This document shows, piece by piece, positions 1 through 64,000 of a stretch of DNA of 64,000 nt (position 1 is its first letter; every line of letters starts with the position of its first letter). The position numbers were made by a program, and so were the translations under genes. The stretch comes from an uncultured Cohaesibacter sp. (GTDB lineage Bacteria; Pseudomonadota; Alphaproteobacteria; Rhizobiales; Cohaesibacteraceae). Below the pieces are notes generated by a model. That model was not told where the DNA came from and made no database searches. It saw only the letters and a program-made list of their open reading frames with translations. Location of the stretch: the NCBI RefSeq assembly GCF_963676275.1, contig NZ_OY781091.1:1962775-2026774 (forward strand), given 5' to 3'.

Positions 1-3
1 GCA

Positions 4-1719
4 TCAGACATTTTCTTGTTCCGTTTCATATGCATTGAGCGAAACCTGAACGGGCACAGCGTCGAGTAGGGCTCTGGTGTAAGAATGGCGATCTTCAGCA
101 TCGGCTGCGTCGCGATCAAACAGATCGACCAGCTTGCCATGCTGCATCACTGCGATACGATGGGCGATCTGTCGGATCAGATTGAGATCATGAGTGATGA
201 AGATACAGGCCGTGCCGGTATCCTTTTGCAGCTTGACCAGCAGTTCGGTCACCGAAGCCTGAACGGATACGTCCAGCGCGGCCGTCACCTCATCGCAGAT
301 CACCAGATCCGGTTCGGCCGCAAAGGCGCGGGCAATGGCAACGCGCTGCTTCTCGCCGCCGGAAAGCTGATGCGGATAACGGTCTGCATAATCGGCAGGC
401 AAACGCACCAGTTCAAGCAGTTCGCCAATCCGTGCCTTGATCTGATCGGCGGGGACAACATCATAAAGATGCAGCGGGCGCGATAGGATCGTTCCGATGG
501 TCTGGCGCGGATTGAGCGAAGCATCGGGATGCTGGAAAACAATCTGCATCTTGCGGCGATAGTTGCGCGTAATCTGCTTGCGGCCAGAAATCTCGATGTC
601 ACCGAATTTCACCGTACCGGAGAAATCATTAAGCCCCGTCAGGGCCTTGGCGATTGTCGATTTGCCCGAGCCACTTTCGCCAACGACCCCGAGCAATTCA
701 CCCGGACGGACCGAAAGCGAAACATCCTTGGCCCCCCAGAAGATATCCTTCTCATCGGGTTCGACCTTGAACAGCTTTTCCTTGAGGGACTGTGGCGAAT
801 AGCGGACGCAGACCTTGTCGAGCGAGAGCAGAGGCTCTGTCTTGTCCGGTTTGGCCACACCAAGCCAGCGATCCGGATGCGGCACAGCACCGATCAGACG
901 CTTGGTATAGTCATGTTGCGGATTGTTGAAGACCGCATCAACCGTACCATGTTCGACCAGATCGCCATGATGCAGCACAGAGACCTTGTCGGCAATGCGG
1001 GAAACCAGCCCCAGATCATGGGAGATATAGAGCGCGGAAACCTTCGTTTCTTCCCGCAGGCGGTTGAACAGATCGAGGATCTGGCGTGCCGTGAGAATAT
1101 CGAGCGCCGTTGTCGGCTCGTCGAAAATGATCAGTTCCGGCTCGCAGGCAAAGGCTGTGGCGATGACCACGCGCTGCTTCTCGCCGCCCGATGCTTCATG
1201 CGGATAGCGCCCGAGCATTTCTCTGGGGCGTGTGATGCCGGTGCGGGCCAGAGCCGCCTCGGCTTCTTGGCGTGCCTGCGCCTTGCTGAGACCGCGATGG
1301 GCCATCAACACTTCGGTAATCTGGTCACCGATCCGCATGGTCGGATTGAGCGAGGTGGACGGATCCTGAAAGACCATCGAAATGCGCTGACCGCGAATAT
1401 CGATCATCTGTTTTGGCGACATTTCCAGCAGTTCCTGCCCGGCCAGACGGATCGCCCCATGGGTCTCGATGGCGTTGCTTGGCAGATAGCGCATGATCGA
1501 CCAGGCCATGGAGGATTTGCCCGAGCCGCTTTCGCCCACAAGACCATGGGTCTCGCCTGCGGCAATTTCCAGATTGATATTGCTGAGCGCTTTGACAGGT
1601 CCGTTGCTGGTTGCATAGGAAAGCGAATAGTTCCTGATGGCGAGGCGAGGGGCTTTGGCATCAAAAATGGCCGCCTTCTGCCGCGCCGGATGGGTGTTGA
1701 CATGAGATGCTGACATCAA
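4..1719 (-). CDS. Dipeptide/oligopeptide ABC transporter, fused double ATPase (DppD-DppF type)
   Basis: This cytoplasmic subunit powers peptide import and carries both ATPases on one chain of 571 aa, instead of separate DppD and DppF proteins. Two complete nucleotide-binding domains are visible: Walker A GESGSGKS near residue 63 and again near 350, signature SGGEKQR in both halves, and Walker B IIFDEP and VICDEV. The usual DppD/F C-terminal extension (NNPQHDYTKRLIGAVPHP) follows the first domain. It is the last gene of a minus-strand operon; its start overlaps the stop of the upstream permease gene by 4 bases. Substrate is inferred from the family; the neighbouring amidase and 5-oxoprolinase genes suggest small peptides or cyclic amides. 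Confidence 0.93.
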   Translation of the reverse strand: MMSASHVNTHPARQKAAIFDAKAPRLAIRNYSLSYATSNGPVKALSNINLEIAAGETHGLVGESGSGKSSMAWSIMRYLPSNAIETHGAIRLAGQELLEMSPKQMIDIRGQRISMVFQDPSTSLNPTMRIGDQITEVLMAHRGLSKAQARQEAEAALARTGITRPREMLGRYPHEASGGEKQRVVIATAFACEPELIIFDEPTTALDILTARQILDLFNRLREETKVSALYISHDLGLVSRIADKVSVLHHGDLVEHGTVDAVFNNPQHDYTKRLIGAVPHPDRWLGVAKPDKTEPLLSLDKVCVRYSPQSLKEKLFKVEPDEKDIFWGAKDVSLSVRPGELLGVVGESGSGKSTIAKALTGLNDFSGTVKFGDIEISGRKQITRNYRRKMQIVFQHPDASLNPRQTIGTILSRPLHLYDVVPADQIKARIGELLELVRLPADYADRYPHQLSGGEKQRVAIARAFAAEPDLVICDEVTAALDVSVQASVTELLVKLQKDTGTACIFITHDLNLIRQIAHRIAVMQHGKLVDLFDRDAADAEDRHSYTRALLDAVPVQVSLNAYETEQENV

Positions 1720-2534
1720 TGGCTCCTTCTGGGGTCAAGGCTGTCGCGCAAGGCATCGCCAAACAGGTTGAAACCAAGGGCTGACATGGCAATGAAAATG
1801 CCGGGAATGGCCACGCACCATGGATTGCGGAACATGAACTGACGGGCTTCGGCAACCATCAGTCCCCATTCGGTGCTGGGAGGCTGGGCGCCAAGGCCGA
1901 GAAAGCCGAGCGTTGCGCCGATCATGATGGCAAAGGATACGCGGATGGTGGATTCCACGATGATCGGGCCGAGCGCATTGGGAAGCACTTCGCGCACAAC
2001 GATATACAGGCCGGACTCGCCGCGCGCGATGGCTGCCTTGACATAGTCGCGGGTGCGGACAGAGAGGACGGCACTGCGTGAAATGCGAGCCATGCCGGGC
2101 GCAAAGGCAACCGCAACCGCCAGCATGGCCTGTCCGGTGCCGCCGCCAAGGATCGTCACGATCAGCAGGGTGAACAGCAATTCAGGAACCGCCAGAAGAC
2201 CATCAAGGATGCGCATGATCAGATTGTCGACCCAGCCACCGGCTACACCGGCAACCACGCCAATGATGGCACCAATGCTGACCCCGAGCAGGGTGGCAAA
2301 TACGCCAAACAGAACCGTGGTCGGAGCACCGTTGAGAATGCGTGAGAGCAGGTCACGGCCGAACTGGTCTGTTCCCAGCCAATGCAGCGTCGATGGGCCC
2401 TGAAGACGATTAAGGGCATCAAATGCCTGCGGGTCATAAGGGGCAAGCCACGGGCCGGCAATGGCAATGGTCGCCGTGAAAAGCAGAAGAAAAATGCCAA
2501 CGAGAGCGTTGGGCGCCAGAAAGCTTTTAGGCAT
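1716..2534 (-). CDS. ABC transporter permease, DppC/OppC family
   Basis: This is the second inner-membrane permease of the peptide-type importer, 272 aa. Features seen are an N-terminal membrane segment, the OppC-type segment containing LGTDQFGRDLLSRI, several hydrophobic helices and the EAA-like loop near DYVKAAIARGES. An upstream in-frame ATG at 2594 would lie far inside the preceding permease gene. I prefer the ATG at 2534 (MPKSFLAP), which overlaps that gene's end by only 8 bases and gives the normal family length. Translationally coupled to both neighbours. Confidence 0.92.
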   Translation of the reverse strand: MPKSFLAPNALVGIFLLLFTATIAIAGPWLAPYDPQAFDALNRLQGPSTLHWLGTDQFGRDLLSRILNGAPTTVLFGVFATLLGVSIGAIIGVVAGVAGGWVDNLIMRILDGLLAVPELLFTLLIVTILGGGTGQAMLAVAVAFAPGMARISRSAVLSVRTRDYVKAAIARGESGLYIVVREVLPNALGPIIVESTIRVSFAIMIGATLGFLGLGAQPPSTEWGLMVAEARQFMFRNPWCVAIPGIFIAMSALGFNLFGDALRDSLDPRRSH

Positions 2535-3477
2535 AGCGAACCCTTGGATCGAGTATGGCGATGATGATATCCGACAGGAAGTTGGATAGCGCATAGACGG
2601 TGGCCAGCAGCAGGGTCACGGCCTGAATGACCGGCAGATCGCGGTTTTCAAGCGCATAGATCAAGAGCCTTCCCAGCCCCGGCCAGGCGAAGATCTCTTC
2701 AACGACGATGATGCCACCAAGCAAATAGCCGATATCCAGCGAAATGACGGCAACAGCCGGTGCCAGCGAGTTTGGCAGCGCATGACGCCAGATGACCCGT
2801 TTTTCGCCAAGCCCCTTGAGGCGTGCAGCGCGAATGAAATCCGATGACAGAACCTCGGACATTTCCGAGCGTACCTGACGGGAAATATGCGCCATCAACA
2901 CAAGGCCCAGCGTGACCGCAGGCAGAACCACATGGGCAAGGAAATCGGGAAGATTGATCCACGGAGCGGTATAGCCACCAGCAGGAAAAATGCCGGTTTT
3001 CGGTGCCGCGAAAATGACAAGCAACAGGGTTGCCGTGACAAATTCGGGCAGCGCGGATCCCATATAGCTGAAGACAGCCAGCAGCAGATCCATCAGCTTG
3101 CCGCGGCTGACCGCTGCGATGGCGCCCAGAGGAATGGCGATGATGGTGACGAGCACAAGCGCTGTGCCTGCCAGCACAGCGGAGTTGACGAAAGCTTCGC
3201 CAACCACGCTGGAAACCGGCAGGGACAGACGCAATGACATGCCAAAGTCACCTTGTATGACGCCGCTCACCCAATCCAGATATTGCATATACCAGGGCAG
3301 GTCGAGATGAAGCTGCTTTTCCAACGCCGCCACGGCATCAGGCGTAGCATATTCGCCCAATATCATGATGGCGGCGTTGCCCGGAAGCACCGCCGTAATC
3401 GCGAAGACCGCGAATGTGACGATGATCAGAACGAGGAAAATAGACAGCAATCGGCGGAATAAATATCCAATTGTCAT
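2527..3477 (-). CDS. ABC transporter permease, DppB/OppB family
   Basis: This is the first inner-membrane permease of the importer, 316 aa, a typical DppB length. It starts with the family pattern of one helix (YLFRRLLSIFLVLIIVTF) followed by a periplasmic loop with the LPGN motif and then about five more helices. The conserved cytoplasmic loop (SSDFIRAARLKGLGEKRVIWRHAL) that contacts the ATPase is intact. The gene sits between the solute-binding protein gene and the DppC-type permease gene, overlapping the latter by 8 bases. Substrate specificity cannot be read from the permease. Confidence 0.93.
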   Translation of the reverse strand: MTIGYLFRRLLSIFLVLIIVTFAVFAITAVLPGNAAIMILGEYATPDAVAALEKQLHLDLPWYMQYLDWVSGVIQGDFGMSLRLSLPVSSVVGEAFVNSAVLAGTALVLVTIIAIPLGAIAAVSRGKLMDLLLAVFSYMGSALPEFVTATLLLVIFAAPKTGIFPAGGYTAPWINLPDFLAHVVLPAVTLGLVLMAHISRQVRSEMSEVLSSDFIRAARLKGLGEKRVIWRHALPNSLAPAVAVISLDIGYLLGGIIVVEEIFAWPGLGRLLIYALENRDLPVIQAVTLLLATVYALSNFLSDIIIAILDPRVRYA

Positions 3478-3496
3478 GTCAGTCTAGGTCTCAGGC

Positions 3497-5041
3497 TTAG
3501 GCGTCGAGCCATACATTCTCGAAATAGAAATAACGGTTGATCGGAGCGAGATTATAGTCCTCGGTCTTGTCGCTGGCAGCCGTCAGCAGGTCTTCCCAGA
3601 ACGGGATGATATAGACCTGATCATCGAGCATCATCTGCTGTGCCTTGGCATAGATCTCGGCGCGTTTTGCCGGGTCGAGCGTCTTGCGGCCCTGATCGAC
3701 CAGTGCGTCGAATTCCTTGTTCTTCCAGGCGGAATCCTCATAGGAAGCATCCGAAGTCATCAGCAGGCGGAAGGCGGCATCGGCGGTTGGCTGCATGCCC
3801 CAATAACCGATATAGAAGTCACCCTTCATCCAGACATTGGCCAGATAGGTGTCATGTGGCATCGTCTCGACGTCAATGTCGAACCCGGCTGGCAGCGCCA
3901 TCTGCTTGATGGCAACGGCAACCTGCGCACGGATGGCCGGACGGTTAGAAGCAACCATGGTGACCTTGAGGCCATCGGGATAGCCTGCTTCGGCCAAAAG
4001 CGCCTTGGCGGCAGCCGGATCATATGGGGTTTCCGGTGAATCGATCACATACTGATATTCAGGGGACAGGATATTGTCATAGGCAGGACGGCCAAGGCCT
4101 TCCAGAATGACATCGACCAGCATCTGGCGATCAACCGCCATGGCAAGCGCCTTGCGCACGCGGACATCGCTCCATGGCTTGGCGTCGTGACGCATGACGA
4201 CGTTGACGAAGCGACCCGATGGAACGCGCTTGGCGTCGATGCCTGCGGAATCGGCGATGCGCTGATAGTCTGCCTGCTGAACCGTCAGCATGACATCCAT
4301 CTGACCAGACAGGAAGTTGGCGGTTTCAGCGGCCAGATCCGGGAACAGATGCATTTCAACGGCATCAAGATAAGGCTTGCCGGGAATGAAGTAATTCTCA
4401 TTCTTGACCAGACGAACCATCTGGGCACTGTCATAGGTCTCCAGCTTGAAGGGGCCGGTGCCGTTGACTGTGGTTTCCAGCGTTGCCGGATCGGCTTCCA
4501 GTGCCTTGCGGGAGAGAATGCGGGCATTGGCATGGGCTGCCGATGTCGGCAGGTCGGCAAATGGCGAGTTGAGCTTGAAGACGACCGTCAGATCATCGGC
4601 AGCTTCCACGCTGTCGATCATCGTCAGGACAGAACGTGCGGAGGCCGGGCGATCCGGATCGAGAATGGCTTCATACGTGGCGACCACGTCATCTGCTGTC
4701 AGAGGGGAGCCGTCATGGAAGGTGACACCTTTTCTTAGCTTGAAGGTGAATTCGGTTGCGCCTTCATTGCCTTCCCAGCTCTCCGCCAGATCAGCCATAG
4801 GCTTGTTGTCAACGCCAATGCGGGTCAGACCGGAATAGAGCATGTCGATGCAGGGATATTCGGCCGGGCCGGAAAGGGTCAGGGGGTTCAGCGTGGCGAT
4901 ACGCGTGGAGTGACTGACTTTCAGAACGCCCCCTGCCTTTGGTGTTGCAGCGGAAGCGATGCCAATGCCGGTCATCGGAATAAGGCCAGCGGCAGCCATG
5001 CCCAGCATGACGCCACGACGGGAAATCGTGAATTTGCTCAT
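3497..5041 (-). CDS. Periplasmic solute-binding protein, family 5 (DppA-like), Tat-type signal
   Basis: This protein captures the transported substrate outside the inner membrane. The mature part shows family-5 hallmarks, such as the SWEGNEGATEFTFKLRKGVTFHDG block and PWSDVRVRKALAMAVDR. I start it at the ATG at 5041 because it gives a short signal peptide and has a GAGGG ribosome site just upstream; a longer open frame to 5167 would add 42 improbable residues. The leader has twin arginines (SRRGVMLGMAA), so export through the Tat system is likely. Length 514 aa. It is the second gene of the operon after the M24 hydrolase. The substrate is not determinable, but the context suggests short peptides or lactam-like compounds. 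Confidence 0.92.
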   Translation of the reverse strand: MSKFTISRRGVMLGMAAAGLIPMTGIGIASAATPKAGGVLKVSHSTRIATLNPLTLSGPAEYPCIDMLYSGLTRIGVDNKPMADLAESWEGNEGATEFTFKLRKGVTFHDGSPLTADDVVATYEAILDPDRPASARSVLTMIDSVEAADDLTVVFKLNSPFADLPTSAAHANARILSRKALEADPATLETTVNGTGPFKLETYDSAQMVRLVKNENYFIPGKPYLDAVEMHLFPDLAAETANFLSGQMDVMLTVQQADYQRIADSAGIDAKRVPSGRFVNVVMRHDAKPWSDVRVRKALAMAVDRQMLVDVILEGLGRPAYDNILSPEYQYVIDSPETPYDPAAAKALLAEAGYPDGLKVTMVASNRPAIRAQVAVAIKQMALPAGFDIDVETMPHDTYLANVWMKGDFYIGYWGMQPTADAAFRLLMTSDASYEDSAWKNKEFDALVDQGRKTLDPAKRAEIYAKAQQMMLDDQVYIIPFWEDLLTAASDKTEDYNLAPINRYFYFENVWLDA

Positions 5042-5156
5042 TTTACCCTCATGAGGTTGATTGCTAGTTATTGTTTGGGTTGGTGATGTCTTGGTTTGGT
5101 TGGATTTGATGTTGTTTTTGAGAGGCTTATTGTTTTTTCTTAAGGTGAGAGGCCCT

Positions 5157-6335
5157 TCAGCGGACAATGGTCAATTCATCGGGAAGTGCCGTGAGAATTT
5201 CCGGCGCACCATCGGTGACCAGCAAAGTGTGCCCTACGCCCATGGCAAGTCCGGTATCGCTGTCGCCATTCATGACATGATAGAAAAGCGTCATTCCCGG
5301 CTGGCATTGGGTTGGATTGCCCGAATAGATCATGGGGGGAACATCCATGCTGGTCGGCGCATAGGAAATGCCAACCGAATAGCCAGTGGCCCCATAGCGC
5401 GCACGGCGATATCCACCCGCATCAAGCCCCTCGGCATAGAGATCGAATATCTCTCCAAGCGTTGTGCCGGGACGGGCAATCTCGGTCATTTTATGCAGGG
5501 TTTCCATGCCTACATCATACATTTTGCGATGGGCGTCAGAGACTTCGCCGAACAGAATGGTCCATTCGGTTTTCACATTGTAATGGCGATAGGCAACCGG
5601 ATATTCCACCAGCAGTTGATCCTGCTTTTCGATCCGGCGCGGGTCTGAAACGCCGCGGCCATAAACGGCCCGATTGCCTGAATTGAAAATGGGCGCATTG
5701 GGGGGCATGTCCGCTCCCTGACCAAGGATCGATGTCAGGTAGGCCGCCTTCAAATCGCTGTCCAGCACACCGGGTTTGGCGGCATCGATAACAGCGAGCA
5801 GGGACTTGTCGAGAATCTCGGCAGCCTTGCGGACATAGGCGATTTCTGCGGGGGACTTGATCACACGAAGACGGCGAATCAGATGGTCGTCATTTTTCAA
5901 ATTGCACCCGCCGGTCAGGGCATTCTGTACGCGCCATAGATTCCAGCCGGTGAGGCCATGTGTATTCAGCTCGATGGCAACATTTTTTCCTTCCAGACCA
6001 AGCTCGGCAAGGATTTCTTTAAGATCCTTTGCCGGGTCTGCTTCCTCTGAATCCCACCAGATTCTTATGTCTGTAATGGTGCTGGTCTGTTTTGCCTGAA
6101 CCAGATCCGGGCGTCGGGTCAGGAGGATTGGCGCGCGGCCGTCTGCGGGGACGACAAGGCATTGAAAGAAGACAAAACCGCCAGAATCATAGCCGGTTAG
6201 CCAATACATGCTCTCTTGGGAGAAGACCAGCATGGCATCGCATCCAGCCGCCTGAACAGACTGGCAAAGGCGCTTTTGGCGGGAGAGATGTTCCTCACGC
6301 GTGAAGGGAAGGTTTGGTTGAACAAGGCTTTCCAC
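5157..6335 (-). CDS. M24-family hydrolase resembling ectoine hydrolase (DoeA/EutD), non-canonical active site
   Basis: The protein has the two-domain 'pita-bread' layout of Xaa-Pro peptidases: a creatinase-N domain containing MYWLTGYDSGG, then the catalytic fold. The five metal ligands of typical M24 enzymes (Asp, Asp, His, Glu, Glu) are not recognisable: the DxGA and SDxTRT strands read VEYPVAYRHYN and VKTEWTI, and the late Glu positions fall in FYHVMNGDSD and GVGHTLL. The GYSVGISYAP segment and the WLTGYD motif recall the ectoine hydrolases, which work on a cyclic amidine. I use a GTG start at 6335 (AGGAC ribosome site 9 bases upstream), giving 392 aa; the frame stays open to 6560 but would run into the divergent regulator gene. 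First gene of the importer operon. Substrate uncertain. Confidence 0.75.
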   Translation of the reverse strand: MESLVQPNLPFTREEHLSRQKRLCQSVQAAGCDAMLVFSQESMYWLTGYDSGGFVFFQCLVVPADGRAPILLTRRPDLVQAKQTSTITDIRIWWDSEEADPAKDLKEILAELGLEGKNVAIELNTHGLTGWNLWRVQNALTGGCNLKNDDHLIRRLRVIKSPAEIAYVRKAAEILDKSLLAVIDAAKPGVLDSDLKAAYLTSILGQGADMPPNAPIFNSGNRAVYGRGVSDPRRIEKQDQLLVEYPVAYRHYNVKTEWTILFGEVSDAHRKMYDVGMETLHKMTEIARPGTTLGEIFDLYAEGLDAGGYRRARYGATGYSVGISYAPTSMDVPPMIYSGNPTQCQPGMTLFYHVMNGDSDTGLAMGVGHTLLVTDGAPEILTALPDELTIVR

Positions 6336-6382
6336 GAGTGGTTTGTCCTTTTTCGATCGTTGCGTTGCATTGAGCTTAAAGT

Positions 6383-6395
6383 ATGGTATACCGTA
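6383..6395. promoter_or_regulatory. Candidate GntR operator (palindrome GGTATACC)
   Basis: The palindrome GGTATACC at 6385-6392 lies in the short divergent region between the M24/importer operon and the GntR regulator gene. The 10-mer TGGTATACCG recurs at 10440-10449 between pxpB and pxpA. Paired GGT/ACC half sites are common in operators of FCD-type GntR regulators, so autoregulation and control of both loci by the gene at 6559 is inferred. Confidence 0.55.
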
Positions 6396-6558
6396 GGTCA
6401 ACCACTGGAATTCAAGTTGTCTCCCGATAATATGCAAAATGCATTTTGTGCTGTTTGAATTGTGGTGAAGGGATGGGTATAAGAAGAGTGGTACAGGCTC
6501 ATCCCTGCCGAAGGGCGGCAGCTGGAGACGACTGTGGAACAAGAAGAGCGAGAGAAGC

Positions 6559-7218
6559 ATGCTGATCGAGACCAGTAAGCGGCTGGCCCAACAGGCTTAT
6601 GAACAGATCCTGGAACTCATTCTTTCCGGAGAGGCGGAACCGGGTGAAATGCTGACCGAGCGTCGGCTCGCCGAAACGCTTGATGTGTCGCGCACCCCGA
6701 TTCGGGATGCCCTGCTGATGCTGGAAAGCGAAGGTCTGTTGAAGCGTCATGGCAGTCGCGGGCTGCAAGTCAAGCAAATGCGGATCGAGGATTATATGGA
6801 AGTTCTCCAGATTCGTCTGATGCTTGAACCCGAGGCCGCTCGACTGGCCGCCGGGCATATTCCTGCGGACACTCTCGAAGACCTGCGTCAGCGTCTGCAG
6901 GATATTCTTGCCGACGCACAAAAGGGCACAGCGCGCCCGGACCGCGAAACGGTCAGGGCCGTCGACGATGGCTTGCACGGCGCAATCGCCAATATGGCAG
7001 GCAATGCGCATCTCGCTCAGATCATCCACTCACTCAGACGTCAAACCCAGATTTTTGATCTGCGCAGCATGCCGGAGCGCCTGACTTCCACCTGTCAGGA
7101 ACATCTGACCCTCATTGACCTTTTGGAACAAGGCAAAAGCGACGAGGCAGCAGAAGCGATGCGGGAGCATCTCGACCATGTGCGCGCAAGTATTATACGG
7201 AGACTTACGCCGCAATGA
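6559..7218 (+). CDS. GntR family transcriptional regulator, FCD (FadR) subfamily
   Basis: DNA-binding regulator of 219 aa. A winged helix-turn-helix occupies about residues 8-75 (LTERRLAETLDVSRTPIRDALLMLESEG is the typical recognition region, split here only for description), followed by an all-helical FCD ligand domain with the conserved HxxIxxxAGN-like stretch (LHGAIANMAGNAHL). It is divergent from the importer operon and overlaps the following M20 hydrolase gene by 4 bases (ATGA), so the two are co-translated. It probably senses a substrate or product of this pathway; ligand unknown. Confidence 0.92.
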   Translation: MLIETSKRLAQQAYEQILELILSGEAEPGEMLTERRLAETLDVSRTPIRDALLMLESEGLLKRHGSRGLQVKQMRIEDYMEVLQIRLMLEPEAARLAAGHIPADTLEDLRQRLQDILADAQKGTARPDRETVRAVDDGLHGAIANMAGNAHLAQIIHSLRRQTQIFDLRSMPERLTSTCQEHLTLIDLLEQGKSDEAAEAMREHLDHVRASIIRRLTPQ

Positions 7219-8531
7219 CTTCAATACCAGAGAGCAGCCTTGCTCTCGAATTGGACGGGCGCAATACACCGCCTGCCGATATTGCTCTTGCATGCAAACT
7301 CTTTGATGAGCTGAAACAGCGCACGAGCAACGCCTTTGGCTTTACGCGACCTTCCTTCGGCCTTGGTGAGCAGATCGCTCATGACATGGTGCGTCGTGAG
7401 GCGAAGAAGCTGGGGCTTGAAACCACCGTGGATGCTGGCTGCAACCTGTATATGACCTTGCGCGGGCGTCAGCAAGGACCGGGCCTGATGATCGGCTCGC
7501 ATCTTGATTCTGTGCCTCGTGGTGGCAATTTCGATGGTGCTGCGGGCGTCTTGATGGGGCTGGCGGTGCTGTCCGGCTTTGTCAAGGCCGGTATCACGCC
7601 TGAGCGTGATATCACGGTGATGGCCATTCGTGCCGAGGAAAGCGTCTGGTTCGGTGCTTCCTATGTCGGTAGCCGCATGGCTTTCGGAAAGCTCGATGGC
7701 GACGAGTTGGCGTCATTGAAACGGTCCTCTGACGGTGTAACGCTTCTCTCGGCCATTGATGCCAATGGCGGTGATGCCAAGGCCATAGCAAATGGCAACG
7801 CCTATCTCTCAGCGGGCAATGTCGGCATGTTTATCGAGCCGCATATCGAGCAGGGGCCGGTTCTCGTCGATAGGGAAATTCCTGTGGGTATCGTCACCGG
7901 TATCCGAGGCTCCTTCCGCTATCGCGCCGCTCATTGTCATGGTGAATATGGTCATTCCGGCGCAACGCCGCGCGATTGTCGCGCCGATGCCGTGCGCGCA
8001 GTGGCCACGCTGGTGGTGCATCTTGATGAAGCATGGATCGAGCTTTCCAAGCAGGGGCGCGATCTGGTGGTTACTTTCAGCCAGTTTTCAACCAATCCCG
8101 ATGAGGCTGCTTTCAGCAAGATTGCTGGCGAGGTGGATTTCTCCCTCGATGTGCGCAGCGAAGAGCCCGAAACGCTGGATCTGATGCTGAAAATTCTGCA
8201 CGAGAAGGTCGAAGCGATCGAAAAGGCGCAGAATGTCCGCTTCGATCTGGGCTCGATCTCCACCAGTTCACCGGCCAAAATGGCACCTGAAATCGTAAGC
8301 CAGTTGGAACGCTGCGCTGAAGATCTGGATTTGCAGAGTCTGACAATGCCTTGCGGAGCAGGGCATGATGCCGCAATCTTCGCGGCCTCTGGGGTGCCGA
8401 CTGGCATGATCTTCATCCGCAATGAGCATGGCAGTCACAATCCGGAAGAGCATATGGAAATGGCCGATTTCTCTCTTGCGACCAACCTTCTTTCTTCCTT
8501 CTGCCTGAAATACCCACTTGAAGAGATGTGA
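7215..8531 (+). CDS. Zn-dependent amidase, M20 family (N-carbamoylase/hydantoinase type, HyuC-like)
   Basis: A 438-aa hydrolase of the amidase/hydantoinase/carbamoylase branch of M20. Metal-site motifs are present: GSHLDSVPRGGNFDGAAGV, AEESVWFG and the C-terminal NPEEHMEMADF. Related enzymes cleave N-carbamoyl or other N-acyl amino acids and depend on two divalent metals; they act in the cytoplasm as dimers. Its coupling to the GntR regulator and proximity to a peptide-type importer and 5-oxoprolinase genes points to breakdown of an imported amide or cyclic-imide derivative to an amino acid. The exact substrate cannot be told from sequence. Confidence 0.88.
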   Translation: MTSIPESSLALELDGRNTPPADIALACKLFDELKQRTSNAFGFTRPSFGLGEQIAHDMVRREAKKLGLETTVDAGCNLYMTLRGRQQGPGLMIGSHLDSVPRGGNFDGAAGVLMGLAVLSGFVKAGITPERDITVMAIRAEESVWFGASYVGSRMAFGKLDGDELASLKRSSDGVTLLSAIDANGGDAKAIANGNAYLSAGNVGMFIEPHIEQGPVLVDREIPVGIVTGIRGSFRYRAAHCHGEYGHSGATPRDCRADAVRAVATLVVHLDEAWIELSKQGRDLVVTFSQFSTNPDEAAFSKIAGEVDFSLDVRSEEPETLDLMLKILHEKVEAIEKAQNVRFDLGSISTSSPAKMAPEIVSQLERCAEDLDLQSLTMPCGAGHDAAIFAASGVPTGMIFIRNEHGSHNPEEHMEMADFSLATNLLSSFCLKYPLEEM

Positions 8532-8560
8532 GCACTCGGCCCGTTCCATCGGGAAGCAGA

Positions 8561-8599
8561 CTTTGCGCGGCTTTGCTCCATTGTGGCAAACGCGCAAAG
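8561..8599. terminator. Hairpin between convergent genes
   Basis: Inverted repeat with arms CTTTGCGCG (8561-8569) and CGCGCAAAG (8591-8599) plus an inner TTTGC/GCAAA pairing. It lies between the convergent hyuC-like and pxpC genes and could end transcription from both sides. There is no clear T run, so efficiency is uncertain. Confidence 0.45.
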
Positions 8600-8661
8600 C
8601 CCTGTTAAGCGCAGTTTTCTAGATGCGCCATCGGCTGAAGGCCTGATGATGTGAGAGGATC

Positions 8662-9603
8662 TTATTGCGGTTTGATATGCAGATTTGCCAGAGCCGACTT
8701 CAGCGCTTCGCGTTCCGCCAGCATAAGGTCTTCTGCTTCATCCTGCGAAATCGCTGCGAAATGAAAAGACTGCCCGGCGGGCAATTGCATCAGACGCGGT
8801 AAGTCGGCGGAGATGACCGTCGCAATCTTGGGGTAGCCCCCCGTTGTCTGACAATCAACGCCCAGCACCATCGGCTGGCCTGAGCCGGGGACCTGTATCG
8901 TACCGGGTAGCACGCTTTCCGAGATCAGGTCATGCCCCTTTGCTGCGGGCAGAAGAGGGCCATCCAGCAGACAGGCCATGCGATCCCGCTTCATGCTCGT
9001 GCTGAAGGTTTCTGTCTGGAAGAGTGTCAGGATCTTTTCGGAAAAATAATCGATGTCCGGACCGAGGACGACACGGATCGTCGACTTCATTCTTGTTCGG
9101 GCTGAGGCAAGCGTCCGGCATGGATTGTCAGACGCATGGCCCAGCGGGATTTGGTCGCCTGCCACAAGCTGTCTGCCATCAAGTCCGCCGATCCCTGTGC
9201 GCGCATGCGTTGCGCGAGATCCCATCACCGGCTCGACGGCGAGCCCGCCGGAAAAGGCGATGTAACCCCACACGGCATTGCGCATTGCACCGATGGCCAG
9301 CGTTTGCCCCGGATGAAGCCAATAGCTTTGCCATGCATAGATCGTTTGACCATCGATCTTGAAATCTCCGGCCCCGCCCGTAATGGCAATGCGTGTGGGG
9401 GCGGATACCTGATATTTGCCGCCGATATGGGCAAACTCGATGGCGGCGCTGTCGCTGTCATTGCCCACCAGCGCCTGCGCGATCTGAAAGGCATAGGGAT
9501 CAATAGCGCCGGAACCGGATACACCATCTTTCAACAAACCGCGGCGGCCACTGTCTTGTATTGTTGCCATCATGCCGCTTTGTTTGATTGAAAGATAAGT
9601 CAT
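8662..9603 (-). CDS. pxpC: 5-oxoprolinase subunit C (biotin-dependent carboxyltransferase-like)
   Basis: Subunit of the ATP-dependent 5-oxoprolinase PxpABC, which opens 5-oxo-L-proline (pyroglutamate) to L-glutamate in the cytoplasm. The 313-aa protein shows the KipA/AHS2-type signature GRRGLLKDGVSGSGAIDPYAF split over the first 40 residues, a GGAGDFKIDG block and the C-terminal GVDCQTTGGYPKIATVI segment. It overlaps pxpB by 4 bases, the usual pxpB-pxpC coupling. Together with pxpA across the divergent promoter the complete enzyme is encoded here. Confidence 0.93.
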   Translation of the reverse strand: MTYLSIKQSGMMATIQDSGRRGLLKDGVSGSGAIDPYAFQIAQALVGNDSDSAAIEFAHIGGKYQVSAPTRIAITGGAGDFKIDGQTIYAWQSYWLHPGQTLAIGAMRNAVWGYIAFSGGLAVEPVMGSRATHARTGIGGLDGRQLVAGDQIPLGHASDNPCRTLASARTRMKSTIRVVLGPDIDYFSEKILTLFQTETFSTSMKRDRMACLLDGPLLPAAKGHDLISESVLPGTIQVPGSGQPMVLGVDCQTTGGYPKIATVISADLPRLMQLPAGQSFHFAAISQDEAEDLMLAEREALKSALANLHIKPQ

Positions 9604-10328
9604 TGTATATTCGGTTCTATGATCGTCTCGCCAGCCGCAGCGCGCGCGTCAAGCTCTATGATTTCCTCCCTGCTCACTGCAAAGAAGGAGATGTGGTCAC
9701 CTGCTTTCAGTAATATGGGGTCTGGTCGGCGCGAGTCAAACAGACGCACGGCAGTACGCCCAACAAAGCGCCATCCACTGGGGCCGGGGAGGGAATTTAT
9801 GCTGGCCTGTTCACCGCCAATTCCAATCGACCCCGGCGCAACCCGTTGGCGAGGTGTCTCAAGGCGGGGAGTGTGCAAGGCAGCTGGCAGGCCGCCCAGA
9901 TAGGCAAAGCCGGGAGAAAATCCGATCATGTAGACGCGATATTGAGCGCCCGAATGCAGGGAGATGATATCCTCGATATCGAGATTCTTCTCCGCAGCCA
10001 GAGCATCGAGATCAAGCGCTTCATCGCCGCCATAATAAACCGGGATGCGCCAACTCCGCCCACATGTCTGCTGGTAATCCAGATTGGATGCACGCTCCGT
10101 CAGCAAATGGACGAGCTGTGAGCCGCGAATGATAGCCGGGTCATAGCGCACAAGCAGCGACCGATAGGTCGGTGCCATTTCGCAAATGCCCTGAAGAGGA
10201 TTCTGCTCGAGGGACGCGGTCAGAATGATGATGCGCTCATTGATCGCCTCATCGATCCTGTCTCCAAGCTGCACGAGCAACGCACTATCGCCAAAGGGAA
10301 CAATCTTGAGAGAAACTGTATTATTCAT
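9600..10328 (-). CDS. pxpB: 5-oxoprolinase subunit B (KipI/AHS1 family)
   Basis: Partner of PxpC in the ATP-dependent 5-oxoprolinase, 242 aa. Family marks include GDSALLVQLGD near the N-terminus, IPVYYGG in the middle and the strongly conserved GFSPGFAYLGGLP. It begins 263 bases from pxpA, which is transcribed the other way, and precedes pxpC with a 4-base overlap. KipI-type proteins were first described as kinase inhibitors in Bacillus; with A and C subunits adjacent, the oxoprolinase role is the better call. Confidence 0.93.
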   Translation of the reverse strand: MNNTVSLKIVPFGDSALLVQLGDRIDEAINERIIILTASLEQNPLQGICEMAPTYRSLLVRYDPAIIRGSQLVHLLTERASNLDYQQTCGRSWRIPVYYGGDEALDLDALAAEKNLDIEDIISLHSGAQYRVYMIGFSPGFAYLGGLPAALHTPRLETPRQRVAPGSIGIGGEQASINSLPGPSGWRFVGRTAVRLFDSRRPDPILLKAGDHISFFAVSREEIIELDARAAAGETIIEPNIQ

Positions 10329-10437
10329 TTATGCTGGTTGAAATCATTTGGCAAAAGGTCATCTGGAAAACAACCCAGATGGATCCCGAATGTTGAAAGG
10401 TGGGAAAATCGCTCCAGAAGCGATCTTGTCTTGTCAA

Positions 10438-10454
10438 AGTGGTATACCGAATGT
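10438..10454. promoter_or_regulatory. Candidate GntR operator in the pxpB/pxpA divergent region
   Basis: The palindrome GGTATACC at 10441-10448, inside the 10-mer TGGTATACCG, is identical to the element upstream of the GntR gene and the importer operon. It lies in the region shared by the pxpBC and pxpA promoters. Regulation by the GntR protein at 6559 is inferred from the shared motif only. Confidence 0.55.
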
Positions 10455-10591
10455 ATGCCTTTTGCTGAGGGCAAGTTCAGACGCTCATGATTCATCTCCT
10501 TTCAAATTGAACGGACAGATCACCAATGACTTTCGGAGAGCTGCAAGGACTGCCATCTGCTTTACGTACAAATGACAAGAGGATTGGTAGA

Positions 10592-11362
10592 ATGAACAAG
10601 ACCGTAGATTTGAATTGTGACATGGGCGAGGCATACGGCGCTTATTTGATCGGTGATGATGCTGCGATGATGGAAATCATCTCTACGGCAAACGTGGCTT
10701 GCGGCTTTCATGCTGGCGATCCTGTGGTGATGCGCAACACCATTCTTGCCGCAAAGGGCAAGGGTGTTTCCATTGGCGCGCATCCCTCATTCATGGATCT
10801 TTATGGCTTTGGCCGACGCAAAATCATCGGCGACAAACCAGAAGATCTGGAAGCCCAGCTCATCTATCAGATTGCGGCAATCGATGGCATGGCCCGTGCG
10901 CTGGGCTGGCCGATCAGTCACATGAAAACCCATGGTGCGCTCGGCAATATGGCTGCCGAAGATACTGAAATGGCAGAGATTTGTGTCCGGGCAGTAGCGG
11001 CTGTCAATCCCGAACTGGTCGTGGTGGCATTGCCATATTCGCAGATCATGAAGGCCGCAGAAAAAGCCGGTCTGCCTGTGGTTTGCGAGGTCTATGCTGA
11101 CAGAACCTATACGGCCAATGGCATGCTGACTCCGCGCTCACAGGAAGGGGCTGTGATCAAGGATCCGAACCAGTCGGTCGATCAAGCTCTCGCCATGGTT
11201 CGCGATGGCTATATCCCGACGACGACCGGGGAAAAGTTGCCTGTGGATGCCGGTTCCATTTGTGTGCATGGTGATACGCCCGGCGCGGTGGAAACCGCAC
11301 GCAATTTACGCAAGGCGTTTGAAAATGAGGGCATTTCGATCGCGCCTTTCGCCAAGGCATGA
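10592..11362 (+). CDS. pxpA: 5-oxoprolinase subunit A (LamB/YcsF family)
   Basis: Third subunit of the ATP-dependent 5-oxoprolinase, 256 aa. The family's opening DLNCDMGE and the ANVACGFHAGDP metal-site block are present, as are SHMKTHGAL and FADRTY-like EVYADRTY segments. I choose the ATG at 10592 (MNKTVDLN), preceded by AGAGGA; a longer frame from 10526 adds 22 unlikely residues. It is divergent from pxpB and pxpC, with a candidate GntR operator between. Confidence 0.93.
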   Translation: MNKTVDLNCDMGEAYGAYLIGDDAAMMEIISTANVACGFHAGDPVVMRNTILAAKGKGVSIGAHPSFMDLYGFGRRKIIGDKPEDLEAQLIYQIAAIDGMARALGWPISHMKTHGALGNMAAEDTEMAEICVRAVAAVNPELVVVALPYSQIMKAAEKAGLPVVCEVYADRTYTANGMLTPRSQEGAVIKDPNQSVDQALAMVRDGYIPTTTGEKLPVDAGSICVHGDTPGAVETARNLRKAFENEGISIAPFAKA

Positions 11363-11604
11363 CGATCAGTGATCGGGGCAAGGAGGCGAAAGGCCTCCTG
11401 CCAATCGCCAGATAGATCGCAGGATTGATTACTGGATAGATTATAGGCTCCAACCTATGGATAGATAGAATAGGCCTTCCTCCAATTCTGTCTGATCCCA
11501 CTCTGTGATACCCTGTCGTGCAATGTCCAGATTGGGGCGGCTCACAAGGGCGCCTTGGCATTCGTGGGGTCGAATGGCAAAGATTCTGGCATTTCGGGGG
11601 AAGA

Positions 11605-13188
11605 ATGCAGATTCAGGAGCTGTTGAGCCAGGGTGGCTCCAGACGAAGCCTCGCTGAGGCATTGCTGTGCCGATTGCAGGAAATACGGTCGGAGATTTTC
11701 ATAAATGCCGAACGCACGATGGAGGCATGGCGTGATTGTGTCACAAGGCCCGATTTCATGCCATCGGCTGAAAATCTTGCGCTCTATCTTGCGCTCCGCA
11801 ACATCGATCTGACACAGGAGCAGAAGGCGCTTTCAGCGCTTGGGCTTTCTTCCCTGGGGCGCTCGGAAAGCCACGTGCAGGCGACGCTACAGGCTGTCAT
11901 CTCGCTGCTGGAAGACATGCTGGGCGAGGGGATCACGGATGCTGCCATTGACAACAGACTGACCATGCCCCGCCGCCAGATCGAGGCGAGGCGGGATGAA
12001 ATTTTCGGCATCGATCCGAGGGGAAACACGACACGCATTCAGGTGACCTTGCCCTCTGAGGCCGCCGATGATCCAAAGCTCGTTGCCGACCTTGTCCATG
12101 CTGGCGCTTCCAGCGTGCGCATCAATTGTGCCCACGACAATCGTGAGGCTTGGGGCAAGATGGTCAATCACGCCCATGCCGCTGCCAACGAGGCAGGTCG
12201 CAAGATCGCCATCATGATGGATCTGGCCGGCCCGAAAGTGCGTATCGCCACAATGCATGCACCCAAGAGCGTGCTGGCAAGGGAAAAGAAAAAGAAGCTC
12301 AAAAAACTGGCAAAAGAGGGGATTGATCCGGCTTCCTCATTCGGACTGTTGATGCCGGGCGATCATATCATTCTGTCTGAAAGGCTTGAGCTTGACAGTC
12401 CGTATCTGTCGGCCACTCTCAGCCATTCCCAGCTTCTCGATCAACTCAAACCCGATGCCATGGTTTGGATTGATGATGGCAAGATCGGTGCCCGTGTTGA
12501 AAGCGTTTCAGAGCGCTGGGCGCAACTCGAAATCTGCCGGGCTCCGGTCAAGGGCGCGAGGTTGCGGCCAGAAAAGGGCGTCAATCTGCCCGGCACGGCC
12601 ATCAATATTCCCGCGCTTTGCAGTTCGGACATGGATGCGCTCGATTTCGCGATTGGTCATGCGGATATCATCGGCTTCTCTTTCGTTCAGACAACCGCTG
12701 ATATTCGCGATCTGCAAAGGGAGATCGCCAAAAGATTGCCTGAAGGCGCAAAGGCCCCGGCGCTCGTCTTGAAGATCGAGACAGATTTGGCCTTGCATAA
12801 TCTGCCAAGGCTGATCGTTCAGGCGGGCGGCATCATGCCAGTAGCCGTGATGATCGCGCGGGGCGATCTTGCGGTCGAACTGGGGCTTGAGCGACTAAGC
12901 GAAATTCAGGAAGAAATCCTCTGGCTCTGTGAAGCGGCGCAAGTTCCGGTCATCTGGGCGACGCAAGTGCTGGAAGGGCTGGCCAAGCGCGGATTTGCCA
13001 GCCGCGCCGAAACGACAGACGCCGCCATGAGTCAGAGAGCGGAATGTGTCATGCTTAACAAGGGCCCTCATGCCGTCGAAGCCGTGGCCTTTCTGGCGCA
13101 GATCTTGCGGCGCATGGATCGCCATCAGATGAAGAAGACGCCACGACTCGCTCCGCTCCGAGCCTGGCGCGATCCGAAAGGCATCTGA
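11605..13188 (+). CDS. Pyruvate kinase-like protein with N-terminal extension and no C-terminal domain
   Basis: Pyruvate kinase converts phosphoenolpyruvate and ADP to pyruvate and ATP. Here the catalytic A/B domains begin only at about residue 145 (IQVTLPSEAADD), after a helical extension of about 140 residues of unknown role. Catalytic landmarks are present: RINCAHD, MDLAGPKVRI, the B-domain stretch, VLKIETDLAL, IARGDLAVELG, VIWATQVLEGL and MLNKGPHAVEA. The chain ends soon after, so the regulatory C-terminal domain of normal pyruvate kinases is missing. Start chosen at the ATG at 11605, behind GGGGAAG; 527 aa. It could be a working non-allosteric enzyme or a paralogue with another substrate. 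It stands alone. Confidence 0.82.
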   Translation: MQIQELLSQGGSRRSLAEALLCRLQEIRSEIFINAERTMEAWRDCVTRPDFMPSAENLALYLALRNIDLTQEQKALSALGLSSLGRSESHVQATLQAVISLLEDMLGEGITDAAIDNRLTMPRRQIEARRDEIFGIDPRGNTTRIQVTLPSEAADDPKLVADLVHAGASSVRINCAHDNREAWGKMVNHAHAAANEAGRKIAIMMDLAGPKVRIATMHAPKSVLAREKKKKLKKLAKEGIDPASSFGLLMPGDHIILSERLELDSPYLSATLSHSQLLDQLKPDAMVWIDDGKIGARVESVSERWAQLEICRAPVKGARLRPEKGVNLPGTAINIPALCSSDMDALDFAIGHADIIGFSFVQTTADIRDLQREIAKRLPEGAKAPALVLKIETDLALHNLPRLIVQAGGIMPVAVMIARGDLAVELGLERLSEIQEEILWLCEAAQVPVIWATQVLEGLAKRGFASRAETTDAAMSQRAECVMLNKGPHAVEAVAFLAQILRRMDRHQMKKTPRLAPLRAWRDPKGI

Positions 13189-13284
13189 CTGATAGCCTGT
13201 TGGAGAAGAGGGCAGTCTTTACTGAGCTTGCAAGCTTGCTTGGAACCGCGCCCGAGTTGCCTTCACCAGACGGCACAGACCGAA

Positions 13285-13318
13285 TAAAAATAAAACGCTA
13301 CGCACCTGCGGTGCAGCG
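13285..13318 (-). terminator. Rho-independent terminator of the tRNA-Gln gene
   Basis: Read on the minus strand: a stem of CGCTGCACC with GGTGCGTAGCG (one bulge) around a three-base loop, followed by a TTTTATTTTT tract at 13294-13285. It lies 30 bases past the 3' end of the tRNA gene. Confidence 0.72.
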
Positions 13319-13348
13319 CTTTGTCATTCACTCATGTCAAAGTAAATT

Positions 13349-13422
13349 TGGCTGGGGATCCTGGACTCGAACCAGGACCGACGGAGTCAGAGTCCGCTGT
13401 TCTACCATTAAACTAATCCCCA
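13349..13422 (-). tRNA. tRNA-Gln (anticodon CTG)
   Basis: A complete cloverleaf can be folded on the minus strand: acceptor TGGGGAT/ATCCCCA, discriminator G and encoded CCA; D arm with GGTA loop; anticodon stem GCGGA/TCCGT with loop CTCTGAC, so anticodon CTG (plus-strand 13388-13390); T arm CCTGG TTCGAGT CCAGG. The acceptor starting with U and the G discriminator fit glutamine tRNAs. Confidence 0.96.
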
Positions 13423-13980
13423 GTACAATCAATGGCTTGCGCCAAAGTCTTAAAGAAGCGGTAGAACGTTGTATTAAAACGTTGTGCGGGGTTTCTATCC
13501 CCGTCATACGGATGCGTCAAGAGGGGTTTTTGAAAAAGATGTGACAGCAGCCAGTTTTTGCTTCTTTCCCACAGGAGCGTTCATCAACTCCCATATGACG
13601 CGCGTCGGCCCGCCGCATACTGACGATAATTTTCACGATCCCGTGTTTTGAGACTCAGTTATTTCTGCGAGTTGCCAATTGATTTGAGCGTTGATTTGCC
13701 AATGGCAATCAATGCCCTCCTCAATTTGAGATCCATCGTGGGGCGAGATGAGAAATGCATTCTCACGCAAAAGCCAGATCAAATCCTGCAAGTCGCGTGC
13801 AGACAAGTTTCAGCCCCGGTCGTTGGCACGAAAGAGCGCAAAAACTGCCCTTTCTGCTAAATGCAATTCGTGGCTTGCCCTTTGGGTCCATGCTGCTAGA
13901 CTGTAGGGGACAACATAATTGAATCACAAGCTGCGCGCCGTGACTTGTCCTCATGATTGCAGCGCAGCAGGAGACAGATA
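13423..13980. other. Gene-poor stretch between tRNA-Gln and the Ppx/GppA gene
   Basis: About 560 bases without a convincing gene. A 70-codon open frame at 13648-13860 has no good ribosome site and no recognisable product. The region must hold the tRNA promoter (right side of the tRNA, minus strand) and that of the downstream Ppx gene, but I see no clear sigma-70 boxes. Confidence 0.5.
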
Positions 13981-15975
13981 TTGGCACAAGATGGTGGCGT
14001 ACCTCCTGAAGGAGGACGTGCATCTGCTGGCCTTGCTCGTGTGCATAAGGGGAAGGGTGGATCTGAAAGCAACAGATCTGCGTCTGCCGGGGAAAGAAAC
14101 ACGATACCTGTCGGTATAATTGATGATCGGTCTGAGACATCAGGCAAATCTCGGTCATCACAGGATACTGAGCAAAAGGGGACATCTGCCTTGCAACGGG
14201 CAGAGGGAACCGATGGCCAGCAGAACAGACGCAAAAAGCGTCGTTCGCGATCGCGCAAGAAGCGGGACAATGGCCCCGCATCGACCGGCGGACAGGTGCG
14301 CCGGGATGAGCCTTCGCATCAGAACCAACCCCATGAAACGGCCGCAGACCGTTCCGTGCATGGCGAAGATGTATCTGTTTCTGACACAGGCCGTGCGAAT
14401 ACTGGCCATGCGGATCGTCGGCCTGCGAAGGCGACCGGCATTCCTGCTTCGGAAGCGACCGATTCTGCCTTGCAGCAAGAGCGGGAGCAGAGCGAGCATG
14501 GGCAGCAGAACGGAAATCAGGGCCGCAAATCTTCTCGACGCAGAAAGCGCGGCGGGCGCAGAGCTGAAGCGCGTGAAAGCAATCCTGTGGCCGCTACAGC
14601 TTCTGCTGGGGGCGATGGAGCGCATCAGGCGGGCAAGGCTTCTGCGAAAGGCAAGGGCGGCTCAGGATCAGCGCAAGGCGTGGCAAAGGATAACCAGTCA
14701 CAGACCAGCGCCCAGTCGCCATCAAATGCGCAGTCCAGACAGCCCAATTCAAGGTCTTCCCAACCGCGACAGACACACAGCGGGCACGGACAGGCTCAGA
14801 TTCAGGGACAGGGAGCGGCTCAGACCCCGCAGGGTCATGGCTATTCATCCTATGCTGCGCTGGATCTGGGCACGAACAATTGCCGCTTGCTGGTTGCCGA
14901 ACCCTATGGCCAGAGCTTTCGCGTGGTCGATGCCTTCTCGCGCATCGTGCGTCTGGGCGAAGGGCTGTCCCAGTCAGGGCGATTGAGCGAAGAGGCGCAG
15001 GAACGGGCCATCGCGGCGTTGAAGGTCTGTCAGTCCAAACTGAGTTACCGTTCTGTCAAACGCTTTCGCCTTATTGCGACCGAAGCCTGCCGCAGGGCGG
15101 CAAATGGCCCGGCCTTCCTGAACCGTGTGCATCGGGAAACCGGCTTGCGTCTGGAAATTGTCGATCGGGAAACCGAGGCGCGGCTTGCCGTCGCCGGTTG
15201 CGCCTCGCTGGTGCATCCCGAAGCCGATGGCGTCGTGTTGTTCGATATCGGCGGTGGGTCTTCGGAAATTGTCTGGCTCGATCTTGATCCGCTCTCCGAA
15301 GAGGGCGCCGTGCATCCGGGCGAAAAACGCAACAGACAGACGCGGCGGGCCATGCGCCATCTTTCCGAACGGATCCGCTGCTGGGCTTCGCTTCAGGTCG
15401 GCGTCGTCACGCTTTCCGAAAAGCATGGCGGCAAGGTCGTCACCCGCGAACATTTCGAAACCATGGTGGAAGAAGTCCGCGGAATGCTCGGTGATTTCGC
15501 TGAGCGCGACGCGCTTGCCAAGGCGATCAAGACCAAACATATCCATATGCTTGGCACCTCGGGCACAGTGACAACGCTCGCCGGTGTTCATCTGGGGCTG
15601 GAGCGCTATGACCGGCGGCAGGTGGATGGCACCTGGCTCACAGCAACCGAGTTGCGCGACATGATCGGCCGGGTGCTGGACATGAATTTTCAGGAGCGCA
15701 TGAACAATCCCTGCATCGGTGCCGACAGGGCCGATCTGGTGCTTGCAGGATGCGCCATTCTGGAAGCCTTTCATAGAGAATGGCCATGTTCGCAACTCCG
15801 TGTCGCAGACCGGGGGTTGCGCGAAGGCATCCTTATGGAAATGATGATTGATGACGGTGTCTGGAACCCGCAGGTCAATCAGTCCGGAAAGAAAGCAGCT
15901 GGCAAGAAAAAGCGCTCTCGCCGCAGGGGCAGCCGGGGCCATCGTGGCGGCCATGGTCGCAGCAAGGTCACGTGA
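13981..15975 (+). CDS. Ppx/GppA family phosphatase with long disordered N-terminal region
   Basis: Exopolyphosphatase/guanosine pentaphosphate phosphatase family: releases phosphate from polyphosphate or pppGpp. The catalytic ASKHA fold begins only near residue 280 (YAALDLGTNNCRLLVAEP) and has the second phosphate loop FDIGGGSSEIVWL and GTSGTVTTLAGV. The preceding ~275 residues are low-complexity, rich in Q, G, S, R and K, with arginine/lysine blocks such as RRKKRRSRSRKKR. The C-terminal tail is also basic (KKKRSRRRGSRGHRGGHGR), suggesting nucleic-acid or ribosome contact. A TTG start at 13981 with AGGAG seven bases upstream looks best; an ATG at 13957 in frame is an alternative. Followed by rlmE, an arrangement usual in alphaproteobacteria. 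Confidence 0.87.
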   Translation: MAQDGGVPPEGGRASAGLARVHKGKGGSESNRSASAGERNTIPVGIIDDRSETSGKSRSSQDTEQKGTSALQRAEGTDGQQNRRKKRRSRSRKKRDNGPASTGGQVRRDEPSHQNQPHETAADRSVHGEDVSVSDTGRANTGHADRRPAKATGIPASEATDSALQQEREQSEHGQQNGNQGRKSSRRRKRGGRRAEARESNPVAATASAGGDGAHQAGKASAKGKGGSGSAQGVAKDNQSQTSAQSPSNAQSRQPNSRSSQPRQTHSGHGQAQIQGQGAAQTPQGHGYSSYAALDLGTNNCRLLVAEPYGQSFRVVDAFSRIVRLGEGLSQSGRLSEEAQERAIAALKVCQSKLSYRSVKRFRLIATEACRRAANGPAFLNRVHRETGLRLEIVDRETEARLAVAGCASLVHPEADGVVLFDIGGGSSEIVWLDLDPLSEEGAVHPGEKRNRQTRRAMRHLSERIRCWASLQVGVVTLSEKHGGKVVTREHFETMVEEVRGMLGDFAERDALAKAIKTKHIHMLGTSGTVTTLAGVHLGLERYDRRQVDGTWLTATELRDMIGRVLDMNFQERMNNPCIGADRADLVLAGCAILEAFHREWPCSQLRVADRGLREGILMEMMIDDGVWNPQVNQSGKKAAGKKKRSRRRGSRGHRGGHGRSKVT

Positions 15976-16176
15976 AGGCACGAAGAAGAAGGGCAGGCGG
16001 CTCTAGAGCATGCGCTCGCAAAAGAAAGCGCCTGTCTGCAAGGGGCTTTTGCTCATCGCCTTTTGCGCCTATATGGGGCGTTGGAATTAACTGGATGCAG
16101 GCAGAATGCTGCGGTAAGAGCCATTTGGGACAAGTTCACCGCAAATTCGACCCAATGAATGATCGGAGCCTAGAAA

Positions 16177-16908
16177 ATGGCGAAAAAAACCACAGGCGGT
16201 GAAGGTCGCAACAGCCGCGGTCACCGCGTTGAAAAGGTCCGGGTCAAGACGGCACGTGGGCGCAAGAGTTCCTCGACGCGCTGGCTTCAGCGTCAGTTGA
16301 ATGATCCCTATGTGCAACGCGCCAAGCTGGAAGGCTTCCGCTCCCGCTCCACCTTCAAGCTGATTGAAATGGACGACCGCTTCCAGTTTCTAAAGCCGGG
16401 CATGCGCGTGGTCGACCTTGGCTGCGCTCCGGGGGGCTGGTGCGACATCGCGGCCCGCAGGGTGCAGTCCAACAGTGACAATCCGCTGGTGGTTGGTATC
16501 GACTATCTTGGCATGGATCCTCTGCCCGGCGTGACCGTGCTGCTCAAGGATTTTCTCGATGATGATGCGCCGCAGATGCTGATGGATGCCCTTGGCGGGC
16601 ACAAGCCAGATATTGTGCTCTCGGATATGGCCGCGCCAACCACGGGGCACCAGCAAACGGACCATTTGCGCACCGTCCATCTGTTTGAGGTGGCGGCCCT
16701 TTTTGCGCGGGAAAATCTGCGCCCCGGAGGGGTCTTTCTCTCCAAGGTCTTCAAGGGTGGTACCGAGCATGAAATGCTGGCAGAGCTGAAAAGAGACTAT
16801 CAGTCCGTCTCCCACATCAAACCGCCAGCAAGCCGCAAGGAAAGCCCGGAAATGTATGTTTTCGCCAAGGGGTTTCGCGGCCATGACGATGCGTCCGACG
16901 AGCAATAG
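16177..16908 (+). CDS. rlmE: 23S rRNA (uridine-2'-O)-methyltransferase RlmE (FtsJ/RrmJ)
   Basis: Methylates the 2'-O of a conserved uridine in the A-loop of 23S rRNA (U2552 in E. coli numbering) using S-adenosylmethionine. The 243-aa protein has the AdoMet motif [17 protein letters not shown] near residue 75, [11 protein letters not shown], and the catalytic-lysine region FLSKVFKG. The first ~45 residues are basic and fit rRNA binding. It follows the Ppx/GppA gene after 200 bases with no obvious gene between. Confidence 0.94.
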
Positions 16909-16917
16909 GCAGCTGCC

Positions 16918-17430
16918 ATGAAGCTGGAAATCATGCCCTTTGCAACGGAAAGGGCGGGAGATCTTCTGGGCTTTCTGAAGCAGAGCTGGCTGGACACCTA
17001 TATTGGCGAGGTGGGACGTAGCGCCACCAACGGGCTGATACAGTCCGTGCTGGGCGATGGTCTTGATGCGCTTCTTCCGGGAAATGACGAAGAGGCCTGC
17101 CTTGGGGTTATCGGCTCGCAAATCGTCGGCTCGATTATTTGCGCCTATAGAAATGGCTATCTTTATATCTGGGGGCTTTATGTTGGCCGACAGCATCAGC
17201 GCAAAGGCATCGGGCGGGCGCTGCTTTGCCATGTCATGGCAGACCGACACGAAGACGTGATTGTCGAGGTCAGCGTTTTGCGCGCCAGCGAAAGGGCCAG
17301 ACGCTTCTATGACAAGCTCGGTTTCCGGCAGGTCGCGGAAGAAAGCTATGAAATGGGCTCCGGCAATCCGGTCCCCTCGCTCATATTGCAGGCACCGGTT
17401 TCCACCATAAGACGCCACTGTTGCCCGTGA
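16918..17430 (+). CDS. GNAT family N-acetyltransferase
   Basis: A 170-aa acyltransferase of the GCN5-related family. The acetyl-CoA pyrophosphate loop reads QHQRKGIGRALL (Q/RxxGxG/A), preceded by the strand YIWGLYVG, and the C-terminal RFYDKLGFRQV is typical. Ten bases after rlmE, so possibly co-transcribed. The acceptor (small molecule or protein) is unknown. Confidence 0.88.
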   Translation: MKLEIMPFATERAGDLLGFLKQSWLDTYIGEVGRSATNGLIQSVLGDGLDALLPGNDEEACLGVIGSQIVGSIICAYRNGYLYIWGLYVGRQHQRKGIGRALLCHVMADRHEDVIVEVSVLRASERARRFYDKLGFRQVAEESYEMGSGNPVPSLILQAPVSTIRRHCCP

Positions 17431-17455
17431 CAGGCTTTCCGGGCCAGTTTTTTTT
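17423..17455 (+). terminator. Rho-independent terminator after the GNAT gene
   Basis: Arms GCCCG (17423-17427) and CGGGC (17440-17444), overlapping the stop codon region, followed by a run of eight T at 17448-17455. The stem is short but all G/C. The rest of the 309-base gap to hemH shows nothing I can name. Confidence 0.5.
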
Positions 17456-17739
17456 CGAGCGAGGGTCTCCTTCTCAAAAAAATTGCTTCCCAGACCCAAA
17501 CTTTCAGATTCAGGTGATCCGCAATCCGGTTCGGTCCGTAATTTGACAATATTACAGAGAGCCGGATTCCGGTTGGGGGGATTAAGCATTGCGATAAATT
17601 CATGTATTTCGACGCAGTGTTGATGCAACCTGCGAGACGCCCTGATAGAAATATGGACAAACAGATGCGAAATTTCAGGTGAATGATGACCCCAGTCACC
17701 GCTATTTGTTAGAATTCAGACCGAGACAAGGACCACATC

Positions 17740-18774
17740 ATGCAAAAGACCTGGCCCGACAATCATCCTCCCGTTGCTTATGGCAAAGTTGGAATACTGC
17801 TCGTCAATCTCGGGACACCCGACGGGACGGACTACAAATCCATGCGTCGATATCTGAAGGAATTTCTCTCGGATCAGCGGGTCATTGAAGAGCCGCGCTG
17901 GAAATGGTGGCCAATTCTAAACGGCATCATTTTGCAGACCAGACCGCAAAAATCCGGCAAGGCCTATGCTTCTATCTGGAACAAGGAGCGCAATGAAGGG
18001 CCGTTGCTGACCATCACGCGCAGCCAGAGCGAAAAGCTGACTGAGCGCTTCTCCACGCTTGATCTGGCTCGCCCGGTCGAGATCGATTTTGCCATGCGCT
18101 ATGGCAATCCTTCGATCCGATCGAAAATTGCAACGCTGGCCGAAAAGGGCTGCGAGCGCCTGTTGGTTTTGCCGCTCTATCCGCAATATGCCGCCGCCAC
18201 CACGGCGACAGTCAATGATGTGGTGTTCGACATACTCAAGCAAATGCGCTGGCAACCGGCCCTGCGCACATTGCCTCCCTATCATGATGATCCCGCCTAT
18301 ATCGAGGCGCTGGCGACCTCGCTCAAAAACAGTCTGGCCGCCATCGACTTCGAGCCGGAAGTCATTCTCGCTTCCTATCATGGCATCCCGAAACGCTATT
18401 TCGAGAATGGCGATCCCTATCACTGCCATTGCATGAAGACATCCCGTCTGGTGCGCGAGGCCTTGGGATGGTCCGGGGATTATATGCGCACCACATTCCA
18501 GTCGCGTTTCGGGCCCGAAGAGTGGCTCCAGCCCTATACGGACAAGACCGTGGAAAGCCTTGCCCAATCCGGTGTCAAGCGCATCGCGATATTCAATCCC
18601 GGCTTTTCCGCCGATTGCCTTGAAACGCTTGAAGAGATTGACGGTGAAAATCGCGAGATTTTCATGGAACATGGTGGCGAGAAATTCGCCCATCTGCCAT
18701 GCCTCAATGATAGCGAGGAAGGAATGGAAATGCTGACCCTGCTCACCTTGAATGAGCTTCAGGGCTGGGTCTGA
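17740..18774 (+). CDS. hemH: Ferrochelatase
   Basis: Inserts ferrous iron into protoporphyrin IX to make protoheme, the last step of heme synthesis, at the inner face of the membrane. The 344-aa protein has the opening VGILLVNLGTPD, the LLVLPLYPQYAAATTAT block, the metal-site histidine in ASYHGIPKRYFENGDPYHCHC, and the late FNPGFSADCLETLEEI with its conserved glutamates. It lies alone between terminator-like elements. No obvious iron-responsive box is seen upstream. Confidence 0.96.
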   Translation: MQKTWPDNHPPVAYGKVGILLVNLGTPDGTDYKSMRRYLKEFLSDQRVIEEPRWKWWPILNGIILQTRPQKSGKAYASIWNKERNEGPLLTITRSQSEKLTERFSTLDLARPVEIDFAMRYGNPSIRSKIATLAEKGCERLLVLPLYPQYAAATTATVNDVVFDILKQMRWQPALRTLPPYHDDPAYIEALATSLKNSLAAIDFEPEVILASYHGIPKRYFENGDPYHCHCMKTSRLVREALGWSGDYMRTTFQSRFGPEEWLQPYTDKTVESLAQSGVKRIAIFNPGFSADCLETLEEIDGENREIFMEHGGEKFAHLPCLNDSEEGMEMLTLLTLNELQGWV

Positions 18775-18780
18775 CACCAG

Positions 18781-18814
18781 TCCATGGCGCAACAGAACCC
18801 TCTTGCGCCATGGA
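18781..18814 (+). terminator. Strong inverted repeat after hemH
   Basis: A perfect 12-bp stem (TCCATGGCGCAA at 18781-18792 and its complement at 18803-18814) with a 10-base loop, 7 bases after the hemH stop. No T run follows, so it may be a Rho-assisted or mRNA-stabilising hairpin. Confidence 0.5.
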
Positions 18815-19064
18815 GAGGCTCAATTCTCGCTTGATAAGGGGCATAAGGGGAGTAGCATTTTCTTTGAAGATCGCAAAAATCTCCCGATCTGAAAATCACT
18901 CCCATCCTATCTGTCTGATTTGGCACATGGAATGTTACCCGTTGCGCTGCAATGCGCAATCACTGGTCAGATTGCGCTCAGAAGCAATTTGATCTTATCA
19001 GCAGCCGGTGAGGGGCGTTGTATCAATGATCCAGTAGAAACAATTATGTGGATCTATTGGAGAC

Positions 19065-20024
19065 ATGGAACAGACAACCAATCTTGCCTTGCCCTACATC
19101 GCAAGCAGCCAAAATCAGAAGCATATCACCCATAATGAAGCCTTGCGGATGCTGGACGCTCTGGTTCAGCTTTGCGTGATCGATCAGGATCTCTCCGCTC
19201 CCCCCGATTCCCCTGATGAAGGGGCGCGTTATATCGTGGCCGATGGGGCAACCGATGCATGGGCCGGATGGGAAGGCAGCGTTGCTGCCTATCAGGATGG
19301 CGCATGGGCCGAATACCAGCCCGCTGTCGGATGGATCGTCTGGCTTGAAGATGAAGCAAAATTGATCTGTTTTGACGGTGAAAGCTGGGTCGATCTTTTG
19401 TCGGGAAGCTTCGACAAGATCGGCGTCAACGCCACAGCGGACGAGACCAACCGGCTAGCCATCAGCTCGCCTGCAAGCCTGTTCAATCATGAAGGGGCAG
19501 GCCATCAGCTCAAGGTCAACAAGGCCACGGCAACAGACACAAACAGCCTGTTGTTCCAGACCAACTGGTCGGGCCGGGCCGAAATGGGCTGCGCGGGCGA
19601 GGATGACTGGTCCATCAAAGTCAGCGCCGATGGTTCCTCATGGATTACCGGGTTGAAGGTTGCCAGCGATACCGGCCTCGTTACTGCCAACAATTGGGTT
19701 GGCAATGTTTCCGATAGTGGCCTTGGGGCGGTTGTTGAACGGGGCAGCAATTCAAATGGTGAGTATGTTCGCCTTGCCGATGGCACCCAGATTTGCACAG
19801 CCAAAGTGTCAACCAGTGCATCGGCCGCGGTCACATGGACCTATCCGGCCTCTTTCGCTACAGCTGCTGACAGCATTGCAGTCAATGCCTTTGCGACAGA
19901 AGCCCTATTTGGCAACACCAACAGCAGCGGCTCGTCTTCTGCGGTCAATGTGAATGCTTGGGATCTGACCGGTTCGCGCGTTGCAACCAATGTACTTATT
20001 TCGGCCTTTGGTCGCTGGTTTTAA
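19065..20024 (+). CDS. DUF2793 domain protein (phage/GTA tail-associated)
   Basis: A 319-aa protein whose first ~110 residues match the DUF2793 pattern: LPYIASSQNQKHITHNEALRMLDALVQ cut here for length, then GARYIVADGATDAWAGWEG and the ESWVDL tail. DUF2793 is found in phage and gene-transfer-agent-like tail or host-recognition proteins of alphaproteobacteria. The C-terminal half is Ala/Ser/Asn-rich and ends in beta-strand-like repeats, like a tail-fibre tip. No other virion genes surround it except the small gene just downstream; it is an orphan remnant or a recruited cell-surface protein. Confidence 0.75.
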   Translation: MEQTTNLALPYIASSQNQKHITHNEALRMLDALVQLCVIDQDLSAPPDSPDEGARYIVADGATDAWAGWEGSVAAYQDGAWAEYQPAVGWIVWLEDEAKLICFDGESWVDLLSGSFDKIGVNATADETNRLAISSPASLFNHEGAGHQLKVNKATATDTNSLLFQTNWSGRAEMGCAGEDDWSIKVSADGSSWITGLKVASDTGLVTANNWVGNVSDSGLGAVVERGSNSNGEYVRLADGTQICTAKVSTSASAAVTWTYPASFATAADSIAVNAFATEALFGNTNSSGSSSAVNVNAWDLTGSRVATNVLISAFGRWF

Positions 20025-20033
20025 GGAGCCGAC

Positions 20034-20348
20034 ATGAAGATCAATCTATCACCACAAAGGCGCGATGATGCGCTCACCCTATCGCTTGCGGGCGATGTTC
20101 TGACCGTCAATGGCAAGGCGCTGGATTTTTCCGAAATTGAGGCCGGGGAGACAATGGCGCTTGATGAGCTGGATTGCGAATGGCTGGCCTCGGACATCAG
20201 CCGCAATGAAGAGCGCGAGTTGAGCCTGTCGCTGATCCTGCCTTATGGCTATATCGCAGATCCATCGTCGGAAGCTGCGCAGGCGGTGCTTTATCCCGAA
20301 CCAATAGAGGTGACAGAAGAGGGGCAAATCACGCTGCCTGCCTGCTAG
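20034..20348 (+). CDS. Small hypothetical protein paired with the DUF2793 gene
   Basis: A 104-aa protein starting 9 bases after the DUF2793 gene, behind AAGGAG. It is acidic (many Asp/Glu) with a central LSLSLILPYGYI segment; no signal peptide or membrane helix. Pairing with a DUF2793 tail gene suggests a small tail-region accessory or chaperone, which is inference. I do not recognise the family. Confidence 0.65.
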   Translation: MKINLSPQRRDDALTLSLAGDVLTVNGKALDFSEIEAGETMALDELDCEWLASDISRNEERELSLSLILPYGYIADPSSEAAQAVLYPEPIEVTEEGQITLPAC

Positions 20349-20389
20349 CGCAAGGCAATGCCAGCCAGCTGTCGTCTAAAGCAATTTGC

Positions 20390-20425
20390 CAGCCCCTTGT
20401 CCATTTCTTACATGGAAAGGGGCTG
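20390..20425. terminator. Bidirectional terminator-like hairpin
   Basis: Arms CAGCCCCTT-TCCAT (20390-20404) and ATGGA-AAGGGGCTG (20412-20425) around a seven-base loop, between the convergent small phage-type gene and the LOG-family gene. There is no long T run on either side. Confidence 0.5.
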
Positions 20426-20446
20426 ATGCTATGGTTGCCGACCCGC

Positions 20447-21193
20447 TTATTCAGGGTGAGTAATCGGCAGGCCGTTATCGACCATGACCTGCCAGGCTTC
20501 TTCTGGCGTGTCGACGATAATGAAATGCTCCACATCCGTCGGCGAAATTGTGCCATGCTGGATGAGAATGTCGAAGTTGATCAGATTGCTCCAGAAATCC
20601 TTGCCCAACAGAATGATCGGCATGCCCGATGCCTTGCCTGTCTGTTTGAGGGTCAGAATGTCAAACAATTCATCGAGCGTTCCAAAGCCGCCCGGACAGG
20701 CAACGAGCGCATTGGCGCGCATGGCGAAATGCATCTTGCGCAAGGCAAAATACTGAAACTGGAAGCTCAGTCCCGGGGTCACATAGGGGTTGATATGCTG
20801 CTCATGCGGCAACACGATATTGAGGCCGATATTCTTGGCTCCGGCATCATAGGCGCCACGATTGGCCGCTTCCATGATGCCCGGTCCACCGCCGGTGCAA
20901 ATGACGTTGCGATGGGTGCCGTTGGATGGATTGAGGGCTCCGCCGCGCTCGGAAACGATGCGTCCCAATTCGCGTGCTTGCTGATAGAAGGGATGGTCTT
21001 CCTTGAAACGGGCACTGCCAAACACCACAACCGTTGACAAGATGCCATGATCGCGCATGCCAAGATCTGCCTTGGTGAATTCCAGCTCGAGGCGTGCGCC
21101 CCGCAATTCCTCTCTTCGGAGAAAATCGTTGTCTTCATAGGCGAGCAAGTCGGCATTGGTCATTTTGTCTGATTGGGGAGAGTTGGATTGCAT
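20447..21193 (-). CDS. LOG family / TIGR00730 Rossmann-fold protein
   Basis: Member of the 'lysine decarboxylase-like' LOG family, many of which are cytokinin-nucleotide or nucleotide phosphoribohydrolases. The diagnostic motif PGGFGTLDELFDIL is present, as are the GGGPGIMEAANRGA loop and the helical N-terminal part. From the ATG at 21193 it is 248 aa; a further start at the MTNADLL methionine is possible, and the open frame extends to 21271 without support. Substrate unproven. Confidence 0.85.
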   Translation of the reverse strand: MQSNSPQSDKMTNADLLAYEDNDFLRREELRGARLELEFTKADLGMRDHGILSTVVVFGSARFKEDHPFYQQARELGRIVSERGGALNPSNGTHRNVICTGGGPGIMEAANRGAYDAGAKNIGLNIVLPHEQHINPYVTPGLSFQFQYFALRKMHFAMRANALVACPGGFGTLDELFDILTLKQTGKASGMPIILLGKDFWSNLINFDILIQHGTISPTDVEHFIIVDTPEEAWQVMVDNGLPITHPE

Positions 21194-21438
21194 TGGTTGG
21201 TGCCATTTCTTTTTCGGTTGCCGGTCTGATTGGTGTTTCTGGCGAAGCCATAAATTATAGATAACGCTCAATTGGGTGTTTTTAAGTTAATATGGGACAA
21301 TTATTTCAAAGAGATGTTGCATTCCGCCTGCGCCATGAAAGGATAGCAAAAGAGGAGCATGCGTAAAATCACTGCCGGGCCACAAGAAACCATCAAGACA
21401 AAAGGTCCTCAGTGTGAGTTCAGGAGGAAATAGGCAAT

Positions 21439-23034
21439 ATGGACGTAAAACTCAAATTTTGCGGAGCCGCGGGCATCGTTACCGGCTCTTGCTATCTGGT
21501 GCAAACCGCAGGGCATAAATTTCTCGTCGATTGCGGCATGTTTCAGGGCACCAAGTCGGTCCGCGCGCTCAATTATGACGGCTTTCCTTTCGATCCGGCT
21601 GAAATCGACTTCGTATTGCTGACCCACGCCCATATCGACCATTCCGGTCTGTTGCCCAAGCTTTTCAAGCAGGGCTTTTCGGGGCCGGTCTATATGACCG
21701 AGCCGACCAGAGACCTGCTGGCGGCCATGTTGCCAGATAGCGGACATATTCAGGAAATGGACGTGATGAATCTCAATCGGCGCAATGCCCGGCGTGGCAA
21801 GCCCCTGATTGAACCCATTTATACCCAACAGGACGCCTTTGCCTGTCAGGTGAATTTCCAGTCCGTCCCGTTCGAGGAATGGCTCACCATCGAGGGCATC
21901 AGGGCCAAATTCTGGAATGCCGGACATATTCTGGGCTCTTCTTCCATCGCTCTGGAAATTCCTTCCGATGATCCGGACGAGCAAAGCCTTCGGCTTCTCT
22001 TCTCTGGCGATCTGGGGCCGGATCACAAACTCTTTTATCCCGATCCGGCAGCGTCGAGCGACTATGACTATGTCATTTCCGAAAGCACCTATGGCGGCCG
22101 CAAGCGCCCCGATGTTACGCCGGAAGAAAAGCGGCAGATCCTGCTGGAAGAAATCCAGATCGGGCTCAAGGATAATGGTCTGCTGCTGATCCCGTCTTTC
22201 GCGGTGGAGCGAACGCAGGAATTGCTCGCTGACATTCTCATCTTGCAGCATACGGGGCAGTTGCATGAAGTGCCGGTCTTTCTGGACAGTCCTCTCGCCA
22301 TCAAGGCAACCGAGGTTTTTGTCAAGCATGCCGGAGATCTTGAAGATATCGGCGACTTCGTCAATAAGCTCGATACTTCCCGCATCCGCTTTACCGAAAC
22401 GGTAGAGGAGAGCAAGGCACTGAACCGCATCAAGTCCGGCGCCATCATCATGGCCGGCAGCGGCATGTGTGATGCTGGCCGTATCCGTCATCATATCAAG
22501 AATCATATGTGGCGGACCAATACCACGCTGCTGCTGGTCGGCTATCAGGCGGAAGGCTCGTTGGGGCGTCTCTTGATCAATGGTGCGCAGAAGGTGCGCA
22601 TTCAGGGCGAGGAAATCAGGATCCGCGGCAAGGTGCGCCAGATCGAAACCTATTCCGGCCATGCCGATGGCGACGAACTGGTCGAATGGATATTGGAACG
22701 GCAGCCCATTCGGCATGGGCTTTATTTGTGCCATGGCGAGCAGGAAGCGTCAGAAGCATTGAAGGCAGAACTGATCGAGAAGGGCCTGCCGGAAAAGCTC
22801 ATCAACGTTCCGGCCATTGACGATGAAGTGCGTCTCTCCATCAAGGGCGTGCCGGAATTCTCGCCCAACATCAAGCATCGCATCATCCAGAGCGAAGTTT
22901 CCAGTTGGGATGCCCATAACGAATTTGCCGAATTGCAGATCGATCTCAAGGAGGCCTTCGACAAGCTGGCCGACGAAAAAGCCCGCAAGGCACTGGCGCG
23001 CCGGATCAAACGCGCTCTGGAGGCCGCAGAATAG
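21439..23034 (+). CDS. MBL-fold RNA-processing exonuclease (beta-CASP family)
   Basis: A 531-aa metallo-beta-lactamase-fold nuclease of the beta-CASP group, likely acting on RNA. The metal-binding HAHIDHSG motif is near residue 67, followed by the distal ligands in FSGDLGPDH, the beta-CASP region with PSFAVERTQELL and AGSGMCDAGRI, and the C-terminal HADGDEL histidine. ATG at 21439 is preceded by AGGAGG. It is monocistronic and ends at a strong terminator. The exact RNA target is not predictable. Confidence 0.9.
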   Translation: MDVKLKFCGAAGIVTGSCYLVQTAGHKFLVDCGMFQGTKSVRALNYDGFPFDPAEIDFVLLTHAHIDHSGLLPKLFKQGFSGPVYMTEPTRDLLAAMLPDSGHIQEMDVMNLNRRNARRGKPLIEPIYTQQDAFACQVNFQSVPFEEWLTIEGIRAKFWNAGHILGSSSIALEIPSDDPDEQSLRLLFSGDLGPDHKLFYPDPAASSDYDYVISESTYGGRKRPDVTPEEKRQILLEEIQIGLKDNGLLLIPSFAVERTQELLADILILQHTGQLHEVPVFLDSPLAIKATEVFVKHAGDLEDIGDFVNKLDTSRIRFTETVEESKALNRIKSGAIIMAGSGMCDAGRIRHHIKNHMWRTNTTLLLVGYQAEGSLGRLLINGAQKVRIQGEEIRIRGKVRQIETYSGHADGDELVEWILERQPIRHGLYLCHGEQEASEALKAELIEKGLPEKLINVPAIDDEVRLSIKGVPEFSPNIKHRIIQSEVSSWDAHNEFAELQIDLKEAFDKLADEKARKALARRIKRALEAAE

Positions 23035-23053
23035 ACTGGCTTTTAGCCGTCAC

Positions 23054-23090
23054 CATCCGGCTGGCACAACTCTGCCAGCCGGATGTTTTT
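23054..23090 (+). terminator. Rho-independent terminator
   Basis: Perfect 13-bp inverted repeat (CATCCGGCTGGCA and its complement) with a six-base loop, immediately followed by TTTTT-TAT. It lies 20 bases after the stop of the beta-CASP gene; the convergent phosphatase gene ends 10 bases beyond. Confidence 0.9.
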
Positions 23091-23099
23091 TATAAGATA

Positions 23100-23756
23100 T
23101 CAGAGTTTTGCTTCCACATAGGCCAGCAGTTCGGAAAAGTCCGAGAAGCTGAAGTCATGCGGCAGTTCTGAGAGCGGTGTCTGGCGATAGCCTTGCGCAT
23201 AGAGGGCGCAGGAAACGCCTGCGGCATGCGCCGTTGCGGCATCAACCTCGCTGTCTCCCACAAACAGGCAGTCTTTGAGGTCAAATCCTTCAAAGCTCTT
23301 CCAGAGTGGTTCCGGTGATGGTTTGCGCTGTGGCAGGCTGTCGCCGCCGATTACTGTGGCAAAAAAGGCGTCGAAGCCGAGATCTTTCAGAATGATGCGG
23401 GTCGGTGCTTCTGGCTTGTTGGTGCAAAGCCCCATATGGATGCCTTTGGCCCTGAAGGCTTCCAGACAGGCGCGCACACCGGCAAAGGGCTGCGTATTCT
23501 TGCCTTCAAGCACCTGATCATAAAAGGAGAGATAGTCGGCAATGATCGTCTCCTTGTTGTTGTCATCGAATGGCAAGCCAGCCGCCTTGCAGATTTTCTC
23601 GACCAGCACGGGGATGCCATTGCCAACGAATGAACGCACCTGCGCCTGCTCCAGCCCCTTGCAGTGATGGGCCTCAAGAAGCATGTTCGCCGCGAGGTGA
23701 AGGTCTGGCACACTATCAACCAGCGTTCCGTCCAAATCGAAAATTATTGCTTTCAT
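23100..23756 (-). CDS. gph: HAD family phosphatase, phosphoglycolate phosphatase-like
   Basis: Haloacid-dehalogenase phosphatase of 218 aa that probably hydrolyses 2-phosphoglycolate, a DNA-repair and oxygenation by-product. HAD motif I is DLDGTLVDS at the N-terminus, motif II LCTNKPEAP, and motif III/IV KPSPEPLWK and FVGDSEVDAATA. Start taken at the ATG at 23756 behind AAGGAAG; upstream in-frame codons to 23918 look non-coding. The gene name follows family resemblance; other HAD substrates are possible. Confidence 0.82.
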   Translation of the reverse strand: MKAIIFDLDGTLVDSVPDLHLAANMLLEAHHCKGLEQAQVRSFVGNGIPVLVEKICKAAGLPFDDNNKETIIADYLSFYDQVLEGKNTQPFAGVRACLEAFRAKGIHMGLCTNKPEAPTRIILKDLGFDAFFATVIGGDSLPQRKPSPEPLWKSFEGFDLKDCLFVGDSEVDAATAHAAGVSCALYAQGYRQTPLSELPHDFSFSDFSELLAYVEAKL

Positions 23757-24181
23757 TCTGTTTCTTCCTTGTTGGCTTTTGAGCTGGATGCGGGCGGGAT
23801 ATGAAGGCGCAAGTCTTATGCGCTGACAGGCTTTGCTGACGTCCCTACAAGACATAAAGAAGGGCGACTTGCGATGCAATGGCGCGGGGCGATGTGATCT
23901 TCCGTTAGTACCAGCCAATTGGCCGATATCGGAATAGCATTGCTCTTTTTGCCCGAAACCGGATTCTCCGGTTAAAGCGCTGAATATTTGTATCTTTTGT
24001 AATCATAGTGACATGAAAATGGAGGCTTTTAGGGCAAGATGCGACGTCAAATGCCAAATGCGGGCCTGTCCCGCTCGCCTGAAATGCTGGTGCAATCCAT
24101 GCAAAGGCAGCAATTGGCACTCGCCTCTGGTCTCTTCTTTCGCTGCGCTCCGCTCCGCAGTCTTGTCATCAAGGAAAATCC
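23757..24181. other. Divergent intergenic region between gph-like and phnM
   Basis: About 425 bases that must contain the promoters of both divergent genes. I see no convincing open frame, hairpin or palindromic operator, and no Pho-box-like direct repeats could be recognised with certainty. Confidence 0.45.
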
Positions 24182-25396
24182 ATGCGCGAATTCACAATCA
24201 CCGGAGCCGAGGTCTATTTGCCCGACCAGATAGCAAAGACAAGCGTCACCGTGAGCGACGGTATGATTACCGAAATTGGCGGCGCGGTCCGTGGTGTTGA
24301 AATCGACGGGCAGGGACGCATTCTTGCACCCGCTCTGGTCGATGTGCATGGGGACGCCTTCGAGCGCCAGTTGATGCCGCGCCCGAATGTCTTCTTTCCC
24401 ATGGAAGGGGCCATATTGGAGACCGACCGGCAATTGGCTGCGAATGGCATTGCCACCGCCTATCATGCTCTCTCGATCAGTTGGGAGCCGGGGCTGCGCA
24501 GCGTCGATCGCGCCCGCGAGTTGATCGAGGCCGTTGGCAAATGGTCAAGCCGCCTGACGGTCGAGAACCGTATTCAATTGCGCTGGGAGACATTTTGTCT
24601 GGAAGGGATACCGCTTCTGGCAGAAGCGCTGGAGGGGCCGCTGATGCCGTCTCTGGCGTTCAATGACCATACATCCATGGCCATGTTGCATCCCGATATG
24701 CCGATGCAGAAGCGTCCCTTTGAGCATTCGCTCCAGTTTCCCGTTGTCGATATGCAGCATCCCAATTTCCGCTCCAAGCTGGCTGGGCGTGCAGAGCGCT
24801 CCGGGTTGACACCTGCCGAATATGCCTCGCTGCTGGAGGAGCGCTGGCAGATGCGCCCCCGCGTCAAGGAAGCAATTGCGCAGATTGGCCAGATGGGCCG
24901 CCGCAACAATGTGCCCATGCTCAGCCACGACGATACGCAGGATGAAACACGCGATTTCTACCGTCGCCACGGCGCGGCCATTTGCGAATTTCCGATGTCG
25001 GTTTCCGTTGCAGCCGTGGCGCAGGAAAGGGGCGATATGGTGGTGTTTGGCGCCCCGAATGCGGTGCGCGGCGGCAGCCATCTGGGGGATTCGCCCAATG
25101 CCGGTGACATGGTGGAGGCTGGCCTGTGCAACATTCTGGCCTCAGACTATTATTATCCGGCAATGTTGGCCGCTATCGCGCGGCTGGATGCGGACAAAAG
25201 GGCAGAGCGTCTCAAGCTCTGGAAACTCATCTCCACCAATCCCGCCAAGGCGATGAAGCTTGATGATCGCGGTGAAATCAAGATCGGCAAAAGGGCCGAT
25301 CTGGTTCTTGTCGGCTGGCCAAGGGGCCATGTGCCAGCCATTCGCCACACATGGGTCGCCGGTCGCACGGCTTATTGCGCCACGCCCGCGGGCTAG
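24182..25396 (+). CDS. phnM: PhnM-type alpha-D-ribose 1-methylphosphonate 5-triphosphate diphosphatase
   Basis: Amidohydrolase-fold enzyme of 404 aa. PhnM removes pyrophosphate from alpha-D-ribose 1-methylphosphonate 5-triphosphate in the C-P lyase pathway. Features: ILAPALVDVHGDAFERQ near residue 45 (metal-binding Asp/His), LSHDDTQDETRDFY in the middle, FPMSVSVAAVAQERG, VFGAPNAVRGGSHLG, and the amidohydrolase C-terminal KIGKRADLVLV. No phnG-L genes flank it in this window, so it is either an isolated copy, serves a phn operon elsewhere, or has a related nucleotide-diphosphatase role. Confidence 0.85.
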   Translation: MREFTITGAEVYLPDQIAKTSVTVSDGMITEIGGAVRGVEIDGQGRILAPALVDVHGDAFERQLMPRPNVFFPMEGAILETDRQLAANGIATAYHALSISWEPGLRSVDRARELIEAVGKWSSRLTVENRIQLRWETFCLEGIPLLAEALEGPLMPSLAFNDHTSMAMLHPDMPMQKRPFEHSLQFPVVDMQHPNFRSKLAGRAERSGLTPAEYASLLEERWQMRPRVKEAIAQIGQMGRRNNVPMLSHDDTQDETRDFYRRHGAAICEFPMSVSVAAVAQERGDMVVFGAPNAVRGGSHLGDSPNAGDMVEAGLCNILASDYYYPAMLAAIARLDADKRAERLKLWKLISTNPAKAMKLDDRGEIKIGKRADLVLVGWPRGHVPAIRHTWVAGRTAYCATPAG

Positions 25397-25532
25397 CGCG
25401 AGGAGATGAGAGGGAGATTGCCTCCTCGCCAACCCATGACCGTTTAAGGCCGGTGGGATTAGCTCAAGCCCGGGGCTGTCGCTTCAGCGCGTGCGACCGG
25501 CTTCTGTTTGTTCCATGTGTCAATGTGTATTC

Positions 25533-25793
25533 TCATTGATCCCGGCGCTCCACCTGATCCGGGTCCGCAGTGATCGGGCGGTAGATCTCCACCCTGTCAC
25601 CATCTTCCAGCTCCTTGTTGAGCTTTGCCAGACGACCGAAAATACCCACCTTCTGCTGCTTCAGATCAATTTCGGGAAATTGCGTCAATATTCCGGAGCG
25701 TTGGATCGCTTCCTCGATGGTACAACCCTCTGGCATTTCCATCCGCAGCCAGACCTTGTGCGTGGGGGTGACATAGGCAACGCCGATATTCAT
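25533..25793 (-). CDS. rnfH: RnfH ubiquitin-like protein
   Basis: Small 86-aa beta-grasp protein that accompanies the Rnf complex in nitrogen-fixing proteobacteria; function not established. It has the family's VAYVTPTHKVWLRM first strand, an EEAIQRSGIL helix and the KVGIFGRLA segment. ATG at 25793 is preferred: the frame extends into rnfE upstream but this start gives the normal length and leaves a 10-base gap to rnfE. Last gene of the leftward rnfABCDGEH operon. Confidence 0.9.
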   Translation of the reverse strand: MNIGVAYVTPTHKVWLRMEMPEGCTIEEAIQRSGILTQFPEIDLKQQKVGIFGRLAKLNKELEDGDRVEIYRPITADPDQVERRDQ

Positions 25794-25803
25794 GATGCTT
25801 CTC

Positions 25804-26496
25804 CTATATCGTGATCTGCTTGCCGACCGTCTCAATCGGGGCCTCATCTGGGCGGCGTGCCTTCTCGAACTGATTATCGATCAGCCGTTTGCCAACGAGA
25901 ATGAGGCTGAGCATGATGAAGCCTCCCGGTGGCAGAATGAAGATGAGAAAGCCTGAATAGTCGGGAATGACCGTCACTTCCAGAAAGCTGAAGGCCGGAC
26001 CGAGCAGCAGCGAAGCGCCGGAGAACAGGGTGCCTGAGCCGAGAATTTCCCGCACGGCCCCCAGAAGCACAAGAGCGAAGGTGAAGCCGATGCCCATCAT
26101 CAAACCATCAAGGACAGAGGGCAGGATACGCGCCTTGGAGGCAAAGCTTTCCGCCCGCCCCAGAATGGCGCAGTTGGTCACGATCAGCGGAATGAAAAGG
26201 CCGAGAATCTTGTAAAGATCATGCAGATAGGCATTCATATAAAGATCGACGATCGTGACCAGTCCGGCGATGATCAAGACATAGGCCGGGATGCGGATTT
26301 CCGGCTCGATGAAATTGCGCATGAGCGAAATCAGCAAGCCCGATGCGACAAGCACCGCAGTGGTTGCCAAACCGAGGCCGAGGCCATTGGTCGCCGTGCC
26401 GGTAACCGCCAGCAGCGGACAGAGCGCCAATGTCTGCGAGAAGAGAATGGTATTGGTCCATAGCCCTTCCAGCGTAATCTCTCTATAGCTTTTCAT
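25804..26496 (-). CDS. rnfE: Rnf electron transport complex subunit E
   Basis: Integral membrane subunit (230 aa) of the Rnf complex, which uses ion-motive force to move electrons from NADH to low-potential ferredoxin or flavodoxin for nitrogenase. About six membrane helices are evident, including LWTNTILFSQTLALCPLLAV and the conserved IPLIVTNCAILGRAE with its iron-binding cysteine. The ATG at 26496 overlaps the stop of rnfG (TAATG). RnfE and RnfA are related and insert as an inverted pair. Confidence 0.94.
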   Translation of the reverse strand: MKSYREITLEGLWTNTILFSQTLALCPLLAVTGTATNGLGLGLATTAVLVASGLLISLMRNFIEPEIRIPAYVLIIAGLVTIVDLYMNAYLHDLYKILGLFIPLIVTNCAILGRAESFASKARILPSVLDGLMMGIGFTFALVLLGAVREILGSGTLFSGASLLLGPAFSFLEVTVIPDYSGFLIFILPPGGFIMLSLILVGKRLIDNQFEKARRPDEAPIETVGKQITI

Positions 26497-27227
26497 TATG
26501 ATCCGCTCCCTTCTGCGCAAATGCCTTTGGGGCAATGGATGATCTGTTCTTGATGCTTCTTGAAAAATTGCAACCCGTTGCGCACTGAAAGTACCACGGC
26601 ACGCGGCGTGATCGTGGCTCCGGAGAGTTGGTCGAAATAGCCACCGTCTTTCTTGACCTTCCATTGCTCGGCTGCCGGATCACCCAATGATCGGCCCGTG
26701 AACTGGCTGATCCAGCTGCCGCGCGAGGATTCGATCCGGTCGCCAAGGCCCGGCGTTTCCGTATGCTGGAGAACTTCCACGCCGAGCAGGGTGCCATCCT
26801 TGTCCACGCCGATGAGCGAGAGAATTGGGCCGCCATAGCCAACGGCGCTGACCTGATAGGCAACGGCGGCAAAGGCACCATCCTTGTAGGCCGGATAAAG
26901 TTGCATGCTTGATCCGGCTGCATCCTTGATCTCATAGGCATCCCGAACCAGATCATTGTCATGCAGGCTGGATGGTATCACCCTGGCCAGAGAGCTTTGC
27001 AGATCTTCCTTCTGCCGCAAGGCAATCGGGTCGAGGGTTGCCATATGGCTTGACGCGAGGATCACCGCGCAGATGAAGCAGAAAGCGCCGAGCAGCAGCG
27101 CCAGATAGGCCGGATTGCTGCGGTGTTTCTCATAGAAACGTGTCAGCTTGTCCCGCTTCTTATTCCAGATGGAAGGGGAGCCATCGGGGGAGGGCAGTTC
27201 AGCGGCGTTGATATCAGCTTCGCTCAT
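26496..27227 (-). CDS. rnfG: Rnf electron transport complex subunit G
   Basis: FMN-carrying subunit, 243 aa, with one N-terminal membrane anchor (LALLLGAFCFICAVILA) and a periplasmic FMN domain. The covalent flavinylation motif SGATITPRAV is intact near residue 210, its second threonine-type position being the expected FMN anchor. It starts within the last codons of rnfD (4-base overlap). The N-terminus is about 30 residues longer than in many homologues. Confidence 0.93.
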   Translation of the reverse strand: MSEADINAAELPSPDGSPSIWNKKRDKLTRFYEKHRSNPAYLALLLGAFCFICAVILASSHMATLDPIALRQKEDLQSSLARVIPSSLHDNDLVRDAYEIKDAAGSSMQLYPAYKDGAFAAVAYQVSAVGYGGPILSLIGVDKDGTLLGVEVLQHTETPGLGDRIESSRGSWISQFTGRSLGDPAAEQWKVKKDGGYFDQLSGATITPRAVVLSVRNGLQFFKKHQEQIIHCPKGICAEGSGS

Positions 27228-28315
27228 TGCGGCTCTCCCTTCTTGGCTTCCTTCAGCTTGATCGGATCACCCTTGCGGGTGCGCCCATAGATGCGCGGTT
27301 TGACGTAAGTATCGATCAGCGGAACGGTGGCATTCATCAAGAGGATCGCAAAGGCAACCCCTTCCGGATAGGCCGCCCATGTCCGGATGATGAAGGTGAG
27401 TGTTCCAACGCCCGCGCCAAAGATCAGCTTGCCGACTGGCGAGCCGGGCGCGGTGACATAGTCGGTGGCAATGAAAAAGACGGCAAAGGCGAAGGTGCCC
27501 GAGACCAGATGCACCAGCGGGCTGGCAAAATGATCCGGATCGAGAAAATGCGCCAGGCCGGAGAGGGCACACATCGCCCCGATCATGGCGACCGGTATAT
27601 GCCAGCTGATAATGCGCGTGGCGAGCAGAAACAGCCCACCCAAAAGCGCCAGCAGCGCCGATGTTTCCCCCATCGAGCCGGGCGCAAAGCCGATAATCAT
27701 CTTCTTGAGATCAAAGGATTGGGCCAAGATCTGTTGCAACACCTCACCGCGCCCGAGCTCTGTCTTGATCGTTCCCAGCAGCGATGCGCTGGTGATGGCG
27801 TCGATTTCGGGATGTCCGCCAAAGGTGATGGCAAGGCCATGCAGGAAATCGGGTGCTGCGCTGCCATAGATCGGCTGAGGCCCGAGAAACTGGGTCATCT
27901 GGATGGGGAAGGAAATCAGCAATACCGTGCGGGCGACCATTGCCGGATTGAAGACATTCTGCCCTAGCCCACCAAACGCCTGCTTTGCCAGCGTGATGGC
28001 AATCACGGAGCCGACCGCTCCAATCCACCATGGAGCCCATGGCGGCAGGGTCATGGCCAACAGCCAGCCGGTCAGAATGCCGGATCCATCCAGCAGATGC
28101 ATCAACACCGGCTTGCCGGCCATCTTCAGGCAAAGCGCTTCGGCCAGAATGGCGGTGAGGATCGTCACCAGAAACAGGAATATGGATGGCCAGCCAAACT
28201 GGACAAAGCCGAAGGCCGTAGACGGCACCAGCGCCAGCATGACAAGGCCCATGGTGCGCGACACGCTGGCTCCGGAATGGGAATAGGGTCCGGCTATGAT
28301 ATTGACGTCACTCAT
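27224..28315 (-). CDS. rnfD: Rnf electron transport complex subunit D
   Basis: Membrane subunit of 363 aa with about nine to ten helices, related to NqrB. Conserved stretches include GQNVFNPAMVARTVLL and FFIATDYVTAPGSPVGKLIFG. The region where RnfD normally carries its covalently bound FMN (D-A-x-S/T-G/S-A-T) reads DAITSASLLG, with serine in place of the usual acceptor threonine. Overlaps rnfC and rnfG by 4 bases each, so all are translationally coupled. Confidence 0.93.
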   Translation of the reverse strand: MSDVNIIAGPYSHSGASVSRTMGLVMLALVPSTAFGFVQFGWPSIFLFLVTILTAILAEALCLKMAGKPVLMHLLDGSGILTGWLLAMTLPPWAPWWIGAVGSVIAITLAKQAFGGLGQNVFNPAMVARTVLLISFPIQMTQFLGPQPIYGSAAPDFLHGLAITFGGHPEIDAITSASLLGTIKTELGRGEVLQQILAQSFDLKKMIIGFAPGSMGETSALLALLGGLFLLATRIISWHIPVAMIGAMCALSGLAHFLDPDHFASPLVHLVSGTFAFAVFFIATDYVTAPGSPVGKLIFGAGVGTLTFIIRTWAAYPEGVAFAILLMNATVPLIDTYVKPRIYGRTRKGDPIKLKEAKKGEPQ

Positions 28316-29874
28316 GCTTCAGCTCTTGCTCTCTGTTCTTGCGTGCTTGCTTCTTCAGCGTCCGGCAAGGCTTCTGTTACCGGAGCTTCAGCCTTGGCTT
28401 TGGCTGTTTCTTCCTGCTCTTTCTGGCGCTTCTTGGCTTCCCGCTCGGCCTTCATGCGGGCCATGGCTTCCTGTTTCTCTCGCTTGATCTTTTCCATGCG
28501 AGCGTCATGAAACTGGACCAGCCGTTTGGTTTCTTCCTGCTTGTGAGCGGCGCGCTGCTTGGCAGTGAGGCTGCCCTTGGCATAGTTGAAATATTGTACC
28601 AGCGGGATATTGGCCGGACAGACGAAGGAGCAGGAGCCGCAGGCAATACAGTCCCTGAGGCCGATATCGACGGCGCTTTCCAGCTCATCCGCCTTGATGC
28701 GGGCAGCCATTTCATAGGGCATCAAGCCGCAAGGGCAGGCTGCTACACAGGAGGTGCAGCGAATGCAGGGCATGATCGGTTTTTGTGATGTTTCCTTGCG
28801 GCCCAACGCCAGAATGCCGTTCGACCCCTTGATGATCGGCGCGCGCGTGCTGGAAACCGGATCCCCCATCATCGAGCCACCCAGCAGCAGCTTTTCCGGC
28901 TCGTCAATGAAGCCGCCGCAATGCTCGATGATGTGCGAAATCGGCGTGCCGATGGGGATTTCGAAATTGCCCTTTTGCCGGATCATCTCGCCGCTCACGG
29001 TCACAATCCGCGAAATCAGCGGCCTTCCATAACGAACCGCCTGCTGAATGGCATAGGTCGTGGCCACATTCTGAACGATCACGCCGACTTCTGCGGTCAG
29101 TGCCCGGGCCGGCACTTCCTGTCCGGTCAGGATCTGAACCAGATGCTTGGCAAAGCCGGTCGGGTAGCGCGTGGGAACTTCCACCACCCTGATGTCATAG
29201 CGATCCTGCTTCTCAACTTCTCTCTTGAGGGCCCTTATCGCCTCGGGTTTGTTCTTCTCCACGCCGATCAGTGCCTTGGTGACACCGATCGTGTGGCAGA
29301 TGATGGCGACACCGTCGAGAATTTCCTCGGCCCGCTCACGCATCAGGCGATCATCGCAGGTGATATAGGGCTCGCACTCGGCGGCATTGATCACCAGCGT
29401 ATGCAGATTGGTCCGGTTGCGCAGATTGAGTTTGACGGCAGCAGGAAAGGCCGCCCCGCCAAGGCCGACAACGCCAGCCTCGGCGATACGCTTGGCGATT
29501 TCATCCGGTGGCGTTTCAAATGGATCGAGCGGTGGCGGCAGTTGGCACCATTCATCCCTGCCATCCGGGCGCAGGGTTATGGTCGGCTCAGGCAGGCCGG
29601 ACGCATGCGGCGCAACAAAGCGGCCGATGGCGATGATCCGTCCGGAGGTGGGCGCATGGATCGAGGCCGAGACAGCCCCGCGCGAAAGGGCCAGCAGTTG
29701 GCCTTTCTTGACGCTCTCGCCTTTCTCAACGATTGGATTTGCCGGAGCCCCCGTATGTTGCTTGAGCGGAATGCGCATGAGACTGGGCAGCGGAATCTGC
29801 TCGATACGCGCATTCTCGGCCAGTTCCTTGCGTCCGTTGGGGTGAATGCCCCCTCTGATCTTGAAAAGTCTCAT
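28312..29874 (-). CDS. rnfC: Rnf electron transport complex subunit C
   Basis: NADH-binding peripheral subunit, 520 aa. It shows the RnfC N-domain (FRIRGGIHPNG-like FKIRGGIHPNGRK), the flavin/NADH region GLGGAAFPAAVKL, and two 4Fe-4S motifs (CIRCTSCVAACPCGLMP and CIACGSCSFVCPANIP) near residues 375 and 415. The C-terminal ~90 residues are a charged, Lys/Glu/Ala-rich coiled segment typical of proteobacterial RnfC. Starts 12 bases after rnfB. Confidence 0.95.
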   Translation of the reverse strand: MRLFKIRGGIHPNGRKELAENARIEQIPLPSLMRIPLKQHTGAPANPIVEKGESVKKGQLLALSRGAVSASIHAPTSGRIIAIGRFVAPHASGLPEPTITLRPDGRDEWCQLPPPLDPFETPPDEIAKRIAEAGVVGLGGAAFPAAVKLNLRNRTNLHTLVINAAECEPYITCDDRLMRERAEEILDGVAIICHTIGVTKALIGVEKNKPEAIRALKREVEKQDRYDIRVVEVPTRYPTGFAKHLVQILTGQEVPARALTAEVGVIVQNVATTYAIQQAVRYGRPLISRIVTVSGEMIRQKGNFEIPIGTPISHIIEHCGGFIDEPEKLLLGGSMMGDPVSSTRAPIIKGSNGILALGRKETSQKPIMPCIRCTSCVAACPCGLMPYEMAARIKADELESAVDIGLRDCIACGSCSFVCPANIPLVQYFNYAKGSLTAKQRAAHKQEETKRLVQFHDARMEKIKREKQEAMARMKAEREAKKRQKEQEETAKAKAEAPVTEALPDAEEASTQEQRARAEA

Positions 29875-29886
29875 TGGGTTATTCCC

Positions 29887-30423
29887 TCAGCTTGCCAGAG
29901 GAAGCTCTGGTTTTGGCCAATGCCAGGTTTGTATCGTGGTGGTTTCCTTGCGCATGGCAATCGCACCTGTCGGGCAGACGTCGGCGCATTTCTCGCAACC
30001 GGTGCAGGCATCGTCCACGACACCATGTATCTGTTTGGACGCGCCAATGATGGCGTCTGTCGGGCAGCGTTTGGAGCATTTGGTGCAGCCGATGCAGAGA
30101 TCCTCGAAGACGAAGGCGATCATCGGCCCGCTATCCTTCATGCCGGAAAGATCCGCCTCAACGCCCAGCTTGTCGGCCAGCGCTGCGGCCAGATCCTTGC
30201 CACCCGGAGGGCAGAGGGTCACCTCGGCCTTGTGGTCTGCAAGGGCATTGGCCGCATCGGCGCAGCCCAGAAATCCGCATTGGCCGCAATTGGAACCGGG
30301 CAAAAGATCCGCGATTTCGCCAGCAATCGGATTGCCCTCGACGCGCAGATAGTGCGCCGCCAGTCCAAGACCTCCTCCAAGAACCAGACCCAGAGCCAAA
30401 AGCGCTCCCATCGCTGCCAACAT
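29887..30423 (-). CDS. rnfB: Rnf electron transport complex subunit B
   Basis: Ferredoxin-like membrane-anchored subunit, 178 aa. One N-terminal helix is followed by the RnfB-type four-cysteine motif in LLPGSNCGQCGFLGCADA and two ferredoxin clusters, CIGCTKCSKRCP and CTGCEKCADVCP. It passes electrons to soluble ferredoxin/flavodoxin. Lies 36 bases after rnfA. Confidence 0.95.
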   Translation of the reverse strand: MLAAMGALLALGLVLGGGLGLAAHYLRVEGNPIAGEIADLLPGSNCGQCGFLGCADAANALADHKAEVTLCPPGGKDLAAALADKLGVEADLSGMKDSGPMIAFVFEDLCIGCTKCSKRCPTDAIIGASKQIHGVVDDACTGCEKCADVCPTGAIAMRKETTTIQTWHWPKPELPLAS

Positions 30424-30459
30424 TTCAAACTCCTCTAGATGTGAATGAATGCCTCGCGG

Positions 30460-31041
30460 CTAGTGGGAAACCAGCCCTGCAAAGCCCATGAAGGACAGGG
30501 ACAGAAAACCGGCGGTGAGAAAGGCAATCGGCGTTCCCTTGAACAGTGCGGGAACATCGGCCAGCTTGATGCGTTCTCTAAGGCCGGCAAACAGCACCAG
30601 CACCAGCGAGAAGCCGAGCGCCGAGCCCAGCCCGAAAAGCACGCTCTCAAACAGGGTGTGATCTTCCTGAATATTGAGCAGCGCCACCCCGAGCACGGCG
30701 CAGTTGGTGGTGATCAGGGGCAGGTAAATGCCAAGACGCTGATGCAGAACCGGCGAGAATTTGTGTATCGCCATTTCCGTGAACTGGACGATGGCGGCAA
30801 TCAGCAGGATAAGGGTCAGGATGCGCAGATATTGCAAGTCGAAGGGCTCCAGCAGAAGCTTCTCGATAGCCCATGCGGCCGTTGCCGCCAATGTCAAAAC
30901 GAAAGTGGTGGCAAAACCCATGCCCATCGCTGCCGACAGCTTGTTCGACACGCCCATGAAGGGGCACAGGCCGAGAAATTTGACCAGCACCACATTGTTG
31001 ACGAGCGCCGTTTCCAGAAGGATCAGCAAAGTATGTTCCAT
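30460..31041 (-). CDS. rnfA: Rnf electron transport complex subunit A
   Basis: Six-helix membrane subunit (193 aa), paired with RnfE in inverted topology. It has [18 protein letters not shown] and [15 protein letters not shown], whose cysteines hold the intramembrane Fe-S centre shared with RnfE. I start it at the ATG at 31041; the open frame reaches 31386, but that would pass through the promoter. A sigma-54 promoter sits about 60 bases upstream, making rnfA the first gene of the NifA-controlled leftward operon. Confidence 0.94.
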
Positions 31042-31102
31042 GAGGGCAGTCCATTTGGCCGGGTTGAAAATCAGACGAGACAATCGGTCTTGTCGATCTG
31101 AT

Positions 31103-31118
31103 TGCATCAACCATGCCA
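31103..31118 (-). promoter_or_regulatory. Sigma-54 promoter of the rnf operon
   Basis: Minus-strand TGGCATGGTTGATGCA has GG at -24 and GC at -12 separated by exactly ten bases, close to the consensus TGGCAC-N5-TTGCA. Predicted transcription start near 31092, about 50 bases before rnfA. Confidence 0.75.
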
Positions 31119-31241
31119 AATGGCGGAAGGGCTGGAGAGAATTGGCCCGAACAGGCTGATTTCCGCTCGCCACCGGCATATCTCGCCTTTCGGTCATTTC
31201 TGAAGCATTTGCTACAAAAATGCGCGAGCGCCGATTTTCAT

Positions 31242-31257
31242 TGTAGCAAACACGACA
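31242..31257. promoter_or_regulatory. NifA upstream activator site (rnfA/nifL divergent region)
   Basis: TGT-AGCAAACACG-ACA fits the NifA site TGT-N10-ACA. It lies about 85 bases upstream of the predicted nifL-like start and about 157 bases upstream of the rnf start, so it could serve both divergent promoters. Confidence 0.7.
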
Positions 31258-31308
31258 ACCTGAGCGGCAAAAACCGCCCAAAACGGCCTTAAATGGCAAA
31301 GCCCCAGT

Positions 31309-31324
31309 CGGCACGCTTGTTGCA
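31309..31324 (+). promoter_or_regulatory. Sigma-54 promoter of nifL-nifA
   Basis: CGGCACGCTTGTTGCA matches the -24/-12 consensus with GG-N10-GC spacing (GG 31310-31311, GC 31322-31323). Predicted start near 31335, which rules out the ATG at 31337 as start of the downstream gene and favours 31367. NifA would thus activate its own operon. Confidence 0.78.
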
Positions 31325-31366
31325 TCTGTCTTGTAAATGGAATTTTCAAAAGAGCGACAGGCCGCA

Positions 31367-32197
31367 ATGACAGAACAACTTGCCAAACGGGCTCATGCCC
31401 CATTCTACACCGTGGAATGCGCTTCGCGCTGCCAGTTGGTGGAGTTCCAGAAGCAGGAATATGAGAAGGCCCGGCTGAACGCGATCCGCGCCCGCATGGC
31501 CGAGACCGAGATGGAATATCGCACGCGCGAAGTGATCGACGGTGCGCTCTATCTTCTGCAAAAGCCGCTCAATGTGATGACTGCGCTCTCCAACAATCTC
31601 CAGCGCAGCGGCTGCAGCGTCAGAACGCCGGGCTGCATGCCCATGGGATGCGCACTGGATGAAGCGCTGGATGCCGGACATGAGGCAGCGCGCACCCTGA
31701 AACTCTCACTACCGAACGACAAGCATATTCCGCACGCGCCGGTCAATATCAATGAAGCGATAAGAGACTGTCTCATCATCTCAGCCGATCACATTGATGC
31801 CTGTGGCATCGAGGTTTTCTGGCGGGCCAGCTCAGACCTGCCGATGATCCTGTGTGATGATATCACCGTGCGCGTTCTGCTGCGGACGCTGCTTGATAAT
31901 GCCATCAACGCCATAGGGGAGAATGGTGCAACCGCCAGAGAGGTTCGCGTCATATCGCGCGTTGGTGCTGACAGAATGGTCGAAGTCTGCATTCAGGACA
32001 CCGGACCGGGCATAGACCGGGCCGCCAGAACAAAGGTTTTCGAACCATTTTATACAGCCTGGCAGGCCGGACCACACCATGCGGGGTTGGGGTTGGCCAT
32101 CGCCAGACAGATCGTGGCAGACCTGCATGGAGACATAGAAGTCCGCGAAAGCAATGTACGCGGTTCTACGATTTGTGTGAGCCTGCCTGCCTGTTAG
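31367..32197 (+). CDS. NifL-like regulator lacking PAS domains (kinase-like C-terminal half only)
   Basis: Cytoplasmic protein of 276 aa placed directly before nifA, as nifL is in Azotobacter and Klebsiella. After a short N-terminal coil with two cysteines (residues 18 and 22) comes a NifL H-domain-like helix pair ([19 protein letters not shown], with no phospho-accepting histidine) and an intact GHKL ATPase: N box [14 protein letters not shown]1 [11 protein letters not shown] box [11 protein letters not shown]2 [11 protein letters not shown]. Full NifL is about 500-520 aa with two N-terminal PAS domains, one binding FAD as redox sensor; these are absent. The nucleotide-binding part probably still inhibits NifA in response to ADP or GlnK; that is inference. 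Start chosen at 31367 from the promoter position. Confidence 0.78.
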
Positions 32198-32222
32198 ACC
32201 TCCCTAGAAGATTGCGAGCATC

Positions 32223-33860
32223 ATGAGCATTCAGTGTCCAGCGACGTCGGATGAAGTCATCACTCACGATGATGGATTATGCCCCAAGCCCGTCTTCTGT
32301 TCCTTTTATAGAAGGGAGCTGGAGACCCTTTACAAAGTCAGTCAATTACTGGGGCGCTCTCTCGATTTGCATGATACAGCGCGAGAAGTCCTGCGCCTTC
32401 TGCATGAAGAGGGGCGCCTGCATTATGGTATGATCTGCCTGCTGGACAAGGAAAGCGGGTTGCTGAGGATCATCGACATTCATCAGGACGAGGCGACCTT
32501 TACCAAGAATGTCAGCTATCTTCCGGGCGAAGGCATTGTCGGTTCAATCCTGAGCGAGAAAAAACTGATTGTCGTGCCACGCATCGCCGAAGAGCCGCGT
32601 TTTCTCGATCGGCTCGGAGTCTATGATCCGCAGCGCCCATTCGTCGGTGCGCCGATATTTCTCGGCTCGAACGAACCGGTAGGCGTCTTTGCCGCGCAGC
32701 CGAATTTCGCCGACAAGTTTCTGGAAGACAATGCAAAACTGATGCAGATGATCGCCTCGCTGATCGGGCAGGCCATCCTGCTTTCCAGTTCGGTGCAGGA
32801 AGAGCAGGAAAAGCTGCGTGCCGAAAGGGACAGCCTGCGCCGCAGGGTCAAGCGTCAGCACGGCTTCGAGAATATCATTGGTGAAACCGACGCCATGCGG
32901 CTGGTCTTCGATCAGGTGCGCATGGTTGCCAAATGGAACACGACGGTGCTCATTCGCGGTGAAAGCGGAACCGGCAAGGAACTGATCGCCAACGCCATCC
33001 ATTATAATTCCCCTCGTGCGAACGAGCCCTATCTCAAGCTCAATTGCGCGGCCCTGCCGGACAATCTGCTGGAATCCGAACTGTTCGGCCATGAGAAGGG
33101 GGCCTTTACCGGTGCGACCTCAATGCGCAAGGGGCGGTTCGAACAGGCCGATGGCGGCACGCTGTTTCTGGATGAAATCGGCGAGATTACCCCCGCCTTC
33201 CAGTCAAAGCTTCTGCGTGTATTGCAGGAGGGTGAATTCGAGCGGGTCGGTGGCAACAGGACCCACAAGGTCGATGTCCGCATCATCGCGGCCACCAACA
33301 AGGATCTGGAAGCCGCAGTTGAATCCGGCGATTTCAGGGAAGATCTCTATTATCGTCTCAATGTGATGGCAATCAACATGCCGTCCTTGCGCGAACGGAT
33401 GGATGACATTCCCGAACTGGCCCGCTTTCTGATCGGCAAGATCGGTCAGCAGCAGGGGCGGCCACTCACGCTCAAGGACAGCGCCATCCGTTTGCTCATG
33501 CGCCACAGCTGGCCGGGCAATGTCCGCGAGTTGGAAAATTGTCTTGAGCGCGCCTCTGTCATGAGCCCGGATGGGGTGCTTGACCGCGATGTTGTTTCTC
33601 TCTCGGGGTTGCCGGAGAAAGCCCTCATAGGCGTCCCCGCTCAACCTTTACCGCCAGTGCTCAAGGCACCTGCTGCGGGTGAGCAGGACTCGGCGGAAAA
33701 GGCATGGCAAAATGAAGAGCTGGATGAACGCGAAAGGGTCATCGCGGCGCTCGAGGAAGCCGGTTGGGTGCAGGCCAAGGCGGCACGCCTGCTCGACATG
33801 ACCCCGCGCCAGATTGCCTACCGCATCAAGATACTTGGAATCTCGGTCAGACGAATCTGA
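32223..33860 (+). CDS. nifA: Nif-specific sigma-54 activator NifA (gamma-type, no interdomain cysteine motif)
   Basis: Master activator of the nif genes, 545 aa. Domain order: N-terminal GAF domain (about 25-195), AAA+ domain with GESGTGKE Walker A, the sigma-54 contact loop GAFTGAT, Walker [12 protein letters not shown] and [13 protein letters not shown], then a Fis-type helix-turn-helix at the end ([19 protein letters not shown]). Oxygen-sensitive alphaproteobacterial NifA proteins carry a C-x11-C...C-x4-C cluster between the AAA+ and DNA-binding parts; here that linker contains only one cysteine (NCLERA). This matches NifA proteins that depend on NifL for sensing. Cysteines at about 5, 20 and 26 precede GAF. 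It follows the NifL-like gene by 25 bases. Confidence 0.96.
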
Positions 33861-33993
33861 CCGGGATTTCTTCCCTGCCTAGGGCTCGCCCTGCGCATGC
33901 TTTGCCCCTTTATTCTCCTATGCTCCCATGTCTTTTCTCTTTGCATCAACCCGGTTGCTATGTCGCAAAAGCAACGGCGACAGGAATGCGCCA

Positions 33994-34011
33994 TTGTCGC
34001 AGTTGCGACAA
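33994..34011. promoter_or_regulatory. NifA upstream activator site of the nifB operon
   Basis: TTGTCGCAGTTGCGACAA contains TGT-N10-ACA inside an almost perfect palindrome. It lies about 100 bases upstream of the predicted nifB transcription start, the usual distance. Confidence 0.85.
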
Positions 34012-34078
34012 TCAGACGGCTTTGCCAATTTCTGTGATATGCATTCAATAACAATGACTTGGAAAGGTTTGTTGGTTC

Positions 34079-34094
34079 TGGCACAGCCCTTGCA
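34079..34094 (+). promoter_or_regulatory. Sigma-54 promoter of the nifB operon
   Basis: TGGCACAGCCCTTGCA is a full match to the -24/-12 consensus (GG 34080-34081, GC 34092-34093). Start expected near 34105, upstream of the ATG at 34142. Confidence 0.9.
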
Positions 34095-34141
34095 AATATT
34101 CATTCGACTATGGACCAATGCGGATGAAAGGATCGGGCACC

Positions 34142-35716
34142 ATGTTGGATGGACTGACAGAAGCAAGGGAACCAACCGGATGCAGCCAGATATCCTGTGG
34201 TAGCTCGAATGATCATCTCGACCATTTGCCCAAGGCCATTCTGGAGCGCGTCAGGAACCATCCCTGCTATTCCGAAGAAGCGCATCATCACTATGCCCGC
34301 ATGCATGTCGCCGTCGCTCCTGCCTGCAACATCCAGTGCAATTATTGCAATCGCAAATATGATTGCGCCAATGAAAGCCGCCCCGGCGTGGTTTCCGAGC
34401 TTCTGACGCCGGAACAGGCCGTCAAAAAGACCCTTGCCGTGGCCGCGACCATTCCCCAGATGACGGTGTTGGGCGTCGCCGGACCGGGAGACCCGCTCGC
34501 CAATCCAAAGCGAACCTTTGAGACCTTCCGGATGCTGTCCGAGCAGGCTCCCGATATCAAGCTTTGTGTCTCAACCAACGGTCTGGCGCTGCCTGATTGC
34601 GTCGAAGATCTGACAAAATACAATGTCGATCATGTGACCATCACCATCAATGCAGTCGATCCGGACGTCGGTGCGCAGATCTATCCATGGATCTATTGGA
34701 ACAATCGCCGCATGCGTGGCGTCAAGGCTGCCAAGATCCTGATCGAGCGCCAGCAGCAGGGGCTCGAGATGCTGATCGAGCGGGGCATTCTGGTCAAGGT
34801 CAACTCGGTGCTCATTCCCGGCGTCAATGATGAACATCTCAAGGAGGTGAGCCGTGTTATCAAGGCAAAGGGTGCCTTTTTGCATAATGTCATGCCGCTG
34901 ATCACGGAAGCGGCCCACGGCACCTATTATGGTGTGATGGGACAGCGCGCCCCCACCCAGCAGGAACTGACCGATTTGCAGGACGCCTGCGGCGACATGA
35001 ACATGATGCGCCATTGCCGTCAATGTCGCGCCGATGCCGTCGGTTTGCTTGGCGAAGATCGCGGCGCGGAATTTACCCTCGACAAGATCGACGCGCTCGA
35101 TATCGACTATGCCGCTGCCATGCAAACGCGTGCCAAGGTGCAGTCGGACATTGAGGCCGAACGGGAAAGGCAGAAGCTCCGGCAGCAAGGTCTCAGGCAA
35201 CAGCTCAAGGCCGCCAATGGCAGAACGCTCTTCACGGTCAATGGGCTCACAATCGAACAACAGGCCCCGGCAGCATCCCAACTCGCCTCGGGCATGGGTA
35301 ACGGCGCACCGCTTCCAGCGGGTCTGCGCCCGGTGCTGATGGCCGTTGCCAGCAGCGGGCAGGGGCTGATCAATCAGCATTTCGGCTCGGCCAAAGAATT
35401 CATGATCTACGAAGTCTCCCCCAAGGGCGCGCGCCTGATCGGCCATCGCAAGACCGCACAATATTGCACCGGACCGGTCAATTGCGGCGATGGCGACGCG
35501 GCTTTGCCCGAGACCATAGAGCTGCTGAAGGGCTGCGAAGTGGTTCTTTGCTCCAAGGTCGGTTTCAAGCCATGGGACCAGCTCGAAGCCGCCGGGATCA
35601 TTCCCAATGGCGAATTCGCCGACAAGCCGATCGTGCCGTCCCTGATGGCATTTTATCGTGAAATGCATTTGGCTGGAACATTGGAAACAACAGCAAATCA
35701 GACGGTTAGCGCATAG
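34142..35716 (+). CDS. nifB: FeMo-cofactor biosynthesis radical SAM protein NifB
   Basis: Radical SAM enzyme that fuses two 4Fe-4S clusters and inserts carbide to make the 8Fe core (NifB-co) of FeMo-co. The radical SAM cluster motif CNIQCNYCNRKYDC is near residue 62. After a linker with a charged helix, a NifX-like domain fills the C-terminal ~120 residues (VLMAVASSGQGLINQHFGSA, then TGPVNCGDG), the usual proteobacterial two-domain form. ATG at 34142 (MLDGLTEAREP) follows AAAGGAT; in-frame ATGs at 34118 and 34124 are alternatives. 524 aa. First gene of a sigma-54-driven operon reaching nifQ. Confidence 0.97.
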   Translation: MLDGLTEAREPTGCSQISCGSSNDHLDHLPKAILERVRNHPCYSEEAHHHYARMHVAVAPACNIQCNYCNRKYDCANESRPGVVSELLTPEQAVKKTLAVAATIPQMTVLGVAGPGDPLANPKRTFETFRMLSEQAPDIKLCVSTNGLALPDCVEDLTKYNVDHVTITINAVDPDVGAQIYPWIYWNNRRMRGVKAAKILIERQQQGLEMLIERGILVKVNSVLIPGVNDEHLKEVSRVIKAKGAFLHNVMPLITEAAHGTYYGVMGQRAPTQQELTDLQDACGDMNMMRHCRQCRADAVGLLGEDRGAEFTLDKIDALDIDYAAAMQTRAKVQSDIEAERERQKLRQQGLRQQLKAANGRTLFTVNGLTIEQQAPAASQLASGMGNGAPLPAGLRPVLMAVASSGQGLINQHFGSAKEFMIYEVSPKGARLIGHRKTAQYCTGPVNCGDGDAALPETIELLKGCEVVLCSKVGFKPWDQLEAAGIIPNGEFADKPIVPSLMAFYREMHLAGTLETTANQTVSA

Positions 35717-35728
35717 GGGGATTGCATC

Positions 35729-36016
35729 ATGTCATATGAAATCACGAATCTCTGCGTCAACTGTCACGCCTGCATGGATGTCTGTCCCAATGATGCGATC
35801 AGTGCCGGAGAGCAACAGGGCCAGAGACAGTTTGTTATCTCGGCAAAAGCCTGCACCCATTGTGATGGTGACTATCTGGAGGCCCAATGCGCCAGCATCT
35901 GCCCGGTTGAAGGGGCCATTCTCAATGAGTTCGGTCAGGCGGTAAATCCGGCTGGAAGCCTTACCGGCATTCCGCCCGAACGCATTGCCCGGCTTGTTCT
36001 GGAAGGAGTGCTCTGA
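35729..36016 (+). CDS. 4Fe-4S dicluster ferredoxin in the nifB operon
   Basis: A 95-aa bacterial-type ferredoxin, 12 bases after nifB. Cluster motif one is CVNCHACMDVCP and the second CTHCDGDYLEAQC...CP, the latter with an enlarged spacing between second and third cysteines as in FdxN/YfhL-type proteins. nifB-linked ferredoxins of this class donate electrons to NifB or nitrogenase; a direct role with NifB is inferred from position. Confidence 0.9.
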   Translation: MSYEITNLCVNCHACMDVCPNDAISAGEQQGQRQFVISAKACTHCDGDYLEAQCASICPVEGAILNEFGQAVNPAGSLTGIPPERIARLVLEGVL

Positions 36017-36019
36017 AGC

Positions 36020-37288
36020 ATGGTGCCCGCACTCACGAGCAAACCGGCAGAAGAGATCGCGCCGGGAGTGAACTGGATCGGTGCTTTTGATCCGGACCTG
36101 CGAACCTTTGACCTGATCCTCAAGACGGCCAACGGCACCACCTACAATGCCTATGCGGTACAGGGTGCCGAAGGGGTGGCGATCATCGATACGGTCAAGG
36201 AGGAGTTTTCCGGGCAGTTTTTCGACCGTCTGGAACAGGTGACAAGCTATGAGGCGATCAGGGCCGTGGTGCTCAATCATCTCGAACTTGATCATGCCGG
36301 CGCCTTGCCCGAGCTGATGCGCCGCGCCCCTCACGCCCATATCTATGTTTCCCAACGAGGGCTCAAGCTGTTGCAGGCGACCCTCAAGGATGAGTTGGCG
36401 CATTATCACTATACACTGACCGATGATGGCGACAGTCTGGATCTGGGTGGGCGGGTGTTGCAATTTGTCATGACGCCCTATCTGCACTGGCCCGAGACCA
36501 TGTGCAGTTTTCTGCTGCCCGACCGGATCCTGTTTTCCTGCGATGTGTTTGGTGCGCATTTCTGCGATCCGCGCCTCTATAACGATCTGGTCGGTGACTT
36601 CCGCTTTTCCTTTGAATATTACTTCAGGCATATCATGCGGCCCTTCAAAAAATGGGTGCTGCAGGCGATGGATAAGATCGAACCTCTCGCGCCGGAGATG
36701 ATCGCTCCCTCCCATGGCCCCATCTTGCGAACCCGCCCGATGGACTATGTCAAAAGCTACCGGCTGCTTTCCGGCTCTCATCTGCCAAACGAGGTTGAAG
36801 GCAAGGAGAAAAGCCTGCTGATCTTCTATCTCAGTGCCTATGGCGCAACCGCAGATATGGCACGCTCGGTCTATGAAGGCGCGAGCGCAATCGAAGGCGT
36901 GCGTGTCTCCCTCTATGATTTGCAGGGGGGCGAGGTGGAGCCCTTTGTTGATCTGATTGAGGGGGCTGACGGCATGATGTTTGGCTCGCCCACCATCAAT
37001 GGCGATGCGGTCAAGCCGATCTGGGACCTTCTTGCCTCCCTGATTGCCATCGATACCCGCGGCAAGGTCGGCGCTGCCTTCGGCTCCTATGGTTGGTCCG
37101 GCGAGGCCGTTCCCATGATCGAAGATCGCATGCGCGGCCTGAAAATGCGTGTGCCGGAAAAGGGGAAGCGCATCAAATTTCATCTAACAGAACAGGAACT
37201 CGAAGAATGCCGGAGCTATGGCCAGGCAATCGCCGAGCTTCTCTCTGGCAAGGCAAGGCCGAAGGTCATCGACTTTGCGGAACTCTGA
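36020..37288 (+). CDS. A-type flavodiiron protein (FprA family), O2 or NO reductase
   Basis: A 422-aa flavodiiron protein: beta-lactamase-like diiron domain (1-260) followed by a flavodoxin domain (about 265-410). All diiron ligands are seen: HLELDH, the histidine of PYLHWPET, the aspartate of FSCDVFGAHF and the histidine of PSHGPI. The FMN loop is YLSAYGATADMARS. Such enzymes reduce O2 to water or NO to N2O using reduced ferredoxin/rubredoxin-type donors. It starts 3 bases after the dicluster ferredoxin and is followed by two 2Fe-2S ferredoxins, so donor and enzyme are co-expressed under NifA. Oxygen removal for nitrogenase is the likely job. Confidence 0.92.
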   Translation: MVPALTSKPAEEIAPGVNWIGAFDPDLRTFDLILKTANGTTYNAYAVQGAEGVAIIDTVKEEFSGQFFDRLEQVTSYEAIRAVVLNHLELDHAGALPELMRRAPHAHIYVSQRGLKLLQATLKDELAHYHYTLTDDGDSLDLGGRVLQFVMTPYLHWPETMCSFLLPDRILFSCDVFGAHFCDPRLYNDLVGDFRFSFEYYFRHIMRPFKKWVLQAMDKIEPLAPEMIAPSHGPILRTRPMDYVKSYRLLSGSHLPNEVEGKEKSLLIFYLSAYGATADMARSVYEGASAIEGVRVSLYDLQGGEVEPFVDLIEGADGMMFGSPTINGDAVKPIWDLLASLIAIDTRGKVGAAFGSYGWSGEAVPMIEDRMRGLKMRVPEKGKRIKFHLTEQELEECRSYGQAIAELLSGKARPKVIDFAEL

Positions 37289-37295
37289 CTAGTAA

Positions 37296-37604
<309 letters not shown>

Positions 37605-37691
37605 CAGGCTCCAGATCATGGCAAGACGCAAGGCGGAGACCAGAAGTCAGGGGCGCTTTGCTCGCTCTCTTACCCATAAAGGACCAATCGA

Positions 37692-38051
37692 ATGCCAAAG
37701 ATCATATTTCAACATCCCGAATTCGACGAAATCGAAATATATGCGCCAGCTGGTAGCCACAGGAAGACCGTTCTGGAATTGGCAAAGGAATATAAGGTGC
37801 CGATCCATTTTGACTGTGGTGATGGCGAATGCGGCTCCTGCGTCATTCATGTCACCGACATCGAGGGCGGCCCCACCCATATGGGCGTTCACATGACCGA
37901 CAAGGAAAAAACTGTGTTGCAGGAGCTGGGCAAACTGACCAGAGACGAGTTGGAGAAGGTCATTGTCAATGACATGCCCAGCGACTGGCGCCTTGCCTGC
38001 CAGATGATCGTCCGCGATGAAGATATCCGCATCACCTATGAGCGCGAATGA
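37692..38051 (+). CDS. 2Fe-2S ferredoxin, nif-associated
   Basis: A second 2Fe-2S ferredoxin of 119 aa with cluster motif CGDGECGSC near residue 42 and the last cysteine in WRLACQMIV. It is more acidic than the preceding ferredoxin and has a 25-residue insertion before the C-terminal cysteine. Its stop overlaps the nifQ start (ATGA). Ferredoxins of this type are common in proteobacterial nif clusters; the exact partner is unknown. Confidence 0.88.
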   Translation: MPKIIFQHPEFDEIEIYAPAGSHRKTVLELAKEYKVPIHFDCGDGECGSCVIHVTDIEGGPTHMGVHMTDKEKTVLQELGKLTRDELEKVIVNDMPSDWRLACQMIVRDEDIRITYERE

Positions 38052-38650
38052 TGTATCTCGGAACGGACGACAGGCCTGCTGATAACAGGACCAGCATTGA
38101 CCATCAGGCGCTATATCAGCGCTTGATGGCATGCGCGACGGGAAGGGGCAGCAATGCGCTGTTTCTCGCCCAGATGCTTGCCAGCTGGTTGTCAGACAAC
38201 AGCGCCTTGCCGCGCTATATGGGGCTGGATGAGCCGCAATTCCGTGAAATGATGGCGGTCTATTTCCCCGGATTCAGTGACATCGCCCTTGCCACCCGAC
38301 GGGACATCGAGCCGGAACGGGCAAGCGAGCTGGAGGATGTGCTAAAACTTCTGCTGGATCATCGCAGCAATCAGGGCGAAGAAGAAGTCTGGATTGCCCG
38401 GATCGTCGCAACCGGATGTATGGGCTCGGATCATTTATGGTCTGATCTGGGCTTGTTTGAGCGCAGGGTTCTGGGGCAAATGCTGCTGCATAATTTTCGC
38501 CCGCTGGCTGAGCAGAACAACAATAACATGCGCTGGAAAAAATTCTTCTACCGCCAGCTTTGCGCAAGGGAGGGCTTTATCCTTTGCCGCTCGCCAAGCT
38601 GTGAAACCTGCACGGAATATGCTGTCTGCTTTGCTCCGCAGGAAGCATGA
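38048..38650 (+). CDS. nifQ: NifQ, molybdenum delivery for FeMo-co synthesis
   Basis: NifQ is an iron-sulfur protein thought to give molybdenum to the NifEN/NifH assembly machine. The 200-aa protein ends with the diagnostic cysteine pattern C-x4-C-x2-C-x5-C (CRSPSCETCTEYAVC), near residue 183. It starts inside the stop of the ferredoxin gene and is the last gene of the nifB operon, ending 43 bases before the convergent hemerythrin gene. Confidence 0.93.
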   Translation: MMYLGTDDRPADNRTSIDHQALYQRLMACATGRGSNALFLAQMLASWLSDNSALPRYMGLDEPQFREMMAVYFPGFSDIALATRRDIEPERASELEDVLKLLLDHRSNQGEEEVWIARIVATGCMGSDHLWSDLGLFERRVLGQMLLHNFRPLAEQNNNNMRWKKFFYRQLCAREGFILCRSPSCETCTEYAVCFAPQEA

Positions 38651-38693
38651 CGACGCGCTTTCAGAAGCACCATCGCATTGCTCATATCAGCGC

Positions 38694-39086
38694 TCAGCTT
38701 GTCGCCTTGATATGTTGTGCCAGCAGGCTGTCCATGCTGTCGGCGTGGCTGTTGAACCAGTGCGGCAGACTTGTAACGAAGGCATGGCCGAAGTCGAGCT
38801 TTCCCGATTGCACTTTTTCATTGGTATTGTGCATCTGTCTGAGCATGCTGTCATGCTCGGCCATATGCTCCACCTGCCCGGAAAAGTTGGTTTCTTCCAT
38901 CAACCGGTTTTCAAATGCAAATTGCTCTTGCGTATGATCAAGCAACTGGATGAAGAGAGATCTGAAAATGGAAGGATCCATCGTCTCTCCCAGTCTGTTC
39001 ACAATAAGTGTAAATTGTTGATGGGCATAGTCCATCTCATCGACGCCCAAAAGGTGCCTTCCTTCGTCCCACTCTATCAAAGTCAT
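38694..39086 (-). CDS. Bacteriohemerythrin
   Basis: Four-helix O2-binding diiron protein of 130 aa. Ligands are recognisable: His in DYAHQQF, His and Glu in DHTQEQFAFEN, two His in EHMAEHD, and the last His/Asp pair in WFNSHADSMD. ATG at 39086 (MTLIEWDEG) is chosen because GGGGA lies 8 bases upstream; the frame also opens at 39101. It lies 30 bases after the SIR2-like gene and shares its sigma-54 promoter. A role in O2 scavenging or sensing near nitrogenase is inferred. Confidence 0.9.
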   Translation of the reverse strand: MTLIEWDEGRHLLGVDEMDYAHQQFTLIVNRLGETMDPSIFRSLFIQLLDHTQEQFAFENRLMEETNFSGQVEHMAEHDSMLRQMHNTNEKVQSGKLDFGHAFVTSLPHWFNSHADSMDSLLAQHIKATS

Positions 39087-39116
39087 TTTGTGTCCCCACA
39101 CATTTAGTTCTACAAC

Positions 39117-39980
39117 TTATAGCATAGTGGGACAGGATTCTGGAATAGCTGCGAACTCAAGAAATTCAGTTAGCTCCATATTCATGATTATGATTTTTTT
39201 CTTTTCGCAATAGCGAATTTCTTTTTCTGAAGGCTCTTTGATCAGCGCCCAGCCCGCCGGATCACCTGCATCATAGATCAGGTCCGACATCACCATGCGC
39301 TCTGTGTCGCGGATGAAACGCATGCCCAAAAACAGATATTGCTTGCCCTTGCGATAGTTTTTCAAAAAAGGAGGAACACCAAATCCGCCCATTAATTCAG
39401 TGAGATAGTCGACGAAGTCGGCGTCGGAAGCAATATAGCTGGGGGTGGGGGACGGTGAGCCGAGTGGCTTGAAGAGGATGGGCAAATCCGCACCCATGGT
39501 TTCTGGCTCGATGGGGCTATAGCGTGTGCCATCATATCGGTTGATGACAAAGCGATAGTCGGTGCCGCCGATGCGCGCAAGACCCCTGACCAGATAGTGG
39601 GGTGTGGTTTCAAAGCTCTCTTGCAATTGCAAGTCCCGGTTGATGTCGATCACATAGCGGGGTGAAAGCGACTGGATCCAGTCATGCAGAGCAGCGCGCG
39701 TCCATTGATTCTCTTTATAGAGCCGGGTCAGAAACTGTTCGATGAAACGGCGGCCGCGCTTGAGTTCCAGATTCATCGCCGCACGCGGAAACTCATACAT
39801 AAGCTTGGGCGCCATCGGGCGACCTTTATTCATCGCAAGGATCAGGCCGTCGCTGGTGGCTGGCATAGCTTCGCCGGATATGACGTTACGCGCATCAAAC
39901 AGAGCGCCCGGCCCGAGATAGGGCACGACCTCACCTCGGGAGACTTTTTCTATGATCTGTTCGATAAGTTGCCTTGTCAT
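39117..39980 (-). CDS. SIR2-like protein of the nif cluster
   Basis: A 287-aa soluble protein. The N-terminal VVPYLGPGAL resembles the NAD-binding glycine loop of SIR2 folds, and YVIDINRDLQLQESF resembles the T-x-N-x-D nucleotide strand of SIR2-like (STALD/SIR2_2) proteins, so an NAD-handling Rossmann domain is likely. It lacks the zinc-binding cysteine pairs of protein deacetylases. Divergent from nifH with its own -24/-12 promoter, and followed by hemerythrin. Function unknown; possibilities are NAD sensing or hydrolysis linked to nitrogenase. Family assignment is moderate. Confidence 0.68.
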   Translation of the reverse strand: MTRQLIEQIIEKVSRGEVVPYLGPGALFDARNVISGEAMPATSDGLILAMNKGRPMAPKLMYEFPRAAMNLELKRGRRFIEQFLTRLYKENQWTRAALHDWIQSLSPRYVIDINRDLQLQESFETTPHYLVRGLARIGGTDYRFVINRYDGTRYSPIEPETMGADLPILFKPLGSPSPTPSYIASDADFVDYLTELMGGFGVPPFLKNYRKGKQYLFLGMRFIRDTERMVMSDLIYDAGDPAGWALIKEPSEKEIRYCEKKKIIIMNMELTEFLEFAAIPESCPTML

Positions 39981-40026
39981 GATGGTCCTGCCGATCGTCT
40001 CTGTTCAATAATCCTCCCCAAACACA

Positions 40027-40042
40027 AGCAAAAACCGAACCA
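40027..40042 (-). promoter_or_regulatory. Sigma-54 promoter of the SIR2-like/hemerythrin operon
   Basis: Minus-strand TGGTTCGGTTTTTGCT has GG (40041-40040) and GC (40029-40028) ten bases apart with the TTTGC -12 box. Predicted start near 40016, 36 bases before the ATG. A NifA site lies about 90 bases upstream. Confidence 0.7.
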
Positions 40043-40096
40043 ACTTTCTTCTCTGCCTTAAGTGATTGAATAGGCGAATAAAAATGAAATTCTTCA

Positions 40097-40116
40097 TTTG
40101 TCGCAATTGTGACAAA
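40097..40116. promoter_or_regulatory. NifA upstream activator site 1 (SIR2-like/nifH region)
   Basis: TTTGTCGCAATTGTGACAAA carries TGT-N10-ACA inside a palindrome. Its centre is about 90 bases upstream of the SIR2-like promoter start and about 245 bases from the nifH start, so it probably serves mainly the leftward operon. Confidence 0.8.
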
Positions 40117-40209
40117 TGCGCCCGCTGGTGGTAATTTTGCCTCCAAATCGGGCGGGGAGCTGCGCTGAGGCCGCACACTGAGCATTTGCGACAAAGGCAA
40201 ACGACAAAC

Positions 40210-40225
40210 TGTCATCTATGCGACA
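40210..40225. promoter_or_regulatory. NifA upstream activator site 2 (nifH)
   Basis: TGT-CATCTATGCG-ACA, a TGT-N10-ACA site about 130 bases upstream of the nifH transcription start. The segment between it and the promoter (around 40270-40300) is very A/T-rich, suitable for IHF-assisted bending. Confidence 0.75.
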
Positions 40226-40295
40226 ATTTCTCCTTTCTGATGTCACTCTCCTGACCCAACCAGAAAACTGCATCTTAGAAAAATTAAATAATTAA

Positions 40296-41300
<1,005 letters not shown>

Positions 41301-41335
41301 TCCCATTCAGGCCTCCCATCTGAACTGTTGCTCAA

Positions 41336-41360
41336 GGTGTGGGACGGATTGGTCCTCACC
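41336..41360 (+). promoter_or_regulatory. Hairpin in the nifH-nifD gap
   Basis: GGTG-TG-GGAC pairs with GTCC-T-CACC around a six-base loop, 36 bases after nifH and 20 bases before nifD. Such hairpins often stabilise nifH mRNA so that NifH exceeds NifDK; that role is inferred. Confidence 0.4.
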
Positions 41361-41380
41361 TTCACTACGGGGAAAAGACT

Positions 41381-42853
41381 ATGTCGAATATGACGAAAGA
41401 AGAGACCGAAGCCCTCATTCAGGAGGTGCTTGAAGTCTACCCTGAGAAAGCGCAAAAGGACCGCGCAAAGCATTTGACGACCAACGATCAGGCGATTGAA
41501 AAGTCAAGCAAATGCATCACTTCGAACCGCAAATCCCTTCCCGGGGTGATGACCATTCGCGGCTGCGCCTATGCTGGCTCGAAAGGGGTGGTCTGGGGAC
41601 CGGTCAAGGACATGGTCCACCTGTCCCATGGCCCCGTCGGTTGCGGCCAATATTCCCGCGCCGGACGCCGCAACTATTATGTCGGCAACACCGGCGTTGA
41701 TACTTTCGGTACGATGAATTTCACCTCCGACTTTCAGGAGAAGGACATCGTCTTTGGCGGTGACAAGAAGCTCAGCAAGATCGTCGATGAAATCGACATG
41801 CTGTTCCCGCTGGCAAAAGGCATGACCATCCAGTCCGAATGCCCGATCGGTCTGATTGGCGATGACATCGAAGCCGTTTCCAAGCAGAAGGGCAAGGAAC
41901 TGAACAAGACCATCGTTCCGGTGCGCTGTGAGGGCTTTCGCGGTGTTTCCCAGTCCCTTGGGCACCATATCGCCAACGACGCCATCCGCGACTGGGTAAT
42001 CGATCCGGCCACTGGCAAGGAATTCGAGGCGACCGATTATGACGTCACCATCATCGGCGACTATAATATCGGCGGCGACGCCTGGGCGTCCCGTATTCTG
42101 CTGGAGGAAATGGGCCTGCGCGTGATTGCCCAATGGTCTGGCGACGGCACCTTGGCAGAAATGGAAAATACGCCAAAAGCCAAGATGAACCTGCTCCATT
42201 GCTATCGCTCCATGAACTATATTTCCCGTTACATGGAAGAGAAGTTCGGTATTCCATGGATGGAATATAACTTCTTTGGTCCAACCAAGATCGAAGAGAG
42301 CCTGCGCGCCATTGCCGCCCAGTTCGACGACAAGATCAAGGAAGGCGCAGAAAAGGTCATCGAGAAATACAAGCCGCAATGGCAGGCTGTGGTCGAGAAA
42401 TATCGTCCGCGTCTGGAAGGCAAGCGCGTCATGCTCTATGTCGGCGGCTTACGCCCGCGCCACATCATCGGTGCCTATGAAGATCTCGGTATGGAAGTGG
42501 TCGGCACCGGCTATGAATTCGCTCATAATGACGATTATGACCGTACCATCAATGAAATGGGCAATGCGACCCTGATCTATGACGACGTGACCGGCTACGA
42601 GTTCGAGGAATTCGTCAAGCGCGTCAAACCCGATCTCATCGGTTCCGGCATCAAGGAAAAATACATCTTCCAGAAGATGGGCATTCCCTTCCGCCAGATG
42701 CATTCCTGGGATTATTCCGGCCCTTACCATGGCTATGACGGCTTTGCGATCTTCGCCCGCGACATGGACATGACGCTCAATAATCCTTGCTGGGACAGCA
42801 TGACCCCGCCATGGAAGCGGATGGGTCAAGAGGCGGCCATCGCAGCCGAATAG
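41381..42853 (+). CDS. nifD: Nitrogenase MoFe protein alpha chain NifD
   Basis: Alpha subunit of dinitrogenase, 490 aa, holding FeMo-co and half of the P-cluster. P-cluster cysteines are in [16 protein letters not shown] and [10 protein letters not shown]; FeMo-co ligands are the cysteine in [10 protein letters not shown] and the histidine in [12 protein letters not shown]. The sequence is of the molybdenum type rather than VnfD or AnfD. ATG at 41381 follows GGGGA. All ligand residues are present. Confidence 0.98.
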
Positions 42854-42961
42854 TCAGGCAAATCGAGGCGATGCAGCATCAGGAGGCGTCGCCCGCATCT
42901 TCACCGGTATTTTGCCAGAAACTTCGTGAGTTCACAGATTGGTGGCGCGAAGGAGGACCAA

Positions 42962-44533
42962 ATGAATCAAGTCGTTGACAATATCAAACCCAGCTACCCG
43001 CTTTTCAGGGAAGAGGAATATCAGAAAACGCTGGGCGACAAGTGGGCTCTGTTTGAAGAAAAGCATGCCCCTTCCAAGGTGGACGAGATTTTTGAATGGA
43101 CAACGTCCGAGGAATATAAGGAGCTGAATTTCTCCCGAGAGGCTCTTACCATCAACCCGGCCAAAGCCTGCCAGCCCCTCGGGGCCGTGCTCTGCTCTCT
43201 GGGTTTTGAAAATACCTTGCCTTATGTGCATGGCTCACAGGGCTGCGTGGCTTACTTCCGCACCTATTTCAACCGCCATTTCAAGGAACCGGTGGCTTGT
43301 GTCTCTGACTCCATGATCGAGGATGCGGCCGTTTTCGGCGGCCAGAAGAATATGTTTGATGGTCTGGAAAATGCCCGTGCGCTCTACAAGCCGGACATGA
43401 TCATGGTTTCGACCACCTGCATGGCCGAGGTCATCGGCGATGACCTCAATGCCTTCATCGGCAACTCGCGCAAGGAAGGGCATATTCCGGAAGATTTCCC
43501 GGTTCCCTTTGCCCATACGCCGAGCTTTGTCGGCTCCCACACCACCGGCTGGGACAATATGTTCGAAGGCACCATCCGCTATTTCACGCTCAATAGCATG
43601 GATGACAAGGAAGTCGGCTCCAATGGCAAGATCAATATCGTGCCGGGCTTCGAAACCTATCTGGGCAACTATCGGGTGCTGCATCGCTATATGAAGGAAA
43701 TGGGTGTTGATTACTCTCTGCTCTGCGACCCTTCCGATGTGCTGGACACCCCTGCCGATGGTAAATATCGCATGTATTCGGGTGGTACCACGCAGGATGA
43801 GGTGAAAGACGCGCCGAACGCCAAGGATACCCTGCTGCTGCAACCATGGCAGCTGGTCAAGACCCGCAAATTCACCAAGGGCACCTGGAACCATGAGACG
43901 CCAGCCATCAATATTCCGATGGGGCTCAAATGGACCGACGAGTTCCTGATGAAGGTAGCCGAGATTTCCGGCAAGGAGATTCCGGCATCTCTGGAGATCG
44001 AGCGCGGTCGTCTGGTCGACATGATGACGGACAGTCACGCCTGGCTGCATGGCAAGAAATATGCCCTCTGGGGGGATGCCGATTTTGTCATGGGGCTTGC
44101 CGCATTCCTGCTCGAGTTGGGAGCGGAACCGACCCACATCATCTGCAACCATGCCAACAAGCGCTGGAAGAAGGCCGTGGACAAGATGCTGGCCGACAGC
44201 CCATACGGCAAGAATTGTGAAGTGCATGTCGGCAAGGATCTGTGGCATCTGCGCTCGCTGGTCTTCACCAACAAGCCCGACTTCATGATCGGCAACTCCT
44301 ACGGCAAGTTCATTGAACGCGATACCCTCAAGAAAGGGGCCGAGTTCCATGTGCCATTGGTGCGCATCGGCTTCCCGATCTTCGATCGCCATCATCTGCA
44401 CCGTTCCACGACGCTGGGCTACGAAGGCGCAATGACCATCCTGACGACGCTGACCAACGCCGTTCTGGAGAAGTTGGACCGGGATACCATGGAAATGGGC
44501 GTGACCGACTTCAACTACGATCTGGTGCGCTAA
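42962..44533 (+). CDS. nifK: Nitrogenase MoFe protein beta chain NifK
   Basis: Beta subunit of dinitrogenase, 523 aa, the long form with an N-terminal extension that wraps the alpha chain. P-cluster cysteines are found in KACQPLGAVLC, GSQGCVAYF and STTCMAEVIGDD. ATG at 42962 is preceded by AAGGAGGA; an upstream in-frame start at 42926 is less likely. Co-transcribed with nifHD. Confidence 0.98.
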   Translation: MNQVVDNIKPSYPLFREEEYQKTLGDKWALFEEKHAPSKVDEIFEWTTSEEYKELNFSREALTINPAKACQPLGAVLCSLGFENTLPYVHGSQGCVAYFRTYFNRHFKEPVACVSDSMIEDAAVFGGQKNMFDGLENARALYKPDMIMVSTTCMAEVIGDDLNAFIGNSRKEGHIPEDFPVPFAHTPSFVGSHTTGWDNMFEGTIRYFTLNSMDDKEVGSNGKINIVPGFETYLGNYRVLHRYMKEMGVDYSLLCDPSDVLDTPADGKYRMYSGGTTQDEVKDAPNAKDTLLLQPWQLVKTRKFTKGTWNHETPAINIPMGLKWTDEFLMKVAEISGKEIPASLEIERGRLVDMMTDSHAWLHGKKYALWGDADFVMGLAAFLLELGAEPTHIICNHANKRWKKAVDKMLADSPYGKNCEVHVGKDLWHLRSLVFTNKPDFMIGNSYGKFIERDTLKKGAEFHVPLVRIGFPIFDRHHLHRSTTLGYEGAMTILTTLTNAVLEKLDRDTMEMGVTDFNYDLVR

Positions 44534-44611
44534 GCATCGGCCATATACCGCATCTTTCGCCCCTCCGTCATGCCTATGGCGGAGGGCGCGCAAGGTGAAG
44601 AGGAGACCGAA

Positions 44612-44824
44612 ATGCCAAACGTAATGCTCAGATATAACGACAAGGGCGAGCTGCTGTTCTATGTCGCCAAGAAGGATCTGGAGGAGGTGATCACCTCCAT
44701 CGAGACCGACGATGGCGCGTCATGGGGCGGCACCGTGGAGCTTTCCAATGGAGACAAATTCTTCATTGATCCGATTTCCCCACCACCCGATTTCCCAACG
44801 ACCCTGCGCTTCAAGCGCGGTTAG
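44612..44824 (+). CDS. nifT: NifT/FixU
   Basis: Small 70-aa protein found after nifK in many diazotrophs; its function is not known and it is dispensable where tested. The family pattern MPNVMLRYNDKGELLFYVAKKDLEE (shown to residue 25 only in part here) and the C-terminal DPISPPPDFPTTLRF are present. ATG at 44612 follows GAGGAG. Confidence 0.93.
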   Translation: MPNVMLRYNDKGELLFYVAKKDLEEVITSIETDDGASWGGTVELSNGDKFFIDPISPPPDFPTTLRFKRG

Positions 44825-44976
44825 CCATTCCTTGGCTGCTTTCGCAATCAACATGCGGTGATGCATGCCCCATGGGAGCGCAGCTTCAGCGGAACTGGCC
44901 AATATGAGTGAGAAGCAAAAGCATGAAGGCAGCCAGACTCGCCCGCAGCTTTTGCTTCGCCAAAAGGAGACAGACC

Positions 44977-45174
44977 ATGGCAATGATGATCAATGCAGAT
45001 GTTTGCACCGCATGTGGTGATTGCGAAACGACTTGTCCGTCCAACGCGATTTCCCCCAAAAAGGGCGTCTATTATATCGATCCGGCGCTTTGCAACGAAT
45101 GTGAAGGCATCCACGACAGCCCGAAATGTCTGGAAGGATGCTTTGAGGAAGATTGCATCGTTCCTGCCGAATGA
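44977..45174 (+). CDS. 4Fe-4S ferredoxin between nifT and nifY
   Basis: A 65-aa ferredoxin. First cluster motif CTACGDCETTCP near residue 11; the second has the FdxN-like wide spacing CNECEGIHDSPKC...C. ATG at 44977 behind AAGGAGA. Ferredoxins of this kind act as electron donors to NifB or nitrogenase; which one is served here is unknown. It likely belongs to the nifHDKT transcript. Confidence 0.88.
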   Translation: MAMMINADVCTACGDCETTCPSNAISPKKGVYYIDPALCNECEGIHDSPKCLEGCFEEDCIVPAE

Positions 45175-45273
45175 GACCCGAGGGGAGGGACGCGCATGCC
45201 ACCTGCAGCCTGTTGTTCCAAACTGGATGCGCGTCCCTTTTTCTTCAACTGAATATAGGAACGGAGGTTCGCC

Positions 45274-45975
45274 ATGACTGCTCCTCTGTCGCGCGAGCTT
45301 GCCTTGCGCATAGGCCTGGCGGCAAATGAATTGCCCGGCATCGACGCCGGGGCATTGATTTCCATTCTCGGCGCGGTGGTCGGTGTGCCGATGACCGAAG
45401 AGAAATTCGCCAATCTTGGCATGAAACAATTTCGACAGGTGGGCGGAGAGGCCTTTCTCAGGATCCCGTCCGAAAAGCTGAAGGCTGCCTTGCGCATTCT
45501 CAAGGGTGACGGCGTTGGTGAGGCGCTTGATGATCTCACCCTTGATGCCTTTCTGGAAGGCGACATGCCCGGTTCCATCCGCGTTGCCTGCGCCTCCAAC
45601 GCAGCCGAAGAGATGGATGGGCATTTCGGGTCCTGCCGTCGCTTTCTCGTCTATCAGGTCTCTGCCAGCGAGACCCGCCTCATCGCCGTGCGCTCGGCGA
45701 TCGAGCCTGATGATGTTGACGAGAAGAACAAATGGCGTGCCGCGCTGATTGCCGATTGTGATGTGCTTTATGTCATTTCCATCGGTGGTCCGGCAGCGGC
45801 AAAGGTCGTGCGCGCCGGTATCCATCCGATCAAGCTCGCCAGCGCCAGTCAGGCGCGGGACATTCTGGTCAATCTGCAAAAGGTGCTGGCAGACACCCCG
45901 CCGCCATGGCTTGCCCGTGTCATGGGGCAGGAGGCCAAGAGCCTTGCACCATTTCTGGAGGAAATCGAGGAATGA
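45274..45975 (+). CDS. nifY: NifY/NafY-type cofactor-binding protein
   Basis: A 233-aa protein with two parts: a helical N-terminal domain (about 1-85) like the SAM-fold domain of NafY/NifY that binds apo-dinitrogenase, and a C-terminal NifX-like domain (IRVACASNAAEEMDGHFGSCRRFLVYQV) that binds FeMo-co or its precursors. nifY in this position, after nifHDKT, is typical of Azotobacter, Klebsiella and P. stutzeri. Choice between nifY and nafY cannot be made without alignment. Confidence 0.85.
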   Translation: MTAPLSRELALRIGLAANELPGIDAGALISILGAVVGVPMTEEKFANLGMKQFRQVGGEAFLRIPSEKLKAALRILKGDGVGEALDDLTLDAFLEGDMPGSIRVACASNAAEEMDGHFGSCRRFLVYQVSASETRLIAVRSAIEPDDVDEKNKWRAALIADCDVLYVISIGGPAAAKVVRAGIHPIKLASASQARDILVNLQKVLADTPPPWLARVMGQEAKSLAPFLEEIEE

Positions 45976-46250
45976 TCGATGCTGCGCTGCTTGATGATAT
46001 CGCCGGTGAAGTGGCGGTGAAAGGGCTTGGAGAGGCCTTGCCACGGCAATTGCGCGGCAAATGGCCGGACATGCATTTTACCTATTGTCAGGATGACGAT
46101 ATCGCCACCGCACGGCCGGTTCTGGAGCGTGAAGGCTTCAATCTTTATCTCGTCGTCGGTGGCGAGGGCTGCATCAGCTTCACATCTGACGGCGACTGCG
46201 CGACGGGCATCGTGGTGGCGGAAATAGAAGACTGGGAGGAGGACCGGTAA
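45972..46250 (+). CDS. Small nif-associated protein (DUF6129-like)
   Basis: A 92-aa acidic protein whose ATG overlaps the nifY stop by 4 bases. It has an N-terminal helix and a C-terminal beta-rich half with two cysteines (GEGCISFTSDGDCATG). Similar small genes follow nifY in Azotobacter-type clusters; I believe this is the DUF6129 group but cannot verify. Function unknown. Confidence 0.65.
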   Translation: MIDAALLDDIAGEVAVKGLGEALPRQLRGKWPDMHFTYCQDDDIATARPVLEREGFNLYLVVGGEGCISFTSDGDCATGIVVAEIEDWEEDR

Positions 46251-46267
46251 GGACACCGGGAAAGACC

Positions 46268-47269
46268 ATGAACGAGATCATGAGTGAACCTATAGGAAAG
46301 CTTGAGCCGCGCACGGCGCAATTGAGGGAAATCTGCGCCAAGATCAAACCGGGCAGACATCATGTTTCGCTGGTCGAGGCTGTCGGCACGATCCTGCCTG
46401 ACCTCAATTTCCGTTATCGCACCACATTGACCGGCTGGTACCGTCTCGGTGGGCTTGTTGATGAGGATGGCAACCGGATTGCCACCAGCCTGCGGGAATG
46501 GGCAGAGGCGGAATCCGACCATGACATGTTCGCCCTTTATGAGAAATATGGGGCATCGGACTATTTCACCACCCGGCTGGATGGCAAATGCCATTATTTC
46601 ATTGCGCCCATTGGTCCCGATGCCGCCGACTTCGTGCAGTTGAAGGTGGAGGAACTGACCGAGGTCATCGACCGACCGCTCTTTGTTAATGATCAGGTGC
46701 CCGATGATCTGGAAGACCTGCTTGATCCTCATGGTGCCTTTGCCGCCCGTGTGGAACCCAGAGAGCTGACCCCGCCGCGCTATGTCTTCCATTCCATCAC
46801 CGACATCAGTGCGCTGGTGAGCAAGCAGCTCTCGTCCGAAGGTTCGGACCTGCGCTATATCCGCTTTCTGGAAGAATGGGGCAAGACCACCGCTGCCAGC
46901 AAGGATCGCTTCAGCGACCACTTCGTTCTCAAGCTTCTGCCCTTTCTGGATCGCTTCGGCGAGCGCAAGACGGAGGCAACGCCGGTCCCGGTCAGGAAAC
47001 TGCCTTTGCCCAGCGATAATGTTGCGGGCATGAGCGGCACCAATCTGTCCCATTTCCTCAAGGAATATGACAAGAACGCCGGTTTCCCCATGGCCTGGTA
47101 TTTCAACATGCTGGTCGAGCAGAAGATCTGGCCGCAGATCGCAACCGCCGTCTATATGGACCATCAGCGCAACTATCGCTATCTGCCCGACAAGGATCTT
47201 GAAGTGCTCGAAAACTGGATCCGCTTCCCCTATGTGTTCGGGGCTGGAGCATTGCCGACATTGTTGTGA
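46268..47269 (+). CDS. Nif-cluster conserved protein of unknown function
   Basis: A 333-aa soluble protein without signal peptide, membrane helix or cofactor-binding cysteine motif that I can name. It is rich in aromatic residues (FRYRTTLTGWYRLGG, NYRYLPDKDLEVLENWIRFPY). It lies 17 bases after the DUF6129-like gene and ends 73 bases before the nifE promoter, closing the nifHDKT-Y transcription unit. Its place between nifY and nifE is that of uncharacterised genes in Azotobacter-type islands. I do not recognise a domain. Confidence 0.75.
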   Translation: MNEIMSEPIGKLEPRTAQLREICAKIKPGRHHVSLVEAVGTILPDLNFRYRTTLTGWYRLGGLVDEDGNRIATSLREWAEAESDHDMFALYEKYGASDYFTTRLDGKCHYFIAPIGPDAADFVQLKVEELTEVIDRPLFVNDQVPDDLEDLLDPHGAFAARVEPRELTPPRYVFHSITDISALVSKQLSSEGSDLRYIRFLEEWGKTTAASKDRFSDHFVLKLLPFLDRFGERKTEATPVPVRKLPLPSDNVAGMSGTNLSHFLKEYDKNAGFPMAWYFNMLVEQKIWPQIATAVYMDHQRNYRYLPDKDLEVLENWIRFPYVFGAGALPTLL

Positions 47270-47279
47270 CAAGGCAGCC

Positions 47280-47299
47280 TTTGTCGCCTTTGCGACAAA
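47280..47299. promoter_or_regulatory. NifA upstream activator site of nifENX
   Basis: TTTGTCGCCTTTGCGACAAA has TGT-N10-ACA in an extended palindrome, about 78 bases upstream of the predicted nifE start and just after the stop of the preceding gene. Confidence 0.85.
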
Positions 47300-47341
47300 G
47301 CAGAAATTTGAAAATCAGTGAATTTTCAATGAATTAGAGTG

Positions 47342-47357
47342 TGGCACGGTGCTTGCT
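47342..47357 (+). promoter_or_regulatory. Sigma-54 promoter of the nifE operon
   Basis: TGGCACGGTGCTTGCT matches the -24/-12 consensus fully (GG 47343-47344, GC 47355-47356). Start expected near 47368. Confidence 0.92.
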
Positions 47358-47399
47358 AGATAGAAGTTCGACCATTTCATATAGCGAGGTTTGTGGCCA

Positions 47400-48803
47400 A
47401 TGAAACAAAGTGAAATCGCCCAGCTGCTTGACGAGCCAGCCTGCGAGCATAACCACAAATCAAAATCCGGCTGCGCAAGGCCAAAGCCGGGAGCCGCAGC
47501 AGGGGGCTGCTGTTTTGATGGTGCCCAGATCGCCTTGCTGCCGATCGCCGATGTTGCCCATATCGTGCATGGCTCGATCGCCTGCGCGGGCAGCGCATGG
47601 GACAATCGCGGCAGCCGCTCTTCGGGGGCGAAACTCTACAAGATGGGGCTCACCACCGATCTTACTGAGCAGGATGTCATCATGGGGCGGGGTGAAAAAC
47701 GGCTGTTTCATTCCATCAAGCAGGCGATTGACGAACAGAAGCCGGAAGCGGTTTTTGTCTATAATACCTGCGTTCCGGCTCTTATCGGTGATGATATCGG
47801 CGCAGTGTGCAAGGCCGCGCAAAAGCGCTGGGGCGTACCCGTCGTGCCGGTGGATGCTGCCGGCTTCTATGGCACGAAAAATCTCGGCAACCGCATCGCC
47901 GGCGAAACCATGGTGCGCCATGTGATCGGTACCCGTGAGCCTGATCCTGTGCCCGAACATCTTCAGCGCGAGGGCATAAAGGTCCATGATATCGCGCTGA
48001 TCGGCGAATATAATATTGCCGGTGAGCTATGGCATGTGCTGCCGCTGTTTGATGAACTTGGACTGCGCGTGCTGGGCTCTCTGTCCGGTGATGCCCGGTT
48101 CCGCGAAGTGCAGACCATGCATCGCTCGCAGGTCAACATGATGGTTTGTTCCAAGGCGATGATCAATGTCGCCCGCAAGCTCAGGGATGGCTATGGCACG
48201 CCATGGTTCGAGGGCAGTTTCTATGGCATCCGCGATATGAGCATAGCCTTGCGCGAATTTGCCCGTCTCATCGGCGACCCTTCGCTAACGATGCGTACAG
48301 ACGCTCTGATCGCGCGGGAGGAGGCCAGCATATATGCCCGCCTTGAGCCCTTCAGGGCGCGGCTCAAGGGCAAGCGCGTGCTGCTTTATACCGGCGGCGT
48401 CAAGGCATGGTCGGTCATCTCGGCCTTGCAGGATCTGGGCATGGAAGTGGTCGCGACCTCGACCCGCAAATCCACCGAACAGGACAAGGCCAAGATTCGC
48501 GAACTGATGGGCGAAAAGACTGTCATGCTCGATGAGAGCCAGGGCGCGCGGGCGCTGATCGACATGGTCAACGAGACCGACACCGACATCCTTATTGCCG
48601 GTGGCCGCAACATGTATACCGCGCTCAAGGCCCGCATTCCCTTCCTGCATATCAATCAGGAGCGTGAACTCGCCTATGCGGGCTATGAGGGCATGATCAC
48701 CTTTGCAGAACAGATCCTGCAAGCAGTGGAAAGCCCGATCTGGAAAGCGGTGCGAGAGCCCGCCCCATGGCAGAAGCCAATCCAGATTGCAGCAGCGGAG
48801 TAG
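47400..48803 (+). CDS. nifE: FeMo-co scaffold protein NifE
   Basis: NifE pairs with NifN in the scaffold complex on which NifB-co matures to FeMo-co. The 467-aa protein is homologous to NifD: P-cluster-like cysteine positions in [23 protein letters not shown] and [12 protein letters not shown] hold the NifEN 4Fe-4S cluster. The N-terminus has the extra Cys/His-rich stretch [11 protein letters not shown] usual for NifE. ATG at 47400; GAGG lies 9 bases upstream. Confidence 0.96.
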
Positions 48804-48808
48804 GGACC

Positions 48809-50227
48809 ATGGCAGACATCATCAAACGCAACAAGGCCCTTTCCGTCAGTCCGCTCAAGGCGAGCAGCTCGCTTGGCGCATCTCTTGCCTTTCTTGGCAT
48901 TCGCGACGCGATTGCCATGTTGCATGGTGCGCAGGGCTGCACCGCTTATGGCAAGATTTACCTGATCGGGCATTTTCGCGAACCGGTCGCTCTTCAGACC
49001 ACCGCGATGGATCAGGTCAGCACAATCATGGGATCGGATGAGAATGTCGTTGAGGGTTTGAAGACCCTTTGTGACAAATTCCAGCCTGCTCTTGTTGGGC
49101 TTCCGACAACGGGCCTGTCGGAAACGCAAGGCTCGGATGTGAATGGTGCGGTTGCCACCTTCCGCAAGAGCCATCCGGAATGTTTCAAGACCGCTGTCGT
49201 GCCCGTCGAGACACCTGACTATGTCGGCTCGCTTGAAACCGGTTTTGGCAAGGCCGTTTATGAAATGATCAATCGCCTTGTACCGGAGGCCGAGCAAAAG
49301 GGGGGTATTTCCACCAATCGGCAGGTCAATATTCTGGTCAATGCGTCGCTGACACCTGCCGATATCGATGAGATCAAGGATATCGTCGAAGCCTTCGGTC
49401 TGCTGCCTCTCGTGCTGCCGGACCTTTCCACTAGCCTTGATGGTCATCTCAACGAGCGGGATTTCAATCCCCTGACAACCGGGGGAACCTGCGTTGGTGA
49501 CTTTGAAATTCTGCACAAGGCCCGCGCGACCCTCGTCATCGGCTCCAGCATGATCCCGGCAGCTGACCTTCTGAAGGAACGCACCGGCGTGCCCGACTAT
49601 CGCTTTGATCATCTGATGGGGCTGGAAGCCGTGGATCAATTCATCACCATGTTGCATGAGCTGACCGGCCAGCCGGTTCCCAAGCGGCTGGAGCGGCAGA
49701 GGCAACAACTGCAGGACGCCATGCTTGACAGTCATTTCAATCTGGGTATGGGGCGGGTTGCCGTGGCCGCCGACCCTGATCTGCTCAAGGCCTTTGGAGA
49801 TCTGCTTGCAGGCATGGGCTGCGCAATGGTCGCTGCGATTGCGCCTTCAAACGCGGCGGTCCTCAAGCATGTTGCCGCAAGGGAAGTCAAGATCGGCGAC
49901 TTGCAGGAACTGGAGAAATTCGCATCTGGCGGTGGCGCGGACCTGCTGATCGGCAATTCCCATTGCGCGGCGAGTGCCGAGCGGCTCGGACTGCCGCTGC
50001 TGCGCGCCGGTTTTCCGCAATATGATCGCATCGGCGCTCCAGCGCGTTGCTGGATCGGTTATCGCGGATCCAGACAGACGCTGTTCGATCTTGTCAACCT
50101 GCTCATCGAAACGGAGCAGGGAGCGGTCGAGCCATACAGATCCATCTATGCACAGGTTCAGGACATGAAGGGGGAGCACAATGGCCCAGATCAGCCGCAT
50201 GCTCACATTGGTGGACGGCACCATTGA
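48809..50227 (+). CDS. nifN: FeMo-co scaffold protein NifN
   Basis: NifN, the NifK-like half of the NifEN scaffold, 472 aa. Cysteine in LHGAQGCTAYGKIYLIGHF and the PTTGLSETQGSDV block are conserved. It begins 5 bases after nifE at the ATG at 48809 (GGAGTAGGGA upstream). The last 47 bases overlap nifX in another frame, so the C-terminal tail (about 15 residues, His-rich) is probably not conserved. Confidence 0.96.
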   Translation: MADIIKRNKALSVSPLKASSSLGASLAFLGIRDAIAMLHGAQGCTAYGKIYLIGHFREPVALQTTAMDQVSTIMGSDENVVEGLKTLCDKFQPALVGLPTTGLSETQGSDVNGAVATFRKSHPECFKTAVVPVETPDYVGSLETGFGKAVYEMINRLVPEAEQKGGISTNRQVNILVNASLTPADIDEIKDIVEAFGLLPLVLPDLSTSLDGHLNERDFNPLTTGGTCVGDFEILHKARATLVIGSSMIPAADLLKERTGVPDYRFDHLMGLEAVDQFITMLHELTGQPVPKRLERQRQQLQDAMLDSHFNLGMGRVAVAADPDLLKAFGDLLAGMGCAMVAAIAPSNAAVLKHVAAREVKIGDLQELEKFASGGGADLLIGNSHCAASAERLGLPLLRAGFPQYDRIGAPARCWIGYRGSRQTLFDLVNLLIETEQGAVEPYRSIYAQVQDMKGEHNGPDQPHAHIGGRHH

Positions 50228-50675
50228 AGACGGATTTGAAGACAACGCCTTGAAGATCGCCTTTGCGACCAGCGACCAGCAGCATGTTGATCAGCATTTC
50301 GGAACCTGCGAGCGCTTTTCGATTTTTCTGGTCACGCGCGATGAAGCGCATTTTCACCAGACAATCACCTTTTCCAGAGCGGAACAGGATGGCAGCGAAG
50401 ACAAGCTCAAGGCGCGCATCGGGGCACTGGAAGGGGTTGCCGCGATCTATTGCCGGGCCGTTGGCGCATCCGCAATCGCCCAGCTCAAACAGGCCGGTGT
50501 GCAGCCGATCAGAGTACCGGATGGCACCTCCATCAAGATGCAGCTGGGCCTGTTTCAGGAAGAGCTGAGAAGCGGGCCGGCAATCTGGATTTTGCGGGCA
50601 TTGGAGAAGGCTCAGGGACTGCGGGATGCCCCCCACAGATTCGATGAGATGGAAAGTGAAGGTTGGAGCGAATAG
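50181..50675 (+). CDS. nifX: NifX, FeMo-co precursor carrier
   Basis: A 164-aa carrier that binds NifB-co and the VK-cluster and passes them to NifEN. It has the NifX-domain pattern IAFATSDQQHVDQHFGTCERFSIF split by description, with the conserved HFG motif and the GAVA-like GVAAIYCRAVGASA. The ATG at 50181 lies inside the nifN coding end but has a strong GGGGGAG site, so a 47-base overlap looks real. Confidence 0.93.
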   Translation: MAQISRMLTLVDGTIEDGFEDNALKIAFATSDQQHVDQHFGTCERFSIFLVTRDEAHFHQTITFSRAEQDGSEDKLKARIGALEGVAAIYCRAVGASAIAQLKQAGVQPIRVPDGTSIKMQLGLFQEELRSGPAIWILRALEKAQGLRDAPHRFDEMESEGWSE

Positions 50676-50689
50676 CGAATGAGGATGAC

Positions 50690-51166
50690 ATGAGCGATTG
50701 GGACCAAATGGTAGTCGAAAAGGATGATCCTGCACTGGCATCTCCTTTCATCACAGAAATGCTGCGCCAGATCAGGGCCGTTGATTCCTATGGTATCTGG
50801 GACAAGTCAGAAGGGTATGAAATCATCGATCCCTATATCCTGACCAAGGAGCGTAAGCGGCAGATGCCCGTCATTGGCGATCCGGATGAAGAAGTCGTTG
50901 CCCGCATCAAGTCCTGGTACAACGCGCTGGCCACCAGTATTGAGGCCAAGACCGGCCTGATGGCCGTTCCGCTGATCAATCTCACCTATGAGGGTTTCGG
51001 CCGCGTGATCATCGCGGTGGGCAAGCTGATCGTCTTTGACAAGAATCTGCGCGATGTCCATCGCTTCGGCTTCAAGTCTCTGGACCATATGCAGCAGGAA
51101 GCCGAAAAGATCGTGGCAAGGGCCGCCGCGCTCATAGAAGACCACCGCGATGTCGCAAAGCTTTGA
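50690..51166 (+). CDS. NifX-associated nitrogen fixation protein (DUF269)
   Basis: A 158-aa protein of the DUF269 family that regularly follows nifX. Family features: DSYGIWD near residue 33, YILTKERKRQMPVIGDPD and the FGRVIIAVGKLIVFDKNLRDVHRFGF core (given only in part). ATG at 50690 (MSDWDQM) follows GAGGA; the open frame begins at 50663. Biochemical role not established. Confidence 0.93.
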   Translation: MSDWDQMVVEKDDPALASPFITEMLRQIRAVDSYGIWDKSEGYEIIDPYILTKERKRQMPVIGDPDEEVVARIKSWYNALATSIEAKTGLMAVPLINLTYEGFGRVIIAVGKLIVFDKNLRDVHRFGFKSLDHMQQEAEKIVARAAALIEDHRDVAKL

Positions 51167-51207
51167 CGCGCAGCAGTAGATGGTAATCAGGCAAAAGGGG
51201 ACCCAAG

Positions 51208-51420
51208 ATGGATGATGCCGAACTGAAAGCTCTGACCAAAGCCGCCAGAAAGGCCAAGCGTATAGCCTCTGAAAAGGCGATGGAACTGCATGATCTGGTG
51301 GAGGATCGATTACCCGCCGCATTTGAAGAACTGCCGCAACTGGCAGAGGAAACCTATGCTGCCTGCAAGGCATGGGAAGAAGCCGAAGGGGCCTGCAAGG
51401 CGGCTGAGGCGACACTTTGA
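51208..51420 (+). CDS. CCE_0567-type small nif metalloprotein
   Basis: A 70-aa all-helical protein made of two long helices with a short turn (a helical hairpin), matching the small CCE_0567-like proteins that sit between DUF269 and fdxB in many nif clusters. Those have been described as metal-binding dimers. ATG follows AAAGGGGA. Role unknown. Confidence 0.85.
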   Translation: MDDAELKALTKAARKAKRIASEKAMELHDLVEDRLPAAFEELPQLAEETYAACKAWEEAEGACKAAEATL

Positions 51421-51434
51421 GAGGAATATGACAG

Positions 51435-51776
51435 ATGACTGCAATTGTCGGACTGACACTGGATGGGACCGAGTGGACACCTCAGTTCGTGGAAATGCTT
51501 GACGCCAAAAAATGCATCGGCTGTGGCCGCTGCTATCGCGTCTGCGCCAGAGATGTGCTTGAGCTGGTCGAGCGGGAAAGCCTTGATCTGGAGGAAGAAG
51601 ACGAGGATCTCGATGATGATGATCCCTTTGGTGATGACGATGATGATGACGGTTTCTCCGATGATACCAGCATGGTCATGTCGCTGAAGAATAAGGGCGA
51701 TTGCATCGGCTGCGAGGCCTGCTCGAAAATCTGTCCCAAAGGCTGCTTCTCCCACACGACCAAGGAAGCCGCCTGA
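51435..51776 (+). CDS. fdxB: Nif-specific ferredoxin III (FdxB) with acidic insert
   Basis: A 113-aa 2[4Fe-4S] ferredoxin of the nif-specific type III. Cluster motifs CIGCGRCYRVCARDVL (residue ~33) and CIGCEACSKICPKGCF (~92) are intact. Between them lies an extremely acidic insert of about 28 residues, with runs such as EEEDEDLDDDDPFG and DDDDDDG, longer than the 10-15 residues usual for FdxB. Last gene of the nifE operon. Confidence 0.93.
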   Translation: MTAIVGLTLDGTEWTPQFVEMLDAKKCIGCGRCYRVCARDVLELVERESLDLEEEDEDLDDDDPFGDDDDDDGFSDDTSMVMSLKNKGDCIGCEACSKICPKGCFSHTTKEAA

Positions 51777-51783
51777 GGCTGTT

Positions 51784-51831
51784 TCAGAGAGCGCTTCTGA
51801 GAGTGTTTCTGATAGCGCTTCCGAGAGCGTT
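51784..51831. repeat. Four degenerate 12-base tandem repeats
   Basis: Four consecutive 12-mers: TCAGAGAGCGCT, TCTGAGAGTGTT, TCTGATAGCGCT, TCCGAGAGCGTT. They start 8 bases after the fdxB stop. Read on the minus strand they would encode LSEA/LSET, but no gene there has support. Confidence 0.75.
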
Positions 51832-51919
51832 TGGCGAATATCACTTGCCAGTTCATTGCCGCCCATCATCGTGACAGGATGGGCGGCATTGTTGTCTTTG
51901 CAAGCCTGTCTGGCTGACA

Positions 51920-51937
51920 TTGTCGCTTTTGCGACAA
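51920..51937. promoter_or_regulatory. NifA upstream activator site of iscA-nifV
   Basis: TTGTCGCTTTTGCGACAA, a TGT-N10-ACA site in an extended palindrome, about 100 bases upstream of the predicted start of the iscA-nifVWZM transcript. Confidence 0.85.
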
Positions 51938-52004
51938 CCGGTTGGAATGCGGAGAATGATGATAAGTGTAATATTATCAATAAGATAATTTGGTGTTGAT
52001 GCGC

Positions 52005-52020
52005 TGGCACGGCCTTTGCA
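52005..52020 (+). promoter_or_regulatory. Sigma-54 promoter of iscA-nifVWZM
   Basis: TGGCACGGCCTTTGCA matches the -24/-12 consensus fully (GG 52006-52007, GC 52018-52019). Start expected near 52031, 32 bases before the iscA-like ATG. Confidence 0.92.
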
Positions 52021-52062
52021 ACTTCATGAGAAGAGTTGGAAACCGAGCCAGGAGCCATGACA

Positions 52063-52386
52063 ATGCTGACATTGACCGACAAAGCGCAAGATATGCTGCA
52101 AGGCCTGATCGCCAAATCGGAAAAGCCTCTGACGGGGCTGCGCATCGCCGCCGACATGGCTGGCTGCGCCGGGGTCAAATATCGTCTGGCGCTGGTGGCC
52201 GAACCTCAAGCCGATGATCACATAGTCGATTGCGGCGCCATCAAGCTCTATGTCGTGCCCGAGAATGCCGAAATCCTCATTGGCACGACCATCGATTTCA
52301 CCGAAACGGAAAAAGGCTCCGGCTTTACATTCGACAATCCCAATACCGCTGGCATGTGCGCCTGCGGCAAGAGTTTTGCCGCCTGA
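52063..52386 (+). CDS. A-type Fe-S carrier (IscA-nif/HesB family)
   Basis: A 107-aa Fe-S cluster carrier of the IscA/HesB family. The three conserved cysteines are seen: one in AGCAGVKY and two in the C-terminal MCACGKSF. In Azotobacter/P. stutzeri clusters such a gene precedes nifU-nifS-nifV; here nifV follows directly. I start it at the ATG at 52063 because AGGAG lies 8 bases upstream; the ATG at 52057 would leave only 2 bases of spacing. Confidence 0.9.
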   Translation: MLTLTDKAQDMLQGLIAKSEKPLTGLRIAADMAGCAGVKYRLALVAEPQADDHIVDCGAIKLYVVPENAEILIGTTIDFTETEKGSGFTFDNPNTAGMCACGKSFAA

Positions 52387-52470
52387 TTGCGCTCTAGGCA
52401 AAAGCCATGGGCGCGACGCCCGGTCGTCTGGATTGGGGGAGGGCTCGATTGTCGGGAAAGGTTTTTCGGA

Positions 52471-53613
52471 ATGAATTTGGTAAGGCAAGTCACCATTGAT
52501 GATACGACATTGCGCGACGGAGAACAGAGCGCCGGTGTTGCATTCACGCGGGATGAGAAATGCGCCATTGCCCGTGCCCTTGTGGCCGCTGGCGTGCCTG
52601 AGCTGGAAATCGGTATTCCGGCCATGGGCGAGGCGGAGCAAGAAACCATCCGCGCCATTGCCTCTCAGGATTTGAATGCGCGTCTCATCGTATGGTGCCG
52701 CATGTGCGATTTCGATCTGGAAGCCGCGCGAGATCTCGGCGTTGACATGATCGATTTGTCCATTCCCATGTCAGACGGTCAGATCCGGCATAAGCTGGGG
52801 CAGGACCGGGATCATGTGTTGCGACAGATCGCAAGCATGGTGCCCAAGGCGCTTGATGCCGGTTTGGATGTGATGGTCGGCGGCGAGGATTCCTCCCGTG
52901 CGGATCTCGACTTCGTTCTGAAGGCGATGGAGGTTGCCGCTAGAGCCGGAGCGCGCCGTTTTCGCTTTGCCGATACGGTCGGCATTATGGAACCTTTTGG
53001 AACGGCAGAAATTTTTCGCCAGTTACGGGCCAATTCCGATCTGGAACTGGAAATGCATGCCCATGATGATTACGGGCTGGCAACCGCAAACACGCTGGCT
53101 GCCGTGATGGGTGGCGCAACCCATGTCAACACCACGGTCAATGGCTTGGGCGAGCGGGCAGGCAATGCCTCGCTTGAAGAATTCGCGCTGGCGGTTGACC
53201 GGCTCTATCATTTCCAGACCGGTGTTGATCAACGCCAGTTCAGTGCCCTGTCGCAAATGGTGGCGCATGCCTCCGGGCGGCCCGTCCCCCAACAGAAGAG
53301 CCTAGTGGGGGCAAGTGTCTTCACCCATGAAAGCGGCATTCATGTCGATGGACTGGTCAAGAACAGGGAAACCTATCAGGGCGTTGATCCCGAGTGGCTG
53401 GGCAGACAGCATGAACTGGTTCTGGGCAAGCATTCCGGCACCAAGGCCGTGCTGCATATTTACGGCGCCATGGGCATCGCCCTGACCGTTTTGCAGGCAA
53501 AGGACATTCTGGAAAAAGTGCGCCTCTTCGCCGAGACCTATAAACGGACACCGGCACGCAGCGATCTGATGGATTTTCATCGTCAGGTCATGGCGCATGA
53601 AACCGCACATTGA
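52471..53613 (+). CDS. nifV: Homocitrate synthase NifV
   Basis: Condenses acetyl-CoA and 2-oxoglutarate to (R)-homocitrate, the organic ligand of FeMo-co. The 380-aa DRE-TIM enzyme has DTTLRDGEQSAG at the N-terminus, the metal-site HAHDDYGLATANTLAAV, GLGERAGNASLEE, and the HESGIHVDG block. ATG at 52471; a longer frame back to 52387 is not supported. Confidence 0.96.
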   Translation: MNLVRQVTIDDTTLRDGEQSAGVAFTRDEKCAIARALVAAGVPELEIGIPAMGEAEQETIRAIASQDLNARLIVWCRMCDFDLEAARDLGVDMIDLSIPMSDGQIRHKLGQDRDHVLRQIASMVPKALDAGLDVMVGGEDSSRADLDFVLKAMEVAARAGARRFRFADTVGIMEPFGTAEIFRQLRANSDLELEMHAHDDYGLATANTLAAVMGGATHVNTTVNGLGERAGNASLEEFALAVDRLYHFQTGVDQRQFSALSQMVAHASGRPVPQQKSLVGASVFTHESGIHVDGLVKNRETYQGVDPEWLGRQHELVLGKHSGTKAVLHIYGAMGIALTVLQAKDILEKVRLFAETYKRTPARSDLMDFHRQVMAHETAH

Positions 53614-53651
53614 AGCTTGGCTGAAGAGCTGCAACGGCAAGGGAAAAGACG

Positions 53652-53966
53652 ATGAGAAATGACGAACTGGATGCAGAATTGTCCGATCTGGCGAGCGCAG
53701 AGGAATTTCTGGACTATTTCGAGATTGATTATGATCCCGGCGTGGTAATGGTCAATCGCTTGCATATTCTGCAACGCTTTCACGACTATCTGGAAATGAA
53801 GAGCCGCAAGCCCGATGCCGGTCAATCCTGGTGGGATTTCTACACCGGGCAGCTCAAGCAAGCCTATCAGGATTTCGTCCGTTCCGATGCCCTGACCGAA
53901 AAGGTCTTCAAGGTCTTCAAGACCGGCCAGCCGACTTTCGTTCCCCTCGAAGAGGTGCTGAAATAG
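53652..53966 (+). CDS. nifW: NifW, nitrogenase-protecting protein
   Basis: A 104-aa protein that in other species associates with the MoFe protein and supports its maturation or protection from O2. Family features: LSSAEEFL-like LASAEEFLDYFEIDYD, VNRLHILQRFHDYL and the FVPLEEV end. It stops immediately before the nifZ start codon (no gap). Confidence 0.94.
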   Translation: MRNDELDAELSDLASAEEFLDYFEIDYDPGVVMVNRLHILQRFHDYLEMKSRKPDAGQSWWDFYTGQLKQAYQDFVRSDALTEKVFKVFKTGQPTFVPLEEVLK

Positions 53967-54464
53967 ATGCTCGACAGCTTGCCTCCGCCGCGTTTTGACT
54001 ATGGCGCCGAAGTGCGCGTCTTGCGCAATCTGCGCAATGACGGAACCCATCCGGGCAGCGACACCGGAACGCTGCTGGTCCGGCGCGGCTCGGTCGGAGT
54101 GGTGCGCGACGTGGGAACCTTCCTGCAGGATCAGGTGATCTATACGGTTCATTTCACTGAAGATGATCTGATTGTCGGTTGCCGCGACAGGGAACTCGTG
54201 CCCGCTGACGCGCCATGGCTGCCCAACCGGTTTGAATATGGCGACAAGGTCAAGGCAAGGGTTCTGCTTGGCATTGCCGGAGAGGTCGTGGCCGATGTCG
54301 GCGATGCGGGTGAAATTATCAAGGTCATCCGCGAGCAGGATATCATCGAGACTTACGGCACGGTCGCCTATCATGTGCGCTTTCCCGGTCGTACCCTTCA
54401 GGTGCCAGAAACGGCGCTGGAAGCCTTGAACGATTTGGCGAATGAGGCAGAGAGGCGTGAATGA
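53967..54464 (+). CDS. nifZ: NifZ, P-cluster maturation protein
   Basis: NifZ helps form the second P-cluster of the MoFe protein. The 165-aa protein has two SH3-like barrels, first FDYGAEVRVLRNLRNDGT and then the second barrel from about residue 88 (NRFEYGDKVKARVLL), the long form with tandem barrels. Starts directly after nifW; its stop overlaps the nifM start (ATGA). Confidence 0.94.
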   Translation: MLDSLPPPRFDYGAEVRVLRNLRNDGTHPGSDTGTLLVRRGSVGVVRDVGTFLQDQVIYTVHFTEDDLIVGCRDRELVPADAPWLPNRFEYGDKVKARVLLGIAGEVVADVGDAGEIIKVIREQDIIETYGTVAYHVRFPGRTLQVPETALEALNDLANEAERRE

Positions 54465-55324
54465 AAGAAGATATGTTGCTCGCCTATCATCTGATGAGCG
54501 CCTCCCTTGCTGCTCATGGCTGCCGGTTTGATGAATTGCCGCCCTTTGCGCAAAGGCCGATTAAAGCACAGTGTGAACGGGCGATCCTTATGGAAAGTCT
54601 GGTGCTGGCCAGCGAGCCTGCGCAGACCGTCGTCATTCCCGACAAACTGCTTGAAGAGGCTTTGGCAAATATCACGGCACGTTATGCCTCGCTTGAAGAC
54701 TTCAGAGCGGATCTTGAGTGCAACGGGTTGACGGAAGACGGATTGAAACAAGCCCTCGCCAAAGAATTGGCTGCCGATGCGACATTGGAACATGTCGCCC
54801 AAAATGCGCCTGCGGCAACGGAGGAAGAGGCGCGCAGCTGGTATGAGGCCCATCCGGAGCGCTTCACTCTGGATGAGACAAGAGAAGCCCGCCATATTCT
54901 GATCACCGTCAATGATGATATCGAAGAGAACCGCCGTGAGGCTTCTTATGCTCGGATCATGGCAATTGCCCGTGAACTGGATGCGTCTCTTGAACAGTTT
55001 GCCGATATGGCCTTGCGTCATTCCGAATGCCCCAGCGCCCTGAATGGCGGAACGCTCGGTATGGTGCCGCGTGGCAAATTATATCCGGAGCTGGACGAGG
55101 CCCTGTTTGAAATGGATGCGGGCGGCATCAGTTCTGTTCTGGAAAGCGAGGCGGGGTTTCATATCCTCTATTGTGAGGCAATCCATCCGGCCAGAATGGC
55201 GCAGTTCGAAGACGCAGCCCAAAAGATACGTGCGGCGATGGACAAGAAAAGGCGCAGTGAAAGGCAGAAAGCCTTCATAGGGGAGCTGTTAAAGCACCAT
55301 GGCGCTGATCGCAGGGCTGGTTGA
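54461..55324 (+). CDS. nifM: NifM, peptidyl-prolyl isomerase for NifH maturation
   Basis: Parvulin-type prolyl isomerase required for active NifH in Klebsiella and Azotobacter. The 287-aa protein has a helical N-domain (about 1-135) and a rotamase core (EARHILITVNDD, then ALNGGTLGMVPRGKLYPELDEALFEM, described in part). NifM is mainly a gammaproteobacterial component and unusual in alphaproteobacterial clusters. Last gene of the iscA-nifVWZM operon and right edge of the island. Confidence 0.93.
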   Translation: MKEDMLLAYHLMSASLAAHGCRFDELPPFAQRPIKAQCERAILMESLVLASEPAQTVVIPDKLLEEALANITARYASLEDFRADLECNGLTEDGLKQALAKELAADATLEHVAQNAPAATEEEARSWYEAHPERFTLDETREARHILITVNDDIEENRREASYARIMAIARELDASLEQFADMALRHSECPSALNGGTLGMVPRGKLYPELDEALFEMDAGGISSVLESEAGFHILYCEAIHPARMAQFEDAAQKIRAAMDKKRRSERQKAFIGELLKHHGADRRAG

Positions 55325-55467
55325 CAGGCAAAATGCCAGCCAGATGCGCGGCCCCCCAGATTCTCATTCTCCTGAGTAAGAAATGCCGGAAAATGCGGTT
55401 ATTACCTTTATTGTAACGACACTATGGCGTTATTGTCTCCGAAATGTTCCAAAAGGAGACTGCGCTT

Positions 55468-56364
55468 ATGGATCTTGTCGATGGCCTCAAGGCATTTGTT
55501 GCCACAGCTCAAACCGGTTCATTCACCGATGCCGCCGAACGCATGGGCATATCCAACAGGTTGACCTCGAAATATGTGGCGGAACTGGAAGCCCGGATCG
55601 GCGCGCGCCTTCTGCAAAGAACAACGCGCAAGGTTGGCCTCACCCCGGTAGGGGAAGATCTGCTTGCCCGCGCGCCGGCCCTGCTTGACGAGCTTGATGA
55701 CCTGATCGGTTCGGTGCGCGAGGAATCCAAGGGGCTTTCCGGTCTTGTCCGGATATCGGCGTCCGTATCCTTTGGTGAGATCTATGTGGGCGACATGATC
55801 CGGCGCTTTGTTGCCCGCCATCCGCAAATGAATGTCGATCTGCGCCTGAGTGATTCCTATGTCGATCTGGCCAGAGACGGGATCGATCTGGCCTTTCGCA
55901 TTGGCTCGCCCGGCGTGTCTTCGCTCAAGGCGCGCAAGCTGGGAGATATGGGCTCGGCAATCGTCGCCTCTGAAAGCTATATCGAGCGCCATGGCGAACC
56001 GAAAAAGCCGGAAGACCTGCTCAACCATATCTGTATGGTGGATGCCAACCGGCGCGATCCCACCCGATGGATCTTTCTCAAAGACGGCAAGAGCATTGAT
56101 GTGGTCATCAAGCGCCGCTTTGTGGTCAACAGCGCCAAGGTTGCCCGCGACTGGGCCGTGGCGGGAGACGCCATTGCCTATTGCCCGCGATTCATTGTTG
56201 CCGATGATCTGGCCGAAGGCCGCCTTGTGCCGCTTCTGGCTGATTATCAGGGGCTGACGACACCACTCAGTGCGGTTTATCTCGATGGAACAGTCCTGCC
56301 GCGCAAGGTCCGCGCCATCATCGATTTTGCGCTGGAAGACATCAAGACCAACAGCCCGTTCTGA
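55468..56364 (+). CDS. LysR family transcriptional regulator
   Basis: A 298-aa LysR regulator: winged helix-turn-helix (AFVATAQTGSFTDAAERMG, LTSKYVAELEARIGARLL) and a periplasmic-binding-fold effector domain from about residue 90. ATG at 55468 follows AAAAGGAG with nine bases of spacing; an in-frame ATG at 55444 is less likely. It precedes, in the same direction, genes for a flavin/NADP-type oxidoreductase, a ring-cleaving dioxygenase and a quinone reductase, so a quinone or catechol effector is plausible. Confidence 0.9.
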   Translation: MDLVDGLKAFVATAQTGSFTDAAERMGISNRLTSKYVAELEARIGARLLQRTTRKVGLTPVGEDLLARAPALLDELDDLIGSVREESKGLSGLVRISASVSFGEIYVGDMIRRFVARHPQMNVDLRLSDSYVDLARDGIDLAFRIGSPGVSSLKARKLGDMGSAIVASESYIERHGEPKKPEDLLNHICMVDANRRDPTRWIFLKDGKSIDVVIKRRFVVNSAKVARDWAVAGDAIAYCPRFIVADDLAEGRLVPLLADYQGLTTPLSAVYLDGTVLPRKVRAIIDFALEDIKTNSPF

Positions 56365-56511
56365 TGATATATTATTGAGAACAAATTGACGATAGTCATT
56401 CAATATAAAGACCATATCATTCTTAGATAAATAGGACCATATTCACTTCAGACGAAACAAGCCGCCTTCCAAACCAGAAAACAGACGGCATCGAAACAAG
56501 GAGTGAATGAA

Positions 56512-57141
56512 ATGAATATCGTAATTGTTGGCGCAGGTAACATCGGTTCTGGTCTGGCAAGCGTATTGGCTAAAACCAGCCACAGCATCACGGTCGTTGA
56601 CGCAGATAACGGTGTTGCAGCCGCAGCCCGTCTTAAAGAACAGGGCGTAGAGGTCAAGGCGGGTGCATTGAAGCCATCTGTGGCCGCTGCTGATCTGGTG
56701 ATCCTGTCCACCCCGTTCGCCGCCTCCAAGGCCGTTGTTGCAGAGGCAGACTTTTCCGGCAAGATCCTGGTGGATGTCTCCAACCCGATCACCGACGACT
56801 TTTCCGCTCTTCAGCTCGGTTTCTCCAGCTCTGCTGCGGAAGAATTGGCAAAATTGGCGCCCGCAGCCAAACTGGTCAAGGCTTTCAACACGGTATTTGC
56901 CCAGCATTATGCTTCCGGCCTGAAACTGAATGGTGAAGCCCTGCAAACCTTTGTCGCTTCCGATGATGAAGCAGCAAAGTCGGTGGTAAAGGATCTGGCC
57001 GCTGAAATCGGTCTGGAACCCAAGGATGCTGGCCCGCTTTCCAATGCCCGTTATCTGGAGCCCCTTGGCTACCTGAATATCAATTTCGGCTACATCCTTG
57101 GCTATGGCACCAAGATCGCTCCGAAATGGCAGTCCGAATAA
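56512..57141 (+). CDS. NADPH-dependent F420 reductase-like oxidoreductase
   Basis: A 209-aa NAD(P)-binding protein. The Rossmann fingerprint IVGAGNIGSGLASVLAK opens the chain, followed by LVILSTPFAASKAVV, VDVSNPITDDFS and VKAFNTVFAQHYASG, all typical of the F420H2:NADP oxidoreductase-like family that is widespread in bacteria lacking F420. ATG at 56512 is set by AAGGAG 8 bases upstream; a GTG at 56503 is the alternative. Substrate unknown. Confidence 0.88.
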   Translation: MNIVIVGAGNIGSGLASVLAKTSHSITVVDADNGVAAAARLKEQGVEVKAGALKPSVAAADLVILSTPFAASKAVVAEADFSGKILVDVSNPITDDFSALQLGFSSSAAEELAKLAPAAKLVKAFNTVFAQHYASGLKLNGEALQTFVASDDEAAKSVVKDLAAEIGLEPKDAGPLSNARYLEPLGYLNINFGYILGYGTKIAPKWQSE

Positions 57142-57303
57142 CATCGGACACCTTGCCCGGATGTCCGGCAAAGACCGGTATCGGCCGGCAAGGACAATAA
57201 CCAGAATAACCAATAACAAGAAAAACAAACCAGCAAGAAGCGAGCCGGGCATCCGGCTCCTTCTCAATAAAGACAAAAGCAATCCGATCATAGGAGAAAG
57301 ACA

Positions 57304-58128
57304 ATGAGCGTGACCCATTCCCTGCAAAGCCTTCGCGATAACCTGAAGGCATCCGACCGCATGCCGTTGGTCTTTCTCGGCCATGGCAACCCGATGAATG
57401 CCATTGAAGACAATGTCTATTCCAAGAGCTGGAGCCAACTGGGCGAAACCCTGCCGCAGCCACAGGCCATCCTTGTAGTCTCTGCCCATTGGATGACCCA
57501 AGGGGCGACGCTGGTGGATGTCTCCAATCTTCCAAAGACCATTCATGACTTTTATGGCTTTCCCGATGAACTCTTCGCCCAACAATATCCCGCCCATGGA
57601 GATCCAAAGCTGGCACGGGAAGTGGTAGCGCTGCTGGCCAGCCATCATGCTCAGGAAGATGATCGTTGGGGCCTTGACCATGGTGCATGGACTGTCTTGC
57701 AGAGAATGTATCCTGAGGCCAATGTGCCCGTATTTCAGCTCTCCATTGATATGACCAAACCGCTCAAGTGGCATCTGGAGATTGGCAAGACCCTTGCCCA
57801 ATTGCGCCAGAGGGGTGTTCTCATCCTTGGTTCCGGCAATGTGGTGCATAATCTCAGAGCCATGCGCTGGGGAGGCAAGGCACAGGATTTCGCGCTGGAG
57901 TTTGACAAACTCTTCGCCGACAAGCTTGCCAACCGCGACTATCGGGGACTTGCCGATCCCAAGGAGTTGGGTACCCTTCTCAGAATGGCGCATCCGACCG
58001 TAGACCATTATCTGCCAGCGCTGACCATCGCCGGCGCTTCCGATGAGAAAGACGATCTGGCCTTCATGACGGAGTCGATCGATCTGGGATCCGTTTCCAT
58101 GCGCTCTTTCGTCTTTCACGGAGCGTGA
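57304..58128 (+). CDS. ygiD: 4,5-DOPA extradiol dioxygenase family protein (YgiD-like)
   Basis: A 274-aa class III extradiol dioxygenase-like protein; relatives oxidise catechols such as DOPA with non-heme metal. Metal-site histidines are seen in LGHGNPMNAI, VSAHWMTQGA and GSGNVVHNLR, and the DHGAWTVLQRMYP motif is conserved. ATG follows AGGAGA. It lies between the F420 reductase-like and glutathionyl-hydroquinone reductase genes. Confidence 0.9.
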   Translation: MSVTHSLQSLRDNLKASDRMPLVFLGHGNPMNAIEDNVYSKSWSQLGETLPQPQAILVVSAHWMTQGATLVDVSNLPKTIHDFYGFPDELFAQQYPAHGDPKLAREVVALLASHHAQEDDRWGLDHGAWTVLQRMYPEANVPVFQLSIDMTKPLKWHLEIGKTLAQLRQRGVLILGSGNVVHNLRAMRWGGKAQDFALEFDKLFADKLANRDYRGLADPKELGTLLRMAHPTVDHYLPALTIAGASDEKDDLAFMTESIDLGSVSMRSFVFHGA

Positions 58129-58215
58129 TAAGCGGTCAAAGCCAATCACCCGACAGCAATCACCAACCAGCAAACAAATAAAAATAACAACGAAGAGAGA
58201 ACAGAGGAGAACGTT

Positions 58216-59181
58216 ATGTTGATCGATGGAAAATGGACCAAAGACTGGCAGCCGGTTCAGAAATCGGACAAGGATGGACGCTTCGTGCGCCAGACATCGA
58301 GCTTCCGCAACTGGATCACGCCAGATGGTGCGCCCGGACCCACCGGGGAAGGGGGCTTTGAAGCCGAAGCCGGACGCTACCGCCTCTATGTCGCGCTCAT
58401 CTGCCCCTGGGCATCCCGCACCCTGATTGCGCGCAAGCTGAAGGGGCTGGAGGAGATCATCCCGGTAACCGTTGTCAATCCCACCATGGGTGATCAGGGC
58501 TGGTCCTTCGGTGGCTATCCCGGTGCGGATGAAGATCCTTTGTTCGGCTCCGCCTATATTCACGAGCTTTATAGCCGCGCTGATCCGCATTTTAGCGGGC
58601 GGGCTACCGTGCCGGTCCTGTGGGACATGAAGCGCAATGTGATGGTCAATAATGAAAGCGCCGATATCGTGCGCATGTTCGATAAGGCATTCGAACATAT
58701 GGTGCCCTCCGACATCCGCCTTTATCCGGAAGATCTGCAAGAGGCAATCGATGCTCTCAATCCCGAGATCTACGACAAGCTCAATAACGGCGTCTACAAG
58801 GCAGGCTTTGCGACGACACAGAAGGCCTATGACGAAGCCGTCGATGGCGTGTTCGAAATGCTCGATCGTCTGGAGCAGCGCCTTGAGGGGGATTTCATCT
58901 TCGGAGACCGCTTCACCGAAACTGATATTCGCACCTTCGTGACCCTGATCCGCTTTGATGCGGCCTATCACGGCCTGTTCAAGACCAACAGAAAGCAGAT
59001 CAAGGACTATCCGCGCCTGTCTGCCTATCTGGAACGGGTTTTGCGTCTGCCCGGTGTCGTGGACACGGTCAATATGGATCATATCACCCGCGGTTACTAT
59101 TCTATCAAGGCGCTCAACCCCAATGGTATCCGCCCAACCGGCCCGGCCCATCTGGAAGCGCTTCTGAACCCGGTTGAATAA
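58216..59181 (+). CDS. yqjG: Glutathionyl-hydroquinone reductase (YqjG/EcmB family)
   Basis: Xi-class glutathione transferase, 321 aa, that removes glutathione from glutathionyl-hydroquinones. The catalytic CPWASRTLIARKLKG is near residue 62, the NNESADIVRMFD segment follows, and the C-terminal all-helical GST domain contains TETDIRTFVTLIRFDAAYHGLFK (in part). With the neighbouring dioxygenase and reductase genes this suggests handling of quinones or catechols. Confidence 0.93.
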   Translation: MLIDGKWTKDWQPVQKSDKDGRFVRQTSSFRNWITPDGAPGPTGEGGFEAEAGRYRLYVALICPWASRTLIARKLKGLEEIIPVTVVNPTMGDQGWSFGGYPGADEDPLFGSAYIHELYSRADPHFSGRATVPVLWDMKRNVMVNNESADIVRMFDKAFEHMVPSDIRLYPEDLQEAIDALNPEIYDKLNNGVYKAGFATTQKAYDEAVDGVFEMLDRLEQRLEGDFIFGDRFTETDIRTFVTLIRFDAAYHGLFKTNRKQIKDYPRLSAYLERVLRLPGVVDTVNMDHITRGYYSIKALNPNGIRPTGPAHLEALLNPVE

Positions 59182-59333
59182 AAGGCTTCGAATTGGTTTG
59201 ATTTTGGTATAGACCGGCATTGGAGCGATCAATGGAGAGAGACGCAAAAAAACGGCCCTCCATTGACCATTGCTTCCAAAGGTCATTGGCGTCCTGCCAA
59301 ATAGTCCAAATCACCAAAGAGGCCAGAACCAAC

Positions 59334-61010
59334 ATGAAGACGAGCATCGGCAATTATCTTTTCACGCGCCTGAAGCAAATGGGGATCGGACATGTGTTCG
59401 GCGTCCCGGGGGATTTTACGCTTCAGATGCTGGACCAAATCGAGGATGTCGAGGGGCTCGCCTTTGTGGGCAATTGCAATGAGCTCAATGCAGCCTATGC
59501 CGCCGATGGTTATGCGCGGCTCAACCGGATCGGGGCGATGATTACCACCTATGGGGTGGGGGACCTTTCAGCCCTGTGTGGCGTGGCGGGAGCCTGCGCG
59601 GAAAATGTGCCGCTTGTGTTCATCTCGGGTGCGCCGCCGCTCTATGCCATGGAAGGCCATTTGCGCATTCATCATTCGCTCGCTGAAGGCGACTTCGACA
59701 ATGTCATGAACAGCGTGCGCGAATTTACCGTTGCCCAGACCCGACTGACCCCGGCCAATGCCGCTTTCGAGATCGACCGTATCCTGCGCATCTGCTGGAT
59801 AGAGCGGCAACCGGTCTTCATCCAGATCCCATCCAACATTTCCTATCTGATGATTGATGCCCCAGACCATCCGCTGGACCTTTCCACGCCGCAAAGCGAT
59901 GGAGAAAGCCTGAAGGCGGCCATAGCGCTTGCCAGACAGCATCTGGAAAGAGCCAAGCGTCCAGCCGCATTGATCGACATGGATGTCGACCGCACCGGCT
60001 ATAGGGACGCGCTGGTCGGACTGATCGAGAAATACAAGATCCCTTATGCATCCTTCCGCTCGGGCAAGGCCATTCTCAGCGAACAATCCGGGCTGTTCGC
60101 CGGAATGTATCATGGCGCGGCCTCTCAGCCGGAAATCCGCGATATCATCGAAAAATCCGATTGCCTTTTCGTAACCGCACCCAGCTTTGTCGAGGCCAGC
60201 ACCCTTCAATTCATCGACCAGATGCCTGCCGAAATGATCATTTCCATCCGTGGCCATAGTGCGACCATCGGTGGCGAGGTGTTTGAAGGGGTGATGGCTG
60301 AAGAATTGATCAATGGCTTAAGGGATAGCCTCGCTGAAAAACCGGCGCCTCTTCAGCCTGTCGGGGCAGCCGCTTCGCTTGCGCCCGCCATCGAGCCGGA
60401 GCAGGCCCTGACGCAGAAACGGCTTTGGCCCATTCTGGCAGAGTTCTTTGCTAAGGGCGATGTGATCCTTGCTGAGAATGGCACCTCCAACATCGCGCTG
60501 ACCGATATCAGGCTGCCCGAAGGCGTCAGCTATATCTCGCAAATGGTTTGGGGCTCTATCGGCTATTCCTTGCCCGCCTTGCTGGGCACGATGATGGCCG
60601 CACCGGATCGGCGTCATATCCTGTTCATCGGTGACGGTTCATTCCAGCTCACCGCGCAGGAACTCTCCACGATACTGAACAAGGGCCTCAAGCCGATCAT
60701 CTTCCTCATCAACAATCGCGGCTATACCATCGAGCGCTATATCCAGGGCATGCATGCCGCCTATAACGATGTTGCCAACTGGGACTACACCGGATTGCCC
60801 AAGATTGTTGCACCAAATGTGGAAACATTCACCGCTTCTGTGAAGAGCGAGGGGGAACTGGCCGATAGTCTCAAGCAATGTGAGGGCCGGGACTGCGCCT
60901 CATTCATCGAGATCCATCTTGATCCCTTCGATGCGCCCGAACCGCTCAAGGTCTTTGGTCCCAAAACCGCAGAGCTGGATTATGGCCCCAGACGCGGCAA
61001 ACGCAGATAG
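59334..61010 (+). CDS. ThDP-dependent 2-keto acid decarboxylase (pyruvate/indolepyruvate decarboxylase family)
   Basis: A 558-aa decarboxylase converting a 2-keto acid to the aldehyde. All hallmark sites are seen: the catalytic aspartate in VFGVPGDF, glutamate in NCNELNAAYAADGYAR, the HH pair in RIHHSLAEGD, and the ThDP/Mg motif GDGSFQLTAQE ... NNRGYTIE. The preference (pyruvate, indolepyruvate or phenylpyruvate) cannot be fixed. ATG at 59334; a frame to 59220 has no ribosome site. Confidence 0.9.
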   Translation: MKTSIGNYLFTRLKQMGIGHVFGVPGDFTLQMLDQIEDVEGLAFVGNCNELNAAYAADGYARLNRIGAMITTYGVGDLSALCGVAGACAENVPLVFISGAPPLYAMEGHLRIHHSLAEGDFDNVMNSVREFTVAQTRLTPANAAFEIDRILRICWIERQPVFIQIPSNISYLMIDAPDHPLDLSTPQSDGESLKAAIALARQHLERAKRPAALIDMDVDRTGYRDALVGLIEKYKIPYASFRSGKAILSEQSGLFAGMYHGAASQPEIRDIIEKSDCLFVTAPSFVEASTLQFIDQMPAEMIISIRGHSATIGGEVFEGVMAEELINGLRDSLAEKPAPLQPVGAAASLAPAIEPEQALTQKRLWPILAEFFAKGDVILAENGTSNIALTDIRLPEGVSYISQMVWGSIGYSLPALLGTMMAAPDRRHILFIGDGSFQLTAQELSTILNKGLKPIIFLINNRGYTIERYIQGMHAAYNDVANWDYTGLPKIVAPNVETFTASVKSEGELADSLKQCEGRDCASFIEIHLDPFDAPEPLKVFGPKTAELDYGPRRGKRR

Positions 61011-61089
61011 AGATAGGTGCGACAGGTGCAGATAAAGCCGAAAGGCGCATATCGTCCCATATGACAGGGCTGTAAAGCCGGACGCGGAA

Positions 61090-61716
61090 TCAGTTGCAGA
61101 TACCAAACAGGAGCAGTTCCTTGACGGCCTGTTTGGTTTCCTCCCATTGCTCGTCATTCATGTCGCTGCCCTGATTGAGGGTGGAAATCTGATGCTTGAA
61201 GTCTGCGTAATGCTGCGTCGTCGCCCAGATGGTGAAAAGCAGATGCTTGGGGCTGATCTGGCGAATCTTGCCCGCAGCAATCCATTTGTGAATGACGCCG
61301 ACCCGCTCGTCGGTCCATGAGCGCAGGGCCGTTTCCAGATAATCCTGCACGATCGGAGCGCCCTGAATGATCTCGTTGGCCCAGACCATCGAGCCATAGG
61401 GGCGCGTTCTGGCCAGCTCCATCTTGGTGTCGATATAGCTGCCGAGCGCTTTTTTAGGGTCGGCATCTTCAACGATTTCATCGGCAGCGGCCCGCCAAAC
61501 ATTGAAGATGTCCTCGACAACGGTGCGGTATAGTAACTCTTTGGTAGAAAAGTAATAAACGACGTTGGACTTGGGTAATCCTGCCTCTTCGGCAATTTTA
61601 CTTATGGATGCGCCTTTAAAGCCGAATTGCGCGAACACTATTTCTGCTGCGGTCAATATATTTTCAATATTCTGCGCCCGGTTTTTTTTCTGTTTCGTGA
61701 GTTTCTGGGGTCTCAT
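61090..61716 (-). CDS. TetR family transcriptional regulator (RutR-like)
   Basis: A 208-aa TetR regulator. The helix-turn-helix reads FKGASISKIAEEAGLPKSNVVYYFSTKELL (described in part), and the C-terminal domain (YGSMVWANEIIQGAP, ATTQHYADF) resembles the RutR group that senses pyrimidines. It is divergent from the semialdehyde dehydrogenase and beta-ureidopropionase-type genes, so control of pyrimidine breakdown is likely. Confidence 0.9.
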   Translation of the reverse strand: MRPQKLTKQKKNRAQNIENILTAAEIVFAQFGFKGASISKIAEEAGLPKSNVVYYFSTKELLYRTVVEDIFNVWRAAADEIVEDADPKKALGSYIDTKMELARTRPYGSMVWANEIIQGAPIVQDYLETALRSWTDERVGVIHKWIAAGKIRQISPKHLLFTIWATTQHYADFKHQISTLNQGSDMNDEQWEETKQAVKELLLFGICN

Positions 61717-61893
61717 GCTTCTACCTGTTTTGTTAGTCTGCTCGGGCGATGTCGTGATTATTTAATTACAAAGAAATTTTCTGATAGCCTGTAGATAAAC
61801 TCTCAACCGTCCAAAAATCGCTGCTTCTTTTTTTGACTTTCCATGGTTGAATTTTGAGCAACTGCACGAATGTTTCGCAAATACATGAAAAGC

Positions 61894-61930
61894 TGACCGA
61901 TCGTGCAGAAAAAATATTGACCGATCGTGC
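61894..61930. promoter_or_regulatory. Repeated operator TGACCGATCGTGC
   Basis: The 13-mer TGACCGATCGTGC occurs at 61894-61906 and again at 61918-61930 (24-base period), in the region between the TetR gene and the dehydrogenase gene. The TTGACC half resembles RutR operators. A weaker inverted copy (TGCACGAA) is at 61863. Binding by the adjacent TetR protein is inferred. Confidence 0.65.
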
Positions 61931-62050
61931 GGATAGTGCAAGCGTTCATATCACGAAAGCGGCATTTGGCAAAAAAAATCGCAAAAAACAGCAATCTGCC
62001 AAATCGACCACAGGGAGCCGGGGGCTCTTGCAGAGTTGAGGGGACGGAAG

Positions 62051-63541
<1,491 letters not shown>

Positions 63542-63668
63542 GGAGAGCGGCGGGGCCGCGCAACTGGTTTAACAATAATATTTAAGCGCCTGAAAACAGA
63601 CCGGAAAACCGGCGGCGCACTTCCAGAATAGCCCATTGGGCAAAATTAATATGACAGGGAACCAGATC

Positions 63669-64000
63669 ATGAAAAAGAATCTGCGAGTGGATGGAGACCG
63701 CCTTTGGCAGTCTCTGATGGACATGGCGAAAATCGGTCCGGGCGTCGCTGGTGGCAACAATCGCCAGACCCTGACCGATGAAGACGCCGAAGGGCGCGCC
63801 CTGTTCCAGACATGGTGCGAGGATGCGGGCCTCTCCATGGGGGTCGACAAGATGGGCTCCATGTTCATGACCCGTCCGGGCACCGACCCCGATGCGCTGC
63901 CGGTCTATGTCGGCTCACATCTCGACACCCAGCCCACAGGCGGTAAATATGACGGCGTACTCGGCGTGCTTTCTGCGCTCGAACTGGTGCGCATGCTCAA
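63669..64000 (+). CDS. Zn-dependent hydrolase, beta-ureidopropionase/carbamoylase type (partial)
   Basis: The first 110 codons of an M20-family amidohydrolase cut by the window end. ATG at 63669 follows AGGGAACC. The metal-binding segment GSHLDTQPTGGKYDGVLGVLSALE-type (in part) is present. It lies 127 bases after mmsA in the same direction, so beta-ureidopropionase, which releases beta-alanine in the reductive pyrimidine pathway, is the best guess. It is distantly similar to the hydrolase at 7215-8531. Confidence 0.88.
   Translation, partial: MKKNLRVDGDRLWQSLMDMAKIGPGVAGGNNRQTLTDEDAEGRALFQTWCEDAGLSMGVDKMGSMFMTRPGTDPDALPVYVGSHLDTQPTGGKYDGVLGVLSALELVRML

Follow-up and report, generated by a model that had tools for sequence, protein, structure and literature searches.

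Described NifL systems

NifL is the textbook flavin-based oxygen sensor and normally stops nitrogen fixation under oxygen. In Azotobacter vinelandii, NifL and NifA form a 2:2 complex in which the AAA+ domain of NifA contacts the GHKL and DHp parts of NifL and oligomerisation of NifA is blocked (commentary PMC12998174). A charge change at Glu356 of A. vinelandii NifA allows it to escape NifL (PMC8219145), and NifL(143-519), a man-made truncation without PAS1, studied as a linker-deletion variant, retains the response to fixed nitrogen and loses the response to oxygen (PMC3466315). Klebsiella pneumoniae NifL is likewise an anti-activator of NifA and uses its C-terminal domain for complex formation (PMC9866876). 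NifL was stated in 2016 to be absent from the Alphaproteobacteria (PMC4999443); a review of 2019 shows it in this class, with a tree of 60 proteins (PMC6490700). In alpha- and betaproteobacteria without NifL, the oxygen response is attributed to cysteines of NifA at the end of the AAA+ domain and in the following linker (PMC12727197, PMC10590331).

We analysed a stretch of 64,000 nucleotides (the window) from the genome of an uncultured Cohaesibacter sp.; coordinates below are positions in this window unless stated otherwise. The nifA gene (32223..33860, plus strand; TIGR01817, 669.6 bits at a cut-off of 528.85) is preceded, at a distance of 25 bp, by a gene encoding a protein of 276 aa (31367..32197, plus strand), identified as a PAS-less nifL by its match to TIGR02938 (E = 3.3e-53) and by its orthologues in the genus, and called mini-NifL here. 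The rnf operon diverges from it, starting with rnfA (30460..31041, minus strand; PF02508, order kept in relatives, start codon picked by reading). The same arrangement is found in A. vinelandii, where a NifL with the same H (DHp-like) and GHKL module (9qq6_A; TIGR02938) is encoded in an operon with nifA and an rnf operon diverges alongside (PMC6490700). However, mini-NifL has neither PAS1, the FAD domain, nor PAS2, the H box contains Tyr instead of His, and there are additional cysteines conserved in the genus. The K. pneumoniae protein, which shares the proposed role of mini-NifL, is its structural reverse, as it is reported to have a PAS domain and a C-terminus with little homology to GHKL (PMC9866876). 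Full-length NifLs of other Hyphomicrobiales (L046/L079, L047/L131, L048/L130) are 44-46% identical to mini-NifL over the shared part, but keep their PAS domains, as seen by Pfam in the two that were scanned, L046 and L047.

A NifL protein without PAS domains

The first-pass annotation had read the gene as a NifL relative of 276 aa with an H region lacking histidine, a complete GHKL ATP site and no FAD-PAS half, and had considered two ways in which this could fail, namely closer similarity to unrelated histidine kinases and decay from a PAS-containing NifL encoded elsewhere. The reading stood up to profile search, alignment and structure prediction alike, beginning with the length of the protein, which agrees with the ORF translation. 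An in-frame ATG at 31337 would extend the protein to 286 aa; this start was rejected, as the codon is not conserved and lies 13 bp from the sigma-54 box, whereas conservation and position relative to the promoter favour 31367.

TIGR02938, the NCBIfam equivalog model of NifL, covers residues 27-273 of mini-NifL with model positions 250-492 of 494 only and scores 180.9 bits, compared to 89 bits for the next NCBIfam model. The whole-protein cut-off of 242.45 bits is not reached because half of the model is absent. When just the C-terminal halves of five full-length NifLs are scored with the same model, they reach 201-295 bits, four of the five being under the cut-off, so that mini-NifL is somewhat below this range, yet near it. 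Pfam finds HATPase_c (PF02518, residues 164-274) and no PAS domain in mini-NifL; among six relatives scanned, the two full-length ones contain PAS and HATPase_c and the four PAS-less ones only HATPase-type domains. The alignment with NifL begins past PAS2, and thus neither PAS1 nor the relay domain PAS2 is present, with a few residues at most remaining of the latter.

The helical hairpin of the H region occupies residues 19-113 (31421..31705, plus strand), as defined by the AlphaFold2 helices and the alignment with 9qq6_A, the A. vinelandii NifL chain of the NifL-NifA complex. At the position of the phospho-acceptor, 9qq6_A has His and mini-NifL has Tyr62 (31550-31552), which is invariant in the 16 alphaproteobacterial NifLs aligned. 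Mini-NifL therefore lacks the H-box His that marks a two-component histidine kinase. The GHKL nucleotide-binding domain with motifs N, G1, F and G2 is encoded at 31736..32194 (plus strand), and its residues N178, D211, G213, G215, G240 and G242 are invariant in all 23 aligned NifL rows.

9qq6_A was the best of 44 matches in a PDB sequence search (E = 2e-34; next 4e-13) and the first of 536 Foldseek matches with the AlphaFold2 model as the query (E = 3e-15, TMq 0.75), making A. vinelandii NifL the closest PDB match in both sequence and structure. The model (five-sequence alignment, mean pLDDT 75.5, the five models spanning 41.5 to 75.5) has a long helix at residues 19-80 and a second helix at 91-113, followed by the GHKL fold. 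Profile, motifs, sequence and fold thus agree on a NifL-type H region with a GHKL domain.

Loss of PAS1 and PAS2 in place

Gene order was compared in 17 loci. The order rnf (diverging)-nifL-nifA-nifB-fdx-fprA, with the same directions, is found in all 11 Cohaesibacter loci that are long enough (L078 spans just 3 kb and covers nifL-nifA-nifB) and in the three Hyphomicrobiales loci with a full-length NifL (L079, L130, L131). The more distant loci L132 and L134 share rnf-nifL-nifA, and L134 also nifB and a ferredoxin gene. Between rnfA and the shared part of nifL, the full-length loci contain approximately 0.8 kb more DNA, which is the size of the 270 missing residues. Since full-length NifL is encoded at the same locus in three related Hyphomicrobiales, PAS1 and PAS2 were lost in place.

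In the NifL tree, built from an alignment of 23 rows, Cohaesibacter and the metagenome-assembled genome BM303 form one clade (100/99) inside the alphaproteobacterial NifL clade (100/100). The Rahnella NifL and that of G949 (L138), the latter without a blastp match, were left out of the alignment and the tree. Gene order, tree and co-occurrence with nifA show that mini-NifL and full-length NifL, encoded at one and the same locus beside nifA, share a common origin. Judged by its sequence, mini-NifL of Cohaesibacter is a natural form of NifL without PAS domains, descended from known NifL. Cohaesibacteraceae and the family of BM303 have Nif proteins that were reported to group with gammaproteobacterial ones, with a common donor (PMC11208148), and in a phylogeny of nitrogenases Cohaesibacter likewise falls with Gammaproteobacteria (PMC8399215).

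The mini-NifL gene is under purifying selection and is not decayed. The median dN/dS is 0.062 (0.019-0.091) in 28 of the 66 genus pairs, the other 38 having been dropped as not usable or with dS of at least 1.5. The alternative of a decaying copy, or of an unrelated histidine kinase that by chance lies beside nifA, could draw on the score under the NCBIfam cut-off. However, this is opposed by the purifying selection, by co-occurrence with nifA in 12 of 12 genomes, by the locus, which is that of full-length NifL, by the lack of another NifL in the genome and of the phospho-acceptor His, and by NifL being the best match in profile, sequence and fold. As far as sequence allows, this alternative is refuted, and we consider it extremely improbable.

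Distribution of PAS-less NifL

The host genome (5.03 Mb, one contig, 99.99% complete) was searched with the NifL model, and neither a PAS-bearing nor a second NifL was found in it. The next match covers PAS only (99 bits, model positions 13-182, in an ORF of 1018 aa), and the next one reaching the kinase half of the model scores just 65.5 bits, so a second NifL elsewhere in the genome was rejected and the PAS-containing parent of a decayed copy, as envisaged in the first-pass annotation, is missing. Orthologues of mini-NifL are present in 12 of 18 Cohaesibacter genomes (E 1e-30), among them C. marisflavi (L076) and C. haloalkalitolerans (L077), and a close NifA (E 1e-120) is present in the same 12. 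In the remaining six genomes, both are missing at these thresholds; two of them are below the mark of 90% completeness and 5% contamination.

In a sample of the order, the NifL model matched 21 of 397 genomes at E 1e-35. In the 12 genus genomes and in BM303 (G398), the match starts at model positions 246-250. Of the other eight matches, three span the full length and exceed the cut-off, and five score only 124-127 bits, under the cut-off, and also cover PAS parts of the model. In the phylum sample, 27 of 398 genomes matched at E 1e-42. All seven matches over the cut-off start at model positions 1-3 and are full-length; besides the host genome, the remaining 19 are under the cut-off and occur in ORFs of 782-1436 aa. 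In the class sample of 385 genomes, the model at E 1e-40 gave the host NifL alone, and with mini-NifL as the query the other matches were kinases of at most 76 bits. The family-level samples for BM303 and two full-length relatives comprised only 2 and 3 genomes.

Another PAS-less NifL (316 aa, WP_205434745.1, L123:3806-4756) was found on a plasmid of Methylococcus sp. EFPC2. Similarly to mini-NifL, it matches only the C-terminal part of TIGR02938 (model positions 251-493). Unlike mini-NifL, it scores over the cut-off (280 bits), does not adjoin nifA and has a different place in the tree, where it forms a long branch whose placement is unsure. This separate place makes a second loss of PAS likely, and the Methylococcus protein is apparently the product of an independent event. 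Thus the first-pass reading holds as to descent from NifL and absence of the FAD-PAS half, but not as to uniqueness: PAS-less NifL is rare in the sampled genomes, with further cases in BM303 and on the Methylococcus plasmid. Searches of an open-access library of papers turned up no account of a NifL lacking its PAS domains. Mini-NifL is easily overlooked because it scores under the annotation cut-off.

Upstream region

A candidate sigma-54 (-24/-12) promoter of nifLA is located at 31309..31324 (plus strand) with one mismatch to TGGCACG-N4-TTGCW, and a predicted NifA upstream activator site TGT-N10-ACA at 31242..31257 (plus strand). Both patterns are weak by window-wide counts: there are 22 matches to the sigma-54 pattern with at most two mismatches, compared to 15.5 expected, and 13 matches to TGT-N10-ACA, compared to 7.2 expected. 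Yet they are conserved in the genus. When the upstream regions of 12 Cohaesibacter species are aligned, the two sites and a half site facing rnf, TTGTAGCAAA (31208..31217, minus strand), form conserved islands. TGT-N10-ACA precedes nifL in all 12 genus members, whereas the strict sigma-54 expression is found in 11, with one variant base in the twelfth. This conservation and the 25 bp gap bear out the earlier proposal that the gene lies directly upstream of nifA under a shared sigma-54 promoter. The half site possibly serves the divergent rnf operon as a NifA site.

FNR-like sites were also considered. Their matches in the window are at chance level, and none with two or fewer mismatches falls between rnf and nifL; an FNR-like site at this promoter was therefore rejected.

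Partner NifA and control by oxygen

The NifA proteins were compared for the cysteines that are linked to oxygen sensitivity. CX4C was observed in four of 28 NifAs, those of Sinorhizobium, Cupriavidus and Bradyrhizobium, assumed to be without NifL and used as references, and that of Methylococcus EFPC2. None was found in the 12 Cohaesibacter NifAs, in BM303, or in 11 others whose partner is NifL or a PAS protein resembling it. Similarly, three columns at the AAA+ end and in the linker contain Cys in the three references and Methylococcus and in none of the 12 Cohaesibacter proteins. Cohaesibacter NifA thus lacks the features of the oxygen-sensitive alpha- and betaproteobacterial type. In Methylococcus, the cysteines of the plasmid-encoded NifA could compensate for the PAS-less NifL. 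In Cohaesibacter, where both CX4C and the AAA+ cysteines are missing from the aligned proteins, compensation by that route is excluded.

On the other hand, Cohaesibacter NifA contains an N-terminal CPKPVFC (C20 and C26; 32280-32300) before the GAF domain. CPxPx(F/Y)C is present in all 16 alphaproteobacterial NifAs partnered with NifL, including L078, L079, L130 and L131, and in none of 12 others. This pair is possibly involved in redox reactions or metal binding. One tentative explanation, compatible with the preferred one given below, is that oxygen control has moved elsewhere: to the CPxPxFC pair, to upstream regulators of the FNR or FixL type, or to proteins encoded in the nif region that would remove oxygen, such as the flavodiiron-type protein (36020-37288) and the hemerythrin-like protein (38694-39101). 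The distribution of CPxPxFC is consistent with this, as is the linkage of the flavodiiron-type gene to nifB in all 11 genus loci of sufficient length and in the three full-length alphaproteobacterial loci. However, both features also occur together with PAS-bearing NifL, and therefore neither arose as a replacement for PAS; the motif predates the loss. The lack of FNR-like matches between rnf and nifL, at up to two mismatches, also argues against this possibility. We consider it somewhat less probable than even.

The flavodiiron-type protein, with an ODP beta-lactamase fold and a flavodoxin domain, could serve the nif cluster as an enzyme that removes oxygen. The hemerythrin-like protein (minus strand), encoded between nifQ and nifH, is just under the Pfam cut-off and may be an oxygen carrier or sensor. 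A SIR2_2-like protein with a weak Pfam match is encoded inside the cluster (39117-39980, minus strand); in the plasmid search, the SIR2 family label was also found under a Rhizobium nifA match. Three short PAS ORFs near positions 835400, 1603500 and 4167000 of the host genome (L148, L147 and L149) are among the PAS matches of the NifL model in that genome. A stand-alone PAS protein acting in trans was set aside, as these ORFs read as chemotaxis PAS domains of the Aer type and one of them precedes a receptor-like ORF.

Cysteines of mini-NifL

The first-pass annotation had pointed to two cysteines, at residues 18 and 22, as a possible input to the regulator. Both are present in the translation, as a Cys18-x3-Cys22 pair where the first helix begins (31418..31432, plus strand), and both are invariant in the 12 genus members. 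The same is true of C90, C135 and C276, the last of which BM303 and the three full-length alphaproteobacterial relatives also have. A second pair, Cys83 and Cys90, flanks a loop of variable length between the helices of the H region (31613..31636, plus strand). C83 is present in ten of the 12, and the other two have Cys two residues earlier.

These observations could mean that the FAD sensor has been replaced by a new oxygen or redox sensor, based on thiols or a metal, in the H region. The C18/C22 pair, perhaps recruited from remnants of PAS2, would bring four cysteines per dimer to the start of the helix, suitable for a disulfide, zinc or an Fe-S centre, C83 and C90 would close the hairpin loop, and oxidation would switch the H-GHKL module, through the helices that bind NifA, into the NifA-binding state. 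Consistent with such a sensor, C18, C22, C90 and C135 are retained in all 12 members, although four of these proteins are just 57-61% identical to mini-NifL, and C83 stays in place, or moves by two residues in two members, despite the change in loop length. Neither BM303 nor Methylococcus nor any of nine full-length NifLs, those of the Hyphomicrobiales among them, has Cys in the columns of C83, C90 and C135. The cysteine content is 2.7-4.0% in the genus proteins, compared to 0.8-2.3% in the C-terminal halves of the nine full-length ones. In addition, the known oxygen cysteines are absent from NifA, so that a sensor would otherwise be missing.

However, several observations point the other way. 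C18 aligns, in one alignment, with a conserved cysteine of PAS2, and in an alignment anchored at K29 the position of C22 is Cys in L130 and L131, two near-identical proteins among the nine full-length NifLs; thus both C18 and C22 could be left over from PAS2. (The PAS2 cysteine itself, in the motif RW[FY][SA]C, occurs in all nine full-length NifLs examined, L079 and L130-L137.) Two of the nine, L134 and L135, have Cys one column from C90. The PAS-less NifL of BM303 lacks the C18/C22 pair, and therefore the loss of PAS did not need cysteines of this type. The rate of invariance, five of 11 cysteines (45%), is the same as for the other residues (119 of 265). Finally, in the AlphaFold2 model the two pairs lie at opposite ends of the 62-residue helix. 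With the genus-conserved cysteines, a redox input through thiols or a metal may have been regained, but we consider such a sensor rather unlikely.

Proposed mode of regulation

The explanation we prefer is that mini-NifL is probably an anti-activator of NifA, controlled by nucleotides and PII protein and blind to oxygen as far as FAD is concerned. It is a NifL orthologue that has lost PAS1, the FAD redox sensor, and PAS2, the relay, and is left with the dimerising H region and the GHKL domain. Like NifL in the A. vinelandii complex, the mini-NifL dimer would attach to the AAA+ domain of the NifA encoded next to it and keep NifA from oligomerising. ADP on the GHKL domain and unmodified GlnK would favour the inhibitory state, and nitrogen limitation, through 2-oxoglutarate and uridylylated GlnK, would release the brake. 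Since inhibition would be favoured by ADP and unmodified GlnK, the brake would report energy and fixed-nitrogen status, and not oxygen via FAD.

This reading is based on the retention of the parts involved and on the behaviour of the A. vinelandii truncation. The GHKL and DHp parts by which A. vinelandii NifL contacts NifA are those kept in mini-NifL, and Glu356 of A. vinelandii NifA is conserved as E363 in the Cohaesibacter protein. The host genome contains two PII genes, each with the T-loop Tyr; as read from the translations, the first precedes a glutamine-synthetase-like ORF and is GlnB-like, and the second precedes an AmtB-like ORF and is GlnK-like. NifL(143-519) likewise lacks the redox sensor and keeps the nitrogen response (PMC3466315), which is predicted for mini-NifL as well. 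Control by ADP/ATP and PII would follow from the intact GHKL domain and by analogy with the A. vinelandii work. Binding of NifA, this control, autoregulation and the lack of any oxygen response at all are the steps that we infer.

However, NifL(143-519) keeps PAS2 (PMC3466315), whereas mini-NifL, a natural protein, is without it. Since the laboratory truncation dropped PAS1 alone, a locked-on or inert state of mini-NifL is possible. A locked-on protein, or one acting as an expression buffer, would inhibit NifA constitutively at a level set by stoichiometry, with relief just by 2-oxoglutarate acting on the GAF domain of NifA. In A. vinelandii, locked-on variants of PAS2 or of the H domain act without PAS1 (PMC3466315), and the adjacency of nifL and nifA, which share a promoter that has a NifA-type site, would provide homeostasis through a feedback loop. 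On the other hand, all motifs of the nucleotide site are conserved, which would be unexpected if ADP and ATP were ignored, and a PII gene is present before the AmtB-like gene. A locked-on mini-NifL is therefore, in our view, unlikely.

Mini-NifL, with its 276 aa, offers a natural, selected minimal NifL for studies of ADP and PII control alone and for the engineering of nif regulation that is independent of oxygen. A NifL without the FAD sensor, partnered with a NifA without the cysteines of the alternative sensor, raises the question of the route by which oxygen enters nif control. The retention of the module that grips NifA suggests that it is worth keeping without the oxygen sensor, and the marine genus Cohaesibacter probably handles oxygen in another way or with a new sensor.
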